A DNA stretch of 64,000 nucleotides from positions 1-64,000 of the forward strand of contig NZ_JAAKEC010000007.1 in assembly GCF_011038975.1 (NCBI RefSeq). Direction: 5' to 3'. Below are positions 1 to 64,000 of the stretch, piece by piece; the first letter of the stretch is position 1, and each line of letters begins with the position of its first letter. This DNA is from Adlercreutzia sp. ZJ176. GTDB lineage: Bacteria > Actinomycetota > Coriobacteriia > Coriobacteriales > Eggerthellaceae. The position numbers were made by a program, and so were the translations under genes. The notes beneath the pieces are model-generated. The model worked only from the letters and a program-made list of their open reading frames with translations, did not search any database and had not been told where the DNA came from.

Positions 1-381
1 ATCCTCGAGACAGCCCTCGGGCGTCGGACACAGTGCGAGCCACCGCGCCGTCCCCGCAACGTAGGTTACCGCCCTTCCGGCTCGGTGGAAGCGGAAGGGC
101 GAGACCCGTAACGATTATCAGTGACACGGAAGAGGGACACATGCTCGGTATGGCATGGGGATGGGATGTACTCTCGGGATGACACAAAGGGAAGGCTGCT
201 CGCTCAGGACACGGAAGAGGGGGCGTCCACGGCGTGGGCGTCCCCTCTTCAAACAGCAGCGGTTTCGTGCCAATTACGGCGGTTCTCAGCAGCGCGCGGG
301 CAACAAGCCGTGAGCCGCGCCTGCAAGCCACCGCTGCCCCGCGCTGCGCCTCGTGCCGACTACAGCGTAACCTCGCGCCAG
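1..381. other. Intergenic region left of thrS with two hairpins
   Basis: No credible gene is seen here. The long plus-strand reading frame that begins at 121 is only the antisense of thrS. Two inverted repeats are clear. A perfect 9-bp pair lies at 71-79 and 92-100. A 17-bp pair with two G-T type mismatches lies at 214-230 and 234-250. The second is downstream of thrS and may end its transcript, but no T-run follows it on the minus strand. Confidence 0.6.
214..250 (-). terminator. Hairpin downstream of thrS, candidate terminator
   Basis: This is a 17-bp stem (two mismatches that can form G-U pairs in RNA) with a 3-nt loop, about 130 bp beyond the thrS stop codon. The stem is GC-rich and strong, but there is no uridine tract on either side, so a terminator role is inferred from position only. 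Confidence 0.4.
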
Positions 382-2301
382 CTACAGCGCGGCGTCGCGG
401 ATGACCTCGAGGAACTTCGCGCGCTCCCACGCGCCCTGGTCGCCCTCGGCGCGGTCGCGCACGGACACGGTGCCGTTCTCGACCTCCTTGTCGCCGAGCA
501 CCACCATGTAGGGGATCTTCTGGCTCTGGGCCTTCGCGATCTTCACCTTCATAGGCTCGTTCTGGTCGTACACCTCCACGCGCCCGCCCGCGGCCTTGAC
601 ATCGGCGGCGAAGGCGGCGGCGGCCTCCTTGTGGCGGTCGGCGATCGGGATGACCACCACCTGCACGGGCGCCAGCCACAGCGGCAGCGCGCCCGCGTAG
701 TGCTCGATCAGGATGCCCAGGAAGCGCTCGATGGAGCCGAAGATGGCGCGGTGGAGCATCCAGGGCGTCTCCTCGGTGTTGTCCTCGGTGCGGTAGGTGA
801 GGCCGAAGCGCATGGGGAGGTTGAAGTCGACCTGCACCGTGGAGCACTGCCAGGTGCGCCCGATGGCGTCCTTCACCTTGATGTCGATCTTCGGGCCGTA
901 GAACGCGCCGTCGCCCTCGTTGATCTCGTAGGCCAGGTCGTGCCGCTTGCACGCCTCCTTGAGCGCGTTGGTGGCGTGCTCCCACATATCGTCGGTGCCG
1001 ATGGACTTCTCCGGGCGCGTGGAGATCTCGGCCTCGTACGCGAAGCCGAACGTGGACATGATGTGGTCAACCAGATCGAGGATGGCCACCACCTCGTCGA
1101 CCACCTGGTCGCGCGTGCAGAACACGTGCGCGTCGTCCTGCGTGAAGCCGCGGGCGCGCAGAAGCCCGTGCACCACGCCCGACATCTCGTGGCGGTACAC
1201 CGTGCCGAACTCGAAGTAGCGCAGCGGCAGGTCACGGTAGGAGTGCAGCTCGTTCTTGTACAGCATCACGTGGCCCGGGCAGTTCATGGGCTTCACGCCG
1301 TACTCGGACAGGCGCGGCTCCTCGTCGGTGCCCTCGTTGATGTCGAAGAAGTACATGTTCTCCTTGTAGAAGCCGTAGTGGCCCGAGGTCTTCCACACGT
1401 CCGCGTTGTAGATGTGCGGGGTGATGACCTCCTCGTAGCCGCGGTCGTACAAGTCGCGGCGCAGCCACTCCTGCAGGGTGCGGATGATGCGCGCGCCGCG
1501 TGGCAGATAGAGCGGCAGGCCCACGCCGGCCATGGGGTCCATCATGTAGATGCCCAGCTCGCGGCCAAGCTTGCGGTGGTCGCGCTTCTCGGCCTCCTCG
1601 AGGTTGCGCAGGTGCTCCTCGAGCTCCGACTTCTTGAAGAACGCAGTGCCGTAGATGCGCGTGAGCATCTCGCGGTCGGCGTCGCCGCGCCAGTAGGCGC
1701 CGGCCACCTTGGTGAGCTTGAACGCGCCCACCTTGCCCGTGGCAGGCAGGTGCGGGCCGCGGCACAAATCGGTGAACGAGCCGATCGCGTACGTGGTGAT
1801 GACGGCGTCCTCGGGCAGCTCGTTGATGAGCTCCACCTTGAACGGCTGGTCGGCGAACTTCTCGAGCGCCTCGGCGCGGGTGACCTCAGCGCGCTCGAAC
1901 GCCTCGTTCTCCTTCACGATCTCGGCCATGCGCGCCTCGATGTGCTCGAAGTCGTCCGGGGAGACGGTCACGCCCTCGGGCAGCTGCACGTCGTAGTAGA
2001 AGCCGTTCTCGATGGCCGGCCCCACGCCGAACTTCACGTCGCCGTACAGATCGACGAGCGCGGCGGCCATGACATGCGCCGTGGAGTGGCGCAGAAGCTC
2101 GATGCCCTCGGGGCTCTTCGCGGTGACGATGGCCACGGAGTCGCCCTCGCGCACGGGGGCGGCGAGGTCGACCGGCGCGTCGTTCACGATGCCGGCGAGC
2201 GCGGCCTTCGCCAGGCCCGCGCCGATGGAGGCGGCCACGTCGGCGACGGTGGCTCCCTCCGCCAGCTCCTTGACCGAGCCGTCAGGCAAAACGATGTTCA
2301 T
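382..2301 (-). CDS. thrS: Threonyl-tRNA synthetase
   Basis: This 639-residue protein charges tRNA-Thr with threonine in the cytoplasm. Domains run in the usual order: an N-terminal TGS domain (about residues 1-62), the editing/SAD domain starting near the HSTAH motif at residues 72-76, the class II catalytic core with the zinc-binding MNCPGH segment near residue 340 and motif 2 (FEFGTVYRHE), and a C-terminal anticodon-binding domain (VQVVVIPIADRH). Length is normal for bacterial ThrRS. The ATG is preceded by GGAAAGGA at good spacing. The upstream leader contains a palindrome (2353-2377) but no recognisable T-box core, so its regulation is open. It is transcribed alone, after a terminator that closes the upstream zinc-ribbon gene. 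Confidence 0.97.
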   Translation of the reverse strand: MNIVLPDGSVKELAEGATVADVAASIGAGLAKAALAGIVNDAPVDLAAPVREGDSVAIVTAKSPEGIELLRHSTAHVMAAALVDLYGDVKFGVGPAIENGFYYDVQLPEGVTVSPDDFEHIEARMAEIVKENEAFERAEVTRAEALEKFADQPFKVELINELPEDAVITTYAIGSFTDLCRGPHLPATGKVGAFKLTKVAGAYWRGDADREMLTRIYGTAFFKKSELEEHLRNLEEAEKRDHRKLGRELGIYMMDPMAGVGLPLYLPRGARIIRTLQEWLRRDLYDRGYEEVITPHIYNADVWKTSGHYGFYKENMYFFDINEGTDEEPRLSEYGVKPMNCPGHVMLYKNELHSYRDLPLRYFEFGTVYRHEMSGVVHGLLRARGFTQDDAHVFCTRDQVVDEVVAILDLVDHIMSTFGFAYEAEISTRPEKSIGTDDMWEHATNALKEACKRHDLAYEINEGDGAFYGPKIDIKVKDAIGRTWQCSTVQVDFNLPMRFGLTYRTEDNTEETPWMLHRAIFGSIERFLGILIEHYAGALPLWLAPVQVVVIPIADRHKEAAAAFAADVKAAGGRVEVYDQNEPMKVKIAKAQSQKIPYMVVLGDKEVENGTVSVRDRAEGDQGAWERAKFLEVIRDAAL

Positions 2302-2352
2302 GATGATGTCCTTTCCTTCGCCGGGTGCATACAGAGCACCTGCAAGTCCAAA

Positions 2353-2377
2353 CGCCGCGGCTTTGAGTACCGCGGCG
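2353..2377 (-). other. Palindrome in the thrS leader
   Basis: A perfect 8-bp inverted repeat (CGCCGCGG / CCGCGGCG, 9-nt loop) lies about 50 nt upstream of thrS and just past the terminator of the preceding gene. On the minus strand it is followed by only three T residues, so it is a weak candidate attenuator or operator. No T-box motif accompanies it. Confidence 0.35.
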
Positions 2378-2386
2378 CGATCCCAT

Positions 2387-2416
2387 TAAAAACTGAGCCG
2401 GAAGGCCCGGCCCAGT
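2387..2416 (-). terminator. Rho-independent terminator after the zinc-ribbon membrane gene
   Basis: On the minus strand a 10-bp stem (2407-2416 with 2392-2401, one G-U pair, 5-nt loop) is followed directly by a run of T residues. It lies about 200 bp downstream of the 176-aa zinc-ribbon gene and upstream of thrS. The rest of 2302-2618 contains only this hairpin, the thrS leader palindrome and GC-rich DNA with no supported gene. Confidence 0.75.
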
Positions 2417-2618
2417 CCTTAATCAACGTATGTGCGCGGGCCGCGCGCTGCGGGCCGCAAGGTGCGAACCGATCACGCGCTGCAGCCGTGCGCTGCCGGC
2501 GCCGACCGCTGCAACCGACCGCTGCAGGCCGCACGCCGCACGTGCGGAGCCGCAACCTCCAGCCCGCCGACCGCACGCGCGCGCAAGCCGCACGCGTCGC
2601 AACCGATTGTGCAAGCCG

Positions 2619-3149
2619 CTAGCCGCGCGGCTGCCCCTCGGGGCGCGCCTCGCGGGGAGCCCGCTCGCGCACCGCGCCCTGCGGGCGCTGCTGCGGACGG
2701 CGAGTGCGGCGCACCTCGCCCGCGCCGACCGGGGTCGCGCAGTACGGGCACACCGTCCACGTGGGCTCGAGCGCGTGCCCGCAGTGCGTGCAGAGGTTCT
2801 TGAGCTGCGTGTGGCAGTTCGGGCAGAGCACGTAGTCGGCCTCGACGGGATACCCGCAGGCGGCGCACTCGCCGTACCTCATGAGCTGCCGCTGCTTGAG
2901 GGCCACCTCGAGCTCCTGCTCGTCGCGGTCGATGCGCAGCATCGGGGGCCGAAGCAGGCAGTACGCGATCACGCCGACGATGGGGACGAGCGCCACGACC
3001 GCCCAGACGTACCACGTGGTGCCGCGCAGGTAGGCGTCGCGCACCACCCACACGATGGAGAGCACGTACAAGATGACCAAAAGCACGATCACGACCGTGA
3101 ACGCGGTTTGCATCTGCGGCGTCCACAGCTGCGAGAGCAACTCGCTCAT
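2619..3149 (-). CDS. Membrane protein with double zinc ribbon
   Basis: This is a 176-residue protein of unknown role. Residues about 15-70 form two hydrophobic segments (VVIVLLVILYVLSIVWVV and WAVVALVPIVGVIAYCLL) with a short loop between them. Three CxxC pairs then form one or two zinc ribbons (CAACGYP, CPNC, CTHC, CPYC), and the tail is basic and Arg/Pro-rich. The fold resembles a PLDc_N-type anchor joined to a double zinc ribbon, which suggests a membrane-tethered adaptor. The longer frame starting upstream is rejected because the ATG at 3149 has a good AGAGG ribosome site. It stands alone and is closed by the terminator at 2387-2416. Confidence 0.8.
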   Translation of the reverse strand: MSELLSQLWTPQMQTAFTVVIVLLVILYVLSIVWVVRDAYLRGTTWYVWAVVALVPIVGVIAYCLLRPPMLRIDRDEQELEVALKQRQLMRYGECAACGYPVEADYVLCPNCHTQLKNLCTHCGHALEPTWTVCPYCATPVGAGEVRRTRRPQQRPQGAVRERAPREARPEGQPRG

Positions 3150-4126
3150 GATGACCTCTTCTTCTCCGTTTTCCCTTGTCGCCCCACATGCGCGCCACCA
3201 ACAAGCGCACAGCAAAGCTGCGCTCGCGGCGGCGTCGCGCGGCGACGCAAGCTCACATTATAGCAAAAGTGCCCGCACGCGCCAGAAACGCCTTGTATTG
3301 CAAGGTTCCATACAATCGGAGTAACGGTGAGCAACGCTGGAAAGGAGTCCTCATGGATTCCGACAGCGCAAGCGCATTCTCGTAAAAAGCTCACTCTACT
3401 CCTTATCATGTCGCAAGCTGCACAACGAAGACAATTCACGGCAAAAACTTCGACCGATCCCCTCCAAGCCTATCATCAATATGACATTACCGAGCATAAT
3501 ACTCGACAACATGCTTGCCGCTGAAACCCGAAGGCCACCCAGTCTCGATCACATCCTTATGGCGTTTTGCATCGTGCACGGAACACCTCCTCACCGCGGA
3601 CATCACCTATGCGCCCATAGCCGCCACGTACAAGGACACTGTGAAGCACTCCTCTTCATACAGTATTTCGAGAACGTGAGTCTCATCGAACGCTCTGCGT
3701 TCTCAACCACCTGCAGATCCGAGACGCTCGTATACACTACACTGCTGTATTCAACCCGCTGTTCAGGCTCTCTTCCTCATGCTCACCGTGAGGATGCGGT
3801 TCCTCACGCAAGACAACACCATGGTCAAGAAGGTGTCACCACCTGAAGCACCCTTCCCCACCATCGCCACATGCATGGCCGCGACAATGCTATGCTGCCA
3901 GCACAACGGGAACCCCCGCGACATGGCCCAGACAGCCTTCGTGACCATCGTTCTTTCAATACTCATGGCCCCTGTCCTCGTGACGCTCCCGAAAACCGCA
4001 GGATAGCAAAAGAGCAGAGCGTGAGTGATCCCATGCCTGCGGGCAAGAACGCCAATCGCAGGGGTACGGGGACGGTACGCGCAAGCAACCTGCGAGCAAA
4101 AACGCTGGTCGCACGACGCGAAACGC
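3150..4126. pseudogene. Gene-poor region with decayed plus-strand coding remnants
   Basis: Nearly 1 kb holds no intact gene. Between about 3550 and 4006 the plus strand shows protein-like stretches that jump between frames. One is a segment with TADITYAPIAATYKDTVK that ends at a stop near 3677. Another is a 75-codon frame (3779-4006) ending in a hydrophobic stretch, TAFVTIVLSILMAPVLVTLP. These look like remains of a membrane transporter gene broken by frameshifts and stops. I do not recognise the family, and chance frames are possible. The region right of 4010 has no features until the terminator of the DcuC-like gene. Confidence 0.3.
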
Positions 4127-4158
4127 AAAAAGGAGGCGAAGCCATGAGCTTCACCTCC
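4127..4158 (-). terminator. Terminator of the DcuC-like gene
   Basis: On the minus strand an 11-bp stem (GGAGGTGAAGC with GCTTCGCCTCC, 5-nt loop) is followed by TTTTTGCG, about 45 bp past the stop codon at 4205. It is a textbook intrinsic terminator. Confidence 0.88.
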
Positions 4159-4204
4159 CAGGTTGTCTGCAAAGCATCCCGAGAAGAAAGGCTGCTGAAA
4201 GCGG

Positions 4205-5593
4205 TTAGAACATGAATGCGCAGCAGAGAATGATCGCAAGGCCACTACAAATGCAGGGGATAGCCTGGCGAACGATAAAGGTCGTAACAGGGATGCCGCC
4301 CTTCTCCGCCGACACCAAAGCGACGGGCGCTGCAACCGATAAAATGTTGGAGCCCGTTGCAGCAGCGGCAATGGGAAGCAAGACGTAATACAGATCGGCA
4401 TTGATGAATGTGGCAGCAGCAACGATGACGGGAGTCAAGCCGAAGATGCCAAGATTCGGCTGACCGGTTAGGGCGGTAATGACGAACACCGCAATGCCAC
4501 CGACAATCAACAGAACTTGCACCGACAGATCGGGGGAGATCAGCATCTTCATGAGAATATCCAATCCACCGAGCTTGCCAATAGCGTCAGCGAAGACAGC
4601 ACCGGCCCATGCCATGGCTGCATAACGAGCCCAAGACTCGCCCATGCCGTCGAGGATAAGCTGGTAGTCCTCTACCGCAGCACGGATCGTCCTGCGGCGA
4701 ACGCACTCAATGAGAATGACGAACATGCCGCACATCAGGTAGATGGGGACGACGCCGACGCGAATGGGCAGGAATGTACCACCGAAAATAATGACGAGAA
4801 CCAACGGGATGATTGGCAGAAGGCCATACCAGCCAGGAATGCCAAGGGTCTTGGTGTCGATGAGGGTTTCACTTACCTCGTCAGGGGTAGCGTACTCGTA
4901 GGGCTTCTTGTCCTCGCGAGCCTCAAAGTACTTAGTAGTGAGGATAAAAGACACTGCGCAAACAATGAACACCGGGATGAAGTACCTCAACTCGACGTTG
5001 ACAAAGAACTCGGGGGCTGAGATGGCAACCTCGGGGGCGAAGGTTCCGTACACCATGCCAGTAAACGGCTGGCCCGGACCGAGGGACCACGCAAGTGAGA
5101 CGGTGATGGTGCAGATCGCGGTGACGCGACGGATACCGCAGTGGCGCAGAACGGGATATATGCAGGCATACGCCATAAGGAACGAGGTCACGGCGCTGGG
5201 AATGACCCATTTTATGACGCAGCACACCAGCATGGCCAATACGATAATCACATACTTTGACTTGATCTTGCTGATGGGCTTTGCAACTGTTATCGCAAAC
5301 ATGTCGCTTGCCTTCAGTTTGTTCATAAAGGCAACATATCCCAAAACCGTGATCAAGGTTATGCCAGTCATGGTGAACGAAGAGACCATGCTGGTTTGGA
5401 AGTAGGAGAAGGCATCGAAGAACATATTGCCCGTCGACTTCTCCATAACACTTTGACCGCTCAGAGCCATGAACACAAGCAGGCCAATAACACCCACGAA
5501 CAGCATGCTGAACGAAGCGTTGAGACGCTTCATCAACATTAGCACAAGAGCTACAAACAGTATGATTGTCAAAACAACGTATACTGCCTCCAT
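4205..5593 (-). CDS. DcuC-family C4-dicarboxylate carrier
   Basis: A 462-residue membrane protein with about 12 hydrophobic segments and the layout of the DcuC/C4-dicarboxylate anaerobic carrier family. It starts with a helix (VYVVLTIILFVALVLMLMKRL). It has the characteristic IPSAVTSFLMAYACIYPVL region near residues 130-150, and later TGQPNLGIFGLTPVIVAAA and AAATGSNILSVAAPVAL segments. DcuC proteins exchange or take up fumarate, malate or succinate in anaerobes. Substrate here is inferred from family only. The ATG at 5593 is preceded by TTAAGGAGGG. It follows a ferredoxin and a zinc-ribbon microprotein in the same direction but is separated from them by a hairpin, so it may be a separate or partly read-through unit. 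Confidence 0.75.
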   Translation of the reverse strand: MEAVYVVLTIILFVALVLMLMKRLNASFSMLFVGVIGLLVFMALSGQSVMEKSTGNMFFDAFSYFQTSMVSSFTMTGITLITVLGYVAFMNKLKASDMFAITVAKPISKIKSKYVIIVLAMLVCCVIKWVIPSAVTSFLMAYACIYPVLRHCGIRRVTAICTITVSLAWSLGPGQPFTGMVYGTFAPEVAISAPEFFVNVELRYFIPVFIVCAVSFILTTKYFEAREDKKPYEYATPDEVSETLIDTKTLGIPGWYGLLPIIPLVLVIIFGGTFLPIRVGVVPIYLMCGMFVILIECVRRRTIRAAVEDYQLILDGMGESWARYAAMAWAGAVFADAIGKLGGLDILMKMLISPDLSVQVLLIVGGIAVFVITALTGQPNLGIFGLTPVIVAAATFINADLYYVLLPIAAAATGSNILSVAAPVALVSAEKGGIPVTTFIVRQAIPCICSGLAIILCCAFMF

Positions 5594-5683
5594 TATTTCC
5601 CTCCTTAAGTAGAATGAAGTTTTTCTGCGTCTAGAGCATTTCCGCCCCCGCATGCAGCACAGAAGAGCACATGCGAAGCACAA

Positions 5684-5714
5684 GCGGCCCTGCAGCCCCG
5701 AAATGCAGGGCCGC
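5684..5714 (-). terminator. Hairpin terminator after the zinc-ribbon microprotein
   Basis: A perfect 11-bp inverted repeat (GCGGCCCTGCA / TGCAGGGCCGC, 9-nt loop) lies 7 bp after the microprotein stop codon. On the minus strand the following sequence is TTGTGCTT, only partly T-rich, so it may end or reduce transcription into the DcuC-like gene. Confidence 0.6.
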
Positions 5715-5721
5715 CTCCTCG

Positions 5722-5898
5722 TTATTTCTCAGTTGGTTTTCGAGTAAGATCCTGATCGACCGTGTAAATGGGCGTCTCTTCAGGAATCTCAGCGCCACAG
5801 GACAGGCAATATGGCGGCTTGCCCGGCTGAGGCTTGCGAACAACAGCCCCACAGCTGGGGCACTTCACTCGATCAGGCTCGTTTCGTGTGTAGCGCAT
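5722..5898 (-). CDS. Zinc-ribbon microprotein (58 aa)
   Basis: This small gene encodes 58 residues beginning MRYTRNEPDRVKCPSCGAVV. Two CxxC pairs (CPSC near residue 13 and CLSC near residue 31) form a rubredoxin-like or zinc-ribbon knuckle. The C-terminus is acidic and hydrophilic (EETPIYTVDQDLTRK). The ATG is preceded by GGAGAGCAAGTG. It lies 88 bp after the ferredoxin of the second molybdoenzyme pair and before a strong hairpin, so it closes that operon. Similar Cys-rich small proteins lie at 8752-8970 and 15022-15198, so it may be a recurring accessory such as a metallochaperone, assembly factor or electron carrier. That role is inferred. Confidence 0.75.
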   Translation of the reverse strand: MRYTRNEPDRVKCPSCGAVVRKPQPGKPPYCLSCGAEIPEETPIYTVDQDLTRKPTEK

Positions 5899-5986
5899 CA
5901 CTTGCTCTCCTTCTTCACAGCAAAATCTTTATTAGTTCAATTCCAAACCGAAAATCCCCGCTTGGCTACGCAGCGATGCTTCCGGC

Positions 5987-6310
5987 TTACGGCACGAAAA
6001 GGACCATCTTCTCCTTGTCCATGGTCTTCACGAGATCTTCGACGGGACCAAACTCCATGACCTGAGCTTGGCAATGATGCACACACGTAGGCCAGCGTCC
6101 TTCTGCAACGCGATCGGCGCATAAGTCACAAAGTTCCGTAGGCACGGGAACGAACTTGTATTCCCACTTCCGCGAGCTGATCTCCCTAGGACCGAGCTGC
6201 TTGAGCTCAATTCCCCACTGACCCTCGCCGAAGCCGTGCTCAACTTTGCACGCCATCTCACACGAATGGCAGCCAGTACAGAACTCATAGTCGATAAGCA
6301 AACCGTTCAT
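5987..6310 (-). CDS. Two-cluster 4Fe-4S ferredoxin subunit
   Basis: A 107-residue electron-transfer protein, the partner of the molybdoenzyme immediately upstream (31-bp gap). Two cysteine sets are visible: C11, C14, C17, C21 (CTGCHSCEMAC) and C61, C64, C76, C80 (CDLC followed by CVHHC). This is the pattern of DmsB/PsrB-type iron-sulfur subunits, but with only two clusters instead of four. There is no membrane anchor gene nearby and no signal peptide, so a soluble cytoplasmic electron donor is likely. It is very close in sequence to the ferredoxin at 9396-9731, showing that the two enzyme pairs are paralogous. Confidence 0.9.
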   Translation of the reverse strand: MNGLLIDYEFCTGCHSCEMACKVEHGFGEGQWGIELKQLGPREISSRKWEYKFVPVPTELCDLCADRVAEGRWPTCVHHCQAQVMEFGPVEDLVKTMDKEKMVLFVP

Positions 6311-6341
6311 AGTCTTCTCCGTTCAAATGTTGACGACGGCA

Positions 6342-8642
6342 TTACAGGCTGATCTCGGGGGGAACGTAGCCCTCCACTTTGCTGATGCGGCACATTTGGG
6401 TGCTGTACGGAGCGGCCAAACCGGACGGTCCGACATCGGTAGAAGGAGTCAGCATGTTGATATTGGATTCAAAGACGCCATACAGCTCTGGCAGCGCCGC
6501 CTCACGCTCGGGGAACCACCAACCATGCTCAGCAGACACTACACCCGGGTCCATGGACGGATTGAGGCGGCAGATCTCCTTGGCGCTCCCACGGTGGTTC
6601 TCGATGAGAACCCAGTCGCCTTCCTTGATACCGTACTTAACGGCTGTGTCGGGATGTATGTCCACCAAAGGCCACGGATGGAACTCACGCATAGACCTCA
6701 AGTTGCGGTGCTCGGAGTGGAAAAACTCCCAGGATCGGTGCCCTGTCGTGAGGATCAGGGGATATTCGCTTGCATAGTCGGGCGTGGAAAACGGACTTGG
6801 CGAAGGTTCCTCGAAGTACGGAAGCGGCTCGAGATCGCAACTGTTGAGCGTAGTGCACCACAGTTCGAGCCGACCGGTCGGCGTGTTGAATCCGGGAAGA
6901 CCATCAGCCCGTAGCAAGCCCTTTTCGTATTTCTTGTACTCGAACACCTCGTAACGATAGGTGCGCTTCTGGAGGTTATCGTAGGAGAACGGCTCACCAT
7001 CATCGAAGTTAGCGCTCTGAAGGTTGTTCATAATGTCGTCCCACATCTCCTCCAAGGTCTTCCACGGGAAAGCCTCAGGGTTCATGCGACGGCCAATGTC
7101 AAGAGCAATCTCCTCGTCCGACTTCGTGTTGGCGTAGTCAGATACTTTGTTGATCGCCCGAATGGGAGCCCACCAACCACGCACGCCCTTGCGCTCTGCG
7201 CTCATCGCAACGGGAAGAAAAACGTCAGCAGTGCCGACCGCAGTTGGAGTAAGATACAAGTCAGAGACAACAATGAACTCGGCATTCAGCATCGCCTTGT
7301 ACACGCGCTCAGCCTCTGCTCCCATGTTCGCGAAGGTGTTCGACGACGTGCAGTGGATCATCTTCACGGGATAGGGCTCGCCTGTCTCAAGCGCCTTGAT
7401 CAAGATCTCCGTTGCTGCCGAGTTGTCCATTCCCTGGGCGCGAAGCTTTGACTCCGCGTTTCCGAGGCGGGCGTATGCCTCGGGGACATCCCACTGGAAC
7501 GTAGTGCGCACATCGGCTTGGATGTAACCCGAGGTCACAAGTATGTTGCCTCCGGGGACGTCGACGTTTCCCGTAATGGCCCACAGCGCCTGGATAGCGT
7601 GGTTCGCACCGAGTCCGTGCTTTTGCTGATCGAGAGCAAGGCCCCACTGGACGGCCGCCGGCTTCGCCTTAGCGTAGTCGCGCGCCGCGGCTTGAATTAG
7701 ATCGGCGGGGATCGTAGTGATGTGCTCCGCCACGTCGAGCGGGAACTCAGCTGCGCGCTCCTTGAGCTGGTCGAAGCCGTAGCACCAACAATCGACGAAC
7801 TCATGGTCGTAGAGGTCTTCCTTGATAATGACATCAATCATTGCGAGCGCCAAGGCGCCGTCCGTGCCGGGACGAACACGCAGCCAATGCTTCGCCATGC
7901 CGGCCATCCAGGTCAGACGCGGATCGATGACGATAAGTTCTGTCCCCATGCGCATGAGGTCGACGATCCAGTGGCCCATAAAGCCGTCACCGTTGGAGAT
8001 AATGGGGTTATTGCCCCAGACGATGCAGATCTCGGGAACAACGTAGCGAGGGTTGTCATACCGATCCTCGAACATCTGGGCGCAGTCCATGATAGACGCA
8101 TCACCTGCAACAGAAGACATGCCGACCAGGCGAGGCACATAGCAGGAATCGCCCGCGAGAAAGCCAAACATCAAGTTGGGGGTCTGGTACGCGACATTCG
8201 CGATGGCGGCAGCCTGCCAAGAAGTGTTTCGCCCAGTTCCCTGCAAAACCGCAATGGTCTTGGGGCCGTACGCAGCGGAAAGCCGCTTCGCGTTCTCCTC
8301 GATAATGGCATAGGCTTCGTCCCAGGTGATTTCCTCCCACTTGTTTTCACCACGCTCTCCAGCGCGCTTCAGCGGATTAGTCACGCGCATCTTGTTATAC
8401 ATGGCCTCAGGAACAGCCATACAGCGCATGCACAAGCGGCCGTTGTAGACGGGACTCTTCGGATCACCTTCGATCCTCACCACACGACCTTCCTTGTCAG
8501 TGTAGTGGAGCACGCCACAGCCTTCATGGCAGCCGGGACCTGACCATTGACAGTTACGCGTGACAGTCAAGTCACCTTCCTGCCACTGCCACTCATCCCG
8601 GTAGAGTTCATCGTTGTAGGTCCTTTTCGGAAGCTTTCTCAT
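6342..8642 (-). CDS. Molybdopterin oxidoreductase, cytoplasmic (pair 2)
   Basis: A 766-residue catalytic subunit of the DMSO-reductase superfamily, using a bis-pterin molybdenum (or tungsten) cofactor. The N-terminus carries a cysteine set for one 4Fe-4S cluster (C38, C42, C71, C74, in PGCHEGC and LCMRC), with an extra Cys at 31. A GDSCYVPR segment (C167) sits where other family members carry the metal-ligating residue. The C-terminal dinucleotide-binding domain has the TTGHRSWEFFHSEHR and HGWWFPE motifs. No twin-arginine signal is present, unlike the exported DmsA-type enzymes. ATG at 8642 follows GAGAGGAGGG. It is co-transcribed with the ferredoxin and microprotein downstream. Organisation resembles soluble catechol-dehydroxylase-type enzymes of gut Eggerthellaceae. 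Substrate unknown. Confidence 0.9.
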   Translation of the reverse strand: MRKLPKRTYNDELYRDEWQWQEGDLTVTRNCQWSGPGCHEGCGVLHYTDKEGRVVRIEGDPKSPVYNGRLCMRCMAVPEAMYNKMRVTNPLKRAGERGENKWEEITWDEAYAIIEENAKRLSAAYGPKTIAVLQGTGRNTSWQAAAIANVAYQTPNLMFGFLAGDSCYVPRLVGMSSVAGDASIMDCAQMFEDRYDNPRYVVPEICIVWGNNPIISNGDGFMGHWIVDLMRMGTELIVIDPRLTWMAGMAKHWLRVRPGTDGALALAMIDVIIKEDLYDHEFVDCWCYGFDQLKERAAEFPLDVAEHITTIPADLIQAAARDYAKAKPAAVQWGLALDQQKHGLGANHAIQALWAITGNVDVPGGNILVTSGYIQADVRTTFQWDVPEAYARLGNAESKLRAQGMDNSAATEILIKALETGEPYPVKMIHCTSSNTFANMGAEAERVYKAMLNAEFIVVSDLYLTPTAVGTADVFLPVAMSAERKGVRGWWAPIRAINKVSDYANTKSDEEIALDIGRRMNPEAFPWKTLEEMWDDIMNNLQSANFDDGEPFSYDNLQKRTYRYEVFEYKKYEKGLLRADGLPGFNTPTGRLELWCTTLNSCDLEPLPYFEEPSPSPFSTPDYASEYPLILTTGHRSWEFFHSEHRNLRSMREFHPWPLVDIHPDTAVKYGIKEGDWVLIENHRGSAKEICRLNPSMDPGVVSAEHGWWFPEREAALPELYGVFESNINMLTPSTDVGPSGLAAPYSTQMCRISKVEGYVPPEISL

Positions 8643-8751
8643 GCTCCCTCCTCTCATTTCCACAACTAACGCACGAAGCGTCATGCAAACATCAATCAGC
8701 TGAGCAAGCGCCTTGCAGAACGCCAATCACGCAAAACGCGTGGCGCGATCA

Positions 8752-8970
8752 TCAGGAAGGTTTGCCCGGGGCTGATGGACGACCCGGCGCACTCGGCGCA
8801 CCTGGCGGCACCGGGCGGCCCGGCGCGCCGGGCGCGCTCGGCGCCGAAGGTGCATTACCACCGAACATCACGCCGCACGTGAGACACTCAGATGCGAAGT
8901 AATCGCACTCCGCGCCGCATTTCGGACATTTCTTGGGAGCCAACTCAGCCCCAGCAGGCCTAAAACACAT
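8752..8970 (-). CDS. Zinc-ribbon microprotein with Pro/Gly/Ala tail (72 aa)
   Basis: This 72-residue protein has an N-terminal zinc knuckle (CPKCGAECDYFASECLTCG) followed by a low-complexity tail of about 35 residues built from repeated APSAPGAPG-type units. The ATG at 8970 has a clear AAGGAG site. It lies in the same direction as the molybdoenzyme genes, 106 bp after the 72-aa unknown and 109 bp before the pair 2 molybdoenzyme. The tail looks like a flexible or collagen-like linker. Function is not known. Recurrence of Cys-rich small proteins next to each enzyme in this block suggests an accessory role. Confidence 0.7.
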   Translation of the reverse strand: MCFRPAGAELAPKKCPKCGAECDYFASECLTCGVMFGGNAPSAPSAPGAPGRPVPPGAPSAPGRPSAPGKPS

Positions 8971-9076
8971 TAATGTTCTCCTTAGCTGATGCGCTTTCGG
9001 CAAAAAGGGTGCGGCGTTTCACGGGTCACGCAACGTCGCATGAGCCCTTCCCGAAGCTTCTTGTTTTTCGCAGAGA

Positions 9077-9295
9077 CTACTGAACGCTGCTGGCAACACC
9101 CGTGTTTCGGGTCCACATGACGACACGCGCCTCGATGCCCCTCAACAGCTCCGCCTTCTCCTCTTCAGACCCTTCATAGTCGCCGGGCAGAAGAGCCGCC
9201 AGGACCTCCATCGGCTCCTCGGCAAACTTTGACTCCAGCTCGCTACTACCGAGTATTTCCTTTGTAATGGAGCTGATCATCTTGAACTTGTCCAT
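9077..9295 (-). CDS. Small acidic protein, unknown (72 aa)
   Basis: A 72-residue protein (start MDKFKMISSITKEIL) predicted to be mostly helical and acidic, with no cysteine and no hydrophobic segment. The start is well supported by AAAGGAGG upstream. It lies 100 bp downstream of the ferredoxin of pair 1 and upstream of the Pro-rich zinc-ribbon gene, all in one direction. I do not recognise the family. Small acidic helical proteins in such operons could be cofactor-insertion helpers or subunits, but nothing in the sequence proves this. Confidence 0.65.
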   Translation of the reverse strand: MDKFKMISSITKEILGSSELESKFAEEPMEVLAALLPGDYEGSEEEKAELLRGIEARVVMWTRNTGVASSVQ

Positions 9296-9395
9296 AACAA
9301 CCTCCTTTTATCGGGCTATTCCTGCCGACAGCGAGGGCCCAGTCACCCGGTTGCCCACCGCCAGCAGGGAACCCGCAGCCCGCGTTGACGCTTAG

Positions 9396-9731
9396 CTAGT
9401 CGCAGGGGATAAATAGCACCTTCTGCTTTTTGTCCATCTTCTTGGCCAGTTCCTCGACATCGCCGAACTCCATGACAAGTGCCTGGCAGTGGTGGACGCA
9501 GGTGGGAACGCGCCCCTCTGCAACACGGTCAGCGCACATATCACACAAGCTCGTCGGGATCGGAATGAAGGCATACTCCCACTTGTCTTCTTTAATCTGC
9601 CACGGGCCGTTCTTGTGCAGCTTAATGCCGCATTGTCCCTCTCCGAAGCCATGCTCTGCTTTGCAAGCCATCTCGCAGGAATGGCAACCTGTGCACCATT
9701 CGTAATCGATCAGCAAACCCGGTTTTCCCAT
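9396..9731 (-). CDS. Two-cluster 4Fe-4S ferredoxin subunit
   Basis: A 111-residue ferredoxin with cysteines at 13, 16, 19, 23 (CTGCHSCEMAC) and 63, 66, 78, 82 (CDMC, CVHHC), partner of the molybdoenzyme that ends 15 bp upstream. Sequence is closely similar to the ferredoxin at 5987-6310 over the whole length. The ATG at 9731 was chosen over a GTG three codons earlier because GGAGTGAG lies at suitable spacing. It should carry electrons to the molybdenum site in the cytoplasm. The physiological donor is unknown. Confidence 0.9.
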   Translation of the reverse strand: MGKPGLLIDYEWCTGCHSCEMACKAEHGFGEGQCGIKLHKNGPWQIKEDKWEYAFIPIPTSLCDMCADRVAEGRVPTCVHHCQALVMEFGDVEELAKKMDKKQKVLFIPCD

Positions 9732-9746
9732 TGTTCTCACTCCAAT

Positions 9747-12017
9747 TTATTTATAGACTCTGCAGATCTGCGTGTTATAGGGCGCCCCGTAGCCACTCGG
9801 ACCGAAGTCGCACATGGTGGTCAAACAATTGGCATTGGACTCCCAATTACCGAAAAGAGTAGGTTCTTCGCCAGCGAGCTCGGGGAACCACCAGCCGTGC
9901 TCGCAGTGGACCACACCCTTCTTGATGGTGGGGACAACGCGAGCCTTCTGCCTGATCTTTCCATGCGGGTTCTCGATGTTAACCCAATCACCCTCCTTGA
10001 TACCCAAAGCAGCAGCGTCCTCGGTGTTGAGCTCTACGATGGGATCAGGATGGAACTCGCGCATGGCTTTCGACTGACGCTGCTCGGAGTGGAAGAACTC
10101 CCATGAACGGGCGCCAGTGGAAAGAACGAACGGATACTCCTCCATGAGCTCGGGGGTGCGCATAGGGCTCTCAGTCGGCTCGTCAAAATACGGCAGAGGA
10201 TCAACGCCGGCCATGTCATACATGGTGCAGTAGAGCTCGATACGTCCGGTAGCGGTCTGGAATCCCGGCTTGCCGTCAGCGCGAAGAAGACCCTTCTCGT
10301 ACTTTCTGTACTCGAAATCAGGGTACGCGATGACCTTATCGCGCAGCTCTTCGAAGGTCATCTTCAGCGGCACGGAGGACAGGTTCTCCATGCAATAGTT
10401 GTCGAACTCCTCGACGGTGTCCCACGGGAAGTAGTCGGGGTTCAGGCGCTTGCCAAGCTCAAGCATGAGGACCTCATCGCCCTTGCCGCCGGCGTCGGTG
10501 ACCTTGTTGATTGCGCGCAATGGGGTATACCAGCCGCGTACGCCGCTCCGCTCGCACCCCATCGCAACAGGCAGAAAGATATCGGCGAAGGCGGCAGCGG
10601 TCGGAGTAATGAACAAGTCACACACAACACAGAACTCAATACTCTTCATCGCCTCGTAGATGCGCTTCGACTCAGCGCCCATGTTGGTGATGGGGTTGGT
10701 GGAGCAGAGGTAGAGCATCTTGATGGGATAGGGCTCGCCCGTCTCCATGGCAACCAAGGTGGCATCAGTGCTTGAGTGCGGGGCGTAGCCCACGCGGCGC
10801 AGGGCACCGTAGTCGTCGCCCAAACGACCGTCCTTGATCTCGCTCATCATGTCCTTCGCAATCGCCTCGCGGATGTCGCTCTGGGTATAACCGAAATTGA
10901 TGCAGATGAAACCACCGGGCACGTCGATGTTGCCTGTGATGATTTGCATGCACGCGATCGCATGGGCCGCCGGAACGCCGTACTTCTGCTGGTCGAGCTT
11001 CAGGCCCCACTGGAGCGTAGTGGTGCCGTTCACGCCCGCGGCACCGAACGTGCGTGCAGCTTTCGTGATGACATCAGCCTCGCACCAGGCAATCTCGGCA
11101 GCGCGCTCGGGCGTCCAGTCGGCAACGCGCTCCTTGAGGGCGTCGAAACCGTAGGTCCACTTGTCGACAAACTCGGCGTCATACAAGCCCTCTTCGATCA
11201 TAACGTGAAGCATCGCGAGCGCCACGGCACCGTCGGTGCCAGGGCGAATTTGCACCCAGACCTCGGCTTTCGAAGCAAGCCAGGTCAAACGAGGATCGAC
11301 AACGATAATCTTAGTGCCGCGGCGCATGACATCAATGACCCAGTGGCCGAAAAAGCCGTCTGCATTGGACACGATAGGATTGTTGCCCCATATGAGCATC
11401 ATATCCGGAATCGAGTAACGAGGATCATCAAAACGTTTCTCGAGGCACTGCCCCATGTCTGCGATGCAGGTACTTCCGAAAAGCGCATTCATAGCCATCA
11501 TGCGAGGCGTGTAGCATGAGTCGCCGGAGAGCATGCCAGCGTTGTCGTTGGGAGTCTTAAAACCTGCGAACGCGAGCGCTGGCGTCTGCCAGCTCGCATT
11601 ACGGCCCGTGCCCATGCCGGTGCTGATGGACTTGGCGCCGTACTTCTCGGTGATCTCCTTCGTTTTCGCGACGATCTCGTCGTAGGCCTCGTCCCAGCTG
11701 ATCTCCTCCCACTGGTTGTTTCCGCGCTCGCCCACGCGGCGAAGCGGTGTGTGGATACGATCGGGATGATTCACCATTTCGACCATGTTGAGACAGCGCA
11801 TACAGAGGCGGCCTTCGTTGACGGGAGAATTAGGGTCACCTTCAATTTTCACCAACTCGTTGTTTTTCGTATAAAACAGCACGCTGCATCCCTGATGGCA
11901 GCCGGGGCCAGACCACTGGCAGCTTCTTGTGACCGTGAGATCGCCCTCCTGCCACTGCCATTGATCAGGTTTGTAGAGATCTTTGCTGAACTCTTCACGA
12001 ATAAAACCTTCTCGCAT
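9747..12017 (-). CDS. Molybdopterin oxidoreductase, cytoplasmic (pair 1)
   Basis: A 756-residue paralogue of the 6342-8642 enzyme. Iron-sulfur ligands are C40, C44, C72 and C75, with an extra Cys at 33. The candidate metal ligand is C168 in GDSCYTPR. The molybdopterin domains carry WGNNPIVSNADGFFGHW, IRPGTDGAVALAM and the C-terminal GARSWEFFHSEQRQ and HGWWFPE motifs. There is no export signal. The ATG at 12017 follows GGAGGAGAAAGG. An upstream 280-bp gap separates it from an MFS carrier and may hold its own promoter, though I found no clear -35/-10 pair. It is probably reductive, acting on an organic substrate supplied by the neighbouring carriers and PrpD enzymes. That is inference from context. 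Confidence 0.9.
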   Translation of the reverse strand: MREGFIREEFSKDLYKPDQWQWQEGDLTVTRSCQWSGPGCHQGCSVLFYTKNNELVKIEGDPNSPVNEGRLCMRCLNMVEMVNHPDRIHTPLRRVGERGNNQWEEISWDEAYDEIVAKTKEITEKYGAKSISTGMGTGRNASWQTPALAFAGFKTPNDNAGMLSGDSCYTPRMMAMNALFGSTCIADMGQCLEKRFDDPRYSIPDMMLIWGNNPIVSNADGFFGHWVIDVMRRGTKIIVVDPRLTWLASKAEVWVQIRPGTDGAVALAMLHVMIEEGLYDAEFVDKWTYGFDALKERVADWTPERAAEIAWCEADVITKAARTFGAAGVNGTTTLQWGLKLDQQKYGVPAAHAIACMQIITGNIDVPGGFICINFGYTQSDIREAIAKDMMSEIKDGRLGDDYGALRRVGYAPHSSTDATLVAMETGEPYPIKMLYLCSTNPITNMGAESKRIYEAMKSIEFCVVCDLFITPTAAAFADIFLPVAMGCERSGVRGWYTPLRAINKVTDAGGKGDEVLMLELGKRLNPDYFPWDTVEEFDNYCMENLSSVPLKMTFEELRDKVIAYPDFEYRKYEKGLLRADGKPGFQTATGRIELYCTMYDMAGVDPLPYFDEPTESPMRTPELMEEYPFVLSTGARSWEFFHSEQRQSKAMREFHPDPIVELNTEDAAALGIKEGDWVNIENPHGKIRQKARVVPTIKKGVVHCEHGWWFPELAGEEPTLFGNWESNANCLTTMCDFGPSGYGAPYNTQICRVYK

Positions 12018-12296
12018 CGACTTCCCTTTCTCCTCCGGTTTTCTGCGTCCCAACTCGATTTCGAGACCGCTCGCGAAGCGCACCTCATCTCGCATCGCAG
12101 TCGGCGCAAGTAACTTGTACCGATGGGCCGCTGGCATCAGAATATGGCAGCGTGACCTGGAAATACCCTTTCTTTTCGTCAAGTTGGCGTCGTGTCTTCT
12201 TATGCGTGCATGCCTTCTTTCTATAGGCAATATCGGAAAAAGAAATAGAAGCGCCGCAAAAGAGAACAAGCCTACACCGAGTCGCTTGCAAGGATG

Positions 12297-13490
12297 CTAG
12301 GAACGGACACGCCTTTGCGCATAGAGGCAGTACGCGACCAGAAGCACAAACACAAAGCCAGCATTGATCAGAAGCATCGAAACGGAGCCGAACAACTGAT
12401 AGAATAAGCTGCTCATCAAGGGACCGAGCGCCATCCCCGCATCTGCTCCAAAGTAAAACGTGTTGGCGGCAAGCGTAGCCTTCCCCGTTGGAGCACAAGA
12501 TATGCACTCGGCCTGGATCGTGGGATAGGAGCCGCCCTGCCCCAGTGCATAGAATACTGCGGCAAGCGCAACGTGAAACACATTCCCAGCAAGAGCGAGA
12601 ACGACGATGCCCGCGAACATAAGCGCAGCAGACGGCAGAAGCACTCTCCCGAGCCCGTACCTGTCATACAGCTGACCCGAGACAGGTCGTACGAGAACGG
12701 CAGCAAGCGCAAAGACGAAAAAGAATACGGGCACTTCCGCGATGCCCCGCTCATCGCCCACTAAAAGAACAAGGGAGAAAATCGACCCGAACGTGATGGT
12801 GACGAAACCTGCTAGCAGTCCCAAGGGGACCGTCTCGAAGAGGATGAAGTCGGACGCAACGATATGCCGATGCTTCCCTCGCGCACTCTCCGCGACGCTT
12901 TGCAGGCGCCCGAAACCCCTTCCCCCTCCCACCTGAGAATCCCTCAGAGAGAGAGCCACGAGAACAGCTAGCGCGAATAAGACACTCGCAAAGAGAAACG
13001 CCGCCCTGAAGTCCAGCATCTCGTTAAGCCAAGACCCGACACCCGGTCCGATTGCGTTTGCCGCAACCCCCGCAGCGCCGATCCACCCCACACCTCGCCC
13101 AATGCAGTCACTTGGCACGAGCTTCGACGCAAGGGCAACCACTACGGACGACTTGAAGACAAACATTGTTCCGAGAACGATGCGCGAGGCTGTCAAGGCA
13201 ACCAAGGAGTCGCAGGGAACGCATATCAAAGCCGAAGCCGCGAAAGCAACAGCAGCGACCACCAGCACGCTTCGTTCCGACCCTTCCTGAATCAATCCGC
13301 CGAAGATCCTGAAGAGCAGCGAACAGAGCGAATTCAGGCCCGCAAGAAAGCCTGCAAAGACCAGCGACGCGCCAAGCGCGGTCGCGTATAGCGACACAAT
13401 GGGGTTGATTGACGTTGTCCCAAACTGAAGCAGGACCTCAAACAGAAACAGCCGAGCGAACGAGGTGTTCCATATCGTCTTTTCGCCCAT
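12297..13490 (-). CDS. MFS transporter (12 TM)
   Basis: A 397-residue carrier with about 12 hydrophobic segments and an MFS-type loop between helices 2 and 3 (GGLIQEGSERSV). It belongs to the broad sugar/drug efflux-like MFS group, with no feature that fixes a substrate. The ATG at about 13490 follows a GGAAGGGG site. It lies 94 bp after PrpD paralogue 1 and before the pair 1 molybdoenzyme, so it may import the substrate or export the product of the pathway. Confidence 0.8.
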   Translation of the reverse strand: MGEKTIWNTSFARLFLFEVLLQFGTTSINPIVSLYATALGASLVFAGFLAGLNSLCSLLFRIFGGLIQEGSERSVLVVAAVAFAASALICVPCDSLVALTASRIVLGTMFVFKSSVVVALASKLVPSDCIGRGVGWIGAAGVAANAIGPGVGSWLNEMLDFRAAFLFASVLFALAVLVALSLRDSQVGGGRGFGRLQSVAESARGKHRHIVASDFILFETVPLGLLAGFVTITFGSIFSLVLLVGDERGIAEVPVFFFVFALAAVLVRPVSGQLYDRYGLGRVLLPSAALMFAGIVVLALAGNVFHVALAAVFYALGQGGSYPTIQAECISCAPTGKATLAANTFYFGADAGMALGPLMSSLFYQLFGSVSMLLINAGFVFVLLVAYCLYAQRRVRS

Positions 13491-13584
13491 CCCCGCCCCT
13501 TCCAACAACATGGCCGTCGGGGCAGGTCCCTCGACGGCCTCGCCTCGGCAATCCAGCTTAAAACCACCCGAACGTCAGCGACGG

Positions 13585-14958
13585 CTACGCTGTCAAATTA
13601 TCGAAAATCTCATCAAGGGAATCGAGCTCCTCGACGTTGAGAAGAAGCTCAGCCGCCCTTTCAGCCTGCTTGCAGTCCACCAGGCCTGCATATGCAACGT
13701 TCCTGTAGAATTTCTCGAGAACCCGTTCGTCATCAAGGGGGGATCGATCGAAATCGCCGAGAGTGTAGTCAACGTCACTTTCGTAGATCGTCCCATCCTT
13801 AAGCTCTATTCTTGCGCGAGAGTGCCACAAGGAGCCAAGCGATCCGTCAGTCTCTATTCTCATGATATCGAGCATCTTAGAGAGCTTCGGGGCAGTCATC
13901 GCATCTGGCAGATACGACTCAGGACGCAGATAACCATTGAGAGCAGCGCTCGCAGCGGTGAAGCGCCCGCTGAAGGCACCCTGCACCTGATTGGTATCGC
14001 CAAACGTAAAATCAGCATTGAGGAAGGACGGCGTCTCCTCGTCGAGGTAAACGACGAAGCTCTCGACCTCATCAGGGTCGATCGGTATGCCGCCCGTTGC
14101 TTCAAGCACCGCGTGCACACCCATGTGGGTTTCACGGCATCCCGGCCATGGCTTGATCACTGCATCGCCGAGATAGACCTCTCCCAGCTTCGTCAGGAGG
14201 TGTTCCGTATGATGGTCTCCGCCGAACATGGCGAAGTACCCCTTGGGATCCGTAATGGGATCTTTCATGGCTGTATAACCATTCCTTGCGAAATCCGCAG
14301 CGAACACAGCGTTTCGCGCCGCGTTCGCCATGGGGAACTTGAACGTCATACACGCCTGCATGACGTTCATTGTGGAGCCGGAGATCATGTTGACCATCAA
14401 GCCCAAGGCGTTCAAAAACTGCGCGGCGTCAAGATCATAGAGCTTTGAGACGGCGGCGGCGGCGGCCATACCCGAAGACGTTCCCGTATTGTCGAAAAGA
14501 CCCGTGGGCGCATAGCCAGAGCATACGGTCAGACGAGCGCCGAAGTCATCGCCAAGAACTTGAGCGGCAAGTATTTCCTTCCCTGACTTGTTATGAAACT
14601 CGCCAGCTGCAACGAGAGCAGGGACGCTGCACGCTCCGAGATGAGAGGGGAATACCTCGCCATCAAGAGCCACATTCATCACTGTATCGAAATCAAAAGA
14701 GCGCATCATGAGAGCGTTGAGCATCGCAGCATGGGCGGCGGGTAGCTTGTCTCCAAAGCCGAGCACCGTCGCCTCTTTAGCGCCCCCTATGCGGACGAGC
14801 ACATTCCGGATAGCGTCAACGCCAATCGAGCGCGCCCCGGCAACCGCTACGCCAAATGAGTCGAGCAGGCGGAGCTTCGCCCTTCTGATGGTCTCCTCGT
14901 CAAGAGCGTCGTAGTTGGTGTTAATAAAATGGTTGACAAAAGCTTCCGTGGTGTTCAC
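13585..14958 (-). CDS. MmgE/PrpD family protein 1
   Basis: A 457-residue protein of the MmgE/PrpD fold, which includes 2-methylcitrate dehydratase, cis-aconitate decarboxylase and iminodisuccinate epimerase. Family signatures are visible: RSFDFDTV near residue 86, SHLGACS about 20 residues later, the lysine-containing TFKFPMANAARNAV segment, and IKPWPGCRETHMGVHAVL. These correspond to active-site Asp, Thr, His and Lys regions in characterised members. The start is GTG with AGAGGAG upstream. It follows the zinc-ribbon gene by 63 bp and is probably driven by the promoter at 15251-15350. A paralogue lies divergently at 16525-17904. Likely reaction: dehydration, isomerisation or decarboxylation of a carboxylic acid. 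Substrate unknown. Confidence 0.85.
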   Translation of the reverse strand: MNTTEAFVNHFINTNYDALDEETIRRAKLRLLDSFGVAVAGARSIGVDAIRNVLVRIGGAKEATVLGFGDKLPAAHAAMLNALMMRSFDFDTVMNVALDGEVFPSHLGACSVPALVAAGEFHNKSGKEILAAQVLGDDFGARLTVCSGYAPTGLFDNTGTSSGMAAAAAVSKLYDLDAAQFLNALGLMVNMISGSTMNVMQACMTFKFPMANAARNAVFAADFARNGYTAMKDPITDPKGYFAMFGGDHHTEHLLTKLGEVYLGDAVIKPWPGCRETHMGVHAVLEATGGIPIDPDEVESFVVYLDEETPSFLNADFTFGDTNQVQGAFSGRFTAASAALNGYLRPESYLPDAMTAPKLSKMLDIMRIETDGSLGSLWHSRARIELKDGTIYESDVDYTLGDFDRSPLDDERVLEKFYRNVAYAGLVDCKQAERAAELLLNVEELDSLDEIFDNLTA

Positions 14959-15021
14959 ATTGACTCCTCTCAGACGCTAAGCTCAAGCAAAAGAACGCAG
15001 AGAGCACGAATATAGCTGTGC

Positions 15022-15198
15022 TCAGTCCCCCGAATCAAGCGCCATACCAGGCGGCAGCGGATAACTGAAGCCGCAATGAGGGCAGACCATCTCTTTCTCA
15101 AGAAGGATCCTGCGGCAAATCGGGCAGGCCTTCTCCCCTTCTTTGAGTTCCGGCTGCTTCGGCTGGCATTTCCCGCATTGCTTACAGGCATAACACAT
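15022..15198 (-). CDS. Zinc-ribbon microprotein (58 aa)
   Basis: A 58-residue protein (start MCYACKQCGKC) with five N-terminal and central Cys positions followed by CPIC and CPHC pairs, enough for two zinc or iron knuckles. The ATG follows GAAGGTG. It is the first gene behind the duplicated promoter element at 15251-15350 and is followed by PrpD 1. It resembles the other Cys-rich small proteins at 5722-5898 and 8752-8970 in composition rather than in exact sequence. A rubredoxin-like electron carrier or a zinc-ribbon adaptor are both possible. Confidence 0.72.
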   Translation of the reverse strand: MCYACKQCGKCQPKQPELKEGEKACPICRRILLEKEMVCPHCGFSYPLPPGMALDSGD

Positions 15199-15250
15199 AT
15201 CGACGCACCTTCAGACATGGCTGCTTGTTCTTGAACAGGCACGTTGCCTG

Positions 15251-15350
15251 CTCTTTAACGGTATTTCGCCCAGCAAACCCGTTCAAGGCCTTGCAGTCGG
15301 ATCGAATTGTCGCATTCCCAATCAGAAACCAATCATTCCCAAACCAAGCG
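15251..15350 (-). promoter_or_regulatory. Promoter element A, duplicated at 21064-21163
   Basis: On the minus strand a -35 box TTGAAC (15281-15286) and a -10 box TACCGT (15258-15263) are separated by exactly 17 bp and point at the zinc-ribbon/PrpD 1 operon. Upstream sits a conserved block with GGGAATG and an inverted GAAT-N6-ATTC motif. The same block, the same -35 and nearly the same -10 occur at 21064-21163. Conservation outside coding DNA suggests binding of one regulator, most likely the LysR protein encoded at 15534, whose gene is divergent from here. Apart from this element and the LysR leader, 15199-15533 contains nothing else I can support. Confidence 0.7.
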
Positions 15351-15533
15351 TAACCAGCCGAGAGTTATGCCGTATTCTTTATGGAAAGCTCAAGAGGCTT
15401 TAGGGGATTTCGCGACAGGCGAGCAACCAGTTCAAGAATAAGAGAGGAGATTGTCTTTCACTTCTTTGCCTGTGCGCACTTCACCATGCAGGACGCATGC
15501 TTTCGCAAATCTAACCGTAAAGGAGGGGCTCTG

Positions 15534-16541
15534 ATGATCATTCAAGTACCCGGCGGATCAGTAAGGCTTGATATACTCTGCGAGTTCATATCACTCGCCC
15601 ATCATCTCAGCTTCAGCACCGCAGCAAAAGAACTGAACATTTCCCAGCCCTCCTTGAGCAAGCACATATCTGACCTGGAAAAAGAGCTCGGCGTCACCCT
15701 GCTTCACCGCGGGCGCAAGACAAAGCTCACCGCCGCGGGGAAGATCTTTTCCGACTACACTCTCATGATGCTCCACGATTACAAGCAGATCGTAGAGAAA
15801 TGTCGACGAATCGACATTGAAAAGGCAGAGGTAGTGCGCATACAGCGCCCCTTCGCGCTCGACGCACTCTCATCTGACGTTCTCGAGTTCACGCGGAATT
15901 ACTTCACCTGCAACGAGAACCTAAGCTTCCAGATGATCCCGCTCAGAAAGAGCACGCCCGAGAGCGCCATCGTTGAGGGGGTTCTTGACCTCGGTTTTCT
16001 CATTACCTACGACAGCGTCAAGGAGATGTCTCGCATCTTAGGCGAAAAAGGCCTCTCTACCATCGCTTCCCGGAGAGAGCCCTTCGCTCTCTTGGCAAGC
16101 AAGAACCATCCTTTGGCCCAGAAAGAGACGATAACTTTCGAGGACATCAGGTCCGTACCAATCCAGATGACCGCGAACAGCGCCTTCGACCACCTAACCA
16201 GCTCGGTTCAGCAAATGTTCGTGAGCAACAAATCGACTGCGCATCTGAGAATACAGACCGTCGACAACCTCATAGAGTTCCTCATGATGCAGAAACAGGA
16301 CAACAGCATTTATCTTTTCCCGCAGTCGATGTTCAACGACGCCACCTTCTCCTTGCGCAACGACCTCGTCTGCAAAACCATCGAAGACGAGCGCTGCAAG
16401 GTGAATATCATCGCTATCGCATCCAAAGATGCGGGCAACCTCGTCTTGTCCGCCTACCTCAGGAAGCTCGAGAGACATCTCTCGTATTCAAAAGAAGGAG
16501 AAAGCCCCCTCGTAGAAAAGAGCAATGATGAACAAAACTGA
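15534..16541 (+). CDS. LysR-family transcriptional regulator
   Basis: A 335-residue regulator. The N-terminal winged HTH spans about residues 10-70 (FISLAHHLSFSTAAKEL, then ISQPSLSKHISDLEKELG). A periplasmic-binding-like effector domain runs from about residue 95 to 310. The ATG at 15534 follows AAAGGAGGGG, and the longer upstream frame is rejected. It is divergent from the zinc-ribbon/PrpD 1 operon, and its stop overlaps the start of PrpD 2 by 17 nt, so regulator and enzyme are translationally coupled. It is the natural candidate to bind the element found at 15251-15350 and 21064-21163. The effector is probably a pathway carboxylate (inference). Confidence 0.92.
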   Translation: MIIQVPGGSVRLDILCEFISLAHHLSFSTAAKELNISQPSLSKHISDLEKELGVTLLHRGRKTKLTAAGKIFSDYTLMMLHDYKQIVEKCRRIDIEKAEVVRIQRPFALDALSSDVLEFTRNYFTCNENLSFQMIPLRKSTPESAIVEGVLDLGFLITYDSVKEMSRILGEKGLSTIASRREPFALLASKNHPLAQKETITFEDIRSVPIQMTANSAFDHLTSSVQQMFVSNKSTAHLRIQTVDNLIEFLMMQKQDNSIYLFPQSMFNDATFSLRNDLVCKTIEDERCKVNIIAIASKDAGNLVLSAYLRKLERHLSYSKEGESPLVEKSNDEQN

Positions 16542-17904
16542 CGCGTTGATCGATCACTTCCTCGAGACGAGATACGATGACCTCGACCAAGAGACGGTGC
16601 GGCGAACGAAAACCAGAATTCTAGACTCCTTCGGCGTCACAGTCGTCGGCACAAGCGGTCCCGCATGCGCATCGGTGCACGAGATGCTTTGCGCCAAGGG
16701 CGGCGTCGAGGAGGCAACGGTGCTCGGCTTCGGAAGAAAGCTCCCCGCAGAGTCAGCCGCCTTCATCAACGCTCTGATGGCAAGATCGTTCGACTTCGAT
16801 GCTGTTATGTCCCTTACGGATGACGGAAGGAGTAAACCCGCCCACATCAGTGCCTGCAGCGCAACAGCGGCGATCGTGGCGACAGAACGCAACGCCCGAA
16901 CAGGCAAAGAACTTATCTGCGCGCTGGCCCTCGGCGATGATTTTGCAGCGAGACTCAACGCGTGCTCAGGCGGCGGTCCCCACGACATCTTCGACAACAC
17001 AGGAACGATTTCGGGTATGAGTGCCGTCGTTGCCTGCGCAAAACTCTACGGACTCGACAAGGAGCAGTTCAAGAATGCCCTCGGTATCATGGTTAACTCG
17101 CTTTCCGGTTCAATGGGGAATGTTGACGAATACAACCTATGCTTCAAGTACCCGATCGCAAATGCAGCACGAAACGCGATTCTCGCAATCGAACTTGCGA
17201 AAGCAGGGGTTGGCTCACTCGATGACCCGGTTTTCGGTCCAAAATGCTTCTTTGATATGTTCGGCTCGAAGTACGATGTCGAGCATTTCTTCGACACACT
17301 TGGGGAATCGTACCTCAGCGACATCGTCATCAAACCGTGGGCGTCGTGCCGCATGACCCATGCGGGCATCGACGCCGTACTAACGGCAAGCAAAGGCCAG
17401 CCGCTTCATCCTGATGAAGTCGCGTCAATCACCATCTCACTCCACCCGAAAGCGCCTGACTTCGTCATAGATGATTTCGAATTCGGTGAGGAATCACAGG
17501 TCCACGGCGCCTTTAACCTCAAATTCACCGCAGCGACAGCTGCCCTCTCCGGGCGAGTTCGACCAGAAAGTTACACGCGAGAAGCGATGTCCTATAATCA
17601 GGTTAGGGAGATGCTCGATCTGCTCTCGTTCGATCGCGACGAGAGCTTGCCCTCCGTCAACACCGCGAGAGCGCGCATCACCCTGACAAGCGGCGAGGTA
17701 TTGCTCGGGAACGTCGATGTCGCCCCTCTTGGGGATATGGTTCTCAACCCGCTCTCCGATCAAGACATCCTCTCGAAGTTCATTCTCAACGTCACCTCTT
17801 CCGGCATGATCTCGAAAGAGGCGGCACGAAACGCAGCCGACCTGCTCCTTGATTTGGAAAGCCAAGGATCGCTCAACGAGATCATTGCCTTGCTGATAAG
17901 ATAG
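16525..17904 (+). CDS. MmgE/PrpD family protein 2
   Basis: A 459-residue paralogue of the protein at 13585-14958, similar over its whole length. It keeps FKYPIANAARNAI and IKPWASCRMTHAGIDAVL, but the first active-site segment reads RSFDFDAV where the paralogue has RSFDFDTV, and the later histidine region reads AHISACS. The Thr-to-Ala change may alter catalysis or substrate. It starts inside the end of the LysR gene (ATG ATG at 16525) with only a weak upstream AGAG, consistent with coupling. It is closed by a strong terminator at 17939-17976. Confidence 0.85.
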   Translation: MMNKTDALIDHFLETRYDDLDQETVRRTKTRILDSFGVTVVGTSGPACASVHEMLCAKGGVEEATVLGFGRKLPAESAAFINALMARSFDFDAVMSLTDDGRSKPAHISACSATAAIVATERNARTGKELICALALGDDFAARLNACSGGGPHDIFDNTGTISGMSAVVACAKLYGLDKEQFKNALGIMVNSLSGSMGNVDEYNLCFKYPIANAARNAILAIELAKAGVGSLDDPVFGPKCFFDMFGSKYDVEHFFDTLGESYLSDIVIKPWASCRMTHAGIDAVLTASKGQPLHPDEVASITISLHPKAPDFVIDDFEFGEESQVHGAFNLKFTAATAALSGRVRPESYTREAMSYNQVREMLDLLSFDRDESLPSVNTARARITLTSGEVLLGNVDVAPLGDMVLNPLSDQDILSKFILNVTSSGMISKEAARNAADLLLDLESQGSLNEIIALLIR

Positions 17905-17938
17905 CCCTCATCTGCTCGGATGGCATACGACCAACGAC

Positions 17939-17976
17939 ATCCCGCGCCCCTCAGAGGAGCGCGGGATTTCCTTTTT
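17939..17976 (+). terminator. Rho-independent terminator after PrpD 2
   Basis: A perfect 9-bp stem (ATCCCGCGC / GCGCGGGAT, 11-nt loop) is followed by TTCCTTTTTT. It ends the LysR-PrpD 2 transcript and lies between convergent genes. Confidence 0.9.
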
Positions 17977-18058
17977 TGCATATGCGATAAGCCTTGTTCA
18001 AGCGATACCGGGGCGCATCCCCTACAGACGCCTTACCGGCGATGTCAAAATGCGACCC

Positions 18059-19444
18059 CTACAAGGGAATGAAGGTGTTCACCATAACATAGGTGATGGG
18101 AGGAAGAGCAGCGAGAAAGAACACCGTGAGCGGGATACCCGCCTTCCAAAGCTGTGTCGTCGTGTAGCATCCCGTGCTGTAGGTGATCAGGTACAGGGCA
18201 TCGATCGAGGGAACGAGGAACGTAATCTGCGTCCAAATCGAAATGGCGAGGACCACGCAAAACGGATTCAGCCCTATGGTGTACGAAAGCGCTATCAGAC
18301 CAGGAGCAAGCATCACCACAACCGGAGGGCCAGACGGCACGCAAGACCTCAGAACGCAGATCACCACACTCACAATGTACAAGAAGGCAAGGGGACTCCA
18401 AGATGTAGCGTCTGACATCACGGATCCGACAACCCAGTCTAGCGCCTCGGTCGTGTTGAGGAAAACCGCCATCGCCATCAAACCATTTAGCATAAGAACC
18501 ATATCCCAAGGAACTCCCTCGTTGAAATCGCTCCAAGAGAGAAGCTCCACACCTGGTAAAAACATAATGCAAAGACCACATACGGCAACGAGAGTGCTGT
18601 CGAGAGGAGGGGTCCACGTGCTCGAGACCCACGCGACCATCATCACCACCAGGACGACAATCGCTTTGACATCGTAAGCACTTAGATGCCCCAGATTGTC
18701 AAAACGACCATTAATGTCCTCAACGCAGCTTTGATCGAGTTTCTCCGGGCGATATACAAACACAAGCACGACCCAAGAGACGGCCAAGACCATGCAAGCG
18801 AGAGGAACGCCGACGACCGCCCACTGAACAAAACTCACGCTCATGGCGAAATTACCGAGCAAGCTCATAATGGTGATGTTCGAAGGGGAGCCTATCGGCG
18901 TGGAGAACCCACCTGTCAAAGAAGCGATTGGGATCGCGATCATCAGGCATCGAACGAACCGCTCTGGCATCTTAGCTCCCCTGATGACGGGTAGCACGAT
19001 GCTCACCGCCAAAGCGCAAGCCGCAAGGTCGGACATGAACGCCGATACAATGGCAGATGAGAGCATGATGGCCAGCACGATCAAGCTCGACCTGTCCTGG
19101 CATACTCTGATGAACAATCCCATCAGACGTAGCGGTATAGTTGATTTCTTTACCACCGTCGCAAGCGCGAAAGCCGCGAGGAGGAAGAAGAACACCGAAC
19201 TGATGAAGGCTTGCCAAACCTCGTTGATGCTGTCCGCAACTCCGAGGAAATACAGCAGCACCATCGCGATCAGAGTTGAGACGAACTTCGGGCATACTTC
19301 CCCGATCCACGTGCAGATCACGAAGCCGAACAACGAGAGCACGATGAGGGCCTCCCTGCTCAAGCCCTCTGGCGGAGTGAGCATGCACCCGCACACCACG
19401 ATCGCAATCGCGAATATCAAGGACGCTATTCTCTTAACGTTCAT
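18059..19444 (-). CDS. DASS/SLC13-type anion symporter
   Basis: A 461-residue membrane protein with about 12 hydrophobic segments. The first half has GGFSTPIGSPSNI, the sodium- and substrate-binding SNT-like motif of the divalent anion:Na+ symporter family, and the second half has a matching SCVPSGPPVVV loop. The family takes up di- and tricarboxylates, sulfate or related anions. The ATG at 19444 follows GGGGAG. It starts 45 bp after the GPH-type carrier, so both belong to one operon behind the promoter at 21064-21163. Together with the DcuC-like gene at 4205 it suggests that the regulon handles an organic acid. Confidence 0.8.
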   Translation of the reverse strand: MNVKRIASLIFAIAIVVCGCMLTPPEGLSREALIVLSLFGFVICTWIGEVCPKFVSTLIAMVLLYFLGVADSINEVWQAFISSVFFFLLAAFALATVVKKSTIPLRLMGLFIRVCQDRSSLIVLAIMLSSAIVSAFMSDLAACALAVSIVLPVIRGAKMPERFVRCLMIAIPIASLTGGFSTPIGSPSNITIMSLLGNFAMSVSFVQWAVVGVPLACMVLAVSWVVLVFVYRPEKLDQSCVEDINGRFDNLGHLSAYDVKAIVVLVVMMVAWVSSTWTPPLDSTLVAVCGLCIMFLPGVELLSWSDFNEGVPWDMVLMLNGLMAMAVFLNTTEALDWVVGSVMSDATSWSPLAFLYIVSVVICVLRSCVPSGPPVVVMLAPGLIALSYTIGLNPFCVVLAISIWTQITFLVPSIDALYLITYSTGCYTTTQLWKAGIPLTVFFLAALPPITYVMVNTFIPL

Positions 19445-19489
19445 AATTCTCCCCAGCACAATGACTACCTCAGTTGCTCTAATGCCCCC

Positions 19490-20956
19490 TTAAAGCAACC
19501 CATCCCCTTCCAGGCGCTCCGAACGCAAGTTATCCCTGTCAGAGGAGTCAGACGTGACAGGGTCGCCTTGGAGCAGGCCCGCCTCGGTTAAGAATGCGCG
19601 TACGGGAACCATCTTGTCGTTGGTGAGTCGATTGGTAGCGAGAAGGATCGCTACGCCAACAGCTAGGCAGCATGCCGGTATCAGAAGCATGACGAAGGGC
19701 AAGCCGGCGATCGCCTCAGCAGTAACGTCAGCAGCGTCGTAGCCGATGACACTGAGGCCGACGCCAACTACCACACCAGAAAGCAAAATGCCAATTTTCG
19801 GAGCAAAGCCGAGCATAGCCATCAAGATACCGCGAACATCAGACTTATGCAGGTAGACACCGTAGTCAACAGCATCAGCATACAGTCCGAGTTGAGTGCT
19901 GTTGATGAAGGAAACAAATAGGAACCCTACGGACATCAGCACTATAAAAGTCATGCCATCGCCATTCACGAACAGAAAACAAGCGATCATGATGGTCATC
20001 AGGCCAACAAGGCCAACAAGGTAGAGCACCCACTTGTCGACGAAGCGAACGATGAACTGCGAGAGCAATGCACCTATGATGGCTGCAACGCCCGAAAGCG
20101 AAAAAAACACCGAAACCCATGCCATATCACCGAGGTAATAAGAGGCGTAGAAGGCAATAGCACCTGTGATACTCATCCATGCGAGGTATCGGAAGCCGTC
20201 CGCAAGGACGATGCCGAGCACAGGCGGCGTAGTAAAGAAAATCTTGAACATCTTGCCGACATCGGCATTTTTCTCAATTCTGGCGCCAGAACCCTCGTCC
20301 ACCACGGATTCAACCGGATAGAGCCTAAACAAGACGAGATGCACGGCAATGCACAAACCGCCGAACACTGCGACAGCAGCCAGATAACCTATATTGCTGC
20401 CAGCCCTGTCACCGCCGTTGAAGAACAGGATGACAGGAAGCATGATCAAACCCGTCAGAAACGACGCGAGAGCAGAAGCTTGACCTTTCTTGGTCGCGAA
20501 CATCGCACGCTCCTCAGCTGATCGAGGAGCCATCTGAGTCACGGAGTTCTGAGCTGTTATGAGGGTATTAATGCCGAACGCCGCTAAGCAGTACGCCATA
20601 CAGAGAAGCACGCCATTGACCGCAGTCTCGAACGGATAGATCATAAACATGAAGAAGAAGCAGACTGTGAGCCAAATCGGCGCAACCAGAACCCACGAGC
20701 GAAGCTTGCCCCAAGGCAGCTTAACTCTCTCGATGATGATGCCGACCAGCGGAATAGAGGCGAAGTCGACAACTTTGGAGACAATTAGAATGACAGCCAT
20801 CGTTCCTGTACCGATCATGGCCACGTCGGTCATGAAGAAGGACCAGTAGCTCTGATTGATATAGTTGAGCGCACTCCATGACATGATCGCAAGCATGTAC
20901 ACCAGCGGCAGGCCAGTGAAACTTGCGATCAGCGTGCTCTTTTTTTTGCTATCCAT
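19490..20956 (-). CDS. GPH/MelB-type MFS cation symporter
   Basis: A 488-residue carrier of the glycoside-pentoside-hexuronide:cation symporter type (MFS_2). It has 12 hydrophobic segments, an early motif with SKVVDFASIPLVG, in the place of the conserved KxxDxxxDP segment of MelB, and a long loop after helix 6. Substrates in the family are sugars, glucuronides and other organic compounds. The ATG at 20956 follows AGGGGG. It is the first gene behind the promoter at 21064-21163. Confidence 0.82.
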   Translation of the reverse strand: MDSKKKSTLIASFTGLPLVYMLAIMSWSALNYINQSYWSFFMTDVAMIGTGTMAVILIVSKVVDFASIPLVGIIIERVKLPWGKLRSWVLVAPIWLTVCFFFMFMIYPFETAVNGVLLCMAYCLAAFGINTLITAQNSVTQMAPRSAEERAMFATKKGQASALASFLTGLIMLPVILFFNGGDRAGSNIGYLAAVAVFGGLCIAVHLVLFRLYPVESVVDEGSGARIEKNADVGKMFKIFFTTPPVLGIVLADGFRYLAWMSITGAIAFYASYYLGDMAWVSVFFSLSGVAAIIGALLSQFIVRFVDKWVLYLVGLVGLMTIMIACFLFVNGDGMTFIVLMSVGFLFVSFINSTQLGLYADAVDYGVYLHKSDVRGILMAMLGFAPKIGILLSGVVVGVGLSVIGYDAADVTAEAIAGLPFVMLLIPACCLAVGVAILLATNRLTNDKMVPVRAFLTEAGLLQGDPVTSDSSDRDNLRSERLEGDGLL

Positions 20957-21063
20957 ATGACCCCCTGTGCAACGACAGAAAACACCCCCTCGACAGGCAG
21001 ACCTCCTTCGCGACAAGACCGCAGACGAAACGCCGCAAATGCCGCAGCAAGAACCGATGCCCG

Positions 21064-21163
21064 TGCTTTAACAGTATTCTGTCCAACAAGCCTGTTCAAG
21101 ACCTTGCAGTTGAATTGAATTGTCGCATTCTCGATCAGAAATCAAACATTCCCAAACCCAGCG
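21064..21163 (-). promoter_or_regulatory. Promoter element B, duplicate of 15251-15350
   Basis: On the minus strand -35 TTGAAC (21094-21099) and -10 TACTGT (21071-21076) are 17 bp apart and face the GPH/DASS operon. The upstream block with GGGAATG and GAAT-N6-ATTC matches element A position by position apart from scattered substitutions. The shared sequence continues through the promoter, so both operons are probably controlled by the same LysR protein. Confidence 0.7.
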
Positions 21164-21259
21164 CAAGTGATCGACGAGGAAACAATTGCAACTTCGACAA
21201 ATGTCGGAGAAAGTTCCCGAAGATCATGCCAAGCTGCAGGAACTACGAGACTACGGGAG

Positions 21260-21676
21260 CTACAGGAAATGCTCTACGTACTCTTGGGCGCTGAGACGCT
21301 TGATGCGGGATCGAGCGAACGCCTTCTCGTCGCGCGAGATGATGAAGTCGACTTGGGCGGTCTCTGCGCAGGCGCGCACGATGCCGTCCTCGAAGTCGGG
21401 CTCGTTCGAGGTGATGGCGGTGCGGCATGTCACCAGGTCGACGGGACACACGTCGAAGTCCTCCATGACGGCCTGGACGTAGAGGCGCGCGTCAGCCTCC
21501 CCCATGTGCTTCGTGAGGACGTAGTAGAGGTCCTTGAGCGAGGTGGCGCACACGCAGGCGGATACCTCGTAGTCGGCGACGGCTTCCGCGATGGCGGCGG
21601 CTGCGTCGAAGTTGGGGTGACGCGCCATGGCCAGATCAAGCATGACGTTCGTGTCTATGAGGAGCCTGTCACTCAT
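21260..21676 (-). CDS. PIN-domain toxin (VapC-like)
   Basis: A 138-residue PIN-domain protein, typically an Mg-dependent RNase toxin. The N-terminal RLLIDTNVMLDLA carries the first catalytic Asp (residue 8). Further acidic residues are in FEDGIVRACAE and DFIISRDEKAF near the C-terminus, as expected for the family. Its start overlaps the end of the antitoxin gene by 8 nt, the usual coupled order with antitoxin first. Confidence 0.88.
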   Translation of the reverse strand: MSDRLLIDTNVMLDLAMARHPNFDAAAAIAEAVADYEVSACVCATSLKDLYYVLTKHMGEADARLYVQAVMEDFDVCPVDLVTCRTAITSNEPDFEDGIVRACAETAQVDFIISRDEKAFARSRIKRLSAQEYVEHFL

Positions 21677-21950
21677 AGCGCGCCGCCAGCAGCTCCTTGA
21701 TCTGGGCGTCGCTCATGCGGCTCACCTCGCTCTCGCCGTGCTTGGCGGTAAGCTCCTTCATGGTCTCGATCCCCCGCCGGGGCTTCACCGCGCGCGGCGT
21801 GGGTGGGAGCTCGCCTGTCTCGCAGATGTAGTCCACGACCAACGTTCCGCAGTACTGCCCGAAGGACACGCCGTGCTCGCGCCGCGCGACGGAGTCGGCA
21901 AAGCGCAGCTTGCTCTCCTCAACGCGACTTGAAAACGTCCTGCTCGCCAT
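21669..21950 (-). CDS. RelB/RHH-type antitoxin
   Basis: A 93-residue protein that starts with a short strand-helix-helix region (RTFSSRVEESKLRFADSVARR) typical of ribbon-helix-helix antitoxins, and ends with a charged toxin-binding tail. The ATG at 21950 follows GGAAAGGAGG, and the longer upstream frame is rejected. It should repress its own operon and neutralise the PIN protein. A direct repeat GTTTACAAGTTTACA overlaps the promoter at 21978-22006 and is a likely operator. Confidence 0.75.
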   Translation of the reverse strand: MASRTFSSRVEESKLRFADSVARREHGVSFGQYCGTLVVDYICETGELPPTPRAVKPRRGIETMKELTAKHGESEVSRMSDAQIKELLAARYE

Positions 21951-21977
21951 GCATCGGCCTCCTTTCCGCTCGCCTGC

Positions 21978-22006
21978 AGTGTATCTCGGATGTGTAAACT
22001 TGTAAA
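21978..22006 (-). promoter_or_regulatory. Promoter and likely operator of the PIN toxin-antitoxin pair
   Basis: On the minus strand -35 TTTACA (22001-22006) and -10 TACACT (21978-21983) have a 17-bp spacer. Two GTTTACA repeats overlap the -35 box, a plausible antitoxin operator. Confidence 0.65.
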
Positions 22007-22049
22007 CAATAAAAATGTACGCCTGCACCAAACTACGACTCCTAGACGA

Positions 22050-22087
22050 AAGGCAGGCCAAGAGACGTCGTCCTCCAAGCCTGCCTT
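22050..22087 (-). terminator. Hairpin downstream of valS
   Basis: A perfect 9-bp inverted repeat (AAGGCAGGC / GCCTGCCTT) lies about 55 bp past the valS stop. It ends in TT then TCG on the minus strand, so it is a moderate terminator candidate. Confidence 0.55.
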
Positions 22088-22140
22088 CAGCAGCGCGGTC
22101 CTCACGCCTGCGTCACCCGTGAGCCCGCGCGCGCCCCGGG

Positions 22141-24822
22141 CTAGCCCAGCTCGGCGATCTGGTCGGCCAGACGCGCGAGCTTGTCGGTCAGCTCGGCGAG
22201 CTTGGCGCGGTCCTTCTCGATGATCTCGGGGGCCGCCTTCGCCAAAAAGCCCGGGTTCGAGAGCTTCTTCTCGAGCTTGGCCGCGTCCTTGGACAGCTTG
22301 CCCTGCTCGCGCGTCATGCGGGCGCGCTCTGCCTCGAAGTCGACGTGGCCGGAAAGGCAGGTGTACACCTCGAGGCCCGCGCCGAGCGCCACGGAGGACT
22401 CCGCGGGCTTCGCCACGTCCTCGCCCACCGCAAGCGAGCTCACGTTCGCCAGCGAGGTCACGAGGGCCGCCTGCGCCTCGAGCAGCGCCGCATCGTCCGC
22501 CGTCGCCTTCACCGCCACCGGCAGCGCCACCTTCGGCGAGATCCCGTAGCGCGAGCGCGCCGAGCGGATGGAGCCCACCACCTCGCACACCATGGCGATG
22601 GCGCGCTCGGCCTGCGGGTCGCGGTAGCGCGCGAGCTCGGCGGCGTCAGGCCACTCCGCGCCGATCAAAAGCTCGCCCTCGGCGCGTCCCGGCATCTGGC
22701 CGAACAGCTCCTCGGTCACGAACGGCATGATGGGGTGCAGAAGGCGCAGCACCTGGTCGAGCACGTACACGAGGTTGCGCTGGCAGGCCAGGCGGTCAGC
22801 CGGGTCAGCCGACTCGCCGAGGCGCGCCTTCGAGAACTCGATGTACCAGTCGCAGAACTCGTTCCAGACGAAGCCGTAGAGGGCGCGCGTGAGCTCGCCG
22901 AACTCGTAGGAATCGAACGCCGCGTCCACGTCGGCCACAAGCGCCGCCAGACGCGAGAAGATCCACTTGTCGGCGGGCGTGACGAGCTCGGGCGCGCCCG
23001 GCTCGAAGCCGTCGAGGTGCATGAGCACGAAGCGCGCGGCGTTGCGGATCTTGTTCGCGAAGTTGCGCGAGCTCTCGATCTTCTGGTAGTCGAAGCGCAT
23101 GGCCTGCGCGCCCGTGACCTGCAAAAGCAGACCGAAGCGCATGCCGTCGGCGCCGTAGTCCTCCATGAGCTTCACCGGGTCCACGCCGTTGCCGCGGCTC
23201 TTGCTCATGGGCTTGCCGTCGGCGCCCATGACCGTCGGGTGGATGATGACGTCCTTGAAGGGGATCTCGCCCGTGCAGTACATGGACGACATCACCATGC
23301 GCGCCACCCACAGGCCCATGATGTCGCGCGCGGTGGAGAGCACCTGCGTCGGGTAGTGCGCGGCCAGCTCAGGCGCGTCCATGCCCGCGTCGGCCCAGCC
23401 CTGCGTGGCGAAGGGCCACAGCTGGCTCGAGAACCACGTGTCGAGCACGTCCTCGTCCTGGCGCACCTCGGCCCCGCACTCGGGGCAGGCGTCCGCGCCG
23501 TCGACGCACGCGTCCTGCCAGCCGCACGCGTCGCAGTAGTACATGGGGATCTGGTGGCCCCACCACAGCTGGCGCGAGATGCACCAGTCCTTGAGGTTGG
23601 CCAGCCAGTCGAGGTAGACCTGCTTCCAGCGCTCGGGGTGGAACGTGATCCGACCGTTCTCCACCACCTCGGCGGCGCGCTTCTTCAGGCCGTCCACGGC
23701 CACGAACCACTGCTCGGACAGCCACGGCTCGAGCGTGCTGTGGCAGCGGTAGCAGTGCATGACGGAGTGGTCGTGGTCCTCCACGGCCTCGAGCAGGCCG
23801 AGCTCGTCGAACGCGGCCACCACGGCCTCGCGCGCCTCGTCGCGGCTCATGCCGGAGAACCTCCCGAAGCCCTCCACCACGTGCGCCGTCTCGTCGAAGA
23901 TGTTGATCTTGGGCAGGCCCGCGCGCTCGCCCATGGCGAAGTCGTTGGGGTCGTGCGCCGGCGTGACCTTCACGCAGCCCGTGCCGAAGGAGGCGTCCAC
24001 GTAGAAGTCGGCGAACACGGGGATCTCGCGGTCCACGAGCGGCAGGCGCACCTTCGCGCCCGCTGCCACGAGGTTCTTGTAGCGCTCGTCTGAGGGGCTC
24101 ACCGCCACGCCCGTGTCGCCGAGCATGGTCTCGGGGCGTGTGGTGGCCACCACGATGTACTCAACGCCGTCGACGGGCTCCACGAGCGGGTAGCGCAGAT
24201 GCCACAGGTGCCCCGCCTCGTCCTCGTACTCGGCCTCGTCGTCAGCGATGGCCGTGGTGCAGTGCGGGCACCAGTTCACGATGCGCTTGCCGCGGTACAC
24301 GATGCCGTCGTGGTACCAATCGCAGAACACCTGGCGCACGGCGCGCGAGAACTCGGGGCTCATGGTGAACTGCTCGTCGGCGTAGTCGCATGAGCAGCCC
24401 ATGGCGGCGATCTGGCTCACGATGCGCCCGCCGTAGTCGCGCCGCCACTCCTGGCACGCCTCGATGAACGCCTCGCGCCCGATCTCGCGGCGGTTGATGC
24501 CCTGCTCGGCGAGGTGCTTGTCCACCTTGGTCTGCGTGGCGATGCCCGCATGGTCGGTGCCGAGGATCCAGCGCGTCTGGTAGCCGCGCATGCGCGCGCG
24601 GCGGATGCAGGCGTCCTGGATGGTGTCGTTGAGGGCATGGCCCATGTGCAGCACGCCCGTGACGTTCGGCGGCGGGATGACGATAGTGTACGAGTCGTCC
24701 TTGTGCGCGCCGAAGCCCGGCGTGCGCTGGAAGTACCCCGCGTCGCGCCATGCCTCGAACAGCGGGCGCTCATGCGCCGCGAAGTCGTAGTCGATCTTCT
24801 TCTCCTGCGTGTTGTCTGCCAT
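22141..24822 (-). CDS. valS: Valyl-tRNA synthetase
   Basis: An 893-residue class I synthetase that charges tRNA-Val. It has the HIGH-type signature PPNVTGVLHMGHALND near residue 40-55, an editing (CP1) insertion, the KMSKS-type signature KPMSKSRGNGVDP, an anticodon-binding domain, and a C-terminal coiled-coil (from about residue 825). Length is normal. ATG at 24822 has GAAAGAG upstream. An alternative ATG five codons earlier (24837) has poorer spacing. A promoter and a leader hairpin lie upstream. Confidence 0.97.
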   Translation of the reverse strand: MADNTQEKKIDYDFAAHERPLFEAWRDAGYFQRTPGFGAHKDDSYTIVIPPPNVTGVLHMGHALNDTIQDACIRRARMRGYQTRWILGTDHAGIATQTKVDKHLAEQGINRREIGREAFIEACQEWRRDYGGRIVSQIAAMGCSCDYADEQFTMSPEFSRAVRQVFCDWYHDGIVYRGKRIVNWCPHCTTAIADDEAEYEDEAGHLWHLRYPLVEPVDGVEYIVVATTRPETMLGDTGVAVSPSDERYKNLVAAGAKVRLPLVDREIPVFADFYVDASFGTGCVKVTPAHDPNDFAMGERAGLPKINIFDETAHVVEGFGRFSGMSRDEAREAVVAAFDELGLLEAVEDHDHSVMHCYRCHSTLEPWLSEQWFVAVDGLKKRAAEVVENGRITFHPERWKQVYLDWLANLKDWCISRQLWWGHQIPMYYCDACGWQDACVDGADACPECGAEVRQDEDVLDTWFSSQLWPFATQGWADAGMDAPELAAHYPTQVLSTARDIMGLWVARMVMSSMYCTGEIPFKDVIIHPTVMGADGKPMSKSRGNGVDPVKLMEDYGADGMRFGLLLQVTGAQAMRFDYQKIESSRNFANKIRNAARFVLMHLDGFEPGAPELVTPADKWIFSRLAALVADVDAAFDSYEFGELTRALYGFVWNEFCDWYIEFSKARLGESADPADRLACQRNLVYVLDQVLRLLHPIMPFVTEELFGQMPGRAEGELLIGAEWPDAAELARYRDPQAERAIAMVCEVVGSIRSARSRYGISPKVALPVAVKATADDAALLEAQAALVTSLANVSSLAVGEDVAKPAESSVALGAGLEVYTCLSGHVDFEAERARMTREQGKLSKDAAKLEKKLSNPGFLAKAAPEIIEKDRAKLAELTDKLARLADQIAELG

Positions 24823-24896
24823 GTCGTGCTCTTTCATGCTCTTGCGCGCAGATGCGGTTGCGAGCTGCCCCGCGCCTCGCCACGCGCCCCAACGAA

Positions 24897-24926
24897 AAGC
24901 GGGCTTCCGCCAAGGCCAGCCCGCTT
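24897..24926 (-). terminator. Leader hairpin upstream of valS
   Basis: A 9-bp stem (AAGCGGGCT / AGCCCGCTT) with a 12-nt loop, followed by TTCG, lies between the valS promoter and its start codon. It could act as an attenuator. No T-box or leader-peptide signature was found. Confidence 0.4.
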
Positions 24927-24943
24927 GAAAAGTAGCTTTCGCC

Positions 24944-24971
24944 ATTATGGCACATATCGCCCCGCGATCAA
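24944..24971 (-). promoter_or_regulatory. valS promoter
   Basis: On the minus strand -35 TTGATC (24966-24971) and -10 CATAAT (24944-24949) have a 16-bp spacer, about 120 bp upstream of the valS start. Confidence 0.65.
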
Positions 24972-25033
24972 CCCGGCAACCCCACCCGGGCAGCAACCAC
25001 ATCCGCCAAAGCCAGAAAGCGAAAGACGCTCGT

Positions 25034-25375
25034 CTAAATCCCGAACACGGCGCCGATGGCGTCCAGCACCAGAGACATGGTCATCGAATCGATCGCAGAG
25101 CCGAGATGCTTGACTCCCCGGGCGGGATTGTCGAGGTCGATGGCCCTCATCTGCTCAACGCAGACGCAGCCCTCGGCAACGTTGCCTGGCGCCAACTCGA
25201 TATGCAGCGGATGCCCGTTTGTCGCAGACGTGATCGGGCAGACCACCACAAGGCTCGACACGACATTGTTGAAATACCCGACGCTCACGACCAGTGCAGG
25301 TCGGCGCTTCTGCGGCTCATGGCCAACGGTCGGGTTAAAGTTGACCTCAATGATATCTCCCTGCTCGAACAGCAT
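25034..25375 (-). CDS. mazF: MazF/PemK-type endoribonuclease toxin
   Basis: A 113-residue toxin with the PemK/MazF fold: an N-terminal GDIIEVNFNPTVGHEPQKRRPALVVS (the basic loop that contacts RNA), a central VVCPITSATNGHPLHIEL strand, and a C-terminal helix. These proteins cleave mRNA at short specific sequences. The start overlaps the antitoxin stop by 1 nt (TGATG). Confidence 0.93.
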   Translation of the reverse strand: MLFEQGDIIEVNFNPTVGHEPQKRRPALVVSVGYFNNVVSSLVVVCPITSATNGHPLHIELAPGNVAEGCVCVEQMRAIDLDNPARGVKHLGSAIDSMTMSLVLDAIGAVFGI

Positions 25376-25656
25376 CAGTCAACCACCTCGGCTCCGACGT
25401 CGGGTCCTCCCCACTCCTCGCCAACCCTCTCGCCAGACCAGCCAGCGCACAGCTCCTCCATGGAGACCTTACGGCTTCTCCGATACCCATCATCAGGCTT
25501 CTCAAAGGTGAGAACGACTTCTGATTTCGCTTGGTCAGCCCTGATGCTGACCGCAGATCCGACCTGGATCCCGATCAGCTCGCATATGTCTTTCGGGATC
25601 CTAACCCCTTGGCTATTCCCCCACTTGGCCAAAGTTCCCGTTGCGGTAGGCGTCAT
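25375..25656 (-). CDS. mazE: MazE/AbrB-type antitoxin
   Basis: A 93-residue antitoxin. The N-terminal swapped-hairpin AbrB domain is clear (TGTLAKWGNSQGVRIPKDI, then IGIQVGSAVSIRAD). The C-terminal part is acidic and Trp-containing, as expected for the toxin-binding tail. It precedes and overlaps mazF. Palindromes around its promoter indicate autoregulation. Confidence 0.92.
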   Translation of the reverse strand: MTPTATGTLAKWGNSQGVRIPKDICELIGIQVGSAVSIRADQAKSEVVLTFEKPDDGYRRSRKVSMEELCAGWSGERVGEEWGGPDVGAEVVD

Positions 25657-25674
25657 GGCGCGCTCCCTTCGGTA

Positions 25675-25723
25675 TGGATATCCATGTCTATCCTTATTGT
25701 ATTTCCTGGATAGCCGTTGTCAA
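25675..25723 (-). promoter_or_regulatory. mazEF promoter with operator palindromes
   Basis: On the minus strand -35 TTGACA (25718-25723) and -10 TACAAT (25696-25701) have a 16-bp spacer. A perfect palindrome TGGATATCCA (25675-25684) lies between the -10 and the start codon, and a CTATCC/GGATAG pair flanks the -10. This is a strong MazE-type autoregulatory operator. Confidence 0.8.
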
Positions 25724-25830
25724 TCGAGGGGAATGGTTAGCCCGCGTCATAATGATGGGGATAGAGCAAAGCTATGGCGTTATCAGCAAGCGCGCGTAAG
25801 CGCGCTCTGCACTTTAAAGCGAGCGCGAAC

Positions 25831-25866
25831 AAAAAAAGGCGGCGAACCCCTGATGGGTCCGCCGCC
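25831..25866 (-). terminator. Terminator of the clpX transcript
   Basis: A 7-bp GC-only stem (GGCGGCG / CGCCGCC, 15-nt loop) is followed by seven T residues on the minus strand, about 100 bp past the clpX stop. The remaining bases between mazE and clpX hold only short direct repeats (for example GCGCCCCTGCGCAAACGC twice near 25930-25965). Confidence 0.92.
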
Positions 25867-25969
25867 TCAAGCGCTCTTCACGCCGCAGGAGCAGCTCTTC
25901 ACGCCGCAGTCAGGCGGCCGCAGCGCCCCTGCGCAAACGCCACGGCGCCCCTGCGCAAACGCCGCCCGC

Positions 25970-27373
<1,404 letters not shown>

Positions 27374-27403
27374 GTGATTGGTTTCCGCTCGTTGACGTGG
27401 GCG

Positions 27404-28021
27404 TTAAGCGCCGTGGTGGGTGATGATCTGGTCGACCAGGCCGTAGGCCTGCGCCTCCTCGGCGGTGAGCCAGTTGTCGCGCTCGCAGTCGACGTGCACC
27501 TGCTCCTGGGGCTTGCCGCAGTGCTTCGCGATGATGCCCTCGAGGCGGTCGCGCGTCTTCTTGATCTCGTCGGCCATGATCTGGATGTCGCTCTGCTGCG
27601 TGTGGCCGTCGCCGGTGCCGCCCATGGGCTGGTGCATCATGACCTGCGCGTTCGGCAGGATGAAGCGCTTTGAGGGCGCGCCGCCGGTGAGCAGCGGCAC
27701 CGCCATGGAGGCCGCCATGCCCAAGCAGATGGTGGACACGTCGCACTTGACGAACTGCATGGTGTCGTAGATGGCCAGGCCCGCCGACACGCTGCCGCCC
27801 GGCGAGTTGATGTAGAGCGAGATGTCCTTCTCGGGGTCGGCGCTCTCGAGGTGCAGAAGCTGGGCTACCACCGAGTTGGCCACGTGGTCGTCGATGGGCT
27901 CGCCCAGAAAGATGATGCGGTCGTTGAGCAGGCGCGAGTAGATGTCATAGCTGCGCTCGCCGCGCGGCGACTGCTCGATGACGTAGGGAATGAGCGCGTT
28001 GCTCACTCGTTCGATGCCCAT
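27404..28021 (-). CDS. clpP: ATP-dependent Clp protease proteolytic subunit ClpP
   Basis: A 205-residue serine protease subunit. The catalytic triad is visible: Ser in [10 protein letters not shown], His in [10 protein letters not shown], and Asp in CERDNWL. The N-terminal segment ([22 protein letters not shown]) is typical. ATG at 28021 follows AGTGAGGA. It forms a barrel peptidase with ClpX. Confidence 0.97.
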
Positions 28022-28205
28022 GGTTCCTCACTTTCGTACGCTTTCGGCCCGCCCGCCGGCGCATGCGCCGCATCGCAGCGCGCGTGAAGCGATGCTCCAT
28101 GGCGCGGTGCGGCGCAGGTCAGACGGCAGGCCCTCAATAGTTCACCTGACATAGTGATGGAGCGGACGCGCATGCGCAAGACGCGAACAGGAAACGAACA
28201 CAGCA

Positions 28206-28245
28206 GAAGGCCGTCTGGGGCAGGTGAGCGCCCCAGACGGCCTTC
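28206..28245 (-). terminator. Strong hairpin between tig and clpP
   Basis: A perfect 16-bp inverted repeat with an 8-nt loop lies 40 bp after the tig stop. There is no T-run on the minus strand, so it may be a terminator, an mRNA-processing signal or a stabilising hairpin that sets different tig and clpPX levels. Confidence 0.6.
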
Positions 28246-28285
28246 ATGGCATCAGGCGTCAGACGCAGGCGCGACGGCGCCGCGG

Positions 28286-29740
28286 CTACTCGACGTCGGC
28301 AGCCTCAGCGGCCTCGGCAGCCTCAGCGTCGGCAGGGGCCTCGGCCGGAGCCTCGGCCTCGGCGGCCTCGTCCTTCTTCGCCTTCTTCTTCGCGGCCTTC
28401 TTGGCCTTCTTCTCGGCCTGGGCCTGGGCGGCGTAGTCGACCTCGGTCACCTGCGCGGTGTCCATGACGTCAGCCATGGCCTTCGCGCGCACGATGCCCT
28501 CGCGGATGAGGTAGAGACGGCCCGTCTCGCGCCACTCCTTCTCGACCTGCGCGGGATTGTCGAGCCCGGCCTTCGCGAACTCGGCGGTGACGTCCTCGTC
28601 GGTGGCCTCGATGCCCTTGGCGCGCGCCCACGCGTCGAGCGCGAGCTGCTGCTTGGCCTCGTCAGCGGCCTGCAGCTTCACGTCGGCCTTGAACTGCTCG
28701 GCGTTCATGCCCTGCTGGGCCAGGTAAGCGTCGAAGCTCACGTTCTGGCGCTGCAGCTGGGTGAAGAAGTCCTGCAGCAGGTTGGCCTCGGCCTCCTCGG
28801 CCAGCGCCTCGGGAACCTCGCCCTCGAAGCGCTTGATGAGCTCGCTCACGCAGGCGTTCTCCTTCATGCGCGGCATGAGGTCGGCCTTCTGCGCCTCGAT
28901 GGACTCGCTCACGCGCGCCTTGAGGTCGGCGGCGTCCTCGAAGCCCATGGTGTCGCGGGCCCACTCGTCGGTCAGCTCGGGGGTGGCCTTCTTCTTGACC
29001 ACGTTCATGGTCACCTCGAAGCTCACCGTCTTGCCGGCCTGGGCGGACAGCAGGACCGACGCCTCGTCCTCGGCGACCTCGAGCGAGAACTCCTTGGTCT
29101 GGCCCTTCTTCATGCCCATGATCTCAGCGTCGAACGCCTCGGAGAGCATGCCGGTGGCCGGGCCGTACAGGCGCGACTCCGTGCTGATGGCGGCGATGTC
29201 GGCGCCGTCGGCGTCGGTGGCCTTGATGGCCAGGTCAGCGTAGTTCTCGGGCTTCATCTTGGTGGCGGCGGATGCGTCCTCGTAGGTGACGTAGTGCTCG
29301 CACAGCGCGGTGATCTGCTCCTCGAGCTCGGCGTCGGACACGCCCGCCACGGGCAGCTCGATGGACAGCGGCTCATAGGAGGTAAGCTCGACCTCGGGCT
29401 TCACCGACAGCGTGAAGTCGAAGGTGAAGGGCTTGCCCGCCTCCACCATGCCGGCGTCGCCGAACTCGGGGGAGCCGACCGGGAAGAGCTTCTCGGTCTC
29501 GACGACCTGCGGGTACGCCTTGTTGATGACGTCCTCGGTCACCGTCGCCATGACGGCCTCGGCGCCGAGCGCGTTGTCGATGACCGGGCGCGGGGCGCGG
29601 CCCTTGCGGAAGCCCGGGAAGTTGTACTTCTGGGCGAAGTCACGGTAGGTCTTCTTGACGGCTGCGTCAACGTCCTTTGCCTCGACGGTGACGGTCACCT
29701 TGATCTTGCTGTCCTCCAGGGCCTCTACTTTAATGTCCAC
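28286..29740 (-). CDS. tig: Trigger factor (ribosome-associated chaperone, PPIase)
   Basis: A 484-residue ribosome-bound folding chaperone. The N-terminal ribosome-binding region contains the signature NFPGFRKGRAPRPVI (residues about 38-52). A PPIase-type central domain and a helical C-terminal domain follow. The last 45 residues are a low-complexity Lys/Ala then Glu/Ala tail (KKAKKAAKKKAKKDEAAEA), longer than in most trigger factors. The start was set at GTG 29740 because GGAGGATATAC precedes it and the product begins at the conserved DIKVEAL. The ATG 15 codons upstream lacks this support. Confidence 0.95.
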   Translation of the reverse strand: MDIKVEALEDSKIKVTVTVEAKDVDAAVKKTYRDFAQKYNFPGFRKGRAPRPVIDNALGAEAVMATVTEDVINKAYPQVVETEKLFPVGSPEFGDAGMVEAGKPFTFDFTLSVKPEVELTSYEPLSIELPVAGVSDAELEEQITALCEHYVTYEDASAATKMKPENYADLAIKATDADGADIAAISTESRLYGPATGMLSEAFDAEIMGMKKGQTKEFSLEVAEDEASVLLSAQAGKTVSFEVTMNVVKKKATPELTDEWARDTMGFEDAADLKARVSESIEAQKADLMPRMKENACVSELIKRFEGEVPEALAEEAEANLLQDFFTQLQRQNVSFDAYLAQQGMNAEQFKADVKLQAADEAKQQLALDAWARAKGIEATDEDVTAEFAKAGLDNPAQVEKEWRETGRLYLIREGIVRAKAMADVMDTAQVTEVDYAAQAQAEKKAKKAAKKKAKKDEAAEAEAPAEAPADAEAAEAAEAADVE

Positions 29741-30061
29741 GTATATCCTCCATCGTTTACCGTTTCTGGCGCGAATGAGCGCCATGCGCTTGCCGAGGCG
29801 CCTCGTACGCGCGCGCCGCGCATGTCAGGCGAGCGCTCGGAAGCACACCAATTCGTGATTATCGCACATATGACGGCTTGGTGCCATAACCTCGCCGCCC
29901 GCGTTCACAAGGTTTCTGCTATCATATACAGGCTGTCGGACGCGCCGAGGCGCCCCGGCAACGCAGGCCGGGACGCGTGGCGTTCTGGCAACGCAGGCTG
30001 GGACGCGTGGCATCCTGGCCCTCCGCGCCGGAGGCGCTTGCGCTCCGGGATTGCGCGCCGT
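29741..30061. repeat. tig/tRNA-Leu intergenic region with a 30-bp tandem duplication
   Basis: This stretch has no gene. A 30-bp unit is duplicated in tandem at 29957-29986 and 29987-30016 (starts GGCAACGCAGGC), with four differences between copies. A minus-strand GATAAT near 29860 may be the tig -10 box, and a plus-strand TATCAT/TATACA region near 29918-29928 may serve the tRNA. Neither has a convincing -35. Confidence 0.5.
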
Positions 30062-30146
30062 GCGGGCGTGGCGGAATTGGCAGACGCGCCAGATTTAGGT
30101 TCTGGTGGGGAAACCCGTGAAGGTTCAAGTCCTTTCGCCCGCACCA
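30062..30146 (+). tRNA. tRNA-Leu (anticodon UAG)
   Basis: An 85-nt gene with acceptor stem GCGGGCG/CGCCCGC, encoded CCA, an anticodon stem-loop CCAGA-TTTAGGT-TCTGG (anticodon TAG), a long variable arm (TGGGGAAACCCG), and a T-loop TTCAAGT. The long variable arm and anticodon identify leucine. Confidence 0.97.
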
Positions 30147-30473
30147 CACCTCCCCTTCCCGCTGCTGACCCCGCTTAGCTGCCGCCGACTTCCCCCAGGT
30201 CAGCTTTACCTGTGCGCCGCATTTTCTTCCGCAGCTGGCCTGACCGCATCGAGCCTTCCCGTTGCTGGGATCCTCCGCTGCTGACCCGGTTTCGGGGCCT
30301 TCGCCCGCCTTTGCGGGCTTGCTGCGCGTCCACACTTTCTCCATATGGTATGATACCCGCCATTGCAAAGGCCGCGGCGCGTCCGAACGCGCCCTTTTCG
30401 CCAAGGCCGGCTCCCCCGGTTTTGGCGAAGACGGCGCAGGCGCCCGCGAAGGGAGAGAAGGGAGACGACGGTT
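30147..30473. other. Leader region upstream of sstT
   Basis: No gene is supported in these 327 bp. A possible plus-strand -10 box TATGAT lies at about 30349-30354, roughly 120 bp before the sstT start. The rest is GC-rich with no strong hairpin that I could identify. Confidence 0.35.
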
Positions 30474-31781
30474 ATGGCCGTCAAAGACATAGCAAAGAAG
30501 TACAGCGAGATAAGCCTGATCAAGCGCATCATCGTCGGCTTGGTCATCGGCGTGGTCCTCGCGCTGGTCATCCCCCCGGCGATGGCGGGCGCCCCCGGCG
30601 CCGGCCTGGCCGCTCTGGAGGGCGTCGACACGCTCATCGCGCTCCTCGGCACCCTGTTCGTGTCGGCCCTGAAGGCCGTGGCGCCGATCCTGGTGTTCTT
30701 CCTCGTCATCAGCGCGCTGGCCAACGCCAAGACGGCGGGCTCCATGAAGATGGTGCTGCTGCTCTACATCGCCAGCACGCTCATCGCCGCCATCGTGGCG
30801 GTCGTGGCCACCATGGTCTTCCCCATCGAGATCACGCTGGCGGTCGACCCGAACGTGGAGCAGTCCTCGCCTGACGACGTGGGCACCGTGCTCACCACGC
30901 TGCTCACCAACGTGGTGGCCAACCCCGTCGACTCGCTGGCCAACGCCAACTTCCTCGGCATCCTGGCCTGGGCCGTCATGCTCGGCATCGCCCTGCGCGC
31001 CGCCAGCCAGAACGTGAAGGACGTGTTCTCGGCGGTGTCTGACGCGGTGTCGAAGGTGGTGCGCTGGGTGATCAACCTCGCCCCGTTCGGCATCCTCGGC
31101 CTCGTGTACACGAGCGTGTCCACGAACGGCCTGGACATCTTCGTCGAGTACGGCCAGCTCATCCTGCTGCTCGTGGGCTGCATGGTCTTCATCGCGCTCG
31201 TCACGAACCCGCTTTTGGTGTTCGCCTGCACGAAGAGGAACCCCTACCCGCTCGTGCTGCGCTGCCTGAAGGACTCCGGCATCACGGCGTTCTTCACCCG
31301 CAGCTCCGCCGCGAACATCCCGGTGAACATGGAGCTGTGCCGCAAGCTGGGGCTTGACAAGGACAACTACTCCGTCTCCATCCCGCTCGGAGCCACCATC
31401 AACATGGCCGGCGCGGCGGTCACCATCACCGTGATGGCCATGGTCGCGGCGCATACGCTCGGCATCGCCGTCCACCCGGTGACCGGCGTCATCCTCTCCG
31501 TGCTCGCCGCCGTGAGCGCCTGCGGCGCGTCGGGCGTCGCAGGCGGGTCGCTGCTGCTCATCCCGCTGGCCTGCTCCCTGCTGGGCGTCGACGCCGACGT
31601 GTCCATGCAGGTGGTCGCCATCGGCTTCATCATCGGCGTGATCCAGGACTCCTGCGAGACGGCGCTGAACTCGTCGTCTGACGTGCTGTTCACCGCCACG
31701 GCCGAGTACCGCGACCAGCTCCGCGCCGGCAACGAGGTGCACCTCGGCAAAGACGCCCCCGAAGCCGCCCAGACCGCCTAA
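30474..31781 (+). CDS. sstT: Serine/threonine:Na+ symporter SstT
   Basis: A 435-residue member of the dicarboxylate/amino acid:cation symporter (SLC1-like) family. Diagnostic segments are FFTRSSAANIPVNMELCRKLG (helical hairpin 1 region) and PLGATINMAGAAVTITVMAM (helix 7 and NMAG motif), plus SACGASGVAGGSLLLIPLACSLLG (hairpin 2), which match SstT rather than the glutamate subgroup. It takes up serine and threonine with sodium. ATG at 30474 follows GGGAGAC. It stands alone. Confidence 0.9.
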   Translation: MAVKDIAKKYSEISLIKRIIVGLVIGVVLALVIPPAMAGAPGAGLAALEGVDTLIALLGTLFVSALKAVAPILVFFLVISALANAKTAGSMKMVLLLYIASTLIAAIVAVVATMVFPIEITLAVDPNVEQSSPDDVGTVLTTLLTNVVANPVDSLANANFLGILAWAVMLGIALRAASQNVKDVFSAVSDAVSKVVRWVINLAPFGILGLVYTSVSTNGLDIFVEYGQLILLLVGCMVFIALVTNPLLVFACTKRNPYPLVLRCLKDSGITAFFTRSSAANIPVNMELCRKLGLDKDNYSVSIPLGATINMAGAAVTITVMAMVAAHTLGIAVHPVTGVILSVLAAVSACGASGVAGGSLLLIPLACSLLGVDADVSMQVVAIGFIIGVIQDSCETALNSSSDVLFTATAEYRDQLRAGNEVHLGKDAPEAAQTA

Positions 31782-31866
31782 GCGGAAAGGTCGGGAGGTT
31801 CGGAAGGTTTCTAGGCCTTGGAAGAATGACAAAGTCGGAAAGGTTTAGGGACCTCATGGATCTCAT

Positions 31867-31990
31867 GTCATCCTGAGCGGAGCGCCCGCAGGGCGCGGAG
31901 TCGAAGGATCTGGTTGCGAGCGTATTGCGCATGCAGGCGCGCTGTGCCCGGGGCCAGATCCTTCGACTCGCTTCGCTCGCTCAGGATGAC
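31867..31990. repeat. Dispersed long palindromic repeat, copy 1
   Basis: A 124-bp element bounded by GTCATCCTGAGCGG and its inverse CTCAGGATGAC, with TCGAAGGATCTGG and CCAGATCCTTCGA inside, folds into one long imperfect hairpin. Related copies lie at 39076-39199 and 46409-46532, with half copies at 46244-46290 and 62014-62060. Between here and rsmJ (31991-32168) is degenerate repeat-like DNA, including GAGGGATTGGCTCCCCA and a variant of it near 32124. Confidence 0.85.
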
Positions 31991-32168
31991 ACGAGGGATT
32001 GGCTCCCCATGCTGGCACGAGGGAAACAGGCTTCGCGCACTGACATGAAGACCGCCCCCCGTGTTGTCATGTCTCCCACGCCGACATAAAGACCGACTCC
32101 CCACACTGACATAGCCCCATGATGACGCGAGGGATAGGCTCCCCACGCCTGAGGCGGCTGCGATGGAG

Positions 32169-32807
32169 CTACGCGCGCGGAAGGACGATGCAGTCGTAGC
32201 GGACGGTCTTGCCGGCGATCGCGTAGGCGGGCTTGACGCCGGCGAGGTGCGGGCCGCGCACGGGGCGCTTCACGATGACCTTGCGCGGGCGCGCGGCGAT
32301 GGCGGCATGCAGGAGCGCCTCCTCCACGTCGCACGGGCACTCGAGGTGCTGGAAGAGCTGCATCTTCTTCTTGCTCGCCGCGCTCTTGCGCCGCGCGGGG
32401 AACATGGGGTCGAGCAAGATGAGGTCAGGCGGCGCGGGCAGGCGCGGCAGCACCTCGAGGCTGTCGCCCTCGAAAAGCTCCATGCGCGCGATTGCGGGTG
32501 CGAGCTGCGGATGCTCCCGCCCGCGGCGCAGCGCGTCGCGCAAGAGGGCTGCCACCTGGGGGTTGCGCTCGACGAGGCGCACCGTGAAGCCCGCGGCGGC
32601 GAGCAGGAGCGCGTCCTCGCCGAGGCCCGCCGTGGCGTCGACGGCCACGGGGTCAGCCCCAAAGCTGCGGGGCTTCGCCGCCCTGACGAGCAGCTCGCGC
32701 CCCAGGTTCGCGGGGCGGATGCGGCTGAGCAGGCGCGTGAAGTCGCCGCGCAGCACCATGTCGCCCTCGACGAGGGAAAGCCCCCGCTCGTCTTCGACCA
32801 GCTCCAC
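32169..32807 (-). CDS. rsmJ: 16S rRNA m2G1516 methyltransferase RsmJ
   Basis: A 212-residue SAM-dependent methyltransferase that modifies G1516 of 16S rRNA in E. coli. Motif I is DATAGLGEDALLLAAAG (about residues 56-72), the acidic loop is LVERNPQVAALL, and the catalytic region LLDPMFPARRKSAASKKKMQLFQHL is the RsmJ signature. The start is GTG with AGGTGAGAAAG upstream. It follows the YhgE pair by 130 bp. A near-repeat of CACGCGCGCCGGCGGCCGC occurs twice in that gap. Confidence 0.9.
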   Translation of the reverse strand: MELVEDERGLSLVEGDMVLRGDFTRLLSRIRPANLGRELLVRAAKPRSFGADPVAVDATAGLGEDALLLAAAGFTVRLVERNPQVAALLRDALRRGREHPQLAPAIARMELFEGDSLEVLPRLPAPPDLILLDPMFPARRKSAASKKKMQLFQHLECPCDVEEALLHAAIAARPRKVIVKRPVRGPHLAGVKPAYAIAGKTVRYDCIVLPRA

Positions 32808-32936
32808 GCTTTCTCACCTGTCCTTCCCTGCCCATGCGGCAGCGCGCGCCGCCTTCGCCCACGCGCGCCGGCGGCCGCTCCCTCTCACGCGCGCCGGCGG
32901 CCGCGCCGCCAAAGCCGAGCGCGCAGCGCCGCGCCC

Positions 32937-35123
32937 CTACTTCACCAGCTTGGAGTCCTCGACCTTCCCAATATACCACCCCATGAACGCCGCGAGCGGC
33001 TTGCGCAGCACGAGCCCGATGAACGCCGCGGGTATGAGGAACAGCGCGAGCTCGCCGAGCTGCACCCAGTAGTCGCTGCCGTAGGTGCCGAACATCGCCG
33101 CGCGCATGGCGCCCACCACGTGCGTCGCCGGGAGGAACCGGCTCAGCGCCTGCACGAACCCGGGCAGGATCTGCAACGGGAACGACCCGCCGCAGCCCGT
33201 CACCTGGATGATGAGCAGCAGCACCGCCATGGCCTTGCCGAGGTTGGCGAACGCCGACACGAGCGCGTAGACGATCGCAGTGAACACGAGCCCCGCCACC
33301 CAGAAGCACAGCAGGTAGAGCCACGGATGCGCCACCTGCACCTGCAGGAAGAACAGGTTGCCCAAGCCCAGAAGCGTGCTCTGCAGAAGCGAGATGAACG
33401 CCATCACGCCGAAGCGGCCCAGGAGCAGCTCGCGCGGCTTCGGGTTGTCGAGGTTGGCCTGCGCGCGCGGCGACACTGTGGGCTTCACCACCACGAGGAT
33501 GAGCAACGCCCCGATGAACAGGGCCAACGTGGCGTAGAGCGGCGACATGGCCGAGCCGAAGCTCTCGGAGGGGAACACGGCCACGCGTTCGACGCCCACC
33601 GGCGCCGCGAGCGCGCGGGAGAGCCCCTGCACGTCGGAGCCGAGAACCGAGCGCAGCGCCTCGGCGTCACCCGACGCCAGCGCCGCGTCGATGGCGTCGG
33701 CCATCCCGCGCAGCCGGCCCGCCAGCTCGCCGAGGTCTGCTGCGGTGGCGTCGAGCTTGCCCGCGCCGTCGCTGATCGCATCCGCCACCGACCCGGCCGA
33801 ACCCGCCAGGCTCGCGTCGATGGCGTCGAGCTTGCCCTTGCCGTCCTCCACATACCCCGAGAACGCCGTCGCGTCGGCGGCCATATCACTCAGGACGGGG
33901 ACGAGCTTATCGTCGAAGGCGCGCTTCATGTCGGCGACCTTCTGCTCGGCAGACGCCGCGAGCGCCTTCACCTCGTCGCGCTCGGCCTGCACGTCAGCGC
34001 TGCCCGCTTCGAGCTTGTCCGCCGCGCTCGCGAGGCGCGCGCTCATGTCCTCGAGCAGCTCGGCTGTCGCGCGCGCCATGCCGGCAAGGCCCGCGAGCGC
34101 CGGCGCCTGCTCGCCGGGCACCACGCTCGCGAGCGCCTCGAGCTCCGAGGCCGCCTTCTGGTAGAGCGCCGCCTGATCGCCCACGGCGGCCGCCTGGGCG
34201 CGCAAGCGCTCGACGCCTGCGGCCGACTCGCTCGCCGCCGCGTCGAACAGCGCGTCTACCTGCGCCGACACCTCGCCTAAGCCCGACGAGGACGCGTCGA
34301 GCGCGTCCGAGAGGCGCTTCACGGACGCCTCGAGCGCCTCGACGAGGCTCGCCATAGAGGCCGTGTCCTGCGGCAGCGACGCGGCCATGCCCTCGGCCTC
34401 GGCGCGCGCCGACGCCACCAGGTCAGACGAGCTCTGCACGAGCTCGCCCGACGTTGACGCCAACTTCCCGTAGAGGAGCAGCACGCGCGCGGCCTCGTCC
34501 ATCTGAGAGGCCATCGCACGCACGTGGCCTGAGAGCTCGCCGATGCGCCCGGCAAGGTCGGCATCGTCCGCGTAGGCGGAAAACGCCTCGGCGATGCCGA
34601 GCGCAAGCTCGGAGAGCGTCTCGGCGAACACTTCGTTCACCTGGTACGACACCGAGTCGGCCCCCTTGTCGGTGACCTTCGGCGCAATGGCGTTCTTCTT
34701 CTCGTTGGCGTAGTAGACGATCTTGGCGTGCTGCGCGTCGGCCGCGTAGAACGTGAGCATGTCGCGGCTGAAGCTCGCGGGGATGACCACGGCCGCGTAG
34801 TAGCGGCCCGACCGCGCGCCGTCGACGGCGTCAGCCTCCGAGGTGAAGACCCAGTCGATCTCGTCGTTGGCGCGCAGCGCGCTCACCACCTGCTCGCCCA
34901 CGTTCACGCGCAGAGGCACCAGGTCGCTCTCGTAGCCCTCGTCGACGTTGGCCACGGCCACCTTGAGGTTGCCCGTGTTGCCGAACACGTCCCAACACGC
35001 GATCACGTTGTACCAGGTGAAGATCGACGGCATGACCACGAGCCCCACCACGATGATGATGCTCACCACGTTCGCGAACAGCCGCCTCACATCGCTTCTG
35101 AACAGCGTCCAGATGTTACGCAC
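32937..35123 (-). CDS. YhgE/Pip family membrane protein 2
   Basis: A 728-residue protein of the YhgE/Pip family (ABC-2-like membrane fold). One N-terminal TM helix (VSIIIVVGLVVMPSIFTWYNVIACWDVFGNTG) is followed by a large extracytoplasmic region of about 480 residues rich in Ala and coiled-coil heptads, and then five or so C-terminal TM helices. Relatives include phage-infection protein Pip and the type VII secretion-associated EsaA. The start is taken as GTG 35123, which overlaps the end of the upstream paralogue by 8 nt. GTG 35132 is an alternative. It forms a two-gene operon with the 921-aa paralogue. Confidence 0.85.
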   Translation of the reverse strand: MRNIWTLFRSDVRRLFANVVSIIIVVGLVVMPSIFTWYNVIACWDVFGNTGNLKVAVANVDEGYESDLVPLRVNVGEQVVSALRANDEIDWVFTSEADAVDGARSGRYYAAVVIPASFSRDMLTFYAADAQHAKIVYYANEKKNAIAPKVTDKGADSVSYQVNEVFAETLSELALGIAEAFSAYADDADLAGRIGELSGHVRAMASQMDEAARVLLLYGKLASTSGELVQSSSDLVASARAEAEGMAASLPQDTASMASLVEALEASVKRLSDALDASSSGLGEVSAQVDALFDAAASESAAGVERLRAQAAAVGDQAALYQKAASELEALASVVPGEQAPALAGLAGMARATAELLEDMSARLASAADKLEAGSADVQAERDEVKALAASAEQKVADMKRAFDDKLVPVLSDMAADATAFSGYVEDGKGKLDAIDASLAGSAGSVADAISDGAGKLDATAADLGELAGRLRGMADAIDAALASGDAEALRSVLGSDVQGLSRALAAPVGVERVAVFPSESFGSAMSPLYATLALFIGALLILVVVKPTVSPRAQANLDNPKPRELLLGRFGVMAFISLLQSTLLGLGNLFFLQVQVAHPWLYLLCFWVAGLVFTAIVYALVSAFANLGKAMAVLLLIIQVTGCGGSFPLQILPGFVQALSRFLPATHVVGAMRAAMFGTYGSDYWVQLGELALFLIPAAFIGLVLRKPLAAFMGWYIGKVEDSKLVK

Positions 35124-37881
35124 GCCCCTCACCGCCCTTCGCGCCGGCATCTGCGGCCGCGTTCGGGTCCGCGGCCGGGCCTGGCTTCGCAGCCGCATCC
35201 GCTGGCGGAGCCACGCCCGCACCCTGCACGGCTCCCGCGCCCGCAACCTGCACGGCTCCCGCAGCCGCAACCTGCACGGCACCCGCACCCTGCACGGCTC
35301 CCGCACCCGTGCCCGCGTCCTCCCCCGGGCGCTGCATACAGTTGCGCGACGAGTAGAGCCCCAGCAGGCTCTCCTCGCTCATGTCCTCAAGGCTCATCTG
35401 CCGCTCGAAGCTGTAGCGCATACTCTCCACCACGACTAGGAAGACGAGCAGCGTCGCCAGCGACACGAGGCACGCCGTGAGCAGCACCACCTTCTCCGTC
35501 GGCGTGAGCGCGAACACGAGCATGAGCGTCACCGGGATGGCGACGCCCACCGCCACCGATCCGCGGATGAGGCGCGGGTACCAGCGCATGAAGCTCGCGT
35601 AGCGCCGCGTGATCTCGCGGCGGTACTCCTCCTTGTCGGACAGCGCGCGGACGAGCTGCGAGAAGCGGTACGGGCGCACGGGGACCTCCACATCCTCGCC
35701 GTTGAAGATGCCGCTTTGCCTGACCTGGCGCGCCACCATGTGGTTCACGTTAGCCATAAGCGGGCGGAACACGAGCCCGAGCGCCATGAACGCCGCGAAG
35801 TAGAGCATGAGCATGCCCACGTCGTGCGCGTACTGGCTGCCGTAGAAGCCGCAGATGGCCTCGCGCATAGCGCCGATGCCGTAGGTGAAGGGGAACAGCG
35901 GGTAGACGGCCTGGAAGAAGGCCGAGGTCATCTCGACGGGATACAGGCCCGTCGCGCCCGGGATCTGGGCGAACACTAAGATGATGCAGATGCCCTTGCC
36001 GATGTGCTGCAAGGTGACCGACAGCGCGTAGATGATGCTCAGATACGCGAGCGACGCCATCGCCGCCGCCAGGAAGAGCGCCGGCGGGCTTTCCGCCTGA
36101 ACGCCGAGCGCCAGCACGCCTGCGCAGCAGATGACCGCCTGCAGCACGGCGAGCACGGCGAACAGCGCGAAGCGGCTCAGGTAGCGCTGCGCGAGGGTGA
36201 GGTCGCGGATGCCCTCGGAGTCGACTTCCTGCCTCATGATGACCAGCAGCATGAACGCGCCGATCCAGAACGTCAAGTTCATGAACAGGGGCGCCATAGC
36301 CGAGCCGTAGGCGTTGAGCGGGTAGAGCTGCACGGTCTCCACCTCGGTCGGCGCGCCCATGAAGCTGGCGACCTTGCCCGCGTCGAGGCCGTCCTCGCCG
36401 AAGATCTCGCTGAGCGCGTCAGCGCTGCCGAGCGCCGCCACGTCGGTGCGCACGAGACCGAGCCCCGCCTCGAGGTCCCCGAGCAGGCCGTCGGTGGAGC
36501 CCACGGCCTCGCGCGCGCTCTCGAGCGTGGACGTGAGCTGTCCGAGCACGAGCCCGATCTGGTCTGTGACCACCCGCTCGCCCGAGAGCGCGCCCTCAAG
36601 CGAGGCCGTCGCGGCGGCGAGGCGCGAAAGGCCCGCGCTCACCTCGGGGATGGTCGAGCCGAAGAGCGCGTTCGCATACGCGTCGGCGTCAGCTACGGCG
36701 GCCTGCACGGCCTCGTCGAAGGACCCCGCCGCGTCCGCGACGGCCTGGGAGGCGCCCTCGGCGTCGGCGCTCAGCGCCTCGAGGTCAGCCACGAGCGCGC
36801 GTGCGCGGGCGTTGTCCTCGTCGAGGCGGTCAGCGAGGGATGTGAGCGCGGCCTTGCCCTCGGAGCCCTTGCCGTCCTCGGGCAGCGCGTCGGCGAGCGC
36901 GCGCACGTGGGCGGCGAGCGCCTCGCCCTCGCCCACCACCGCGTTCGCCTGCGCGAGCGCCACGTCCACGCTTGCCGACGCGCCCGCCGCGTTGCCGGCC
37001 ATGTCCCCCACCGCCTTGCTCGCCTGCGCGGACAGGCTCGACACCGCCGAGAGGCTCTCGCCCACCACGGGCAGCGCGTCGGCCGAGAACCCCGCGAGCG
37101 CGTCCTGCATCTGCGCAGCCTGAGCGGACACCCGGGCGAGCGCCGTGGCGGCCAGGTCCATCTCGGCGCGCACGTCAGCGAGCACGCCGCGCGCGTCCTC
37201 CGCCCGCGCAAGCGCGGCGTCGGCGGCACCCGACACGCCGGCGAGCGTCTCGCGCGCCCCGCCGATCACCGCGACGGCCTCGCCGAGCTTGCCGAGCGCC
37301 TGCGAGCGCGACTCGCCAACCGCCGCGCGCGACTCGCCGGCTGCGGCGTCAAGCGCCTCGATCGCCGCGTCGGTCACGGTCGAGACGAACGTGGAGTTGA
37401 TGGCCTCGTCAAGCGTGGTGGCGCCCGTGTCGGTGATCTTGGGCGCCACGGGCCCGAGCTTCTCGTTCACGTAATAGAGGAGGTTCGGCTGGGTGAACTC
37501 CCCCGTGGTGAGGGTGAGCAGATCAGCGGTGAAATCTGAGGGGATCACGAACACCGCGTAGCTCGCCCCCGACTCAAGCTCCGCCATCGCCGTGTCGCGG
37601 TCGACGAATGCCCAGTCCAACTGGTCGTTCTCGCGCAGCTTCTCGACGATCATGTCGCCGACGCGCACTTGTCCGGTCAGCTCGCTCGAGCCTCCGGCGT
37701 CCTCGTTCACCACGTCGACGCGCAGCTGGCTGGTGTTGTCGTAGGGGTTCCAGAAGCCGACGACGTTGTACCACGTGTACACCGACGGCAAGACGAGGAG
37801 GGCCATCACCACCACGAGGGCAGCCGGCGCTTTGACCAGGCGCACGATGTCGCGCCCGAGCACTCGCAACACGTTTCCCAT
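35116..37881 (-). CDS. YhgE/Pip family membrane protein 1, with repeat tail
   Basis: A 921-residue paralogue of the downstream gene with the same plan: an N-terminal TM helix (ALVVVMALLVLPSVYTWYNVVGFWNPYDNTS), a long Ala-rich coiled-coil region, and six or more C-terminal TM helices. An extra cytoplasmic extension follows, ending in a low-complexity tail of repeated AVQGAGA/AVQVAGA units (DNA repeats at about 35215-35320). ATG at 37881 has AAAGGA upstream. Such proteins may scaffold secretion or cell-envelope complexes. Function here is unknown. Confidence 0.85.
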   Translation of the reverse strand: MGNVLRVLGRDIVRLVKAPAALVVVMALLVLPSVYTWYNVVGFWNPYDNTSQLRVDVVNEDAGGSSELTGQVRVGDMIVEKLRENDQLDWAFVDRDTAMAELESGASYAVFVIPSDFTADLLTLTTGEFTQPNLLYYVNEKLGPVAPKITDTGATTLDEAINSTFVSTVTDAAIEALDAAAGESRAAVGESRSQALGKLGEAVAVIGGARETLAGVSGAADAALARAEDARGVLADVRAEMDLAATALARVSAQAAQMQDALAGFSADALPVVGESLSAVSSLSAQASKAVGDMAGNAAGASASVDVALAQANAVVGEGEALAAHVRALADALPEDGKGSEGKAALTSLADRLDEDNARARALVADLEALSADAEGASQAVADAAGSFDEAVQAAVADADAYANALFGSTIPEVSAGLSRLAAATASLEGALSGERVVTDQIGLVLGQLTSTLESAREAVGSTDGLLGDLEAGLGLVRTDVAALGSADALSEIFGEDGLDAGKVASFMGAPTEVETVQLYPLNAYGSAMAPLFMNLTFWIGAFMLLVIMRQEVDSEGIRDLTLAQRYLSRFALFAVLAVLQAVICCAGVLALGVQAESPPALFLAAAMASLAYLSIIYALSVTLQHIGKGICIILVFAQIPGATGLYPVEMTSAFFQAVYPLFPFTYGIGAMREAICGFYGSQYAHDVGMLMLYFAAFMALGLVFRPLMANVNHMVARQVRQSGIFNGEDVEVPVRPYRFSQLVRALSDKEEYRREITRRYASFMRWYPRLIRGSVAVGVAIPVTLMLVFALTPTEKVVLLTACLVSLATLLVFLVVVESMRYSFERQMSLEDMSEESLLGLYSSRNCMQRPGEDAGTGAGAVQGAGAVQVAAAGAVQVAGAGAVQGAGVAPPADAAAKPGPAADPNAAADAGAKGGEGRA

Positions 37882-38424
37882 GCGCAACGGTCCTTTCTCC
37901 CCAACTGTAGAATTACTCGTCGCGCTATTGTATGCCATTTCGGGCTGACGCGTCACGTTCGTCATCATTTCGTGCACTTTACCGCCACATGAGCGCAGCG
38001 CTTCCGTGTGCAGCGCCCCTTCCCGCGCCTAGCCTCGCAAATCGCAGCGCCCCTTCCCGCGAAGTCTCACCAAGCGCGCAACTCGCTTCCCTTGCGCTGA
38101 CAGCGAGTTCGCGCGCACCACGCTTTGCCACTTCGCAGCCTCTCTGTAACTTTGGTTTCGCGCACCCCTGTTCCAAAGTCATTTCCTTATCTTTGGTTTT
38201 CAGAGTGCATTGCTCCCAGGCGCAGGGGTGGCGCGCGCATCTCGATCCCGCCTCTTGGGCCTTCGCAAAAAGCCGGCGCACCAGCCGAGTAAGCAAAGCG
38301 CCCGCAGCTTTCGCAGTCGCAGGGCCACCGAGAAACGAAAGAGCTATGTCATCTACATTGAGGTTTGAGGCTTGGGAGCTTGGGAGCTTGGGAGCCGGGG
38401 ACTTGGGGCTTGGGTGGCCCGAAA
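37882..38424. other. Non-coding region upstream of the YhgE genes
   Basis: About 540 bp without a supported gene. It contains two related stretches (near 38148 and 38198) with CTTTGGTTT and a GCTTGGGA tandem near 38370-38410. I see no promoter that I can place with confidence. Confidence 0.4.
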
Positions 38425-38614
38425 CACCGATAACGCCTCATTCTCATCCACAGCTCGGGAAAGCTGGATGGAAAACGCCCGTTGTCGGTGTTTCGGGCCC
38501 CGAAAATCACCGACAACGCGCCTTTCGCATCCACTTTTTCCGAGAAATCGCCGACAACGGCCTCGTTTCATCCAGAATCACCTGAGGATGGATGGAAAAG
38601 CGTCGTTGTCGGTG
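38425..38614. repeat. Array of five 26-bp repeats at ~41-bp spacing
   Basis: Five copies of a 26-bp unit lie at 38425-38450 (+), 38465-38490 (-), 38508-38533 (+), 38549-38574 (+) and 38589-38614 (-). All share CACCGACAACG (one base changed in copies 1 and 4) at one end and CATCCA at the other, with a variable centre. Start-to-start distances are 40, 43, 41 and 40 bp. Copies 1+2 and 4+5 are inverted and would form long hairpins in RNA. No coding frame explains the conservation. Confidence 0.85.
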
Positions 38615-38640
38615 ACTGGACTGCAAGCAGGGATATAGAC

Positions 38641-38686
38641 GAAAAAGTTCGAACCCGCGAGGATCACCTTCAAGCGGGTTCGAACT
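38641..38686 (-). terminator. Terminator of tRNA-Asn
   Basis: A perfect 13-bp stem (AGTTCGAACCCGC / GCGGGTTCGAACT) is followed on the minus strand by TTTTTCG, 10 bp past the tRNA 3' end. Confidence 0.93.
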
Positions 38687-38695
38687 GATTGTGTA

Positions 38696-38770
38696 TGGCT
38701 CCCCGGGTAGGATTCGAACCTACAACCCTCCGGTTAACAGCCGGATGCTCTGCCGTTGAGCTACCGAGGA
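38696..38770 (-). tRNA. tRNA-Asn (anticodon GUU)
   Basis: A 75-nt gene with acceptor stem TCCTCGG/CCGGGGA, encoded CCA, an anticodon stem-loop TCCGG-CTGTTAA-CCGGA (anticodon GTT), and a T-loop GGTTCGAATCC. All arms fold canonically. Confidence 0.97.
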
Positions 38771-38886
38771 ATGTAGCTGTTGAAGCGCTTACGCCCCAAC
38801 GCGCAAGAAAGAATTATACCGAAACGCGCGCGCTGCGCAAGACCCTATTTTTCCCTTTCGGCGAAAAAATCTCCAGGTTGCGAGGC

Positions 38887-39006
38887 CATGCGGTGCCGCG
38901 CCCTAGGCCGGACCCTTCGGCTCCGCCATGCAGCGTTTCGCCCTGGGCCGGACCCCTCGGCTGCGCCATGCGGTGCCGCGCACGGGGCCGGACCCTTCGG
39001 CTGCGC
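38887..39006. repeat. Three tandem 40-bp repeats
   Basis: Three head-to-tail copies (38887-38926, 38927-38966, 38967-39006), each containing GGCCGGACCC and TCGGCT, differ at a few positions. No gene overlaps them. They lie upstream of dispersed palindrome copy 2. Confidence 0.8.
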
Positions 39007-39075
39007 GCCCTGGGCGAACCCCTCCCTCGTGTCATTCTGAGCGAGAGGCCCCGTCATCTTAGGTGAACCCCCCAT

Positions 39076-39199
39076 GTCATCCTGAGCGAGCGAAGCGAGT
39101 CGAAGGATCTGGCTCCAGGCATGATGCGCCCGCATGCGCATTCCACTTGCGGCCAGATCCTTCGACTCCGCGCCCTGCGGGCGCTCCGCTCAGGATGAC
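39076..39199. repeat. Dispersed long palindromic repeat, copy 2
   Basis: Same family as 31867-31990: GTCATCCTGAGCGAGCGAAG at the left, CTCAGGATGAC at the right, with inner TCGAAGGATCTGG and CCAGATCCTTCGA. A decayed extra left end (GTCATTCTGAGCGAG) lies near 39031 and a right-end fragment near 39221. Confidence 0.85.
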
Positions 39200-39272
39200 A
39201 CACAAGGACAACCCGCTGTCCAGGATGACACGGCACTTCCCTTCCCCGCCGCAAACGCGTTATCCCTGATAG

Positions 39273-39313
39273 AAGCCTCATACCAACGGCATGAGCGGGA
39301 GTTTGCGCTCATG
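39273..39313 (+). promoter_or_regulatory. Upstream element shared with the 48434 operon
   Basis: The sequence AAGCCTCATACCAACG (39273-39288), followed 13 bp later by TTTGCGCTCATG (39302-39313), also occurs at 48180-48223 with 14-bp spacing and TTTGCATACTCATG. Both copies lie upstream of a molybdoenzyme-ferredoxin operon on the plus strand, 210-370 bp before the start codon. A CATGAG-N12-CTCATG inverted repeat is embedded in this copy. The likely ligand is the LuxR regulator encoded between the two operons. This is inference. Confidence 0.5.
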
Positions 39314-39645
39314 CAGACGTGCTGATTTTGCCTTCGCCATTCCCCGTGGGGGATCACCCCGGCGAAGCGCCTCCTATTCTGCAACCACTCGGAATTGTTT
39401 CAACTTCGTATGCGAAATCACTGCTCGCAGCGCGAGGAAGCGATCGGGTCGGCAGGAAGCTTCGAAAGCCTCCTGCACGCGGCTTGTTGCCCCCATGCAC
39501 TTGAAAGCGTCGTATGCCGCGCATCCCTGGTCAAGGGCACGGAGGCAACAAGCCGCGTCCCGCAACGCGCTCGCTGCGAAAAGAGGGCTTAAACGAGGAG
39601 CAAGCACCCGAAGGAAACAGAAACGAAACTGAACGGAGGAGAACT

Positions 39646-42033
39646 ATGTCTGACACGGTCGAGTACCACTGGGGCGAGACCAACGGCAAGCAGTACAAGC
39701 GCGGATCGCGCCTGCCGAAGAAGACGGACACGGTGCCCGCCGCACCCGCGGCCAAGACGCCGGACGTACCCTGGACGTGGGAGGAAGACGGCATGACCGT
39801 CATCCGCGGCACGGCGAGAAGCGCCCCGGGATGCCACAACGTCTGCGGCATCCTGTCCTACGTCAAGGACGGCAAGCTCGTGAAGGTGGAGGGCGACCCG
39901 GAGGACCCCTACAACCAGGGGCGCCTGTGCAGCCGCTGCCTGTGCATCCCCGACTACGTCTACCACGAGGATCGTCTCCTGTACCCCATGAAGCGCGCCC
40001 GCGAGGACCGCGGCAAGGACAAGTTCGAGCGCATCACGTGGGACGAGGCGTATGACATCATCGTGCGCGAGTTCAAGAAGGTCGCCGACGCCTACGGCGC
40101 CGACAAGATCGCCATGTGCCAGGGCACGGGACGCGACATCCACCAGGTGACGCGCCTGAACGCCTGCATGGGCTCCCCGAACGAGGGCGTGCCCTACTTC
40201 GCCGGCAACTCCTGCTACCTGCCGCGCATCGCGTCGATGGCCTGCATGCTCGGCGGATCGTGCGTCATGGACTGCTCGCAGTTCCTCCCCGAGCGCTACG
40301 ACGACCCGCGCTACGTGGTGCCCGAGTACTGCATCATCTGGGGCCACCAGCCCTTCTACTCCAACGCCGACGGCTTCTACGGCCACTGGATCCTCGACCT
40401 CATGAAGCGCGGCATGAAGATCGCCGTGGTCGACCCCAAGCTCACCTGGATCGCGGCGAAGGCCGGCGAGGACTGGCTGCGCGTGCGCCCCGGCGGCGAC
40501 GGCGCGCTGGCCATGGCCATGCTCAAGGTCATCTGCGACGAGAAGCTCTACGACCAGGACTTCTGCGACAAGTGGGTCTACGGCCTCGAAGCCGTCTGCG
40601 AGCGCGTGGCCGACATGGACCTCGACGACCTGTGCGAGAAGGCCTGGGTCGCCAAGGAGGACGTCATCCGCGTGGCGCGCACCTACGCCGCCTCCAAGCC
40701 CGCGGCCATCCAGTGGGGCGTGGCCCTCGACCAGCAGACCGGCGGCCAGCAGGCGGCGCACGCCATCACCGCCCTGTGGTGCATCACCGGCAACCTCGAC
40801 GTGCCGGGCGGCAACGTCATGGCCGACGCGTGCTGGGGCATCGAGCAACCGAACTGGGTCGGCACGTGGGGCTGGGACGAGCTCATGACCCCCGAGGAGC
40901 AGGCGAAGCGCATCGGCATCGAGCGCTACCCCATGTTCGCCGTGGGCTTCAAGAACCTCTCCTCCAACGCCACCATCGAGGCGTGGCAGCGCGGCGAGAT
41001 CCCCATCCGCGCGGCCTACATCACCACCAACAACTTCCTCGCCACCATGGGCGCGCAGGCCATCCAGCAGCTCGAGTGGTACAAGCAGCTCGACTTCTGC
41101 GTGGTGTCCGACCTGTTCATGACCCCGACCATGATGGCGCTCGCCGACGTGGTCCTGCCGACCGCCACCTACGAGGAGCGCAACGGCTTCGGCGGCCTCA
41201 ACGCCTACCGCATCAGCTGCATCAACAAGGCCATCGAGCCCGTCGGCGAGACGAAGGCTGACAACACCATCTTCCTCGAGCTCGGCAAGCGCCTCACCGA
41301 CGCCATCAAGCCCGAGAACAACGACATCGCCTGGCCATGGGACACCGTCGAGGAGATGTGGGACTACGCGCTCGAGGACGGCGGCTTCACGTGGGAGGAG
41401 CTGCGCGAGGCAACCTGGAAATACCCTGAGTTCAAGTACCGCAAGTACGAGACGGGCGACCTGCGCCCCGACGGCGGCCTCGGCTTCCGCACCGAGACGG
41501 GCCGCGCGGAGATCTACTCCATGGTGTTCCACCACACCTCGTGGTCGGGCCTCGACCCGCTGCCGAGCTACGTGGAGCCGGTGGAGAGCCCCTACTCCGC
41601 CCCCGAGGACGTGGAGGAGTACCCCTACGTGGTGACCTCCGGCGCGCGCGTGCCGCACTTCTTCCACTCCGAGCAGCGCCAGGTCAAGAAGCTGCGCGCC
41701 CTGCACCCCGACCCGCTGTGCTACATCCACCCCGAAACCGCCGCCAAGCACGGCATCGCCGAGGGCGACTGGATGTGGCTCGAGAACAAGCACGGCAAGT
41801 GCAAGTACAAGGCCGCCTTCGACGACGCCTACGACCCGCGCGTCATGCAGTGCGAGCACGGCTGGTGGTTCCCCGAGCGCAAGGACAAGGCCGAGGAGAA
41901 CGTCGAGAACGAGATGGACGGCCTGTTCGGCGTGTTCGAGTCCCAGATCAACAACCTCGTGCCCTTCGACGCGGGCGTATCGGGATTCGGCTCCAACTAC
42001 AAGTCCATGATGTGCAAGATCTACCGGGCCTAG
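39646..42033 (+). CDS. Molybdopterin oxidoreductase, cytoplasmic (pair 3)
   Basis: A 795-residue catalytic subunit of the DMSO-reductase superfamily. The 4Fe-4S ligands are C63, C67, C95 and C98 (PGCHNVC, LCSRC). The candidate metal ligand is C190 in AGNSCYLPR. Downstream motifs include WGHQPFYSNADGFYGHW, VRPGGDGALAMAM, GNLDVPGGNV and the C-terminal GARVPHFFHSEQR and HGWWFPE. A hydrophilic N-terminal extension of about 40 residues has no twin-arginine signal. ATG at 39646 follows CGGAGGAG. It heads an operon with ferredoxin, then a small protein, an amidohydrolase and an MFS carrier. It is probably a reductive dehydroxylase or related enzyme for an aromatic substrate (inference). Confidence 0.9.
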   Translation: MSDTVEYHWGETNGKQYKRGSRLPKKTDTVPAAPAAKTPDVPWTWEEDGMTVIRGTARSAPGCHNVCGILSYVKDGKLVKVEGDPEDPYNQGRLCSRCLCIPDYVYHEDRLLYPMKRAREDRGKDKFERITWDEAYDIIVREFKKVADAYGADKIAMCQGTGRDIHQVTRLNACMGSPNEGVPYFAGNSCYLPRIASMACMLGGSCVMDCSQFLPERYDDPRYVVPEYCIIWGHQPFYSNADGFYGHWILDLMKRGMKIAVVDPKLTWIAAKAGEDWLRVRPGGDGALAMAMLKVICDEKLYDQDFCDKWVYGLEAVCERVADMDLDDLCEKAWVAKEDVIRVARTYAASKPAAIQWGVALDQQTGGQQAAHAITALWCITGNLDVPGGNVMADACWGIEQPNWVGTWGWDELMTPEEQAKRIGIERYPMFAVGFKNLSSNATIEAWQRGEIPIRAAYITTNNFLATMGAQAIQQLEWYKQLDFCVVSDLFMTPTMMALADVVLPTATYEERNGFGGLNAYRISCINKAIEPVGETKADNTIFLELGKRLTDAIKPENNDIAWPWDTVEEMWDYALEDGGFTWEELREATWKYPEFKYRKYETGDLRPDGGLGFRTETGRAEIYSMVFHHTSWSGLDPLPSYVEPVESPYSAPEDVEEYPYVVTSGARVPHFFHSEQRQVKKLRALHPDPLCYIHPETAAKHGIAEGDWMWLENKHGKCKYKAAFDDAYDPRVMQCEHGWWFPERKDKAEENVENEMDGLFGVFESQINNLVPFDAGVSGFGSNYKSMMCKIYRA

Positions 42034-42061
42034 GCACCGCAGTCGAGAGGAGAGAATAACC

Positions 42062-42406
42062 ATGGCTTATCAGGGAATTCTGGTTGACGTCAACTACTGC
42101 ACCGGCTGCGAGGCGTGCGTCTTGGCCTGCCAGCAGGAGAAGGGCTACTCCGAGAAGGAGTTCGGCATCACGATCAGCAAGCTCGGCCCCTTCCACATCG
42201 AGCCCGACAAGAAGCACTACGAGTACGACTTCATCCCCCAGTTCACCGAATGGTGCGACCTGTGCGGGGAGCGCCTCGCGAAGGGCAAGAAGCCGTCCTG
42301 CGTGCAGATGTGCCAGGCGCAGTGCATGGAGTGGGGCGACGTCGCCGAGCTGGCGAGCAAGGTCACCAGCCCCAAGCAACACGTCATCTGCATCCGCGAG
42401 GCTTAA
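42062..42406 (+). CDS. Two-cluster 4Fe-4S ferredoxin subunit
   Basis: A 114-residue ferredoxin partner of the pair 3 enzyme, 28 bp downstream of it. Cysteines at 13, 16, 19, 23 (CTGCEACVLAC) and 65, 68, 80, 84 (CDLC, CVQMC) bind two 4Fe-4S clusters. An extra Cys lies at 88. ATG follows GAGAGGAGAG. No membrane anchor gene follows. Confidence 0.9.
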   Translation: MAYQGILVDVNYCTGCEACVLACQQEKGYSEKEFGITISKLGPFHIEPDKKHYEYDFIPQFTEWCDLCGERLAKGKKPSCVQMCQAQCMEWGDVAELASKVTSPKQHVICIREA

Positions 42407-42430
42407 AAGGCCCGCACCCGACAGGGAACC

Positions 42431-42468
42431 AGCCCGGGCGGCCCCATCATCCCCGCCGCCTGGGCTTT
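42431..42468 (+). terminator. Hairpin after the pair 3 ferredoxin
   Basis: A 12-bp stem (AGCCCGGGCGGC / GCCGCCTGGGCT, one G-U pair) is followed by TTT. It could act as a partial terminator that lowers expression of the downstream small protein and amidohydrolase relative to the oxidoreductase. Confidence 0.6.
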
Positions 42469-42568
42469 CCAGGGGACGCGCCAACCCGCCTCGCGCCGAA
42501 TTCAAGCGCCAGGCCGCGCGGCCCCGCATAACGAGCGGGCAAGACGCCCGCAGAGAGGAAGGTACATC

Positions 42569-42748
42569 ATGGGAATGGAAGACATCGTCGAGCGTCTCGA
42601 CCACGTTGACGTGCGCGCGCCGCGCGAGTTCAGCCACACGGTCACCCCGCTTGAGCGCGAGCAGGGCCGCATCGACTGGCGCGTGCGCAACTCCGAGAAC
42701 ATGCAGAAGATGAAGACCCATACCATCAACGACATCTACCAGAAGTAG
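42569..42748 (+). CDS. Small charged protein, unknown (59 aa)
   Basis: A 59-residue protein (start MGMEDIVERLDHVDVRAPRE) that is hydrophilic, mixed in charge and without cysteine. The ATG follows GAGGAAGG at good spacing. It lies between the ferredoxin and the amidohydrolase in one direction. I do not recognise it. It could be a subunit or regulatory peptide of the pathway. Confidence 0.65.
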   Translation: MGMEDIVERLDHVDVRAPREFSHTVTPLEREQGRIDWRVRNSENMQKMKTHTINDIYQK

Positions 42749-42878
42749 CAGAAGTAGCGCCCGCAGCGGCAATCACCAAGCAGCGCAGGGCGCGCGGCGA
42801 GGCGGCAAGCGCGAAGAAGACCGATGCCTCCGCCGCCTTTCGCAACGCGCTCCATCACATCCCAACAAGGAGGAAACC

Positions 42879-43937
42879 ATGGCAGACAACAAGATCATCG
42901 ACATCAACATGCACTTCTTGCCCACCGACCTCTTCACCAACGAGGAGGTGCTCAACGGGTTTCTGTACTCCGCCCCCATCACCATGGGCCTGAAGGCCTA
43001 TCGCGGCAAGACCCCCGACGGCGCGAAGGACCAGATCGTGCTTGCCACCGAGGACGGCAAGGACATCCTGAACTACGTGGAGGGCGACTACACGCTCGAG
43101 ACGAAGCTCAAGGCCATGGACGAGGTGGGCGTCGACATCGCCCTTTTGCGCATGCCGGTGTGGCAGGAGTGGCTGCCGCTCGACATGTGCAAGATCGTGA
43201 ACGACCAGGCCGCCGAGATGTGCCGCCAGTCGGAGGGCCGCCTCTACGCCAACGCGGTGCTCCCGCCGTGGGGCCGCAAGGAGGACATCTACGAGCTGGA
43301 GCGCTGCCTGGGAGAGCTCGGCATGGTGGGCGTGCAGTTCGCCTGCAGCTACGGCGACAAGTTCCTCGACGACGAGCTGTTCAAGCCCTACCTCAAGGTG
43401 CTCAACGACAAGAAGGTGCCCTGCGTCATCCACCATACGCCCGGCCAGAACGCCTTCGGCAACTTCGCCGACTACACGCCGCTGCGCCGCGAGCTCGGCC
43501 GCATCCACGTGCAGGCCGCCGCGGTCGGCCGCGAGATCTACTCGGGCATGTTCGACGAGTTCCCTGACCTCAAGTTCATCCACACGATGTTCGGCGGCAA
43601 CTGGTTCGCGCTCAAGGACCTGCTCGCCCCGCACGTGTCGGTGAAGAAGAAGGAGGCCATGAACCGCCTGGCCACCAACGTCGACCGCGAGGCGTACGAC
43701 CGCTACCTGCAGAACAACATCTACTTCGACATGACGCATCCCATGAGCTGGAGCAAGGATCAGCTTGAGCTCGCCGTGAAGGCCTGCGGTGCCGACCACC
43801 TGCTGCTGGGCTCGTCGTTCCCGGTGTTCTACGAGTGGATGGCCCGCTCGGTGGGCTCGGTGAAGGCCCTCGACGTCACGCAGGAGGAGAAGGACCTCAT
43901 GCTGGGCGGCAACGCGGCGCGCATCTTCAAGCTGTAA
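42879..43937 (+). CDS. Amidohydrolase_2 family protein with altered metal site
   Basis: A 352-residue TIM-barrel protein of the amidohydrolase-2 family, which includes ACMSD and the gamma-resorcylate and 5-carboxyvanillate decarboxylases. The first motif reads DINMHFLP (N10, H12), where family members have HxH or ExH. The second and third histidines are present (VIHHTPG, H185/H186; FIHTMFGGNW, H235). The position of the conserved metal-binding Asp reads LLLGSSFPV (S313) instead of GSDYP. Two of the usual five ligands are thus replaced. ATG follows AAGGAGG. Context suggests decarboxylation or hydrolysis of a hydroxylated aromatic acid, or a non-catalytic or metal-independent role. Confidence 0.85.
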   Translation: MADNKIIDINMHFLPTDLFTNEEVLNGFLYSAPITMGLKAYRGKTPDGAKDQIVLATEDGKDILNYVEGDYTLETKLKAMDEVGVDIALLRMPVWQEWLPLDMCKIVNDQAAEMCRQSEGRLYANAVLPPWGRKEDIYELERCLGELGMVGVQFACSYGDKFLDDELFKPYLKVLNDKKVPCVIHHTPGQNAFGNFADYTPLRRELGRIHVQAAAVGREIYSGMFDEFPDLKFIHTMFGGNWFALKDLLAPHVSVKKKEAMNRLATNVDREAYDRYLQNNIYFDMTHPMSWSKDQLELAVKACGADHLLLGSSFPVFYEWMARSVGSVKALDVTQEEKDLMLGGNAARIFKL

Positions 43938-43997
43938 TCACGTGAGCGAAAACGAGGGGCGTGCGTACGCGCGTCCCTCTTCCCAAGGAGGGGAATC

Positions 43998-45476
43998 ATG
44001 AGTAATCCCAATGCTGCCGCAGCGGGCGCTGCGGCAAAGCCCGTCGAGAAGACCCCGTCGTACGCGTGGGCCTGCCTCGCCGTGTCGCTGCTGGCGGCCG
44101 TGTCCATCGTGTTCTCGTGGATGTGGCTCCCCGGCATCACGTTCCCGGTGTTCAAGAACTGGCTGGCGGCCAACAACCCGCTGTTCCAGAACCCGGCGAA
44201 CTTCAGCCTGCTGTCCAACGTCATGGGCCTCGTGCCCATCGGCGCGCTCATCATGGCGCTTCCCACCACGTTCATCGTGCGCAAGTGGGGCGCCAAGGTC
44301 GGCACGCTCACCGGCCTCGCGCTCGCCATCGTCGGCACCGCGATCAGCGCCGCCACGGTCGGCTCGAACTTCTACGTGTTTTTGGCCGGCCGCTTCATCC
44401 TCGGCCTCGGCCTGTCCACCACGGTAGTCTCCGGCCCCACCTGCGTGTCCATCTGGTTCCCGGACTCCACGCGCGGCCGCGCCATGGCCATCTGGTCATG
44501 CTGGGCCCCCATCGGCATCTTCCTGTCGAACTTCGTGAACGACGGCGTCTACAACCTCGTCGGCCAGTCCATGAACAACCTGCAGTGGGTGTGGTGCGCG
44601 CTCATCGTCGTCGTCGCCATCGCGTTCGCCGTGCTGTTCCGCGCGCCGCGCGAGAACGAGCGCTCCCAGGTCTCTCCCGAGCGCAAGCCGCTCAAGGACG
44701 TGCTCGTGTACTTCAAGAGCCGCCAGCTGTGGTGCCTCATCATCATGTTCGTGATCTTCAACTACATGAGCTACGCGTTCTCCCAGTACCTCAAGACCTG
44801 GCTGCAGACGCCTGAGCTGCTCGGCGGCTTCGGCTGGGACGCCACCACCGCCGGCCTGTGGGGCGGCCTGATCTGCGCCTGCGGCGCGCTCGCGCCCATC
44901 GGCGGCCTGATCCTGGACAAGACCCCGCGCGACAAAAAGTACATCTGCGTGGTCGTGGGCATCATCGGCCTGACCATCTGCTCTGCGCTCGCCTTCAAGG
45001 CCGAGTTCTTCATCCCCTACGTGCTGTTCTTCTGCATCGGCAACATGATGCTGAACGCCTGCTGCCGCCCGCTCGTCCCGACCTTCGTGTTCAGCGGCGG
45101 CCAGACCGCCGTGGCCTTCGGCCTCTCGCTGCTGACGCTCGGCCAGTACGCCGGCCAGATCGCCACGAGCTACGTGCTCGCCCCGTTCAACGAGGGCCTC
45201 ACCGCCGCCTCTAACGTGGCCATCAACGCCAAGGTCGCCGTGCTCGCCAGCGGCGGCACCCCGGCCGACTTCGGCCCCGCCATCGGCGCCGCCGTGCAGG
45301 AGGCCATCGGCCAGGGCATCCACGTCGACCCGATGCTCGCCTTCTGGGCGCTCGTGCCGGTCGGCATCGTGGGCATCATCCTGAGCCTCGGCGTGAAGCC
45401 GGCCAAGAAGCCGGCGGGCGCTGGCAAGCCCGAGGGCAAGCCTGAGGGCAAGCCTGAGGGCAAGCCGGCCGCGTAA
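43998..45476 (+). CDS. MFS transporter (pair 3 operon)
   Basis: A 492-residue carrier with 12 predicted helices, similar in plan to the carrier at 52060-53388. Both have a WFPD(S/K)TRG motif in the loop after helix 4 and a W(S/C)CW(A/V)P helix 5. The C-terminal tail is a short repeat of GKPE units. ATG follows CCAAGGAGGGG. It lies 60 bp downstream of the amidohydrolase. It probably imports the substrate of the pair 3 pathway, or exchanges it for product. Confidence 0.88.
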   Translation: MSNPNAAAAGAAAKPVEKTPSYAWACLAVSLLAAVSIVFSWMWLPGITFPVFKNWLAANNPLFQNPANFSLLSNVMGLVPIGALIMALPTTFIVRKWGAKVGTLTGLALAIVGTAISAATVGSNFYVFLAGRFILGLGLSTTVVSGPTCVSIWFPDSTRGRAMAIWSCWAPIGIFLSNFVNDGVYNLVGQSMNNLQWVWCALIVVVAIAFAVLFRAPRENERSQVSPERKPLKDVLVYFKSRQLWCLIIMFVIFNYMSYAFSQYLKTWLQTPELLGGFGWDATTAGLWGGLICACGALAPIGGLILDKTPRDKKYICVVVGIIGLTICSALAFKAEFFIPYVLFFCIGNMMLNACCRPLVPTFVFSGGQTAVAFGLSLLTLGQYAGQIATSYVLAPFNEGLTAASNVAINAKVAVLASGGTPADFGPAIGAAVQEAIGQGIHVDPMLAFWALVPVGIVGIILSLGVKPAKKPAGAGKPEGKPEGKPEGKPAA

Positions 45477-45498
45477 CACGCCGCCGCGCCACCTGCCC

Positions 45499-45528
45499 GG
45501 GCGCTGCCCTTCGCGAAGAGCAGCGCCC
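45499..45528 (+). terminator. Hairpin after the MFS gene
   Basis: A perfect 9-bp stem (GGGCGCTGC / GCAGCGCCC) lies 22 bp past the MFS stop, with no T-run. A possible terminator or attenuator. Confidence 0.45.
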
Positions 45529-45637
45529 ATCAGGGGCCGCGCCCATCCTCCATACGGCGCGCCCCGCCCTGCACGACCCCTGCGCCCCAGCGAAGCCATG
45601 CGACTCGCTGGGGCGCTTCTGCGAAGAGAGGACGAGC

Positions 45638-46213
45638 ATGACCGAGATGCGCCGCGGCACGCGCTGCACGCCCTGCAGAGGATGCGGAAGGTGCTTCATG
45701 GCCGCCGATGCGGACAGCTTCGTGGCGGAAGCGGGAGCGCACGCCGCCAGCGACCCCGTGGCGGAAGCGGGAGCGCGTTTCACCTGCGGCGCCGGAGCGG
45801 AAGGGAAAGCGCACGCCGCCAGCGGCCTCGAGGCGGAAGCGGGATCGCACGCCGCCAGCGGCCTCGAAGACGTCGACGCGAGCACGGGCGCCACGAGCTT
45901 CGCCGACGCGGCTCGCAAGCTCGACCGAGGCGCTGCGCTGGCCCCGCCCGCGATGCCCGCTGCCCCGGGAGCAGCCCCAGGAGCCGCCCCGGCCGAAGCC
46001 TCCCTCGGCTCTGCCAGCGCCCCCGAGGCTGCCGCCCCCAAGGCGACGCAGCGCGCCCGCTCCCCCTTTGCCACCTTGAAGGCGGCTGACGGCGAAGTCG
46101 ACGCCTCGACGGGCGCCACGCCGGGCGTGTCCGCCGCCTGCAGGGAGTTCGGCATGGGCGACTCCGCCGCCTTCGCCGCCTCCCGCGGCATCAAGCCCCC
46201 CGGCCAGGCGTAG
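45638..46213 (+). CDS. Cys-cluster, Ala-rich protein with DASTGAT motifs
   Basis: A probable 191-residue protein. It starts with a cysteine cluster (CTPCRGCGRC), then about four 12-residue repeats of AEAGAHAASGLE type, then two copies of VDASTGAT (near residues 79 and 154) separated by a Pro/Ala linker. The STGAT sequences resemble the covalent FMN-attachment site of FMN-bind domains, but no such domain surrounds them. The start has AAGAGAGGA. Low complexity makes the coding call uncertain, though no other frame is better. It lies between the MFS carrier and the LuxR gene. Confidence 0.45.
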   Translation: MTEMRRGTRCTPCRGCGRCFMAADADSFVAEAGAHAASDPVAEAGARFTCGAGAEGKAHAASGLEAEAGSHAASGLEDVDASTGATSFADAARKLDRGAALAPPAMPAAPGAAPGAAPAEASLGSASAPEAAAPKATQRARSPFATLKAADGEVDASTGATPGVSAACREFGMGDSAAFAASRGIKPPGQA

Positions 46214-46243
46214 CACGCGGCCACATGCGCACTCCGCTTGCAA

Positions 46244-46290
46244 CCAGATCCTTCGACTCCGCGCCCTTCGGGCGCTCCGCTCAGGATGAC
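46244..46290. repeat. Dispersed palindromic repeat, right half copy
   Basis: This is a half element: CCAGATCCTTCGACTCC through CTCAGGATGAC. The left half is missing. Confidence 0.75.
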
Positions 46291-46408
46291 ATAAGGGGCG
46301 CGGACGCGATTGTACTCAGGATGACGTAAGAGGAGGCGCGGCGTGACGCTCCGCTCGGATGATAGCGAGGCACGACGTTCCGCTCGAGACGAGAAGAACT
46401 CCCCACGT

Positions 46409-46532
46409 GTCATCCTGAGCGAGCGAAGCGAGTCGAAGGATCCGGCCCCGAGAACGACGCGCCCGCATGCGACACTCAGCCGCAACCAGATCCTTCGACT
46501 CCGCGCCCTTCGGGCGCTCCGCTCAGGACGAC
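46409..46532. repeat. Dispersed long palindromic repeat, copy 3
   Basis: A full-length copy with GTCATCCTGAGCGAGCGAAG at the left and a right end that reads CTCAGGACGAC. It lies just upstream of the LuxR promoter. The gap 46214-46618 is filled by this copy, the half copy at 46244 and the LuxR promoter. Confidence 0.85.
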
Positions 46533-46576
46533 ATAAGGGCGCGAAATCGAGGGGACCCCAGACGCGCGGCCTGCGC

Positions 46577-46582
46577 TATAAT
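46577..46582 (+). promoter_or_regulatory. -10 box of the luxR-type gene
   Basis: A perfect TATAAT lies 37 bp before the start codon. No clear -35 is found at 17 bp upstream, suggesting activator dependence. Confidence 0.55.
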
Positions 46583-46618
46583 CCTCGGTGCGTTACCACG
46601 AGGGGGAGGAAAGGCAGC

Positions 46619-48109
46619 ATGACTGGCGTCGAGTCTGACGAGCAACGAGGCGTATCGGCGATGGAGCTTCTGGGCATGGTGGGGTTCGCCCTGCTCATGG
46701 GCTGGATGCTCGTGTCGTTCTACTGGCTGTTCTGCGACTTTCCGCCCGGCGTGCCCGTTGACGCGCGCGACTTCGCGCAGATGTGGATCTTCGTCGGCAC
46801 GCCCGCAGGCTACGCGACCCTCCACGCGCTCGGCAAGCTGCCGCAGTTCAACCTGTTCGCGCTGCCGGGCATCGCGGTGGGGCTCGTGGGCAGCGTCGCT
46901 TTGCCCCTCATGGCGTTCGCCCTGTACGGCGGCGTGCACGCCCCGCTGGGCCTGATCTGCGCCGTGAACTTCCTCGCGGGACTGGCGTTCGCCTACCTCA
47001 ACGTGGCATGGCTTGACGTGTGCAGCCGCCTGAGAACGCTCCAGTACGGCCGCTTCACCGGGCTCGCGTTCGCCGGCGGCGTGCTTCTGTTCGGCCTGGC
47101 GGCCATCTCACCCGAGACCGCCCAGCCCACCTTCATCCTCATCTACATCCTCTGCTCCACGGGCCTGCTCGTGTTCGCCAGCGAGCGCGCCGACGGCAAC
47201 GCCGAGCGCGCGCCGCTCGAGTCCACGGCTGACACCTGGCGCTTCACCGCCGAGATCGAGCCTTCGTTCTTCATGTTCGGCGTGGTGTTCGCGCTCACCT
47301 TCGTGTACCTGTTCAACTTCGGGCAGACCTACGTCCTCGCGGGGCTTCTGTTCGCGCTGCCGGGCGGGCTGCTCATCGCCGTCCTCTCCATGCTCCACCG
47401 CGAGATCGGCATCACCTCCATCCAGCGCATCCTCACCTTCGTCACCGTGGCCGCCTGCATTGCCACGCCGTTTTTGGAAGGGTGGATGCAGCTGGGCTGC
47501 TCGTGCGTGGTGATGACCGCATGGGCGCTGTTCACGTGCGTGAACAGCGCGTTCATCGTGAAGAAAAGCGTGTCGGTGCGCGACGTGCCGCTGTTCCGCC
47601 AGGCTCCGATGCGCCTGTGCGTCACAGCGCTCGGGTTCGCCGCCGGCTGGGTCATAGCCACGGTGGCCACGATGGCCTTCGGCGCGCACGCCGAGGCGTT
47701 CACCACCATCCGCCTCGTGGTGGCCATCGCGCTCGTGGCCACCGTCATGGCGTTTCTGCCCGTGAAGAGCCACCACGAGGTCGACGGCAGCTCGCCGGAC
47801 GAGAGCGACCGCGCGAGGGCGACCACCACGGTGGTGAGCGTGTCGATGAGCGAGGCGGAGCTCTTCGAGGCGCGCTGCGCGGCCGTGGCGAAGCTCTACC
47901 AGCTCTCGCCGCGCGAGTCCGACATCCTGAAGTTCGTGGCGAAGGGCCGCAACGCCGCCTACATCCAGGAGAAGCTCACCATCTCCCCGCACACCGTGAA
48001 GAGCCACATCTACAACATCTACCGCAAGCTCGACATCCACTCCCAGCAGAAGCTCATGGACTTCGTGGAGGAGTTCCCCCTCGACGCGGACGACATCGCA
48101 TCACGCTAA
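46619..48109 (+). CDS. Membrane-bound LuxR-family regulator
   Basis: A 496-residue one-component regulator. Residues about 15-400 contain around 10-12 hydrophobic helices. The last 70 residues form a LuxR/FixJ-type HTH (YQLSPRESDILKFVAKGRN, then TISPHTVKSHIYNIYRKLDI). This architecture is common in Eggerthellaceae, where such genes sit next to inducible molybdoenzyme operons. ATG at 46619 follows GGGGGAGGAAAGG. It lies between the two plus-strand molybdoenzyme operons and probably senses their substrate in the membrane. The DNA target may be the shared element at 39273-39313 and 48180-48223. Confidence 0.9.
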   Translation: MTGVESDEQRGVSAMELLGMVGFALLMGWMLVSFYWLFCDFPPGVPVDARDFAQMWIFVGTPAGYATLHALGKLPQFNLFALPGIAVGLVGSVALPLMAFALYGGVHAPLGLICAVNFLAGLAFAYLNVAWLDVCSRLRTLQYGRFTGLAFAGGVLLFGLAAISPETAQPTFILIYILCSTGLLVFASERADGNAERAPLESTADTWRFTAEIEPSFFMFGVVFALTFVYLFNFGQTYVLAGLLFALPGGLLIAVLSMLHREIGITSIQRILTFVTVAACIATPFLEGWMQLGCSCVVMTAWALFTCVNSAFIVKKSVSVRDVPLFRQAPMRLCVTALGFAAGWVIATVATMAFGAHAEAFTTIRLVVAIALVATVMAFLPVKSHHEVDGSSPDESDRARATTTVVSVSMSEAELFEARCAAVAKLYQLSPRESDILKFVAKGRNAAYIQEKLTISPHTVKSHIYNIYRKLDIHSQQKLMDFVEEFPLDADDIASR

Positions 48110-48179
48110 GGGGACAATCGCATCACGCTTGGGCGCCATCGCGTCACACCGGGGGGCCTATTTACATCACCCCAGCTCA

Positions 48180-48223
48180 AAGCCTCATACCAACGTACTG
48201 ATTCCTCTCTTTGCATACTCATG
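48180..48223 (+). promoter_or_regulatory. Upstream element shared with the 39646 operon
   Basis: This is the second copy: AAGCCTCATACCAACG (48180-48195), 14 bp, then TTTGCATACTCATG (48210-48223). It lies 211 bp upstream of the pair 4 molybdoenzyme and 70 bp downstream of the LuxR gene. The flanks are not conserved between copies, so this is not a long duplication. The rest of 48110-48433 has no gene. Confidence 0.5.
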
Positions 48224-48433
48224 TGGCTATGGTGCGCACCAGCGGGCGTGCCATACTCACCGCAGCCTTTCGGGGGAAGGTCGCTCGGGGAAGACACCTG
48301 GGCGCCACGCTCCCCTGGCCGCGCGAGGCAGACACTCGCACGGCTACGAGGCTGGCGGACAGGACGCCGCGCCGGCCTCGCAAAGGACCGCCCGGAGCTC
48401 TCGCGCCGGGCGCACCATACGAGAGGAGTTGCG

Positions 48434-50809
48434 ATGGTAGAAACCACAATCGAAGCCAAAGACCGCGACGATATTGGTACCACCAAAGAGGAGAACCAAT
48501 TCAACTTCGGTGCTGGCGAGCGACCCGAGATGCAGGACTGGAAGCACCCCGGTGAGTGGCAGTACATGGAGGACGGCATGCTCGTCACCCGCACGTCCGT
48601 GTGGTCGGCCCCTGGCTGCCACGAGGGCTGCGGCGTGCTGGTGTACTCCGACCCGGAGACCGGCCGCTTCATCAAGTGCGAGGGCGACCCGGACGACCCG
48701 TACAACCGCGGCGCGCTGTGCCCGCGCTGCCTGGCCTTCAAGCAGGTCGAGTTCCACCCCGATCGCATCCTGTACCCCATGAAGCGCGCCGGCGAGCGCG
48801 GCGAGAACAAGTGGGAGCGCATCTCGTGGGACGAGGCGCTCGAGACCTGCTACAAGGAGTTCCGCCGCATCGCGATGACCTACGGCGGCGACTCCATCCA
48901 CTGCCTGCGCGGCACCGCCCGCGACAACCAATGGCAGGTCGGGCGCATCGCGAACACGATGGGCTCGCCCAACGAGTACGGCTTCCTGTCCGGCACCGCC
49001 TGCTACCTGCCGCGCCTGTCGCTCATGATCATGACGTACGGCGGCATGCTCATCGCCGACTTCTCGCAGTTCACGGCCTTGCGCTATGACGACCCCGAGT
49101 GGGTGTGCCCCGAGTGCACCATCGTCTGGGGCTGCAACCCCACCATCTCCAACCCCGACTTCTTCATGGGCCACTGGGTGACCGACGCCATGAAGCTCGG
49201 CTGCAAGCTCATCTCCGTCGAGCCGCGCGTGACCTGGCTCGCCGCGCACGCTGACATCCACCTGATGCTGCGCCCCGGCACCGACACGGCGCTCGCGCTC
49301 GGCATGATCAAGGTCATCGTGGACGAGGATCTCTACGACCACGACTTCGTGGAGAAGTGGACCTACGGCTTCGACGAGCTGGCGGCGCGCGCCCGCGAGT
49401 TGTCGCTCGACGAGGTTGAGAAGATGACCTGGGTCCCCAAGGAGAAGATCATCGAGGCCGCGCGCATGTTCGCCAACGCCCACCCGGCCAACGTGGTGTG
49501 GGGCCTGGCCGTCGACATGCAGTCCCAGGGCACGCCCTGCGCTGCCGCCATCGCCGCGCTGTGGACGATCACCGGCAACCTCGACATCCCCGGCGGCATG
49601 TGCTACACCGCCGCCCCCATGGGCGTTGACCAGCCCTCCGCAGGCGCCTGGGGCATCTACGACCTCATCGACGAGGAGACGCAGAAGAAGCGCGTCGGCT
49701 GGAAAGAGTACCCGATGTACCGCTACGGCCTCACCCAGGCCATGCCGGACATGTGCCTCGAGGTGTGCGAGGCCGGCGGCGTGAAGGGCGTCTGGATCCA
49801 GACCTCCAACGGCATCGCCTGCATGAGCTGCGAGACCGACCGCTGGTACAAGGCCATGAAGAAGCCCGAGTTCATCGCGGCCTGCGACGTGTTCATGACC
49901 CCGACCATCCAGTCCTGCGCCGACATCGTCATGCCGGTCCAGACCTGGGCTGAGAAGCACTCCGTGCGCGCGCACTACTACTTCCTGTCCGCCATCACCG
50001 GCGGGTGCGCGGCCGAGGGCGAGGCGCTCTCCGACTGCGAGATCAACCGCCGCCTCGCGCAGTACTTCGACAACGACGACGAGTTCAACAAGGCGATCAA
50101 CCGCCCCGAGGGCAAGCAGCACACCTGGCCGTGGGCTACCGAGGACGAGGTGTACGACGAGATCGTCAAGCCCTCCGGCTTCACCTTCCACGAGCTCATG
50201 AAGCAGGGTCCGGTGTACCAGAAGTACGTCTACAAGAAGTACGAGAAGGGCCTCATGCGCCCCGACGGCCAGCCGGGCTTCAACACCCCCACCGGCCGCA
50301 TCGAGTTCTACTCCACGCTGTTCGAGGCGTACGGCTACGATCCGCTGCCCTACATCGAGGAGCCGGGCATCGGGCCGGTGTCCACGCCCGACCTCTACGA
50401 GGAGTACCCGCTCATCATGATCACGGGCGCGCGCACCACCTCGTTCTTCCACTCCGAGCATCGCCAGATCCCGTACCTGCGCCAGCTCACCCCCGACCCG
50501 TGGGTGCAGATCAACCCCAAGACCGCCGCTGAGCACAACATCAACGAGGGTGACTGGGTGTGGATCGAGAACCACCGCGGCCGCTGCCGCCAGCGCGCCC
50601 GCATCACCTACGAGGTGTCCGAGAAGGAGATCGCCGCGCAGCACGGCTGGTGGTTCCCCGAGCAGGACGGCGCCGAGCCGAACCTGTACGGCTTCCGCCA
50701 GTCCAACATCAACCAGCTCCTGGCGAACAAGCCCGGCCGCACCGGCTTCGGAGCTGACCTAAAGTGCACCCTGTGCAAGATCTACCGCTGCAGCGAGGAG
50801 GACCTGTAA
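48434..50809 (+). CDS. Molybdopterin oxidoreductase, cytoplasmic (pair 4)
   Basis: A 791-residue paralogue of the pair 3 enzyme. The 4Fe-4S ligands are C62, C66, C96 and C99 (PGCHEGC, LCPRC). The segment that reads SCY in the other three enzymes is TACYLPR here (C190 kept, preceding Ser replaced by Ala). Molybdopterin motifs include WGCNPTISNPDFFMGHW and LRPGTDTALALGM, and the C-terminus has GARTTSFFHSEHR and HGWWFPEQDG. There is no export signal. ATG follows AGAGGAG. The stop overlaps the ferredoxin start (TAATG), showing tight coupling. It is likely a dehydroxylase or other reductive enzyme of the same kind, with a different substrate from pair 3 (inference). Confidence 0.9.
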   Translation: MVETTIEAKDRDDIGTTKEENQFNFGAGERPEMQDWKHPGEWQYMEDGMLVTRTSVWSAPGCHEGCGVLVYSDPETGRFIKCEGDPDDPYNRGALCPRCLAFKQVEFHPDRILYPMKRAGERGENKWERISWDEALETCYKEFRRIAMTYGGDSIHCLRGTARDNQWQVGRIANTMGSPNEYGFLSGTACYLPRLSLMIMTYGGMLIADFSQFTALRYDDPEWVCPECTIVWGCNPTISNPDFFMGHWVTDAMKLGCKLISVEPRVTWLAAHADIHLMLRPGTDTALALGMIKVIVDEDLYDHDFVEKWTYGFDELAARARELSLDEVEKMTWVPKEKIIEAARMFANAHPANVVWGLAVDMQSQGTPCAAAIAALWTITGNLDIPGGMCYTAAPMGVDQPSAGAWGIYDLIDEETQKKRVGWKEYPMYRYGLTQAMPDMCLEVCEAGGVKGVWIQTSNGIACMSCETDRWYKAMKKPEFIAACDVFMTPTIQSCADIVMPVQTWAEKHSVRAHYYFLSAITGGCAAEGEALSDCEINRRLAQYFDNDDEFNKAINRPEGKQHTWPWATEDEVYDEIVKPSGFTFHELMKQGPVYQKYVYKKYEKGLMRPDGQPGFNTPTGRIEFYSTLFEAYGYDPLPYIEEPGIGPVSTPDLYEEYPLIMITGARTTSFFHSEHRQIPYLRQLTPDPWVQINPKTAAEHNINEGDWVWIENHRGRCRQRARITYEVSEKEIAAQHGWWFPEQDGAEPNLYGFRQSNINQLLANKPGRTGFGADLKCTLCKIYRCSEEDL

Positions 50810-51168
50810 TGGCACGCAATGGTATTTTGGTTGACTATCAGTTTTGCACCGGCTGCTACTCCTGCGAGGTAGCCTGCCAGGCCGAGCACGAGCTGCCGCT
50901 CGAGCAGTGGGGCGTGAAGGTCATGCAGAACGGCCCGTGGCCCATCAAGGACGCCGAGGGCAACCCCACCGACCGCTACGTCTACGACTTCATCCCGTCG
51001 TTCACCCGCATCTGCGACCTGTGCGCCGAGCGCCTCGAGAAGGGCAAGCTCCCCTCGTGCGTGTTCCACTGCCAGGCTAAGTGCATGACGTTCGGCCCCG
51101 TCGACGAGCTGGCACGTAAGCTCGACGACAAGTCCGAGCAGTACCTGTGGGTCCCGCCCTGCGCCTAA
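50809..51168 (+). CDS. Two-cluster 4Fe-4S ferredoxin subunit
   Basis: A 119-residue ferredoxin, translationally coupled to the pair 4 enzyme by a 1-nt overlap. Cysteines at 13, 16, 19, 23 (CTGCYSCEVAC) and 69, 72, 84, 88 (CDLC, CVFHC) bind two clusters, with an extra Cys at 92. It is cytoplasmic. Confidence 0.92.
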   Translation: MARNGILVDYQFCTGCYSCEVACQAEHELPLEQWGVKVMQNGPWPIKDAEGNPTDRYVYDFIPSFTRICDLCAERLEKGKLPSCVFHCQAKCMTFGPVDELARKLDDKSEQYLWVPPCA

Positions 51169-51198
51169 AGCGCGACGACAACCCACCGCATGGCTGCC

Positions 51199-51231
51199 GC
51201 CCCCAGCCGAGATTCGGGCTTGGCTGGGGGC
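51199..51231 (+). terminator. Hairpin between ferredoxin and the 186-aa gene
   Basis: A perfect 10-bp stem (GCCCCCAGCC / GGCTGGGGGC, 13-nt loop) lies in the 123-bp gap. Without a T-run it is probably a partial terminator or mRNA-stability hairpin. Confidence 0.45.
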
Positions 51232-51291
51232 GCGAGGGGGCGCGCCTGCTTTCCGCCCCCTCTTCACGTTTCACCGCAAAGGAGAGCTCCC

Positions 51292-51852
51292 ATGAAGATA
51301 GACGAGCTGAAAGCGCAGGTCGACGCCTCCCCCGTCGGCGACCGCGCAACCCTGCAGAAGATGTTCCTCTACGCCACCGCAGGCGGCGCCGTCCTGCCCT
51401 GCTTCGCCGCCTATCTCGAGCGCTCAAGCACCTACCAGGAGTTCTTCAACGAGATCTACCGAGACGAGAGCCAGAAGCGCACGCTTCTGTGGGCCGAGTG
51501 CGCCAAGCTCAGCCGCCGCAACTGGCTGGCCTTCTTCGAGCCGAAGATGCTCATCGAGAAGCTGCGCATGAAGACCGACGGCCTGCCCATCCAGATGGGC
51601 TCCGCAGTCATGCTCGCGCCGACGGGAAGCCGCGACAACATCGCGAACCTCTACGTGTTTCCTGCTGACGGCTTCAACCAGAAGGCCGCCGAGTTCGTCA
51701 CCTCGATCGGCGGCAAGTTCACCGTGGCCGACTACGACTTCTTCGGCATCTACGGCCTGTACAAGTACCGCGGGAGCGTCATCTTGGAGGAGTGGCAGGT
51801 CGAGGCCGAGCCGACGTACAACCCCGAGCCTGAGGGGCCCTGCCGCCGATAG
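51292..51852 (+). CDS. Conserved-looking protein of unknown function (186 aa)
   Basis: A 186-residue soluble protein that starts MKIDELKAQVDASPVGD. A helical first half (about residues 20-90, with LLWAECAKLSRRNWLAFFEPKML) is followed by a mixed second half (VMLAPTGSRDNIANLYVFPADGF; GKFTVADYDFFGIYGLYKYRG). There are only two cysteines and no recognised motif. ATG follows AAAGGAGAG. It is in the same direction as the pair 4 enzyme and the MFS carrier, so it may be a chaperone, a substrate-handling protein or a third subunit. I do not recognise the family. Confidence 0.8.
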   Translation: MKIDELKAQVDASPVGDRATLQKMFLYATAGGAVLPCFAAYLERSSTYQEFFNEIYRDESQKRTLLWAECAKLSRRNWLAFFEPKMLIEKLRMKTDGLPIQMGSAVMLAPTGSRDNIANLYVFPADGFNQKAAEFVTSIGGKFTVADYDFFGIYGLYKYRGSVILEEWQVEAEPTYNPEPEGPCRR

Positions 51853-52059
51853 GAGGCGAGCAGCGGGAAGCAAGCGACGGCAACCGCAGACGGCTGCCCG
51901 CAGGAGCCGCTTGCAGGAAGCTCCCTGCGGAAGCCGCCCGCGGGGAATCGTCCGCAGGAGCCATCAGCTGATCAGAGCGCGCACGCGAAGGCGCGCCTCG
52001 CACGGAGAAGACAACGCCTGTATCTGTAACGCATACGTAAAAGAGAAAGGTTGGGGATC

Positions 52060-53388
52060 ATGGAGGAGAAGGACCGCTCCGTCGTCAACAACAGAAAACC
52101 TCGCCCCATAGCTGAGTCTAACATCACGCTGAGAGAGGAGAAGACGCCCCCCTACGCCTGGGTCATCTGGCTGACCACGTTCCTCATCAGCTTCGCCGCG
52201 CCCATGGCGCAGTTCAAGATCGTATCCATCCCCCTGTACTTCATCTACATTCCCGGCGTGAGCCCCGCGGGCTGCTTCGGGCTCGACGCGGGCGGCTTCG
52301 GCATGCTCATGACCATAGTGTCGCTCATCGGCATCGTGCTGGCCTTCCCCGCCGCCTTCATCTGCCGGCGCCTGGGCCTGCGCAACACCATCGCGCTGTC
52401 GGCCCTCGGCGTGATCGCCGGCGGCCTCATCGAGATCGCAGGCGGCGACAACACCCTCACCATGATGCTCGGCCGCTTCCTGGAGGGCACGGGCATCGGG
52501 CTTGCGGGCGTGTCGGCCCCGACGCTCATCACGCTGTGGTTCCCTGACAAGACGCGCGGCATCGCGCTGGGGCTGTGGTGCTGCTGGGTGCCGCTGTCCA
52601 TCACGCTCGACTCCCTCATCTGTCCGCCTCTGGCCGCGGCCTTCGGCTGGCAGGGCGTGTTCGGGTTCGTGGTGGCCTTCGCCACGGTGGCGCTCGTGCT
52701 GTTCTGGGTCTGCTACCGCGTGCCGGAGGGCGAGGGCGCGTCCTACAACGTCGAGGGCACGTTCACCGAGTGCATCCAGCTGCTGAAGAACGTGCAGATC
52801 TGGCTCCTCGGCCTGGTGTTCGTGGTGTTCATCGCCGGCCAGACCGGCATCGTGAACACGTACCTGTCCACGTTCCTGCAGAGCGCGCCGCCCGCCGGCT
52901 ACGGCTGGACCGAGGCGACCGCCGGGCTGGGGCTCGCCGTGGTCACCGGCATCAGCCTGGTCGCCAACCCCGTCGGCGGCGGCATCATGGCGCGGCTCCC
53001 CCACCGCATGAAGCGCATCATCCCCATGGGCGTGGCCGTGCTCTACCTGTTCTGCTTCTACCTGATGTTCCAGACCGGCTCCGAGGCGCTCGTGTGGGCG
53101 GGCATCGTGCTCATGGGCATCTGCGCCGGCTTCGGCGGCGGCGGCCTGCGTCCCCTGGCGCCGGCCATCATGAACAAGTCGGCCATGGCGGCCACGATGG
53201 GCATGGCGGTGCTCCAGTTCGCGCAGTGCATCGGCAACTGCTTCAGCCCCATCTACGGCGGGCTCATCGACGGCGGCGCCACCTACTGGGACGCGTGCCT
53301 CTACACCATCGTCCCTCTGAGCATCGTCATGCTGGTGGCGGCCTTCTTCATCCGCCCTGGCAAAGACAGCCCCGTGCGGGACAAGTAG
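52060..53388 (+). CDS. MFS transporter (pair 4 operon)
   Basis: A 442-residue carrier with 12 predicted helices. It shares the WFPDKTRG loop and the WCCWVP helix 5 with the carrier at 43998-45476, so the two are paralogues that accompany paralogous enzymes. The start was set at ATG 52060 with AAAGGTTGGGG upstream. It is closed by a hairpin that also serves the convergent rlmKL gene. Confidence 0.88.
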   Translation: MEEKDRSVVNNRKPRPIAESNITLREEKTPPYAWVIWLTTFLISFAAPMAQFKIVSIPLYFIYIPGVSPAGCFGLDAGGFGMLMTIVSLIGIVLAFPAAFICRRLGLRNTIALSALGVIAGGLIEIAGGDNTLTMMLGRFLEGTGIGLAGVSAPTLITLWFPDKTRGIALGLWCCWVPLSITLDSLICPPLAAAFGWQGVFGFVVAFATVALVLFWVCYRVPEGEGASYNVEGTFTECIQLLKNVQIWLLGLVFVVFIAGQTGIVNTYLSTFLQSAPPAGYGWTEATAGLGLAVVTGISLVANPVGGGIMARLPHRMKRIIPMGVAVLYLFCFYLMFQTGSEALVWAGIVLMGICAGFGGGGLRPLAPAIMNKSAMAATMGMAVLQFAQCIGNCFSPIYGGLIDGGATYWDACLYTIVPLSIVMLVAAFFIRPGKDSPVRDK

Positions 53389-53407
53389 GCAAGGAGAGCG
53401 AAAGCAA

Positions 53408-53459
53408 GGGAATAACCCCTTGGGAGAGCCCGCCCAGGCCATCCCGAGGGGTTATTCCC
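53408..53459. terminator. Hairpin between convergent MFS and rlmKL genes
   Basis: A perfect 13-bp inverted repeat (GGGAATAACCCCT / AGGGGTTATTCCC) with a 26-nt loop lies between the two convergent stop codons. It is probably a bidirectional terminator. Confidence 0.65.
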
Positions 53460-53492
53460 CCATATGCCATCCTGCGCGAGGCCGCGGCGTCC

Positions 53493-55925
53493 CTAGCGCG
53501 TGCGCTCGGCGCGGCGCACCAGGTAGCACTGGTGGATGCGCGGATTGCGCTCGAAGTCGTGCGGGATGGTGTCGGCCGTCATGTCCTCGAGCTCGACGCC
53601 GTAGCGCTCGAGCTGCTCGCAGTCGGGCTTGAAGGTGCGCAGGTTGCACGAGAACACCGCGGCGCCCCCGCGCGCGAGCAGGCGCGACACGCCGATGAGC
53701 AGCTCCACGTGGTCGCGCTGCACGTCCCACGTGCGCTTCCCCATGGCCTTCGAGTTCGAGAACGTGGGCGGGTCCACGAAGATGAGGTCGAACTCCTCGC
53801 GCGCCCGCCGCGCCGCGTGGATCCACTCCATCACGTCGGCGCGCACGAAAGCGTGCTCGCGTCCCGCGAACCCGTTGAGCTCCATGTTGCGACGCGCCCA
53901 GTCGAGGTAGGTCTGCGAGAGGTCCACCGTGGTCGTCTCAGCCGCGCCACCCGCCGCCGCGTGCACCGTCGCCGTGCCCGTGTAGGCGAACAGGTTCAAG
54001 AAGCGCGCGCCGCGGGCCTCCTCGCCCACCATGCCGCGCGTGACGCGGTGGTCGAGGAAGATCCCCGTGTCGAGGTATCCCCCCAGGTCGATCTCGAACG
54101 TGAGGCCCGCCTCCTCGGTGTAGGCCACGTACGAGCGGCGATGCGCGCCCTGGTACTGCGAGCCGCCCTTCGAGCGCGTGCGCACCTTCGAGAACACGTG
54201 GTCGGGGCGCACGTCGAGCACCACCGGCACCACGGCGAGCACGTCATCGAAGCGGCGGCGGGCCACCTCGGCGTCAACCGAGGAGGGCGCCTGGTACTCC
54301 GCCACGTGCACGTAGGTCTTGCCCGCCGAGGCGCCCGCTCCCTCGTACACGTCGATGGCCACGTTGTAGTCGGGCAGGTCGGCGTCGTAGAGGCGATAGC
54401 ACGAGATCCCCTCGCGCCGCGCCCACTTGCGCCGCTCGCGCGCCACCTTGCGCAGGCGGGCGGCGAACTGGGCGGCCTGCCCGTCGTTCACCTCCACCAC
54501 GTGGTCAGCCCCGCCGTGGGCGTCGGGCAGCGTGATGCTCGCGAGCGCGCGCGGCGGCTGGTCGAACACCTCGAGCATGCCCTCGATGCGCCCCGCGCCC
54601 GTGACCTGGGTATACGTCGGCTCCACGCCGAAGCGCCCCGCGAACCCGCGCGTGCCCACCGCGGCGAACACCGAGCCTGCCGGCGCCCCCTTGGCAGCCG
54701 CCATGAAGGCCGCCTCCTCTGCGACGGCGCGGGCGTCGCCCTCGTCGCGGTCGATCGGCGCGGCGTTCACCACGAGCAGCGCCGGAGCAGCGGGCGCGGA
54801 CGTCCCTTCGGCGGCCACATCGGGCAGCGCCTCAGCGGACGGCGCCGCGCCAAGCAGCGCCACATCAGACGGCGCCGTGCCGGGCAGCGCCGGGGCAGCG
54901 GGCGCGCCCGCCCCCTTGCCGACCACGCCCGCAAGGCGCCGCTCCACCGCCGCCGCGTCGTCGAGCGAGGCGGCCTCCACGCTCGCCACGGCGCGCAGCC
55001 CCGCGTTGCGCAGGTGGGCGCGCGCCCGCGCGATAGCCGGCGAGGACGTCGACAGCCCCACCACGCGCACGTGCGCCGGATCGGGGATGCCGCCCGGCCC
55101 CTCGGAGCTCGAGCCGGCGAGCAGCCGCTCCAGCCCGCGCTCGAGGCGCTCGTCGGCGCGTGCGAGCTCGTCGCTCCAGGCGGCGTCGTCGTGCTGCGCC
55201 CAGCCGTAGAAGCCCCAGCGCTCGCGCAAAAGCCCCGGCGCGGCGTCGGCGGCCATGCCCGCCGCCTCGCACACCGCGAACCCTGCGTCGCACGCCGGGT
55301 CGAGCACGCCCCAGCCCTCCGCGAGGCGCTCCGGCGCGCCCGCCGCCACGAGCATCCCCGCCGCGCGCGCGCAGGCGAGCGGCGCGTCCTCCCCGTCGCG
55401 GCCGTCGAAGTAGGCGCGGTGGTAGAGCGACGCGCCCGCCAGGTCGACCGAGATCGTGGCGCGGCGGTCGCGCACGCGCACGTCCACGAGCAGGTCGGCG
55501 TCGTGCGGGCTCACGTTCGGCCGCTCGCCGGTCCGCGCGCGCAAACGGTCGCACAGAGCGTCCTTCACCTTGAGCGCCGTGAACTGGGTGTTGCGCAGCT
55601 CGGCGTTCGTGCCGAAGGCGCGCACGGCCACGCTCGCGCCCGGCGCCAGCACGTCCTCCCACGCCAGGTTGTAAACGCCCGCATACAGAAGCTCGGCGTC
55701 ACCTGCGTTCACGCGGCCCACCACCGCCGTCACGCGTGAGGCCACGCGTGACCACAAGCACACGCGCTCGGCGTCGATGGGGCGTCCGAGGAAGGCCGCG
55801 CCGCCCTTGAGCGGGCGGATGCTGCGCACGCGCAGCGTCCTCAGCTCGTCGGCCAGAGCTGCCTCGAAGCCCGCCAGGCAGCTGGCGAAGAACTCGATTT
55901 GATTGTCGCGATCGCGGACCGCCAT
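53493..55925 (-). CDS. rlmL: RlmKL-type 23S rRNA methyltransferase with degenerate RlmL half
   Basis: An 810-residue protein with the architecture of the fusion that makes m2G2445 and m7G2069 in 23S rRNA. The N-terminal THUMP region (about 60-160) is present. In the RlmL domain the SAM motif expected as DPxCGSGT reads DPACDAGF (residues 209-216), and the catalytic NPPY motif reads NAAP (387-390), next to an Ala/Pro-rich insertion (about 336-383). The C-terminal RlmK domain looks intact: FLNLFAYTGTATVHAAAGGA for SAM binding and DLIFVDPPTFSNSK for catalysis. The RlmL activity is probably lost while RlmK is kept. It lies downstream of rpoD. Confidence 0.88.
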   Translation of the reverse strand: MAVRDRDNQIEFFASCLAGFEAALADELRTLRVRSIRPLKGGAAFLGRPIDAERVCLWSRVASRVTAVVGRVNAGDAELLYAGVYNLAWEDVLAPGASVAVRAFGTNAELRNTQFTALKVKDALCDRLRARTGERPNVSPHDADLLVDVRVRDRRATISVDLAGASLYHRAYFDGRDGEDAPLACARAAGMLVAAGAPERLAEGWGVLDPACDAGFAVCEAAGMAADAAPGLLRERWGFYGWAQHDDAAWSDELARADERLERGLERLLAGSSSEGPGGIPDPAHVRVVGLSTSSPAIARARAHLRNAGLRAVASVEAASLDDAAAVERRLAGVVGKGAGAPAAPALPGTAPSDVALLGAAPSAEALPDVAAEGTSAPAAPALLVVNAAPIDRDEGDARAVAEEAAFMAAAKGAPAGSVFAAVGTRGFAGRFGVEPTYTQVTGAGRIEGMLEVFDQPPRALASITLPDAHGGADHVVEVNDGQAAQFAARLRKVARERRKWARREGISCYRLYDADLPDYNVAIDVYEGAGASAGKTYVHVAEYQAPSSVDAEVARRRFDDVLAVVPVVLDVRPDHVFSKVRTRSKGGSQYQGAHRRSYVAYTEEAGLTFEIDLGGYLDTGIFLDHRVTRGMVGEEARGARFLNLFAYTGTATVHAAAGGAAETTTVDLSQTYLDWARRNMELNGFAGREHAFVRADVMEWIHAARRAREEFDLIFVDPPTFSNSKAMGKRTWDVQRDHVELLIGVSRLLARGGAAVFSCNLRTFKPDCEQLERYGVELEDMTADTIPHDFERNPRIHQCYLVRRAERTR

Positions 55926-55973
55926 GTGTCTCCCACCTCGTGTCGTACGTTCTGCAAAGTCGCCCTCACAGGG

Positions 55974-56037
55974 AGGGACCCCGCCTTTGCCGCCCAGCTC
56001 GCGGGTCTCCCCGTCGGGCGGCAGAGGCGGGGTCCCT
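55974..56037 (-). terminator. Long hairpin between rpoD and rlmKL
   Basis: A stem of about 20 bp (AGGGACCCCGCC with GGCGGGGTCCCT, continuing as TGCCGCCC with GGGCGGCA) lies 45 bp past the rpoD stop. There is no T-run on the minus strand, but it probably separates the two transcripts. Confidence 0.6.
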
Positions 56038-56082
56038 GCCCTGCCGAAGCGCCATGAGCCGAAACCGGCTGACCTTGGCGCG

Positions 56083-57312
56083 CTAGTCCTCCAGATAGTC
56101 CTTCAGCTTCGAAGAGCGCGAGGGATGGCGCAGCTTCGCGAGCGTCTTGCTCTCGATCTGGCGGATGCGCTCGCGCGTCACGCCGAACTCGCGCCCGACC
56201 TCCTCGAGCGTGCGCGGGTGCCCGTCCTCGAGACCGAAGCGCAGAGAGATCACCTTGCGCTCGCGCTCGGCCAGGCCGTCGAGCACCTTGCCGAGCTGCT
56301 CCTGGAGCATGGAGAAGGACGCGGCGTCAGGCGGCACCACGGCGGCGTCGTCCTCGATGAAGTCGCCGAGCTGGGAGTCCTCCTCCTCGCCGATGGGCGT
56401 CTCCAGGCTGACGGGCTCCTGCGAGATCTTCTGGATCTCGCGCACGCGCTCGGCGGGAAGCCCCATCTCCTTGCCGATCTCCTCGGGGGTTGGCTCGCGC
56501 CCGAGCTCCTGCAGAAGCTGGCGCTGGATGCGCACGAGCTTGTTGATCGTCTCGACCATGTGCACGGGGATGCGGATGGTGCGCGCCTGGTCGGCGATGG
56601 CGCGCGTGATGGCCTGGCGGATCCACCACGTGGCGTACGTGGAGAACTTGAAGCCCTTCGTGTAGTCGAACTTCTCGACCGCGCGGATGAGGCCCAGGTT
56701 ACCCTCCTGGATCAGGTCCAGGAACAGCATGCCGCGGCCCACGTAGCGCTTGGCGATGGAGACCACCAGGCGCAGGTTCGCCTCGATGAGCTGCTGCTTC
56801 GCGTCAAGGCCCACCTGCTCGATGCGCGAGAGGCGGCGCTTCTCGCGACGGTCGAGCTCTTTGCCCTCGTCCTCGGCGCGCTCAAGCTCCTCGGTGGCGG
56901 CCACGCCGGCCTCGATCTTCATCGCAAGGTCGATCTCCTCGGCTGCGGTGAGCAGCGGGACCTTGCCGATCTCCTTCAGGTACATGCGCACCGGGTCGCC
57001 CGTGAGCATGGTGACGTTGGCATCGGCCGTGCGCTTGCGCACCCTCGACTTCGCGCGCGCGCTCACCTTCGGCAGCGCCGGCGCGTCCATGGTGGCCTTG
57101 AGCTCCTCCTCGGGGATGCCCTCGAGCAGGTCCTCCTCAGATTCGACTCCCACTTCGAGCTTGTCGTCGGCAAGGCTGTCGGCATGGCTCTCGATCGCCT
57201 CGGTTGCGGGGGGCTCGATATCCGCAACGTCCTCGTCCTCGATGACTTCTTCGACGACGTCCTCGGCGACCTTGGTTTCTTGCGTAGATTTCTTCGATGA
57301 GGCCTTTGCCAC
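56083..57312 (-). CDS. rpoD: Primary RNA polymerase sigma factor
   Basis: A 409-residue housekeeping sigma factor (sigma70 group 1). The N-terminal 90 residues are acidic (region 1.1-like). Region 1.2 starts at [16 protein letters not shown], region 2 has [20 protein letters not shown] and [16 protein letters not shown], region 3 follows, and region 4 ends with [31 protein letters not shown]. The start is GTG at 57312 with AGAAAGGAAG upstream. Confidence 0.97.
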
Positions 57313-57762
57313 GCGATCTTCCTTTCTACGAAGGGCGCCCTATGGGCATAGCTTCGCCATTATGGGCGCAAAGATTCAGCAAATTAGGATACACCTCCCA
57401 GCGCCCAAGTTCAAGGCCCATCCCGCCGGCGGCTCAAAACGGGCAGCATCGACCTTCTCGCGGCACTGAGTTTGATTGGAGCTATTAAAATCGCATGTCT
57501 AATTGCTATTCTCTAAAAAGACGGCTCTCTTTTAAGCAGAAATTCTATCGTAACCGCACGCCTCACCATTCTCGCACCCCGGAGGAGCGACATATCGACA
57601 GCCGAGGACGCAGGCAGGTTCGTAGGCGAGAGTACTGCGGCCTCACGCCGCACATTCTCCACCAATAAGTAGGCGACCCTGCTTATAGGCGCGACGCCGA
57701 CACCTTCTCAGACCTCATCGACGGGAGCGCGACCGAGGACGCCAACGGGCGAGGCTAAGCGG
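57313..57762. other. AT-richer intergenic stretch upstream of rpoD
   Basis: No gene is supported. The segment 57477-57560 is clearly lower in GC than the surroundings, a possible sign of inserted DNA. A minus-strand CATAAT at about 57356-57361 may be the rpoD -10 box, without a confident -35. Confidence 0.4.
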
Positions 57763-57768
57763 TATAAT
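57763..57768 (+). promoter_or_regulatory. -10 box 7 nt from the toxin-domain start codon
   Basis: TATAAT is followed 7 nt later by the ATG at 57776, so transcription would begin at or next to the start codon. This predicts a leaderless mRNA. Confidence 0.55.
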
Positions 57769-57775
57769 GGCCTGC

Positions 57776-58162
57776 ATGGACGCCAAGGGGAAGATAATCA
57801 TAGCAGCCGGCTCTAACGTCTGGCAGCACGAGATGGATACGGCCCGGGCGCTCGCCGGGGCGGGGCGCACTGTGGAGTTCGTTCGCAGGAGCGAGGAAAA
57901 GCGCACCACGTCGGCGGACGTGCTCATGGACGGCGAGCTGTGGGAGATGAAGGCCCCGAAATCCGACAAGGCTCGACGCGTCATCCGGACGCTGAGGGAC
58001 GCCCTGCACCAGTCGCGAAACGTCATCTTCGACTCGCGAAGGATGAGCAAGGTTCCCGATGCCCAAATCGAGCATGAGCTGAGGAAGGGGGCGCGCGAGC
58101 TGCGGAGCCTTCGTCATCTCGTTTTCGTGAACCGCAAGGGAAAAGTCATTGACATCAAGTGA
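57776..58162 (+). CDS. CdiA C-terminal-type nuclease domain protein
   Basis: A 128-residue stand-alone protein that matches my recollection of the tRNA-nuclease domain found at the C-terminus of contact-dependent inhibition toxins. The pattern includes ARALAGAGRTVEFVRRSEEKRTTSADVLMDGELWEMKAP, giving the D...E-x-K nuclease signature (Asp near 49, Glu-Met-Lys near 57-59), and it ends with LVFVNRKGKVIDIK. There is no signal or delivery domain. An ATG three codons earlier overlaps the TATAAT box, so 57776 was chosen. Such free-standing copies occur in mobile elements. No immunity gene is obvious next to it. Confidence 0.65.
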   Translation: MDAKGKIIIAAGSNVWQHEMDTARALAGAGRTVEFVRRSEEKRTTSADVLMDGELWEMKAPKSDKARRVIRTLRDALHQSRNVIFDSRRMSKVPDAQIEHELRKGARELRSLRHLVFVNRKGKVIDIK

Positions 58163-58186
58163 TTCCGCGGTAATATAGGATTCAGC

Positions 58187-58232
58187 AAAGCGCCCGAACG
58201 GGATGTATTGTCCTCACCTCCGGCGCTTTCTC
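58187..58232 (+). terminator. Terminator after the nuclease-domain gene
   Basis: An 8-bp stem (AAAGCGCC / GGCGCTTT) with a 27-nt loop and trailing TCTCT lies 24 bp past the stop codon. Confidence 0.55.
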
Positions 58233-58404
58233 TATGCCCTCAGCCGACCCTGTACCCAAGGGCCTAATTGAGTTCCTCTTGCCGTGCCACTCATGTGCAT
58301 CTGATATCCGAGTTCGTTTTCAAGAACCACGAAGAACCCGACTCTGTACAGCCTGATCAATGCAGAAAAAAGAGCTGAGACGAGAACCTTCGCTCTAAAG
58401 ATTT

Positions 58405-58443
58405 TGGTCGCGGGGGCAGGAGTTGAACCAACGACCTCCGGGG
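58405..58443 (-). other. Partial tRNA 3' half, probable integration scar
   Basis: On the minus strand this reads as the T-arm and acceptor 3' strand of a tRNA ending CCCCCGCGACCA, with a T-loop GGTTCAA and upstream CCCCGGAGGTCG. The implied 5' acceptor CGCGGGG and the CCCGGAGGTCG context fit initiator tRNA-fMet. The 5' half, including the anticodon, is absent. A 3' tRNA fragment of this kind is the usual footprint of site-specific integration. The rest of 58233-58659 has no supported gene. Confidence 0.7.
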
Positions 58444-58659
58444 TGGTGGGACTTCCCCATCGGCGAGGATGATCCGCTGTATCGGGGGCTTGAAACCATC
58501 TAGCCAAAATAGACAGCAACGCACGTACGGGATCAGACAACGCTTGGCCCCGTCCTTCTCGCCGAACGCAGATGTCAACAGCGGGTTGACCTAAGCAAAT
58601 ATACTCGCGCCTTATAATTGGCATCATCAGCAAACGGCTATTCTCAGCGAGGTCCAACT

Positions 58660-59214
58660 ATGGGCGAGTACGTAAAAAAGAAGAAGGACATGATCTTCCA
58701 AAGCGGAGACTCCCTGCAGCAGGTCGTCAACGTTGTCAACGAGGCGGGCGCCGCCCTCAACGACAAAGGGCGCACGATTCGTGAGAGCTCCATCCCTGAG
58801 GTGCTCGCCGGCGCACTAGGTGCGGGCATCGGTGGTGTTGGATCGTTCGCCGCGCTGTACGGGCTCGGCACAGTCGGGCTTTCAGCCGCCGGCATTACAT
58901 CGGGTCTTGCGGCCGCAGGCGGCCTGGTGGGCGGCGGAATGGTGGCCGGCGTATTCGTCCTGGCAGCACCTGTAGCCGCTCTTGCTGCAGCAGGCGTCGG
59001 CATCGCCTCCCATCTCAAGAGCAAGCAGCTCAAACAGGAGAAGGAGCGGCTCTACAAGGCCGCCCTAGAAAAGCACCAGGCTATCATTCAGACCCTCAAG
59101 GACGAGGTCGACGCAAGCAAGGAGCGCATGGACTACCTGCAGAGCCTGAACGTCCTGCTCGAGCGCGCCGTGCGGGACCTGCGCCAAGACCTCGGCATCG
59201 ACGACGCGGCATAG
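58660..59214 (+). CDS. Membrane/coiled-coil protein of an unrecognised two-gene module
   Basis: A 184-residue protein. Residues about 45-118 are Gly/Ala-rich and strongly hydrophobic, enough for two or three TM helices (LAGALGAGIGGVGSFAALYG, then GGMVAGVFVLAAPVAALAAAG). Residues about 122-178 form a charged coiled coil (KQLKQEKERLYKAALEKHQ). The ATG follows GCGAGGTCC. It ends 4 nt before the next gene and is translationally linked to it. The glycine-zipper-like region recalls membrane-active effectors, but I do not recognise the family. Confidence 0.75.
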   Translation: MGEYVKKKKDMIFQSGDSLQQVVNVVNEAGAALNDKGRTIRESSIPEVLAGALGAGIGGVGSFAALYGLGTVGLSAAGITSGLAAAGGLVGGGMVAGVFVLAAPVAALAAAGVGIASHLKSKQLKQEKERLYKAALEKHQAIIQTLKDEVDASKERMDYLQSLNVLLERAVRDLRQDLGIDDAA

Positions 59215-59218
59215 CAAA

Positions 59219-60574
59219 ATGGAAGACGAGAAGCGCATCAGCAAGGTCCTCGCCTATCAGGCAAAGCTGCTTGACGAGATTGAGGTACCCGATTCAAGCA
59301 GAATCGAAGACCGCATCGCGGCGAGCGAGAGGCTTCTCAGCGAGCTCGGATACGCGCTTCCACCAAACGTAACGCATGCCACCTCGACGCAGCGAGCAAT
59401 TCTCCGCGTGCCTTCGTGGGACGACCTTTGCGCTGAAGCGGAACGAGCCATCAGCTACGAAGTGGAGATCGAGGACCTCTTCACGACAGAGGAGCTCACG
59501 GAAAATGCCCTTGTCGTACGAAGGCTCAACTTCGAGTACAACCAAATCCACAGGCTGGACAAGTTCGATGTTGCAATAGCCGTCGCCGCAGGGCTGTTGG
59601 CCGGAGCCGTGGACATCCTGCTTGTTGGCATCCCGCAGAAGACGCCCGACGGGCTTAAAGCTGGGCCGCTTTCCAACTACATTCGCGATGCGTTTGACCG
59701 TAGGTTCCCGCCTGAAGAAATGGAGAAGCTGGCCAACTCGAAGGTCAGCAAGGTCCCGTTTGACGCGCAGGACAACCGCAACACTACCGAGTGGGTCGAA
59801 GGGCTATCTGCCTACTACCACAGGCTGCTGTCCCTCGGGCATGACCCCCTGCTCGGTTTCGTGTTCGGTGTAGCCGACATCCTCACAGGAAGGATGACCA
59901 CCATAGACAAGGCCGGCAAGGTCGTCTCGCAGGTCATGGAGAACTATGCAGACCGCACCGAGACAGACGTATTCGCTGCCCTGGCAAGGCAAGTGGCGCA
60001 CCTCAAGTCCGACATGACGACATCGATGGGGTTGCCCGCACCCATGATGGGGCTGTTCAACCTCCTGCAGTTCGGCAGCATCGGCGAATACGAGCAGACA
60101 GTTGCCGAAATTGTGCAGGGTATGTACTACGAGGGCTACGACTTCATCCACTTCTGCTCGATGTCAGTGAGTGCGATGCTCATAGAGGTCGTCGTGCGGC
60201 TAGGCTATGCCATCAAGCGGGTCAAAGAGGGAGTCACCATCATGGATGCGATTCCCGTCAGCACGAATCACGAGAAGATGCCGAAGCTCGGAACGATGCT
60301 GTTCACCGCTCATTCCACCGCCACCGCCATCAATGCAGGCAAGGTGGTCTTCACGGAGAACCCCATGGCCATCAACTACCCTCAGTGGATCGCTTTTGCG
60401 AAGTACTCGTACCAACAGCTCAAGTGGGGTCTTGTAGCGAAGCCCGCCCTGCGAGACAGGTTTGTTCTCGACACCATTGGCTCAGAGCTGCAGGGCGTCT
60501 ACGAGGACATCGACATTCTCTTCGAAGAAGTAGCAGACGGTCGCATCCTGATGCTCCCCGCATCCGCTAACTAG
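59219..60574 (+). CDS. Large partner protein of the two-gene module, unknown
   Basis: A 451-residue protein, largely helical, with a single clearly hydrophobic segment (VAIAVAAGLLAGAVDILLVG, about residues 119-138) and several weaker ones (DPLLGFVFGVADILTG; MSVSAMLIEVVVRLGYAI). An N-terminal charged helix (residues 1-40) precedes them. No enzymatic motif was recognised. It starts 4 nt after the upstream gene without its own strong ribosome site, so both proteins are probably made in fixed ratio. Codon use and position next to a tRNA scar suggest horizontal acquisition. A defence or competition role is conceivable but unproven. Confidence 0.75.
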   Translation: MEDEKRISKVLAYQAKLLDEIEVPDSSRIEDRIAASERLLSELGYALPPNVTHATSTQRAILRVPSWDDLCAEAERAISYEVEIEDLFTTEELTENALVVRRLNFEYNQIHRLDKFDVAIAVAAGLLAGAVDILLVGIPQKTPDGLKAGPLSNYIRDAFDRRFPPEEMEKLANSKVSKVPFDAQDNRNTTEWVEGLSAYYHRLLSLGHDPLLGFVFGVADILTGRMTTIDKAGKVVSQVMENYADRTETDVFAALARQVAHLKSDMTTSMGLPAPMMGLFNLLQFGSIGEYEQTVAEIVQGMYYEGYDFIHFCSMSVSAMLIEVVVRLGYAIKRVKEGVTIMDAIPVSTNHEKMPKLGTMLFTAHSTATAINAGKVVFTENPMAINYPQWIAFAKYSYQQLKWGLVAKPALRDRFVLDTIGSELQGVYEDIDILFEEVADGRILMLPASAN

Positions 60575-60853
60575 CTGATTAGCAGTTTCCCTGCAGTACT
60601 CGGCGGTGTGTTTCGCGGACGTGTTCGCCATTCTCTGCTTCTTTTTCTCGGCTCCATAAGGTTACTGGACTTCACGATTGAAGTCTCGCGATCTCGTGTC
60701 CGAAAAAAACGATACAGGTCACTCTATCTTATATGTCTCGAAAAGGCACTCGAGCTGTTCTCCGGAAATGCCGTTCGCATATCATGCGCCTTTCATTCCG
60801 CATCTTCGACGCGACAAACGTCGGCATCACCATGCAGGCTTCGGAATATAGCG
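60575..60853. other. Junction region before the truncated NrfD gene
   Basis: AT-richer DNA without an intact gene. Reading frames here have no recognisable homology and end in stops. The boundary between foreign DNA and the remnant operon probably lies here. Confidence 0.4.
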
Positions 60854-61217
60854 CCCGCTCCCATGGTTTGAGGTAATAGGCGGCCTCGTCGTTCCGTTCT
60901 GCATTCTCGTGTTTGCGAAGAACCGCTGGCGAAAGGGGCTCGTCATCGCTGCATCCTCGCTTGTCATCGCAGGCGTGCTCTGCAAGCGCATCTGGCTTCT
61001 GCTTACGAGCTTCATCACGCCCAACATCGAGGGCGCCGCGGGAATCACCCTCGGAAACCAGGGCGTCATCGAGGGCACAGGCTCGATCTGGGGCCTCAGC
61101 GGGACCTACATGCCCACAGCCATAGAGCTCATCATCGTCATCGGCGTTCTATCCTTGGGAGTGCTGGCGTTCCTCGTGCTCTCGGACAAGTTCATCGTTC
61201 CCGACAAGAACGACTGA
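60854..61217 (+). pseudogene. 5'-truncated NrfD/PsrC-type membrane anchor
   Basis: The frame read from about 60854 encodes PWFEVIGGLVVPFCILVFAKNRWRKG and continues through two or three more helices to PTAIELIIVIGVLSLGVLAFLVLSD. This is the C-terminal end of an NrfD-type quinone-interacting membrane subunit, normally about 300-400 residues, so two thirds or more is missing. A TAG lies in frame just upstream. An ATG at 60909 could start a 102-residue product, but this would be only a fragment. Confidence 0.75.
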
Positions 61218-61304
61218 AACCGCAAGCGAAACCGCAAAGCACGCTGAAACAGCTGCTGAGGCGAATCGTCGAGCCGCAACCACACCGCAAAGGAGCATCA
61301 CGTC

Positions 61305-61916
61305 ATGGGGGAATCTTGGGCTGAAGCCTATGCGTTCATAGGAAACTCTCTGCTTGACACCATGCGCCATACGGGAACCGCGCCATTGGAGCCGACCTTT
61401 TGGGATAGGTTCTCCGAAATCGACGACGCTGGGGTACACAGCGCGCTCGAAGGCTGCGCAGCATGGTCTTCGCTCATGCAAGACTGCCCCGATCCCGTAA
61501 CGTCTGCGTCGGCGGAATACACGAGACTATTCGTCGGGGCGCCGAAGCCATTGGCCCCGCCTTGGGAAACGTTCTATCGAGCCGACGGCACGACCGTCGG
61601 CTTCGGGCGGGCGACCCTTGACATGCAGCAACGCTTGCGTGACGCAGGGCTTAAGGTGTCGAACGAGAACAACCAGTACGCCGACCACATCGGAATCGAG
61701 CTGCTGTATCTGGGTGTGCTTTGCGAGCGTGCTAGCAAAGGGGATGCAGCGTCTGCCTCCGCCGCCGCATCCTTCACAAGCGAGCATCTGCTCCCTTGGC
61801 TGGTCAAGCTGCAAGCAAAGGTCGAAGCCGAGTTCCCCGGCGGCTATATCGCCTGCCTTCTCACGTTGGCAAAGGCGCTGGTGGAAGCTACAGCATCGTC
61901 CATGGCCTGCCGGTAG
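61305..61916 (+). CDS. TorD/DmsD-family molybdoenzyme chaperone
   Basis: A 203-residue protein of the TorD family, which binds and matures molybdopterin oxidoreductases before export. The signature is visible: EYTRLFVGAPKPLAPPWETFY (about residues 66-86), then NQYADHIGIELLYLGVLCERA (residues about 124-144), and a helical C-terminus. It lies 88 bp after the truncated NrfD gene, the typical end of a DmsABC-TorD type operon whose catalytic genes are missing here. It may be an orphan, or may serve an enzyme elsewhere. The ATG has a weak AAAGGAG site 14 nt upstream. Confidence 0.85.
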   Translation: MGESWAEAYAFIGNSLLDTMRHTGTAPLEPTFWDRFSEIDDAGVHSALEGCAAWSSLMQDCPDPVTSASAEYTRLFVGAPKPLAPPWETFYRADGTTVGFGRATLDMQQRLRDAGLKVSNENNQYADHIGIELLYLGVLCERASKGDAASASAAASFTSEHLLPWLVKLQAKVEAEFPGGYIACLLTLAKALVEATASSMACR

Positions 61917-62257
61917 CGCCTTGAGCCCCTTGGGGCAAGATGGCCCCGACTTCTTCGCATCGCTGATCGACCTCGATGCGGTAACCGCACGCGATGGGCG
62001 ATAGCGCATGCAGCCAGATCCTTCGACTACGCGCCCTGCGGGCGCTCCGCTCAGGATGACACAGGGGAGGGCACCCGAGCAGGCGCTCCGCTCAGGACAT
62101 GAGGAAAGCAGCCGCTTACGGCGCTCTTCTCGAGTTGACACGGGTAGGGTGACGCCGCTACGGCGCGCGTATGCACAAAAGGGACACGCGTCAGAGGGCA
62201 CCCGATCAGGCGCTCCTCTCAGAAAACGGAGTGGGGGCGACGTGATTTCGCAGCACG
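61917..62257. repeat. Intergenic region with dispersed repeat half copy
   Basis: It contains a right-half copy of the dispersed palindrome at 62014-62060 (CCAGATCCTTCGACTAC through CTCAGGATGAC) and decayed fragments after it (GCTCCGCTCAGGACATGAGG near 62090). No gene is supported. Confidence 0.7.
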
Positions 62258-64000
62258 TTAGAGCAGGTCGTAGCAGTCGACGTCGACGGCTACGTTCACC
62301 TCGCGGTCGGCCTTGCGGGCGCGGACGAGGCGCGTGAGCACGGAGGCGAGGTCGTCCTCGCGGGGGCACTTCACCACCACGTGCCAGCGGTAGGTGCCGC
62401 GCAGCTTCGACAGCACGCAGGGGCTGGCGGGCAGCACCTGCCAGAGCTCCCCCGCCACGTTGAACACGAGCTTCTCCAGCTCGGCGTGCAGCTCCTCGGC
62501 CACGCGCCTGACCGCGGCCTCGTCGGCGCCCCACGCGAGCACGTTGGCCATGCGCACGTAGGGCGGGTACCCCAGCATGCGCCGCTTCGGCAGCTCGGCG
62601 CGCAGGAAGAGCGCGCGGTCGTACGTCGCCGCGGCGCGGATGGCGACCGAGGACGCCTCGTAGGTCTGCACGAGCACGCGCCCGGGCAGCTCCGCCCGGC
62701 CCGCGCGGCCCGCCACCTGCTCGATGAGGGCGAACGTGCGCTCGCCCGCGCGGTAGTCGGGCAGGTGCAGCTGCGTGTCGGCGTTGATCACGCCCACGAG
62801 CGTCACGTCGTCGAAGTCGAGCCCCTTCGCGATCATCTGCGTGCCGAGGAGCACCGCCGCGCCCGCGCCCGCGAACTGGTCGAGCAGGCGCTGGTGCGCG
62901 CCCTTCGCGCGCGTGGTGTCGGCGTCCATGCGGATGATGGGCACGCCCGGGCCCACGCCCGGCGCGTCGTCGAGCAGCGCGCGCAGCTCGGCCTCCACGC
63001 GCTGCGTGCCCGCGCCGAACTTCTTGAGGTACGGGCTCTTGCACGCGGGGCACGCAGGCGGCGCGGGCACGGCGTAGCCGCAGTGGTGGCACACGAGCTT
63101 CGCGCCCTGCTCGTGGTACGTGAGCGACGTGGAGCAGCTCGGGCACTCGGGCACGAACCCGCAGTCGCGGCACAGCAGGAACTTCGCGAACCCGCGCTGG
63201 TTCAGCAGGAGCACCGCCTTGCGGCCCGCGCGCAGCTCGTCTGAGAGCGCCTGGGCGAGGCGGCGCGAGAACATGGAGCGCGAGCCGGCGTGGAACTCGG
63301 CCGCCATGTCGATCACCTCGACGGCGGGAAGGGGGCGACCGTTCGCGCGCTCGGGAAGCGACACCTGCGTCCAGCGCTCGTCGGTTGCCGCCGCGTGCAG
63401 CGCCTCGATGGAGGGCGTGGCCGAGCCGAGCACGAGCGCGCCGCCCGAGCGCCGCACCATCCACGCCGCCACGTCGCGCGCCACGTAGCGCGGGGCGCTG
63501 TCCTGCTTGTAGGAGCCCTCGTGCTCCTCGTCGATCACGATGAGCCCCACGTCAGCCAGCGGCGTGAACAGCGCGCTGCGGGCGCCCACCACCACGCGCG
63601 CCTGGCCGCTTCGGATGAAGTCCCACTGGTCGAAGCGCTCGCCCTGGCTCATGCGCGAGTGCATGACGGCCACGGCGTCGCCGAAGCGCCCGCGGAAGCG
63701 CGCCACCGTCTGCGGCGTGAGCGAGATCTCGGGCACGAGCACGATGGCGTTGCGCCCTTCGCGCAGCACCGCCTCGATGGCCTGCAGGTACACCTCGGTC
63801 TTGCCCGAGCCCGTCACGCCGTCGACGAGCACCACCTCGCCGCGGGCCGCCGCGCGCGCGTCCTCGACGGCCCGCAGCGCCGACGCCTGCCCCGCCGTCA
63901 GGGGCGGCTTCGCCGACGGCGTGAAGCCGGGTTGGGCGGGCGCGGCGGCGCGGGACGCACCGTCGGGTGCCCCAGCGGGTGCGGCGCCCGCGCGTCCCGC
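62258..64000 (-). CDS. priA: Primosomal protein N' (replication restart helicase), cut by window edge
   Basis: This is the C-terminal 580 residues of PriA; the frame stays open to the window edge, so the N-terminal DNA-binding part is missing. Walker A is VDGVTGSGKTEVYLQ, the DEAH-type box is VIDEEHEGSYKQ, and helicase motifs such as ALVLGSATPSIE and QVAGRAGRAELPG are present. The zinc-binding cysteines are in CRDCGFVPECPSCSTSLTYHEQGAKLVCHHCG and CPACKSPYLK. It reloads the replisome at stalled forks. The N-terminal part visible near the edge (about residues 1-40 of the fragment) is an Ala/Pro-rich linker. Confidence 0.96.
   Translation of the reverse strand, partial: AGRAGAAPAGAPDGASRAAAPAQPGFTPSAKPPLTAGQASALRAVEDARAAARGEVVLVDGVTGSGKTEVYLQAIEAVLREGRNAIVLVPEISLTPQTVARFRGRFGDAVAVMHSRMSQGERFDQWDFIRSGQARVVVGARSALFTPLADVGLIVIDEEHEGSYKQDSAPRYVARDVAAWMVRRSGGALVLGSATPSIEALHAAATDERWTQVSLPERANGRPLPAVEVIDMAAEFHAGSRSMFSRRLAQALSDELRAGRKAVLLLNQRGFAKFLLCRDCGFVPECPSCSTSLTYHEQGAKLVCHHCGYAVPAPPACPACKSPYLKKFGAGTQRVEAELRALLDDAPGVGPGVPIIRMDADTTRAKGAHQRLLDQFAGAGAAVLLGTQMIAKGLDFDDVTLVGVINADTQLHLPDYRAGERTFALIEQVAGRAGRAELPGRVLVQTYEASSVAIRAAATYDRALFLRAELPKRRMLGYPPYVRMANVLAWGADEAAVRRVAEELHAELEKLVFNVAGELWQVLPASPCVLSKLRGTYRWHVVVKCPREDDLASVLTRLVRARKADREVNVAVDVDCYDLL

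Follow-up and report, generated by a model that had tools for sequence, protein, structure and literature searches.

An array of asymmetric bipartite 25-bp sites as the core of a dispersed intergenic element, possibly a non-autonomous mobile one, in Adlercreutzia sp. ZJ176 and four further genomes

MITEs are short, non-coding sequences with inverted ends that are present in many copies. The BIME/REP repeats of enterics and pseudomonads are described as short intergenic sequences that occur in several orientations, lie at gene ends and serve as hot spots for insertion sequences (PMC1525189; PMC3733652), and REPINs with RAYT as within-genome populations of copies in which inverted pairs are the replicative unit (PMC3116915). 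The STAR elements of staphylococci are interspersed intergenic direct repeats that occupy different loci in each species, expand and contract at those loci, and have sequences that are stable and distinct per locus (PMC3532100). Here, we analyze an intergenic array of five sites in the source genome G000 (Adlercreutzia sp. ZJ176; 2.72 Mb in 49 contigs); among the titles listed in literature searches, none describes such a five-unit element.

The array lies in the window, by which we mean the whole 64 kb stretch of DNA analyzed. Scanning the window with the pattern ACCGAYAACG-N5-TT-NN-CATCCA and allowing up to three mismatches gave five matches, every one of them within 38426-38613, where five 25-bp units stand in the orientation + - + + -. 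Shuffled windows (n=100) gave a mean of 0.10 matches and a maximum of 1, and none of the 100 reached five. The five repeats in mixed orientation that an earlier note had read here are thereby borne out, and gene coordinates agree with its placement of them between the YhgE genes and tRNA-Asn. Its near-constant spacing of about 41 bp stands as regular spacing, but the series is fixed and uneven: the units start at 38426, 38465, 38509, 38550 and 38589, giving start-to-start distances of 39, 44, 41 and 39 bp, and the same series recurs in other copies. The features of the region are the following.

38425..38614, + strand: five-unit element (22 copies found in G000, this one included)
38426..38450, + strand: unit 1, pattern match
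38451..38464, + strand: linker 1-2, lowest conservation among the linkers (mean 1.03 bits)
38465..38489, - strand: unit 2, inverted, pattern match
38490..38508, + strand: linker 2-3, longer by 10-11 bp in most and by 21 bp in two of the 30 parsed G158 copies
38509..38533, + strand: unit 3, pattern match
38534..38549, + strand: linker 3-4, the unit 3-4 spacing of 41 being found also in 30/30 parsed G158 copies
38550..38574, + strand: unit 4, pattern match
38575..38588, + strand: linker 4-5, from the alignment
38589..38613, - strand: unit 5, inverted, pattern match
38646..38686, - strand: neighboring perfect 13-bp inverted repeat (loop 15), downstream of tRNA-Asn and with TTTTT after it on the minus strand
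38696..38770, - strand: tRNA-Asn, a neighbor outside the element

The 13-bp inverted repeat is probably the terminator of tRNA-Asn, and the two YhgE/Pip genes left of the array (35116-37863 and 32937-35132) are on the minus strand. Immediately left of the element, a short degenerate tandem motif (GGGAGCTT-like) occupies 38360-38415, and CTCGGAG-type steps resembling it also occur left of some other element copies. A second dispersed repeat (GTCATCCTGAGCGAGCGAAGCGAGTCGAAGGATCT) is present in the window at 31862-31998, 39071-39201, 46217-46542 and 62014-62062, as well as at some other loci, one copy being located in a convergent spacer that is barely alignable with G002.

With a 241-bp query, the element was found at 22 separate places in G000, the other 21 copies matching the window copy at 71-92% identity across the aligned portion. 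The unit pattern (up to three mismatches) matched this genome 57 + 51 = 108 times versus once for a reversed control; among the 100 of these 108 matches listed, all fall in the 22 elements, one of them directly adjoining (C11:88386), and no lone unit was found far from an element. The repeated entity is the whole element, not the single unit. Departures from the full layout comprise a copy on C44 cut down to units 3-5 and one at C33:94723 that is devoid of unit 1 and bears two additional matches resembling a unit, in steps of 31 bp. The 22 elements are on 12 contigs totaling 1.72 Mb and none was found in the remaining ~1.0 Mb (37 contigs), an observation made post hoc. Their orientation relative to GC skew exhibited no bias (12/22 agree).

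Searching relatives with BLAST (60 genomes, G000 included) returned only G000 and G002 as positive. G002 carries the element at 28 places, two of which (C105 and C73) belong to a single element that an insertion sequence has cut in two. A profile using only the sequences of 40 G000/G002 copies added G158 and G161 among 296 genomes, and a second profile, comprising units 2-4 of G000, G002, G158 and G161 and searched against 396 genomes, added G001 (best E 2e-15, and 5.5e-9 for G161); the BLAST result that placed G001 among genomes devoid of the element was therefore wrong. At E <= 0.05, this second profile retrieved 37 of the 396 genomes, 5 of them strong and about 20 expected by chance, and we treat the remaining 32 (E 7e-4 to 0.05) as chance. 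Weak profile matches in G125, G159, G409 and G153 were likewise taken as chance after reading by eye; the one at L332 (G409) contains a different short repeat pair with CACCGACAAAC and CTTGTCGGCACTT. The search of the genome and its relatives that the earlier note had proposed hence yielded copies in five convincing carriers out of 396 genomes (G000, G001, G002, G158 and G161), with 2 to 40 places per genome and a patchy presence, G001 belonging to the same genus and G158 and G161 to other genera. Phage and plasmid records gave no match to the G000, G158 or G001 versions. Viral contigs with a unit amounted to 3, 0 and 1 stretches for these versions, respectively, and on the four stretches the second profile found nothing at E <= 0.1; the listed contig loci with two half-sites 40-43 bp apart were taken as chance from their titles and spread, and none was used.

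The layout is retained to different extents among these genomes. At least 8 places were found in G001 (9 candidates scored), of which six are complete, all spaced 39/44/41/39, one comprises units 1-4, and another has three units. An array of five units (+ - + + -, 39/44/42/39) and an array of four (44/42/39) were found in G161, whose units are not uniform by inspection, reading CCGTCAA in 6/9, CTGTCAA in 2 and CCGACAA in 1. The complete array of this genome (L266, 9945-10136) precedes a LuxR-type regulator gene, whose predicted start is ~75 bp downstream of the array and which adjoins a flavocytochrome-c-like gene. G158 carries a three-unit version at no fewer than 40 places (40 of 51 candidates scored). 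Its best 30 copies are all - + +, with a first spacing of 54 (17 copies), 55 (11) or 65 bp (2), followed by a second spacing of 41 bp in all 30; this first spacing exceeds the unit 2-3 spacing of the five-unit form by about one helical turn, and by two turns in two copies. The three-unit form demonstrates that five units are not needed everywhere. The orientation + - + + - is common to G000, G001, G002 and one G161 copy, and inspection of the cross-genus alignment shows matching units and matching A-rich edges of the linkers that precede units 3 and 4; to judge from these sequences, the versions look like the outcome of common descent with a changed site.

The 40 complete copies of G000 and G002 were aligned, and the unit consensus is RCCGAYAACG-N5-TTTnCATCCA, an asymmetric and bipartite 25-bp sequence that displays no self-complementarity by inspection. 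Information per unit averages 1.84-1.91 bits at positions 2-10, 1.82-2.00 at 20-25 and 0.99-1.21 at 11-15, so that the conserved ends and variable centers of the repeats, claimed beforehand, are recovered as halves of 1.8-2.0 bits and a center of 1.0-1.2. The linkers have means of 1.0-1.5 bits in a 45-row alignment, used also for the partner shuffles and the tree, in which a few cut copies (e.g., L024 and L207) were padded with unrelated flank. The spacing is 39/44/41/40 in 32 of the 40 copies and deviates from this by at most 2 bp in the other 8. Scattered copies without regular spacing had been named as what would speak against the first reading of the array; the copies are scattered, but the five-unit spacing is kept. 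With mixed orientation and conserved linkers, the array does not resemble the direct repeats and unrelated spacers of a CRISPR, and no GTAG/CGTC end tag is kept at unit ends across genomes by inspection, GTAG being present inside G001 units. At five G002 loci (L032, L191, L192, L198 and L203) an extra plus unit or partial unit is located 29 bp outside unit 1, and at L194 of the same genome extra half-sites lie right of unit 5.

The site itself differs between genomes: 196 of the 200 units in the G000/G002 alignment read CCGAY, and 36 of the 37 G001 units read CCTACAA versus CCGAYAA in G000/G002. As nearly all units bear one genome-specific site, and their order and spacing outlast the site change, a trans-acting sequence-specific protein would explain both. 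The protein-binding array that formed one half of the earlier note's proposal thus gains support, at the level of inference, from the shared bipartite motif, the fixed geometry and the G001 site change with geometry kept. The unit 2-3 spacings of 44, 54/55 and 65 bp, where the two 65-bp G158 copies carry one common insertion and count once, differ in steps of ~10.5 bp (0.14-0.24 of a turn modulo 10.5), and the first half-sites of the five units are roughly on one helix face (R 0.76). Random linkers reached this R in 5% of trials, or 4% with free choice of the contact point, and helical phasing of the units, with P about 0.05 against random linkers, is suggestive only.

The other half of that proposal, an intergenic transcript forming a structured RNA with two long hairpins, finds no support in the same alignments, and we regard it as highly improbable. 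Single strands fold far below shuffles (z -8.5 and -8.4 on the two strands), which inverted repeats would give anyway. The pairing of units 1 and 2 slightly exceeds that of shuffled partners (0.790 vs 0.777, P 0.004), and this excess is not enough for a maintained stem; when partners were shuffled among elements, the pairs 2-3, 2-4, 3-5, 4-5 and 1-5 showed about the same pairing as the shuffled ones. RNAalifold returned a covariation term of -0.39, with 1/33 pairs compensated. For the two proposed hairpins across the 40 copies, 83.7% of cells are paired vs 83.5% after shuffling (109/500 shuffles as high), 26 cells changed on both sides vs 21.2 (37/500 as high), and the covariation score is 0.071 vs 0.067 (71/500 as high), partners slid by 3 columns giving 0.077. 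The G001 change, being present in plus and minus units alike, keeps their complementarity and hence cannot, on its own, discriminate between an RNA and a protein explanation. Additionally, two hairpins would leave the conserved direct repeat of units 3 and 4 without a role, a single inverted pair is left in G158, no promoter or terminator pattern was found in 38300-38800 (the terminator scan covering loops of 3-8), and Rfam gave only the tRNA above its gathering score in 37800-39300. Since covariation between paired units is slight or no greater than expected by chance, we read the constraint as one on the DNA sequence, which a bipartite protein-binding site would fit.

The outer units form terminal inverted repeats (units 1 and 5 are inverted, and so are the G158 ends, GTTTTGGCTGG...CCAGCCAAAAC), as would befit a MITE that stems from a classic DDE insertion sequence and is now decayed, fixed and functionless, with a layout due to common descent alone. 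We consider this origin very unlikely: unit-to-unit indels are rare though copies differ by ~20%, the layout outlives the G001 site change, the unit halves are, as partly seen, more constrained than the linkers, and no convincing position pair for a target-site duplication was detected among 38 elements at lengths of 3, 4, 5, 6 and 8.

To place the elements relative to genes, we used a rough gene predictor whose training sequence was the window, and in which tRNA genes were uncounted and the window copy was entered as diverging. None of 47 elements overlaps a predicted protein gene by >40 bp, and one does so by 27 bp. Of the 41 elements with genes on both sides, 18 lie between converging, 9 between diverging and 14 between tandem genes; 18/41 compares with 15/112 convergent control spacers of >=100 bp in both genomes (Fisher P 1e-4), a test whose cases are not fully independent, as G000 and G002 have loci in common, and G000 alone gives 10/20 (P 6e-4). 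Flanking matches identified at least 8 loci occupied in both genomes, namely the window, L009, L018, L021, L022, L023, L024 (whose second flank is 3 kb away) and L026:4391, leaving out L015/L196 and L019/L201 (neighboring spacers), L010/L197 (not established) and L013/L206 (inverted). Convergent-end enrichment, these common loci and the retention of geometry while the site sequence changed are what a host architectural or regulatory array would produce, in which a resident DNA-binding protein would use dispersed sites at gene ends for anchoring or insulation, BIME-like as in enterics, the copies being kept by selection and homogenized by gene conversion. We regard this explanation as somewhat unlikely, given the range of 2 to 40 places per genome, the patchy distribution over 5 convincing carriers of 396 and the apparently different location of the G001 elements. 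Seven G001 stretches matching G000 sites contain no element (L218, L223, L224, L225 with both flanks, L226, L227 and L229 with one flank), and the short flanks of 8 G001 elements gave no clear match to G000/G002 element loci, the weak matches near such loci being limited to L326 with L022/L202 and with L205.

At the loci common to G000 and G002, the counterpart ranked, among 25 G002 copies, 6 for the window, 5 for L009, 9 for L018, 13 for L021, 19 for L022, 2 for L023, 6 for L024 and 1 for L026, the exception being this last one, a member of a divergent subfamily whose counterpart L208 is still its closest match. In the tree, copies group by species and not by locus (7 label changes vs 15.3 when shuffled, 0/500 as low), except for G000 L018 and L019, which are found among G002 copies. 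Outside the element, the fraction alignable between G000 and G002 was 0.02, 0.03, 0.28 and 0.93 in four spacers with an element; 23 spacers without one have a mean of 0.87, and five of them align poorly (0.07-0.79), two of these being convergent. At L025, G002 retains only GAACACCGACAACGGCC, half of unit 1, which is a deletion scar. Elements thus seem to appear, vanish and become homogenized on the species scale. At the common loci of G000 and G002 they persist and look replaced or homogenized in situ; gene conversion acting on a fixed element accounts for this as well as transposition does.

The elements are also targets of other sequences. Across the G002 genome, three right ends of one insertion sequence were found, each of them within an element (in units 3, 1 and 2), along with two left ends among the fetched loci; both two-ended cases have 8-bp duplications (CGACAACG at unit 3 and TATTTTCA at unit 1). 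It has inverted ends of ~38 bp (loci L206, L207, L209, L200 and L231); its body is absent from the fetched G002 sequence and none was found in G000. In G158, two contigs (L297 and L298, bases 1-75) begin with a shared stretch of some 72 bp that joins two elements at one and the same linker position, probably a second insertion sequence targeting elements. REP sequences are known insertion-sequence targets (PMC1525189). This trait, together with a short, extragenic, gene-end-enriched sequence in mixed orientation, would suit an ordinary REP/BIME, or a REPIN moved by a RAYT-type tyrosine transposase, an explanation that we nonetheless hold to be improbable, as the unit is not palindromic and the little or no compensatory change departs from REPINs as described (PMC3116915). 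Additionally, Y1_Tnp (PF01797) was found in 0/3 of G000, G001 and G002 and was positive in 5/14 control genomes; with no Y1 transposase in these three genomes, REPIN/RAYT as known does not fit.

We propose with about even confidence that this is a dispersed intergenic element of ~190 bp, organized on an array of asymmetric bipartite 25-bp sites, and probably a non-autonomous mobile one. The copies, their geometry, the genome-specific site consensus, the intergenic position, the clustering by species and an insertion sequence with three right ends in elements are observed; the scatter, the variable copy number and the apparently different G001 loci favor mobility over host use. Standing against this reading, no target-site duplication was detected among 38 elements, no version that is longer and autonomous was seen in the sequences examined, no transposase is tied to the element, and the G161 units lack uniformity. 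Mechanistically, one trans-acting protein would contact both halves of each site, its subunits, bound in fixed order and spacing, would assemble into one higher-order complex, and this protein, or one recruited by it, would move or copy the element, which would be a non-autonomous mobile element or the descendant of one. More tentatively, a DNA-binding protein that recognizes a bipartite site of 25 bp might assemble on three- or five-site arrays of fixed geometry, disperse and homogenize them through the genome, and co-evolve with them so that nearly all sites switch specificity together between species. If this is right, the element represents a class of bacterial repeats held by protein-array geometry rather than by hairpin structure, with a co-evolving binder that would be expected in G000, G001, G002, G158 and G161 and whose DNA contacts would differ, most clearly between G001 and G000. 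Clustering by species across loci and the attraction of an insertion sequence are also relevant to how short repeats survive in compact genomes.

Compared with the described systems, the element shares with BIME/REP an extragenic location, several orientations, many copies, a position at gene ends and the attraction of insertion sequences, but it differs in its asymmetric 25-mer, where BIME/REP have a palindrome of 20-40 bp, in its fixed number of units, in the absence of lone units among the G000 matches listed and of a tyrosine transposase in G000, G001 and G002. It resembles REPINs with RAYT in its inverted pairs and within-genome population of copies, and departs from them in its number of units (three or five), in showing little if any compensatory change and in that no RAYT was found in G000-G002. 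Like insertion-sequence MITEs, it is short, non-coding, inverted at its ends and present in many copies; unlike them, it gave no convincing target duplication, no matching full-length element was seen in the sequences examined, and its internal units are as conserved as the outer ones. A review of such MITEs is available (PMC10969869). With STAR elements it has in common interspersed intergenic repeats at loci that differ per species; unlike those direct repeats of expanding and contracting loci, the number of units here is nearly fixed, and the copies cluster by species across loci.

Follow-up and report, generated by a model that had tools for sequence, protein, structure and literature searches.

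A predicted ellagic acid-converting amidohydrolase of Adlercreutzia with replaced metal-site residues

The Amidohydro_2 gene at 42879-43937 of the window (the whole 64,000-nucleotide stretch of Adlercreutzia sp. ZJ176 DNA analysed here) is, by synteny and alignment, an ortholog of Eah, the enzyme that converts ellagic acid to urolithin M5. Its protein aligns with metal-dependent decarboxylases of the same fold and carries Asn10, Met237 and Ser313 at canonical positions of their active site. With a probability of roughly 0.6, Eah would open the lactone and decarboxylate its substrate independently of a metal, the roles suggested for individual residues being tentative. The function is already known for the ortholog (December 2025); what is new is an enzyme without the chemistry assigned to its family.

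Metal-dependent decarboxylases of the amidohydrolase type hold one divalent metal through a Glu or His in β1, a His in β5 and an Asp in β8, in every member tabulated (PMC7894528), which bears out the statement of the initial annotation that known decarboxylases of the family need the residues replaced here. The metal chelates the carboxylate and the ortho phenol, and the rate is limited by proton transfer from the β8 Asp to the ipso carbon (PMC7894528). Equivalences in the window protein were read residue by residue from a profile alignment to solved decarboxylases (2dvt, 4icm, 4qs5). Its β1 motif is D-x-N10-M-H12 and the β1 Glu/His ligand is absent, so that the annotated replacement of HxH/ExH by N10-M-H12 is seen in both the open reading frame and the alignment. 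The annotated Ser of the G-S-S313 motif, in place of the metal-binding Asp, likewise holds, as S313 aligns with D287 of γ-resorcylate decarboxylase (2dvt) and D297 of LigW (4icm). The accompanying claim that the other two His positions are kept is right for β5, where H185 aligns with H164 (2dvt) and H174 (4icm), and wrong for β6, where the active-site His is lost to M237; the His meant was probably H235, two residues earlier. On these alignments three canonical positions are replaced, not two. No other residue takes over the ligand places, there being no Asp, Glu or His at the β8 or first β1 position and H235 lying two residues off the β6 one. Judged from its residues, Eah combines Asn, His and Ser with a Met at the β6 His, and therefore the standard metal-dependent mechanism cannot operate in it as written.

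The replacements define a subfamily. N10, H185-H186, H235-x-M237 and S313 occur in all members examined (28/28), which cover four phyla and 40-96% identity. N10, H12, H185, H186, H235, M237 and S313 are invariant among 22 aligned sequences, namely the window protein and 21 relatives from the genome collection. A wider alignment adds plasmid-borne relatives from Thioclava (L085) and Enterococcus raffinosus (L086) at 40-41% identity; here H12 alone varies among the listed site residues, and in the E. raffinosus protein, where it is Tyr, H185 is the sole remaining canonical ligand. Sequencing error at both positions, which would have undone the annotation, is ruled out by the presence of the replaced residues in 28/28 members, and chance is rejected on the same invariance down to 40% identity. 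The subfamily signature reads N-x-H or N-x-Y, HHTP, H-[ST]-M and G-[STA]-S-[FY]-P. Among the 20 nearest Amidohydro_2 proteins outside the subfamily, the β8 Asp is present in 20/20 and the Eah pattern in 0/20; nearly all have the β6 His, and one has Gln. An Amidohydro_2 protein of Gordonibacter sp. 28C (L069, 9562-10479) shows Gln for the β6 His (GQLGG) with the Asp kept and a LuxR-like gene near.

In a maximum-likelihood tree a branch supported at 100/100 separates the 28 subfamily members from the other sequences, with long outside branches that make the sister group uncertain, and the window protein groups with those of Gordonibacter and Ellagibacter in one clade at 100/100. Sequences intermediate between Eah and the metal-site enzymes were not found in 396 Actinomycetota, 348 genomes of the phylum of an Eubacteriales MAG (L036) and 247 of the phylum of L037. 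In the Actinomycetota search, matches at E 1e-179 or better are followed by nothing above 1e-25; in the other two phyla, there is a drop from about 1e-190 to at best 1e-36.

Eah of Gordonibacter sp. 28C was expressed in E. coli and purified, and in HEPES/NaCl at pH 7.0 it produced urolithin M5 from ellagic acid (PNAS 2025, PMC12771579). The same work describes 13 clustered genes that rise more than 1,000-fold with ellagic acid, and the eam (ellagic acid metabolism) cluster is known from Gordonibacter and Ellagibacter (PMC12771579). As its main text gives no accession, the 28C gene is named Eah here by synteny and annotation: of six Amidohydro_2 genes in that genome, it alone has beside it a group of molybdoenzyme, 4Fe-4S, MFS and LuxR genes that agrees with the published eam. 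The gene for the second molybdoenzyme is found at the beginning of another contig, consistent with a cluster interrupted by the end of a contig. The five other Amidohydro_2 genes, read with 14-20 kb flanks, were rejected as Eah, their surroundings being free of eam molybdoenzymes; around the C5 gene (L069) there are a LuxR gene at some distance and a molybdoenzyme match of only 27-28%. The same cluster is found in G. pamelaeae and Ellagibacter isourolithinifaciens, both urolithin producers (PMC12771579). The window protein is 82% identical over 352 aa to the product of the syntenic 28C gene, and its assignment as an Eah ortholog with the Eah reaction is very nearly secure, the activity being predicted from orthology and synteny. 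The ellagic-acid-type substrates proposed by the initial annotation were well chosen, although it overlooked that the protein is a named enzyme belonging to a described cluster.

A complete eam gene cluster surrounds the window gene, with two eadh molybdoenzymes, 4Fe-4S, MFS and LuxR near eah (Table 1). It shares with the cluster of Gordonibacter sp. 28C the two molybdoenzymes, the 4Fe-4S proteins, MFS, LuxR and the same replaced Eah residues, whereas the second MFS, isomerase-like and SufS/SufE-like genes of 28C are missing from it. In 28C, apparent L-fucose-isomerase-like and SufS/SufE-like proteins, recognized by eye, lie between MFS and LuxR (L065, 14686-18368).

Table 1. Active-site codons of the window protein and genes of the surrounding eam cluster (window positions)
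Feature	Position	Strand	Basis or remark
eah ortholog, Amidohydro_2 protein, 352 aa; predicted ellagic acid to urolithin M5 enzyme	42879..43937	+	ORF, Pfam, synteny, alignment; PMC12771579 for function of the Gordonibacter sp. 28C ortholog
Codon N10, position of first β1 metal ligand (Glu or His in family)	42906..42908	+	Subfamily alignment; ligand table PMC7894528
Codon H12, second β1 His; kept here, Tyr in E. raffinosus L086	42912..42914	+	Alignment
Codons H185-H186, β5; H185 = metal-ligand His, H186 in place of a non-His residue	43431..43436	+	Profile alignment
Codon H235, new invariant His in β6	43581..43583	+	Alignments
Codon M237, position of β6 active-site His (H218 in 2dvt, H227 in 4icm)	43587..43589	+	Alignments
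Codon S313, position of β8 metal-ligand/proton-donor Asp (D287 in 2dvt)	43815..43817	+	Alignments
Molybdopterin oxidoreductase A, eadh-type catechol dehydroxylase; ORF opens 39514	39646..42033	+	83-91% identity to copies beside eah in other Eggerthellaceae
4Fe-4S protein adjoining molybdoenzyme A	42062..42406	+	
59-aa small protein, between 4Fe-4S gene and eah in nearly all eam loci	42569..42748	+	51-83% identity; no Pfam family
MFS transporter	43998..45476	+	
Membrane LuxR-type regulator, true start uncertain	46343..48109	+	
Molybdopterin oxidoreductase B, second eadh; homology from near 48311	48221..50809	+	89-90% identity in Gordonibacter and Ellagibacter
4Fe-4S protein adjoining molybdoenzyme B	50809..51168	+	
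186-aa protein, cluster end	51292..51852	+	Kept in several eam loci

The same genome holds a second eah copy on contig C44, 74% identical to the window protein and with the same replaced residues. It belongs to a second eam-like group (L071, 11575-16961) composed of the eah copy, a molybdoenzyme A copy (85%), 4Fe-4S (70%), MFS and LuxR; a molybdoenzyme B copy was not found in the 20 kb read near it, and the 59-aa gene is absent there. In the tree, this copy clusters with Adlercreutzia murintestinalis. At the DNA level the window eah is 93-94% identical to Gordonibacter copies versus about 80% to the copy in an apparently same-genus genome (L026). Both window molybdoenzymes are about 90% identical to L026, unlike eah, which suggests from these identities that eah was replaced within the cluster by a Gordonibacter-type copy.

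The window reading frame is directly preceded by an AGGAGG-type ribosome-binding site on the + strand, and its product belongs to Pfam Amidohydro_2 (PF04909) at 75.2 bits against a curated cut-off of 26.4; no NCBIfam model matches it. An AlphaFold2 model (mean pLDDT 81, pTM 0.84), of low confidence in two active-site loops (residues 189-200 and 239-264), has the ACMSD-type distorted (β/α)8 fold, with Z of about 31 to 4eri, 2hbv and 4l6d. ACMSD (2-amino-3-carboxymuconate-6-semialdehyde decarboxylase) is the top fold match (Z 31) at 21-22% identity, and is a Zn-dependent enzyme with His/Asp ligands. γ-Resorcylate (2,6-dihydroxybenzoate) decarboxylase 2dvt resembles Eah in fold (Z 31), in the β5 His equivalent to H185 and in aromatic decarboxylation; it differs in having E8 at N10, D287, both ligand and proton donor, at S313, and H218 at M237. 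The 5-carboxyvanillate decarboxylases LigW and LigW2 (4icm, 4qs5) share the fold and are the best sequence matches among solved structures (4qs5 profile E 5e-22). Unlike Eah, they are Mn-dependent (PMC7894528), with the β1 Glu, β6 His and β8 Asp. The residue opposite S313 is N336 in the 4qs5 chain and Asp in its sister chain 4inf.

In the proposed mechanism, Eah would open one lactone ring of ellagic acid and the freed carboxyl would be lost as CO2, yielding urolithin M5; dehydroxylation of this product would then fall to the two molybdenum enzymes encoded on either side. The (β/α)8 barrel of the ACMSD/LigW/γ-resorcylate decarboxylases would be retained and its metal site dismantled at N10, M237 and S313. 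Lactone opening and ipso-protonation would proceed by general acid-base catalysis in a rebuilt polar cluster of N10, H185, H235 and S313, with H12 and H186, and the invariant arginines R203, R204, R208 and R218 would hold the phenolate and carboxylate. The initial annotation had left the choice between a different metal geometry, a metal-free mechanism and a binding protein. The metal-free reading is favored because the Asp that serves as both ligand and proton donor is lost, and because the E. raffinosus member has also parted with H12. The assay conditions given for purified Eah in the main text are HEPES/NaCl, with no metal listed (PMC12771579). That text labels Eah a metal-dependent decarboxylase on InterPro annotation (IPR032465) only and contains no metal or active-site analysis; the literature searched yielded neither a metal analysis of any Eah nor a mention of the loss of its metal-site residues. 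Against metal independence, recombinant Eah could carry metal from E. coli, and H12 and H185 of the window protein could hold a metal together with H235 or H186.

The latter possibility leads to the main rival, a changed geometry in which Eah is still a metalloenzyme and H185 with H235 or H186, perhaps joined by H12 and N10, binds Zn, Mn or Fe at a relocated site. The invariance of H185, H186 and H235, and the near invariance of H12, would fit such a site, as would the changed metal sites of neighboring families in the fold list (AibH1H2, SfbO). We nevertheless consider it rather unlikely: the E. raffinosus member has Tyr for H12, H186 should by strand register face away from H185, and the enzyme no longer has the β8 acid by which metal and substrate are bridged. 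A second alternative concerns the reaction and is compatible with either metal status. Here, Eah would be a decarboxylase only, with no lactonase activity, and would act on luteic acid produced by spontaneous lactone opening. The lactones of ellagic acid do open slowly in water at raised pH, the solved homologs are aromatic or muconate decarboxylases, and aerobic members of the subfamily are located in aromatic ring-cleavage operons. Conversion was, however, seen at pH 7.0, where spontaneous opening should be slow, and a look for results on luteic acid found none; this alternative likewise appears to have the smaller part of the probability. A weak metal at the old site, held by N10, H12, H185 and S313 in an enzyme that works like γ-resorcylate decarboxylase with another acid, is improbable: H12 and H185 do occupy their customary positions, but both acidic or His ligands and the β6 His are lost in all members, and H12 is lost in E. 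raffinosus as well. A catalytically dead binding or sensor protein, for which the loss of canonical catalytic residues might speak, is scarcely credible given that the syntenic 82%-identity ortholog is an active enzyme (PMC12771579) and that the replacement residues are themselves invariant.

Returning to the metal-independent reading, precedents exist for parts of the chemistry. LigI (2-pyrone-4,6-dicarboxylate lactonase) is an amidohydrolase-superfamily lactonase reported to be metal-free, and keeps the β8 Asp as catalytic base. That base is absent in Eah, and LigI is set beside it by description only; LigI was not among the 50 fold matches listed nor among the solved-structure sequence matches, and absence from a list proves nothing. 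The fungal gallate decarboxylases AGDC1 and PPP2 decarboxylate gallic acid by cofactor-independent acid-base catalysis (PMC7862292). As a parallel in chemistry, they show that a polyphenolic acid can be decarboxylated without a cofactor; unlike Eah, they are described as founding members of a separate group with an H86-D40 dyad (PMC7862292). More broadly, there is about an even chance that Eah represents a cofactor-independent clade of amidohydrolase-fold decarboxylases/lactonases, in which Ser, His and Asn would have taken the place of the metal site as a new acid-base site, S313 perhaps serving as the nucleophile, for lactone opening and decarboxylation. This clade would extend over gut Coriobacteriia, Streptomyces, other Actinomycetota, Acidobacteriota, Bacillota and Pseudomonadota.

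Relatives of Eah in Streptomyces and other actinobacteria (57-63% identity) and in Thioclava (41%) lie in an operon in which an FAD monooxygenase, a DUF3500 protein, a dienelactone hydrolase and a DUF4440/NTF2-like protein stand beside the Eah-like gene, together with FAH-family hydrolases, RraA-like aldolases and, in some cases, ring-cleavage dioxygenases. The operon is conserved at five loci (L038; L039 in Streptomyces; L040; L085 in Thioclava; and L112) covering Actinomycetota and one Pseudomonadota genus. Its gene content suggests breakdown of aromatic compounds under aerobic conditions, the probable part of the Eah-like enzyme being decarboxylation of an aromatic acid or lactone. This operon is absent around the relatives in the Eubacteriales MAG, an Acidobacteriaceae MAG and E. 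raffinosus. In the Eubacteriales MAG, fragments of a second, broken eah-like gene directly follow the intact copy (L036, 9084-9406). The E. raffinosus protein (40%, H12 to Tyr) is encoded on a megaplasmid (L086, 9998-11038) and present in three plasmid records; its gene neighbors a LysR regulator, two hypothetical proteins and a beta-glucoside PTS gene. A strain of Enterococcus faecium has been reported as a urolithin A maker (PMC9682137).

In the human gut, Eah catalyzes the first reaction by which ellagic acid, a compound of berries and nuts, is turned into urolithins, and the novelty of the present finding lies in its mechanism. If Eah is metal-free, it would be a natural cofactor-free counterpart, in the same fold, of the metal-dependent decarboxylases of the superfamily, and would allow a direct test of how an enzyme dispenses with the metal and the catalytic Asp. 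Polyphenolic acids could then also be decarboxylated with a catalyst that needs no cofactor. The conserved signature separates eah genes from ordinary amidohydrolases in metagenomes, and also points to an uncharacterized aerobic pathway in soil bacteria.
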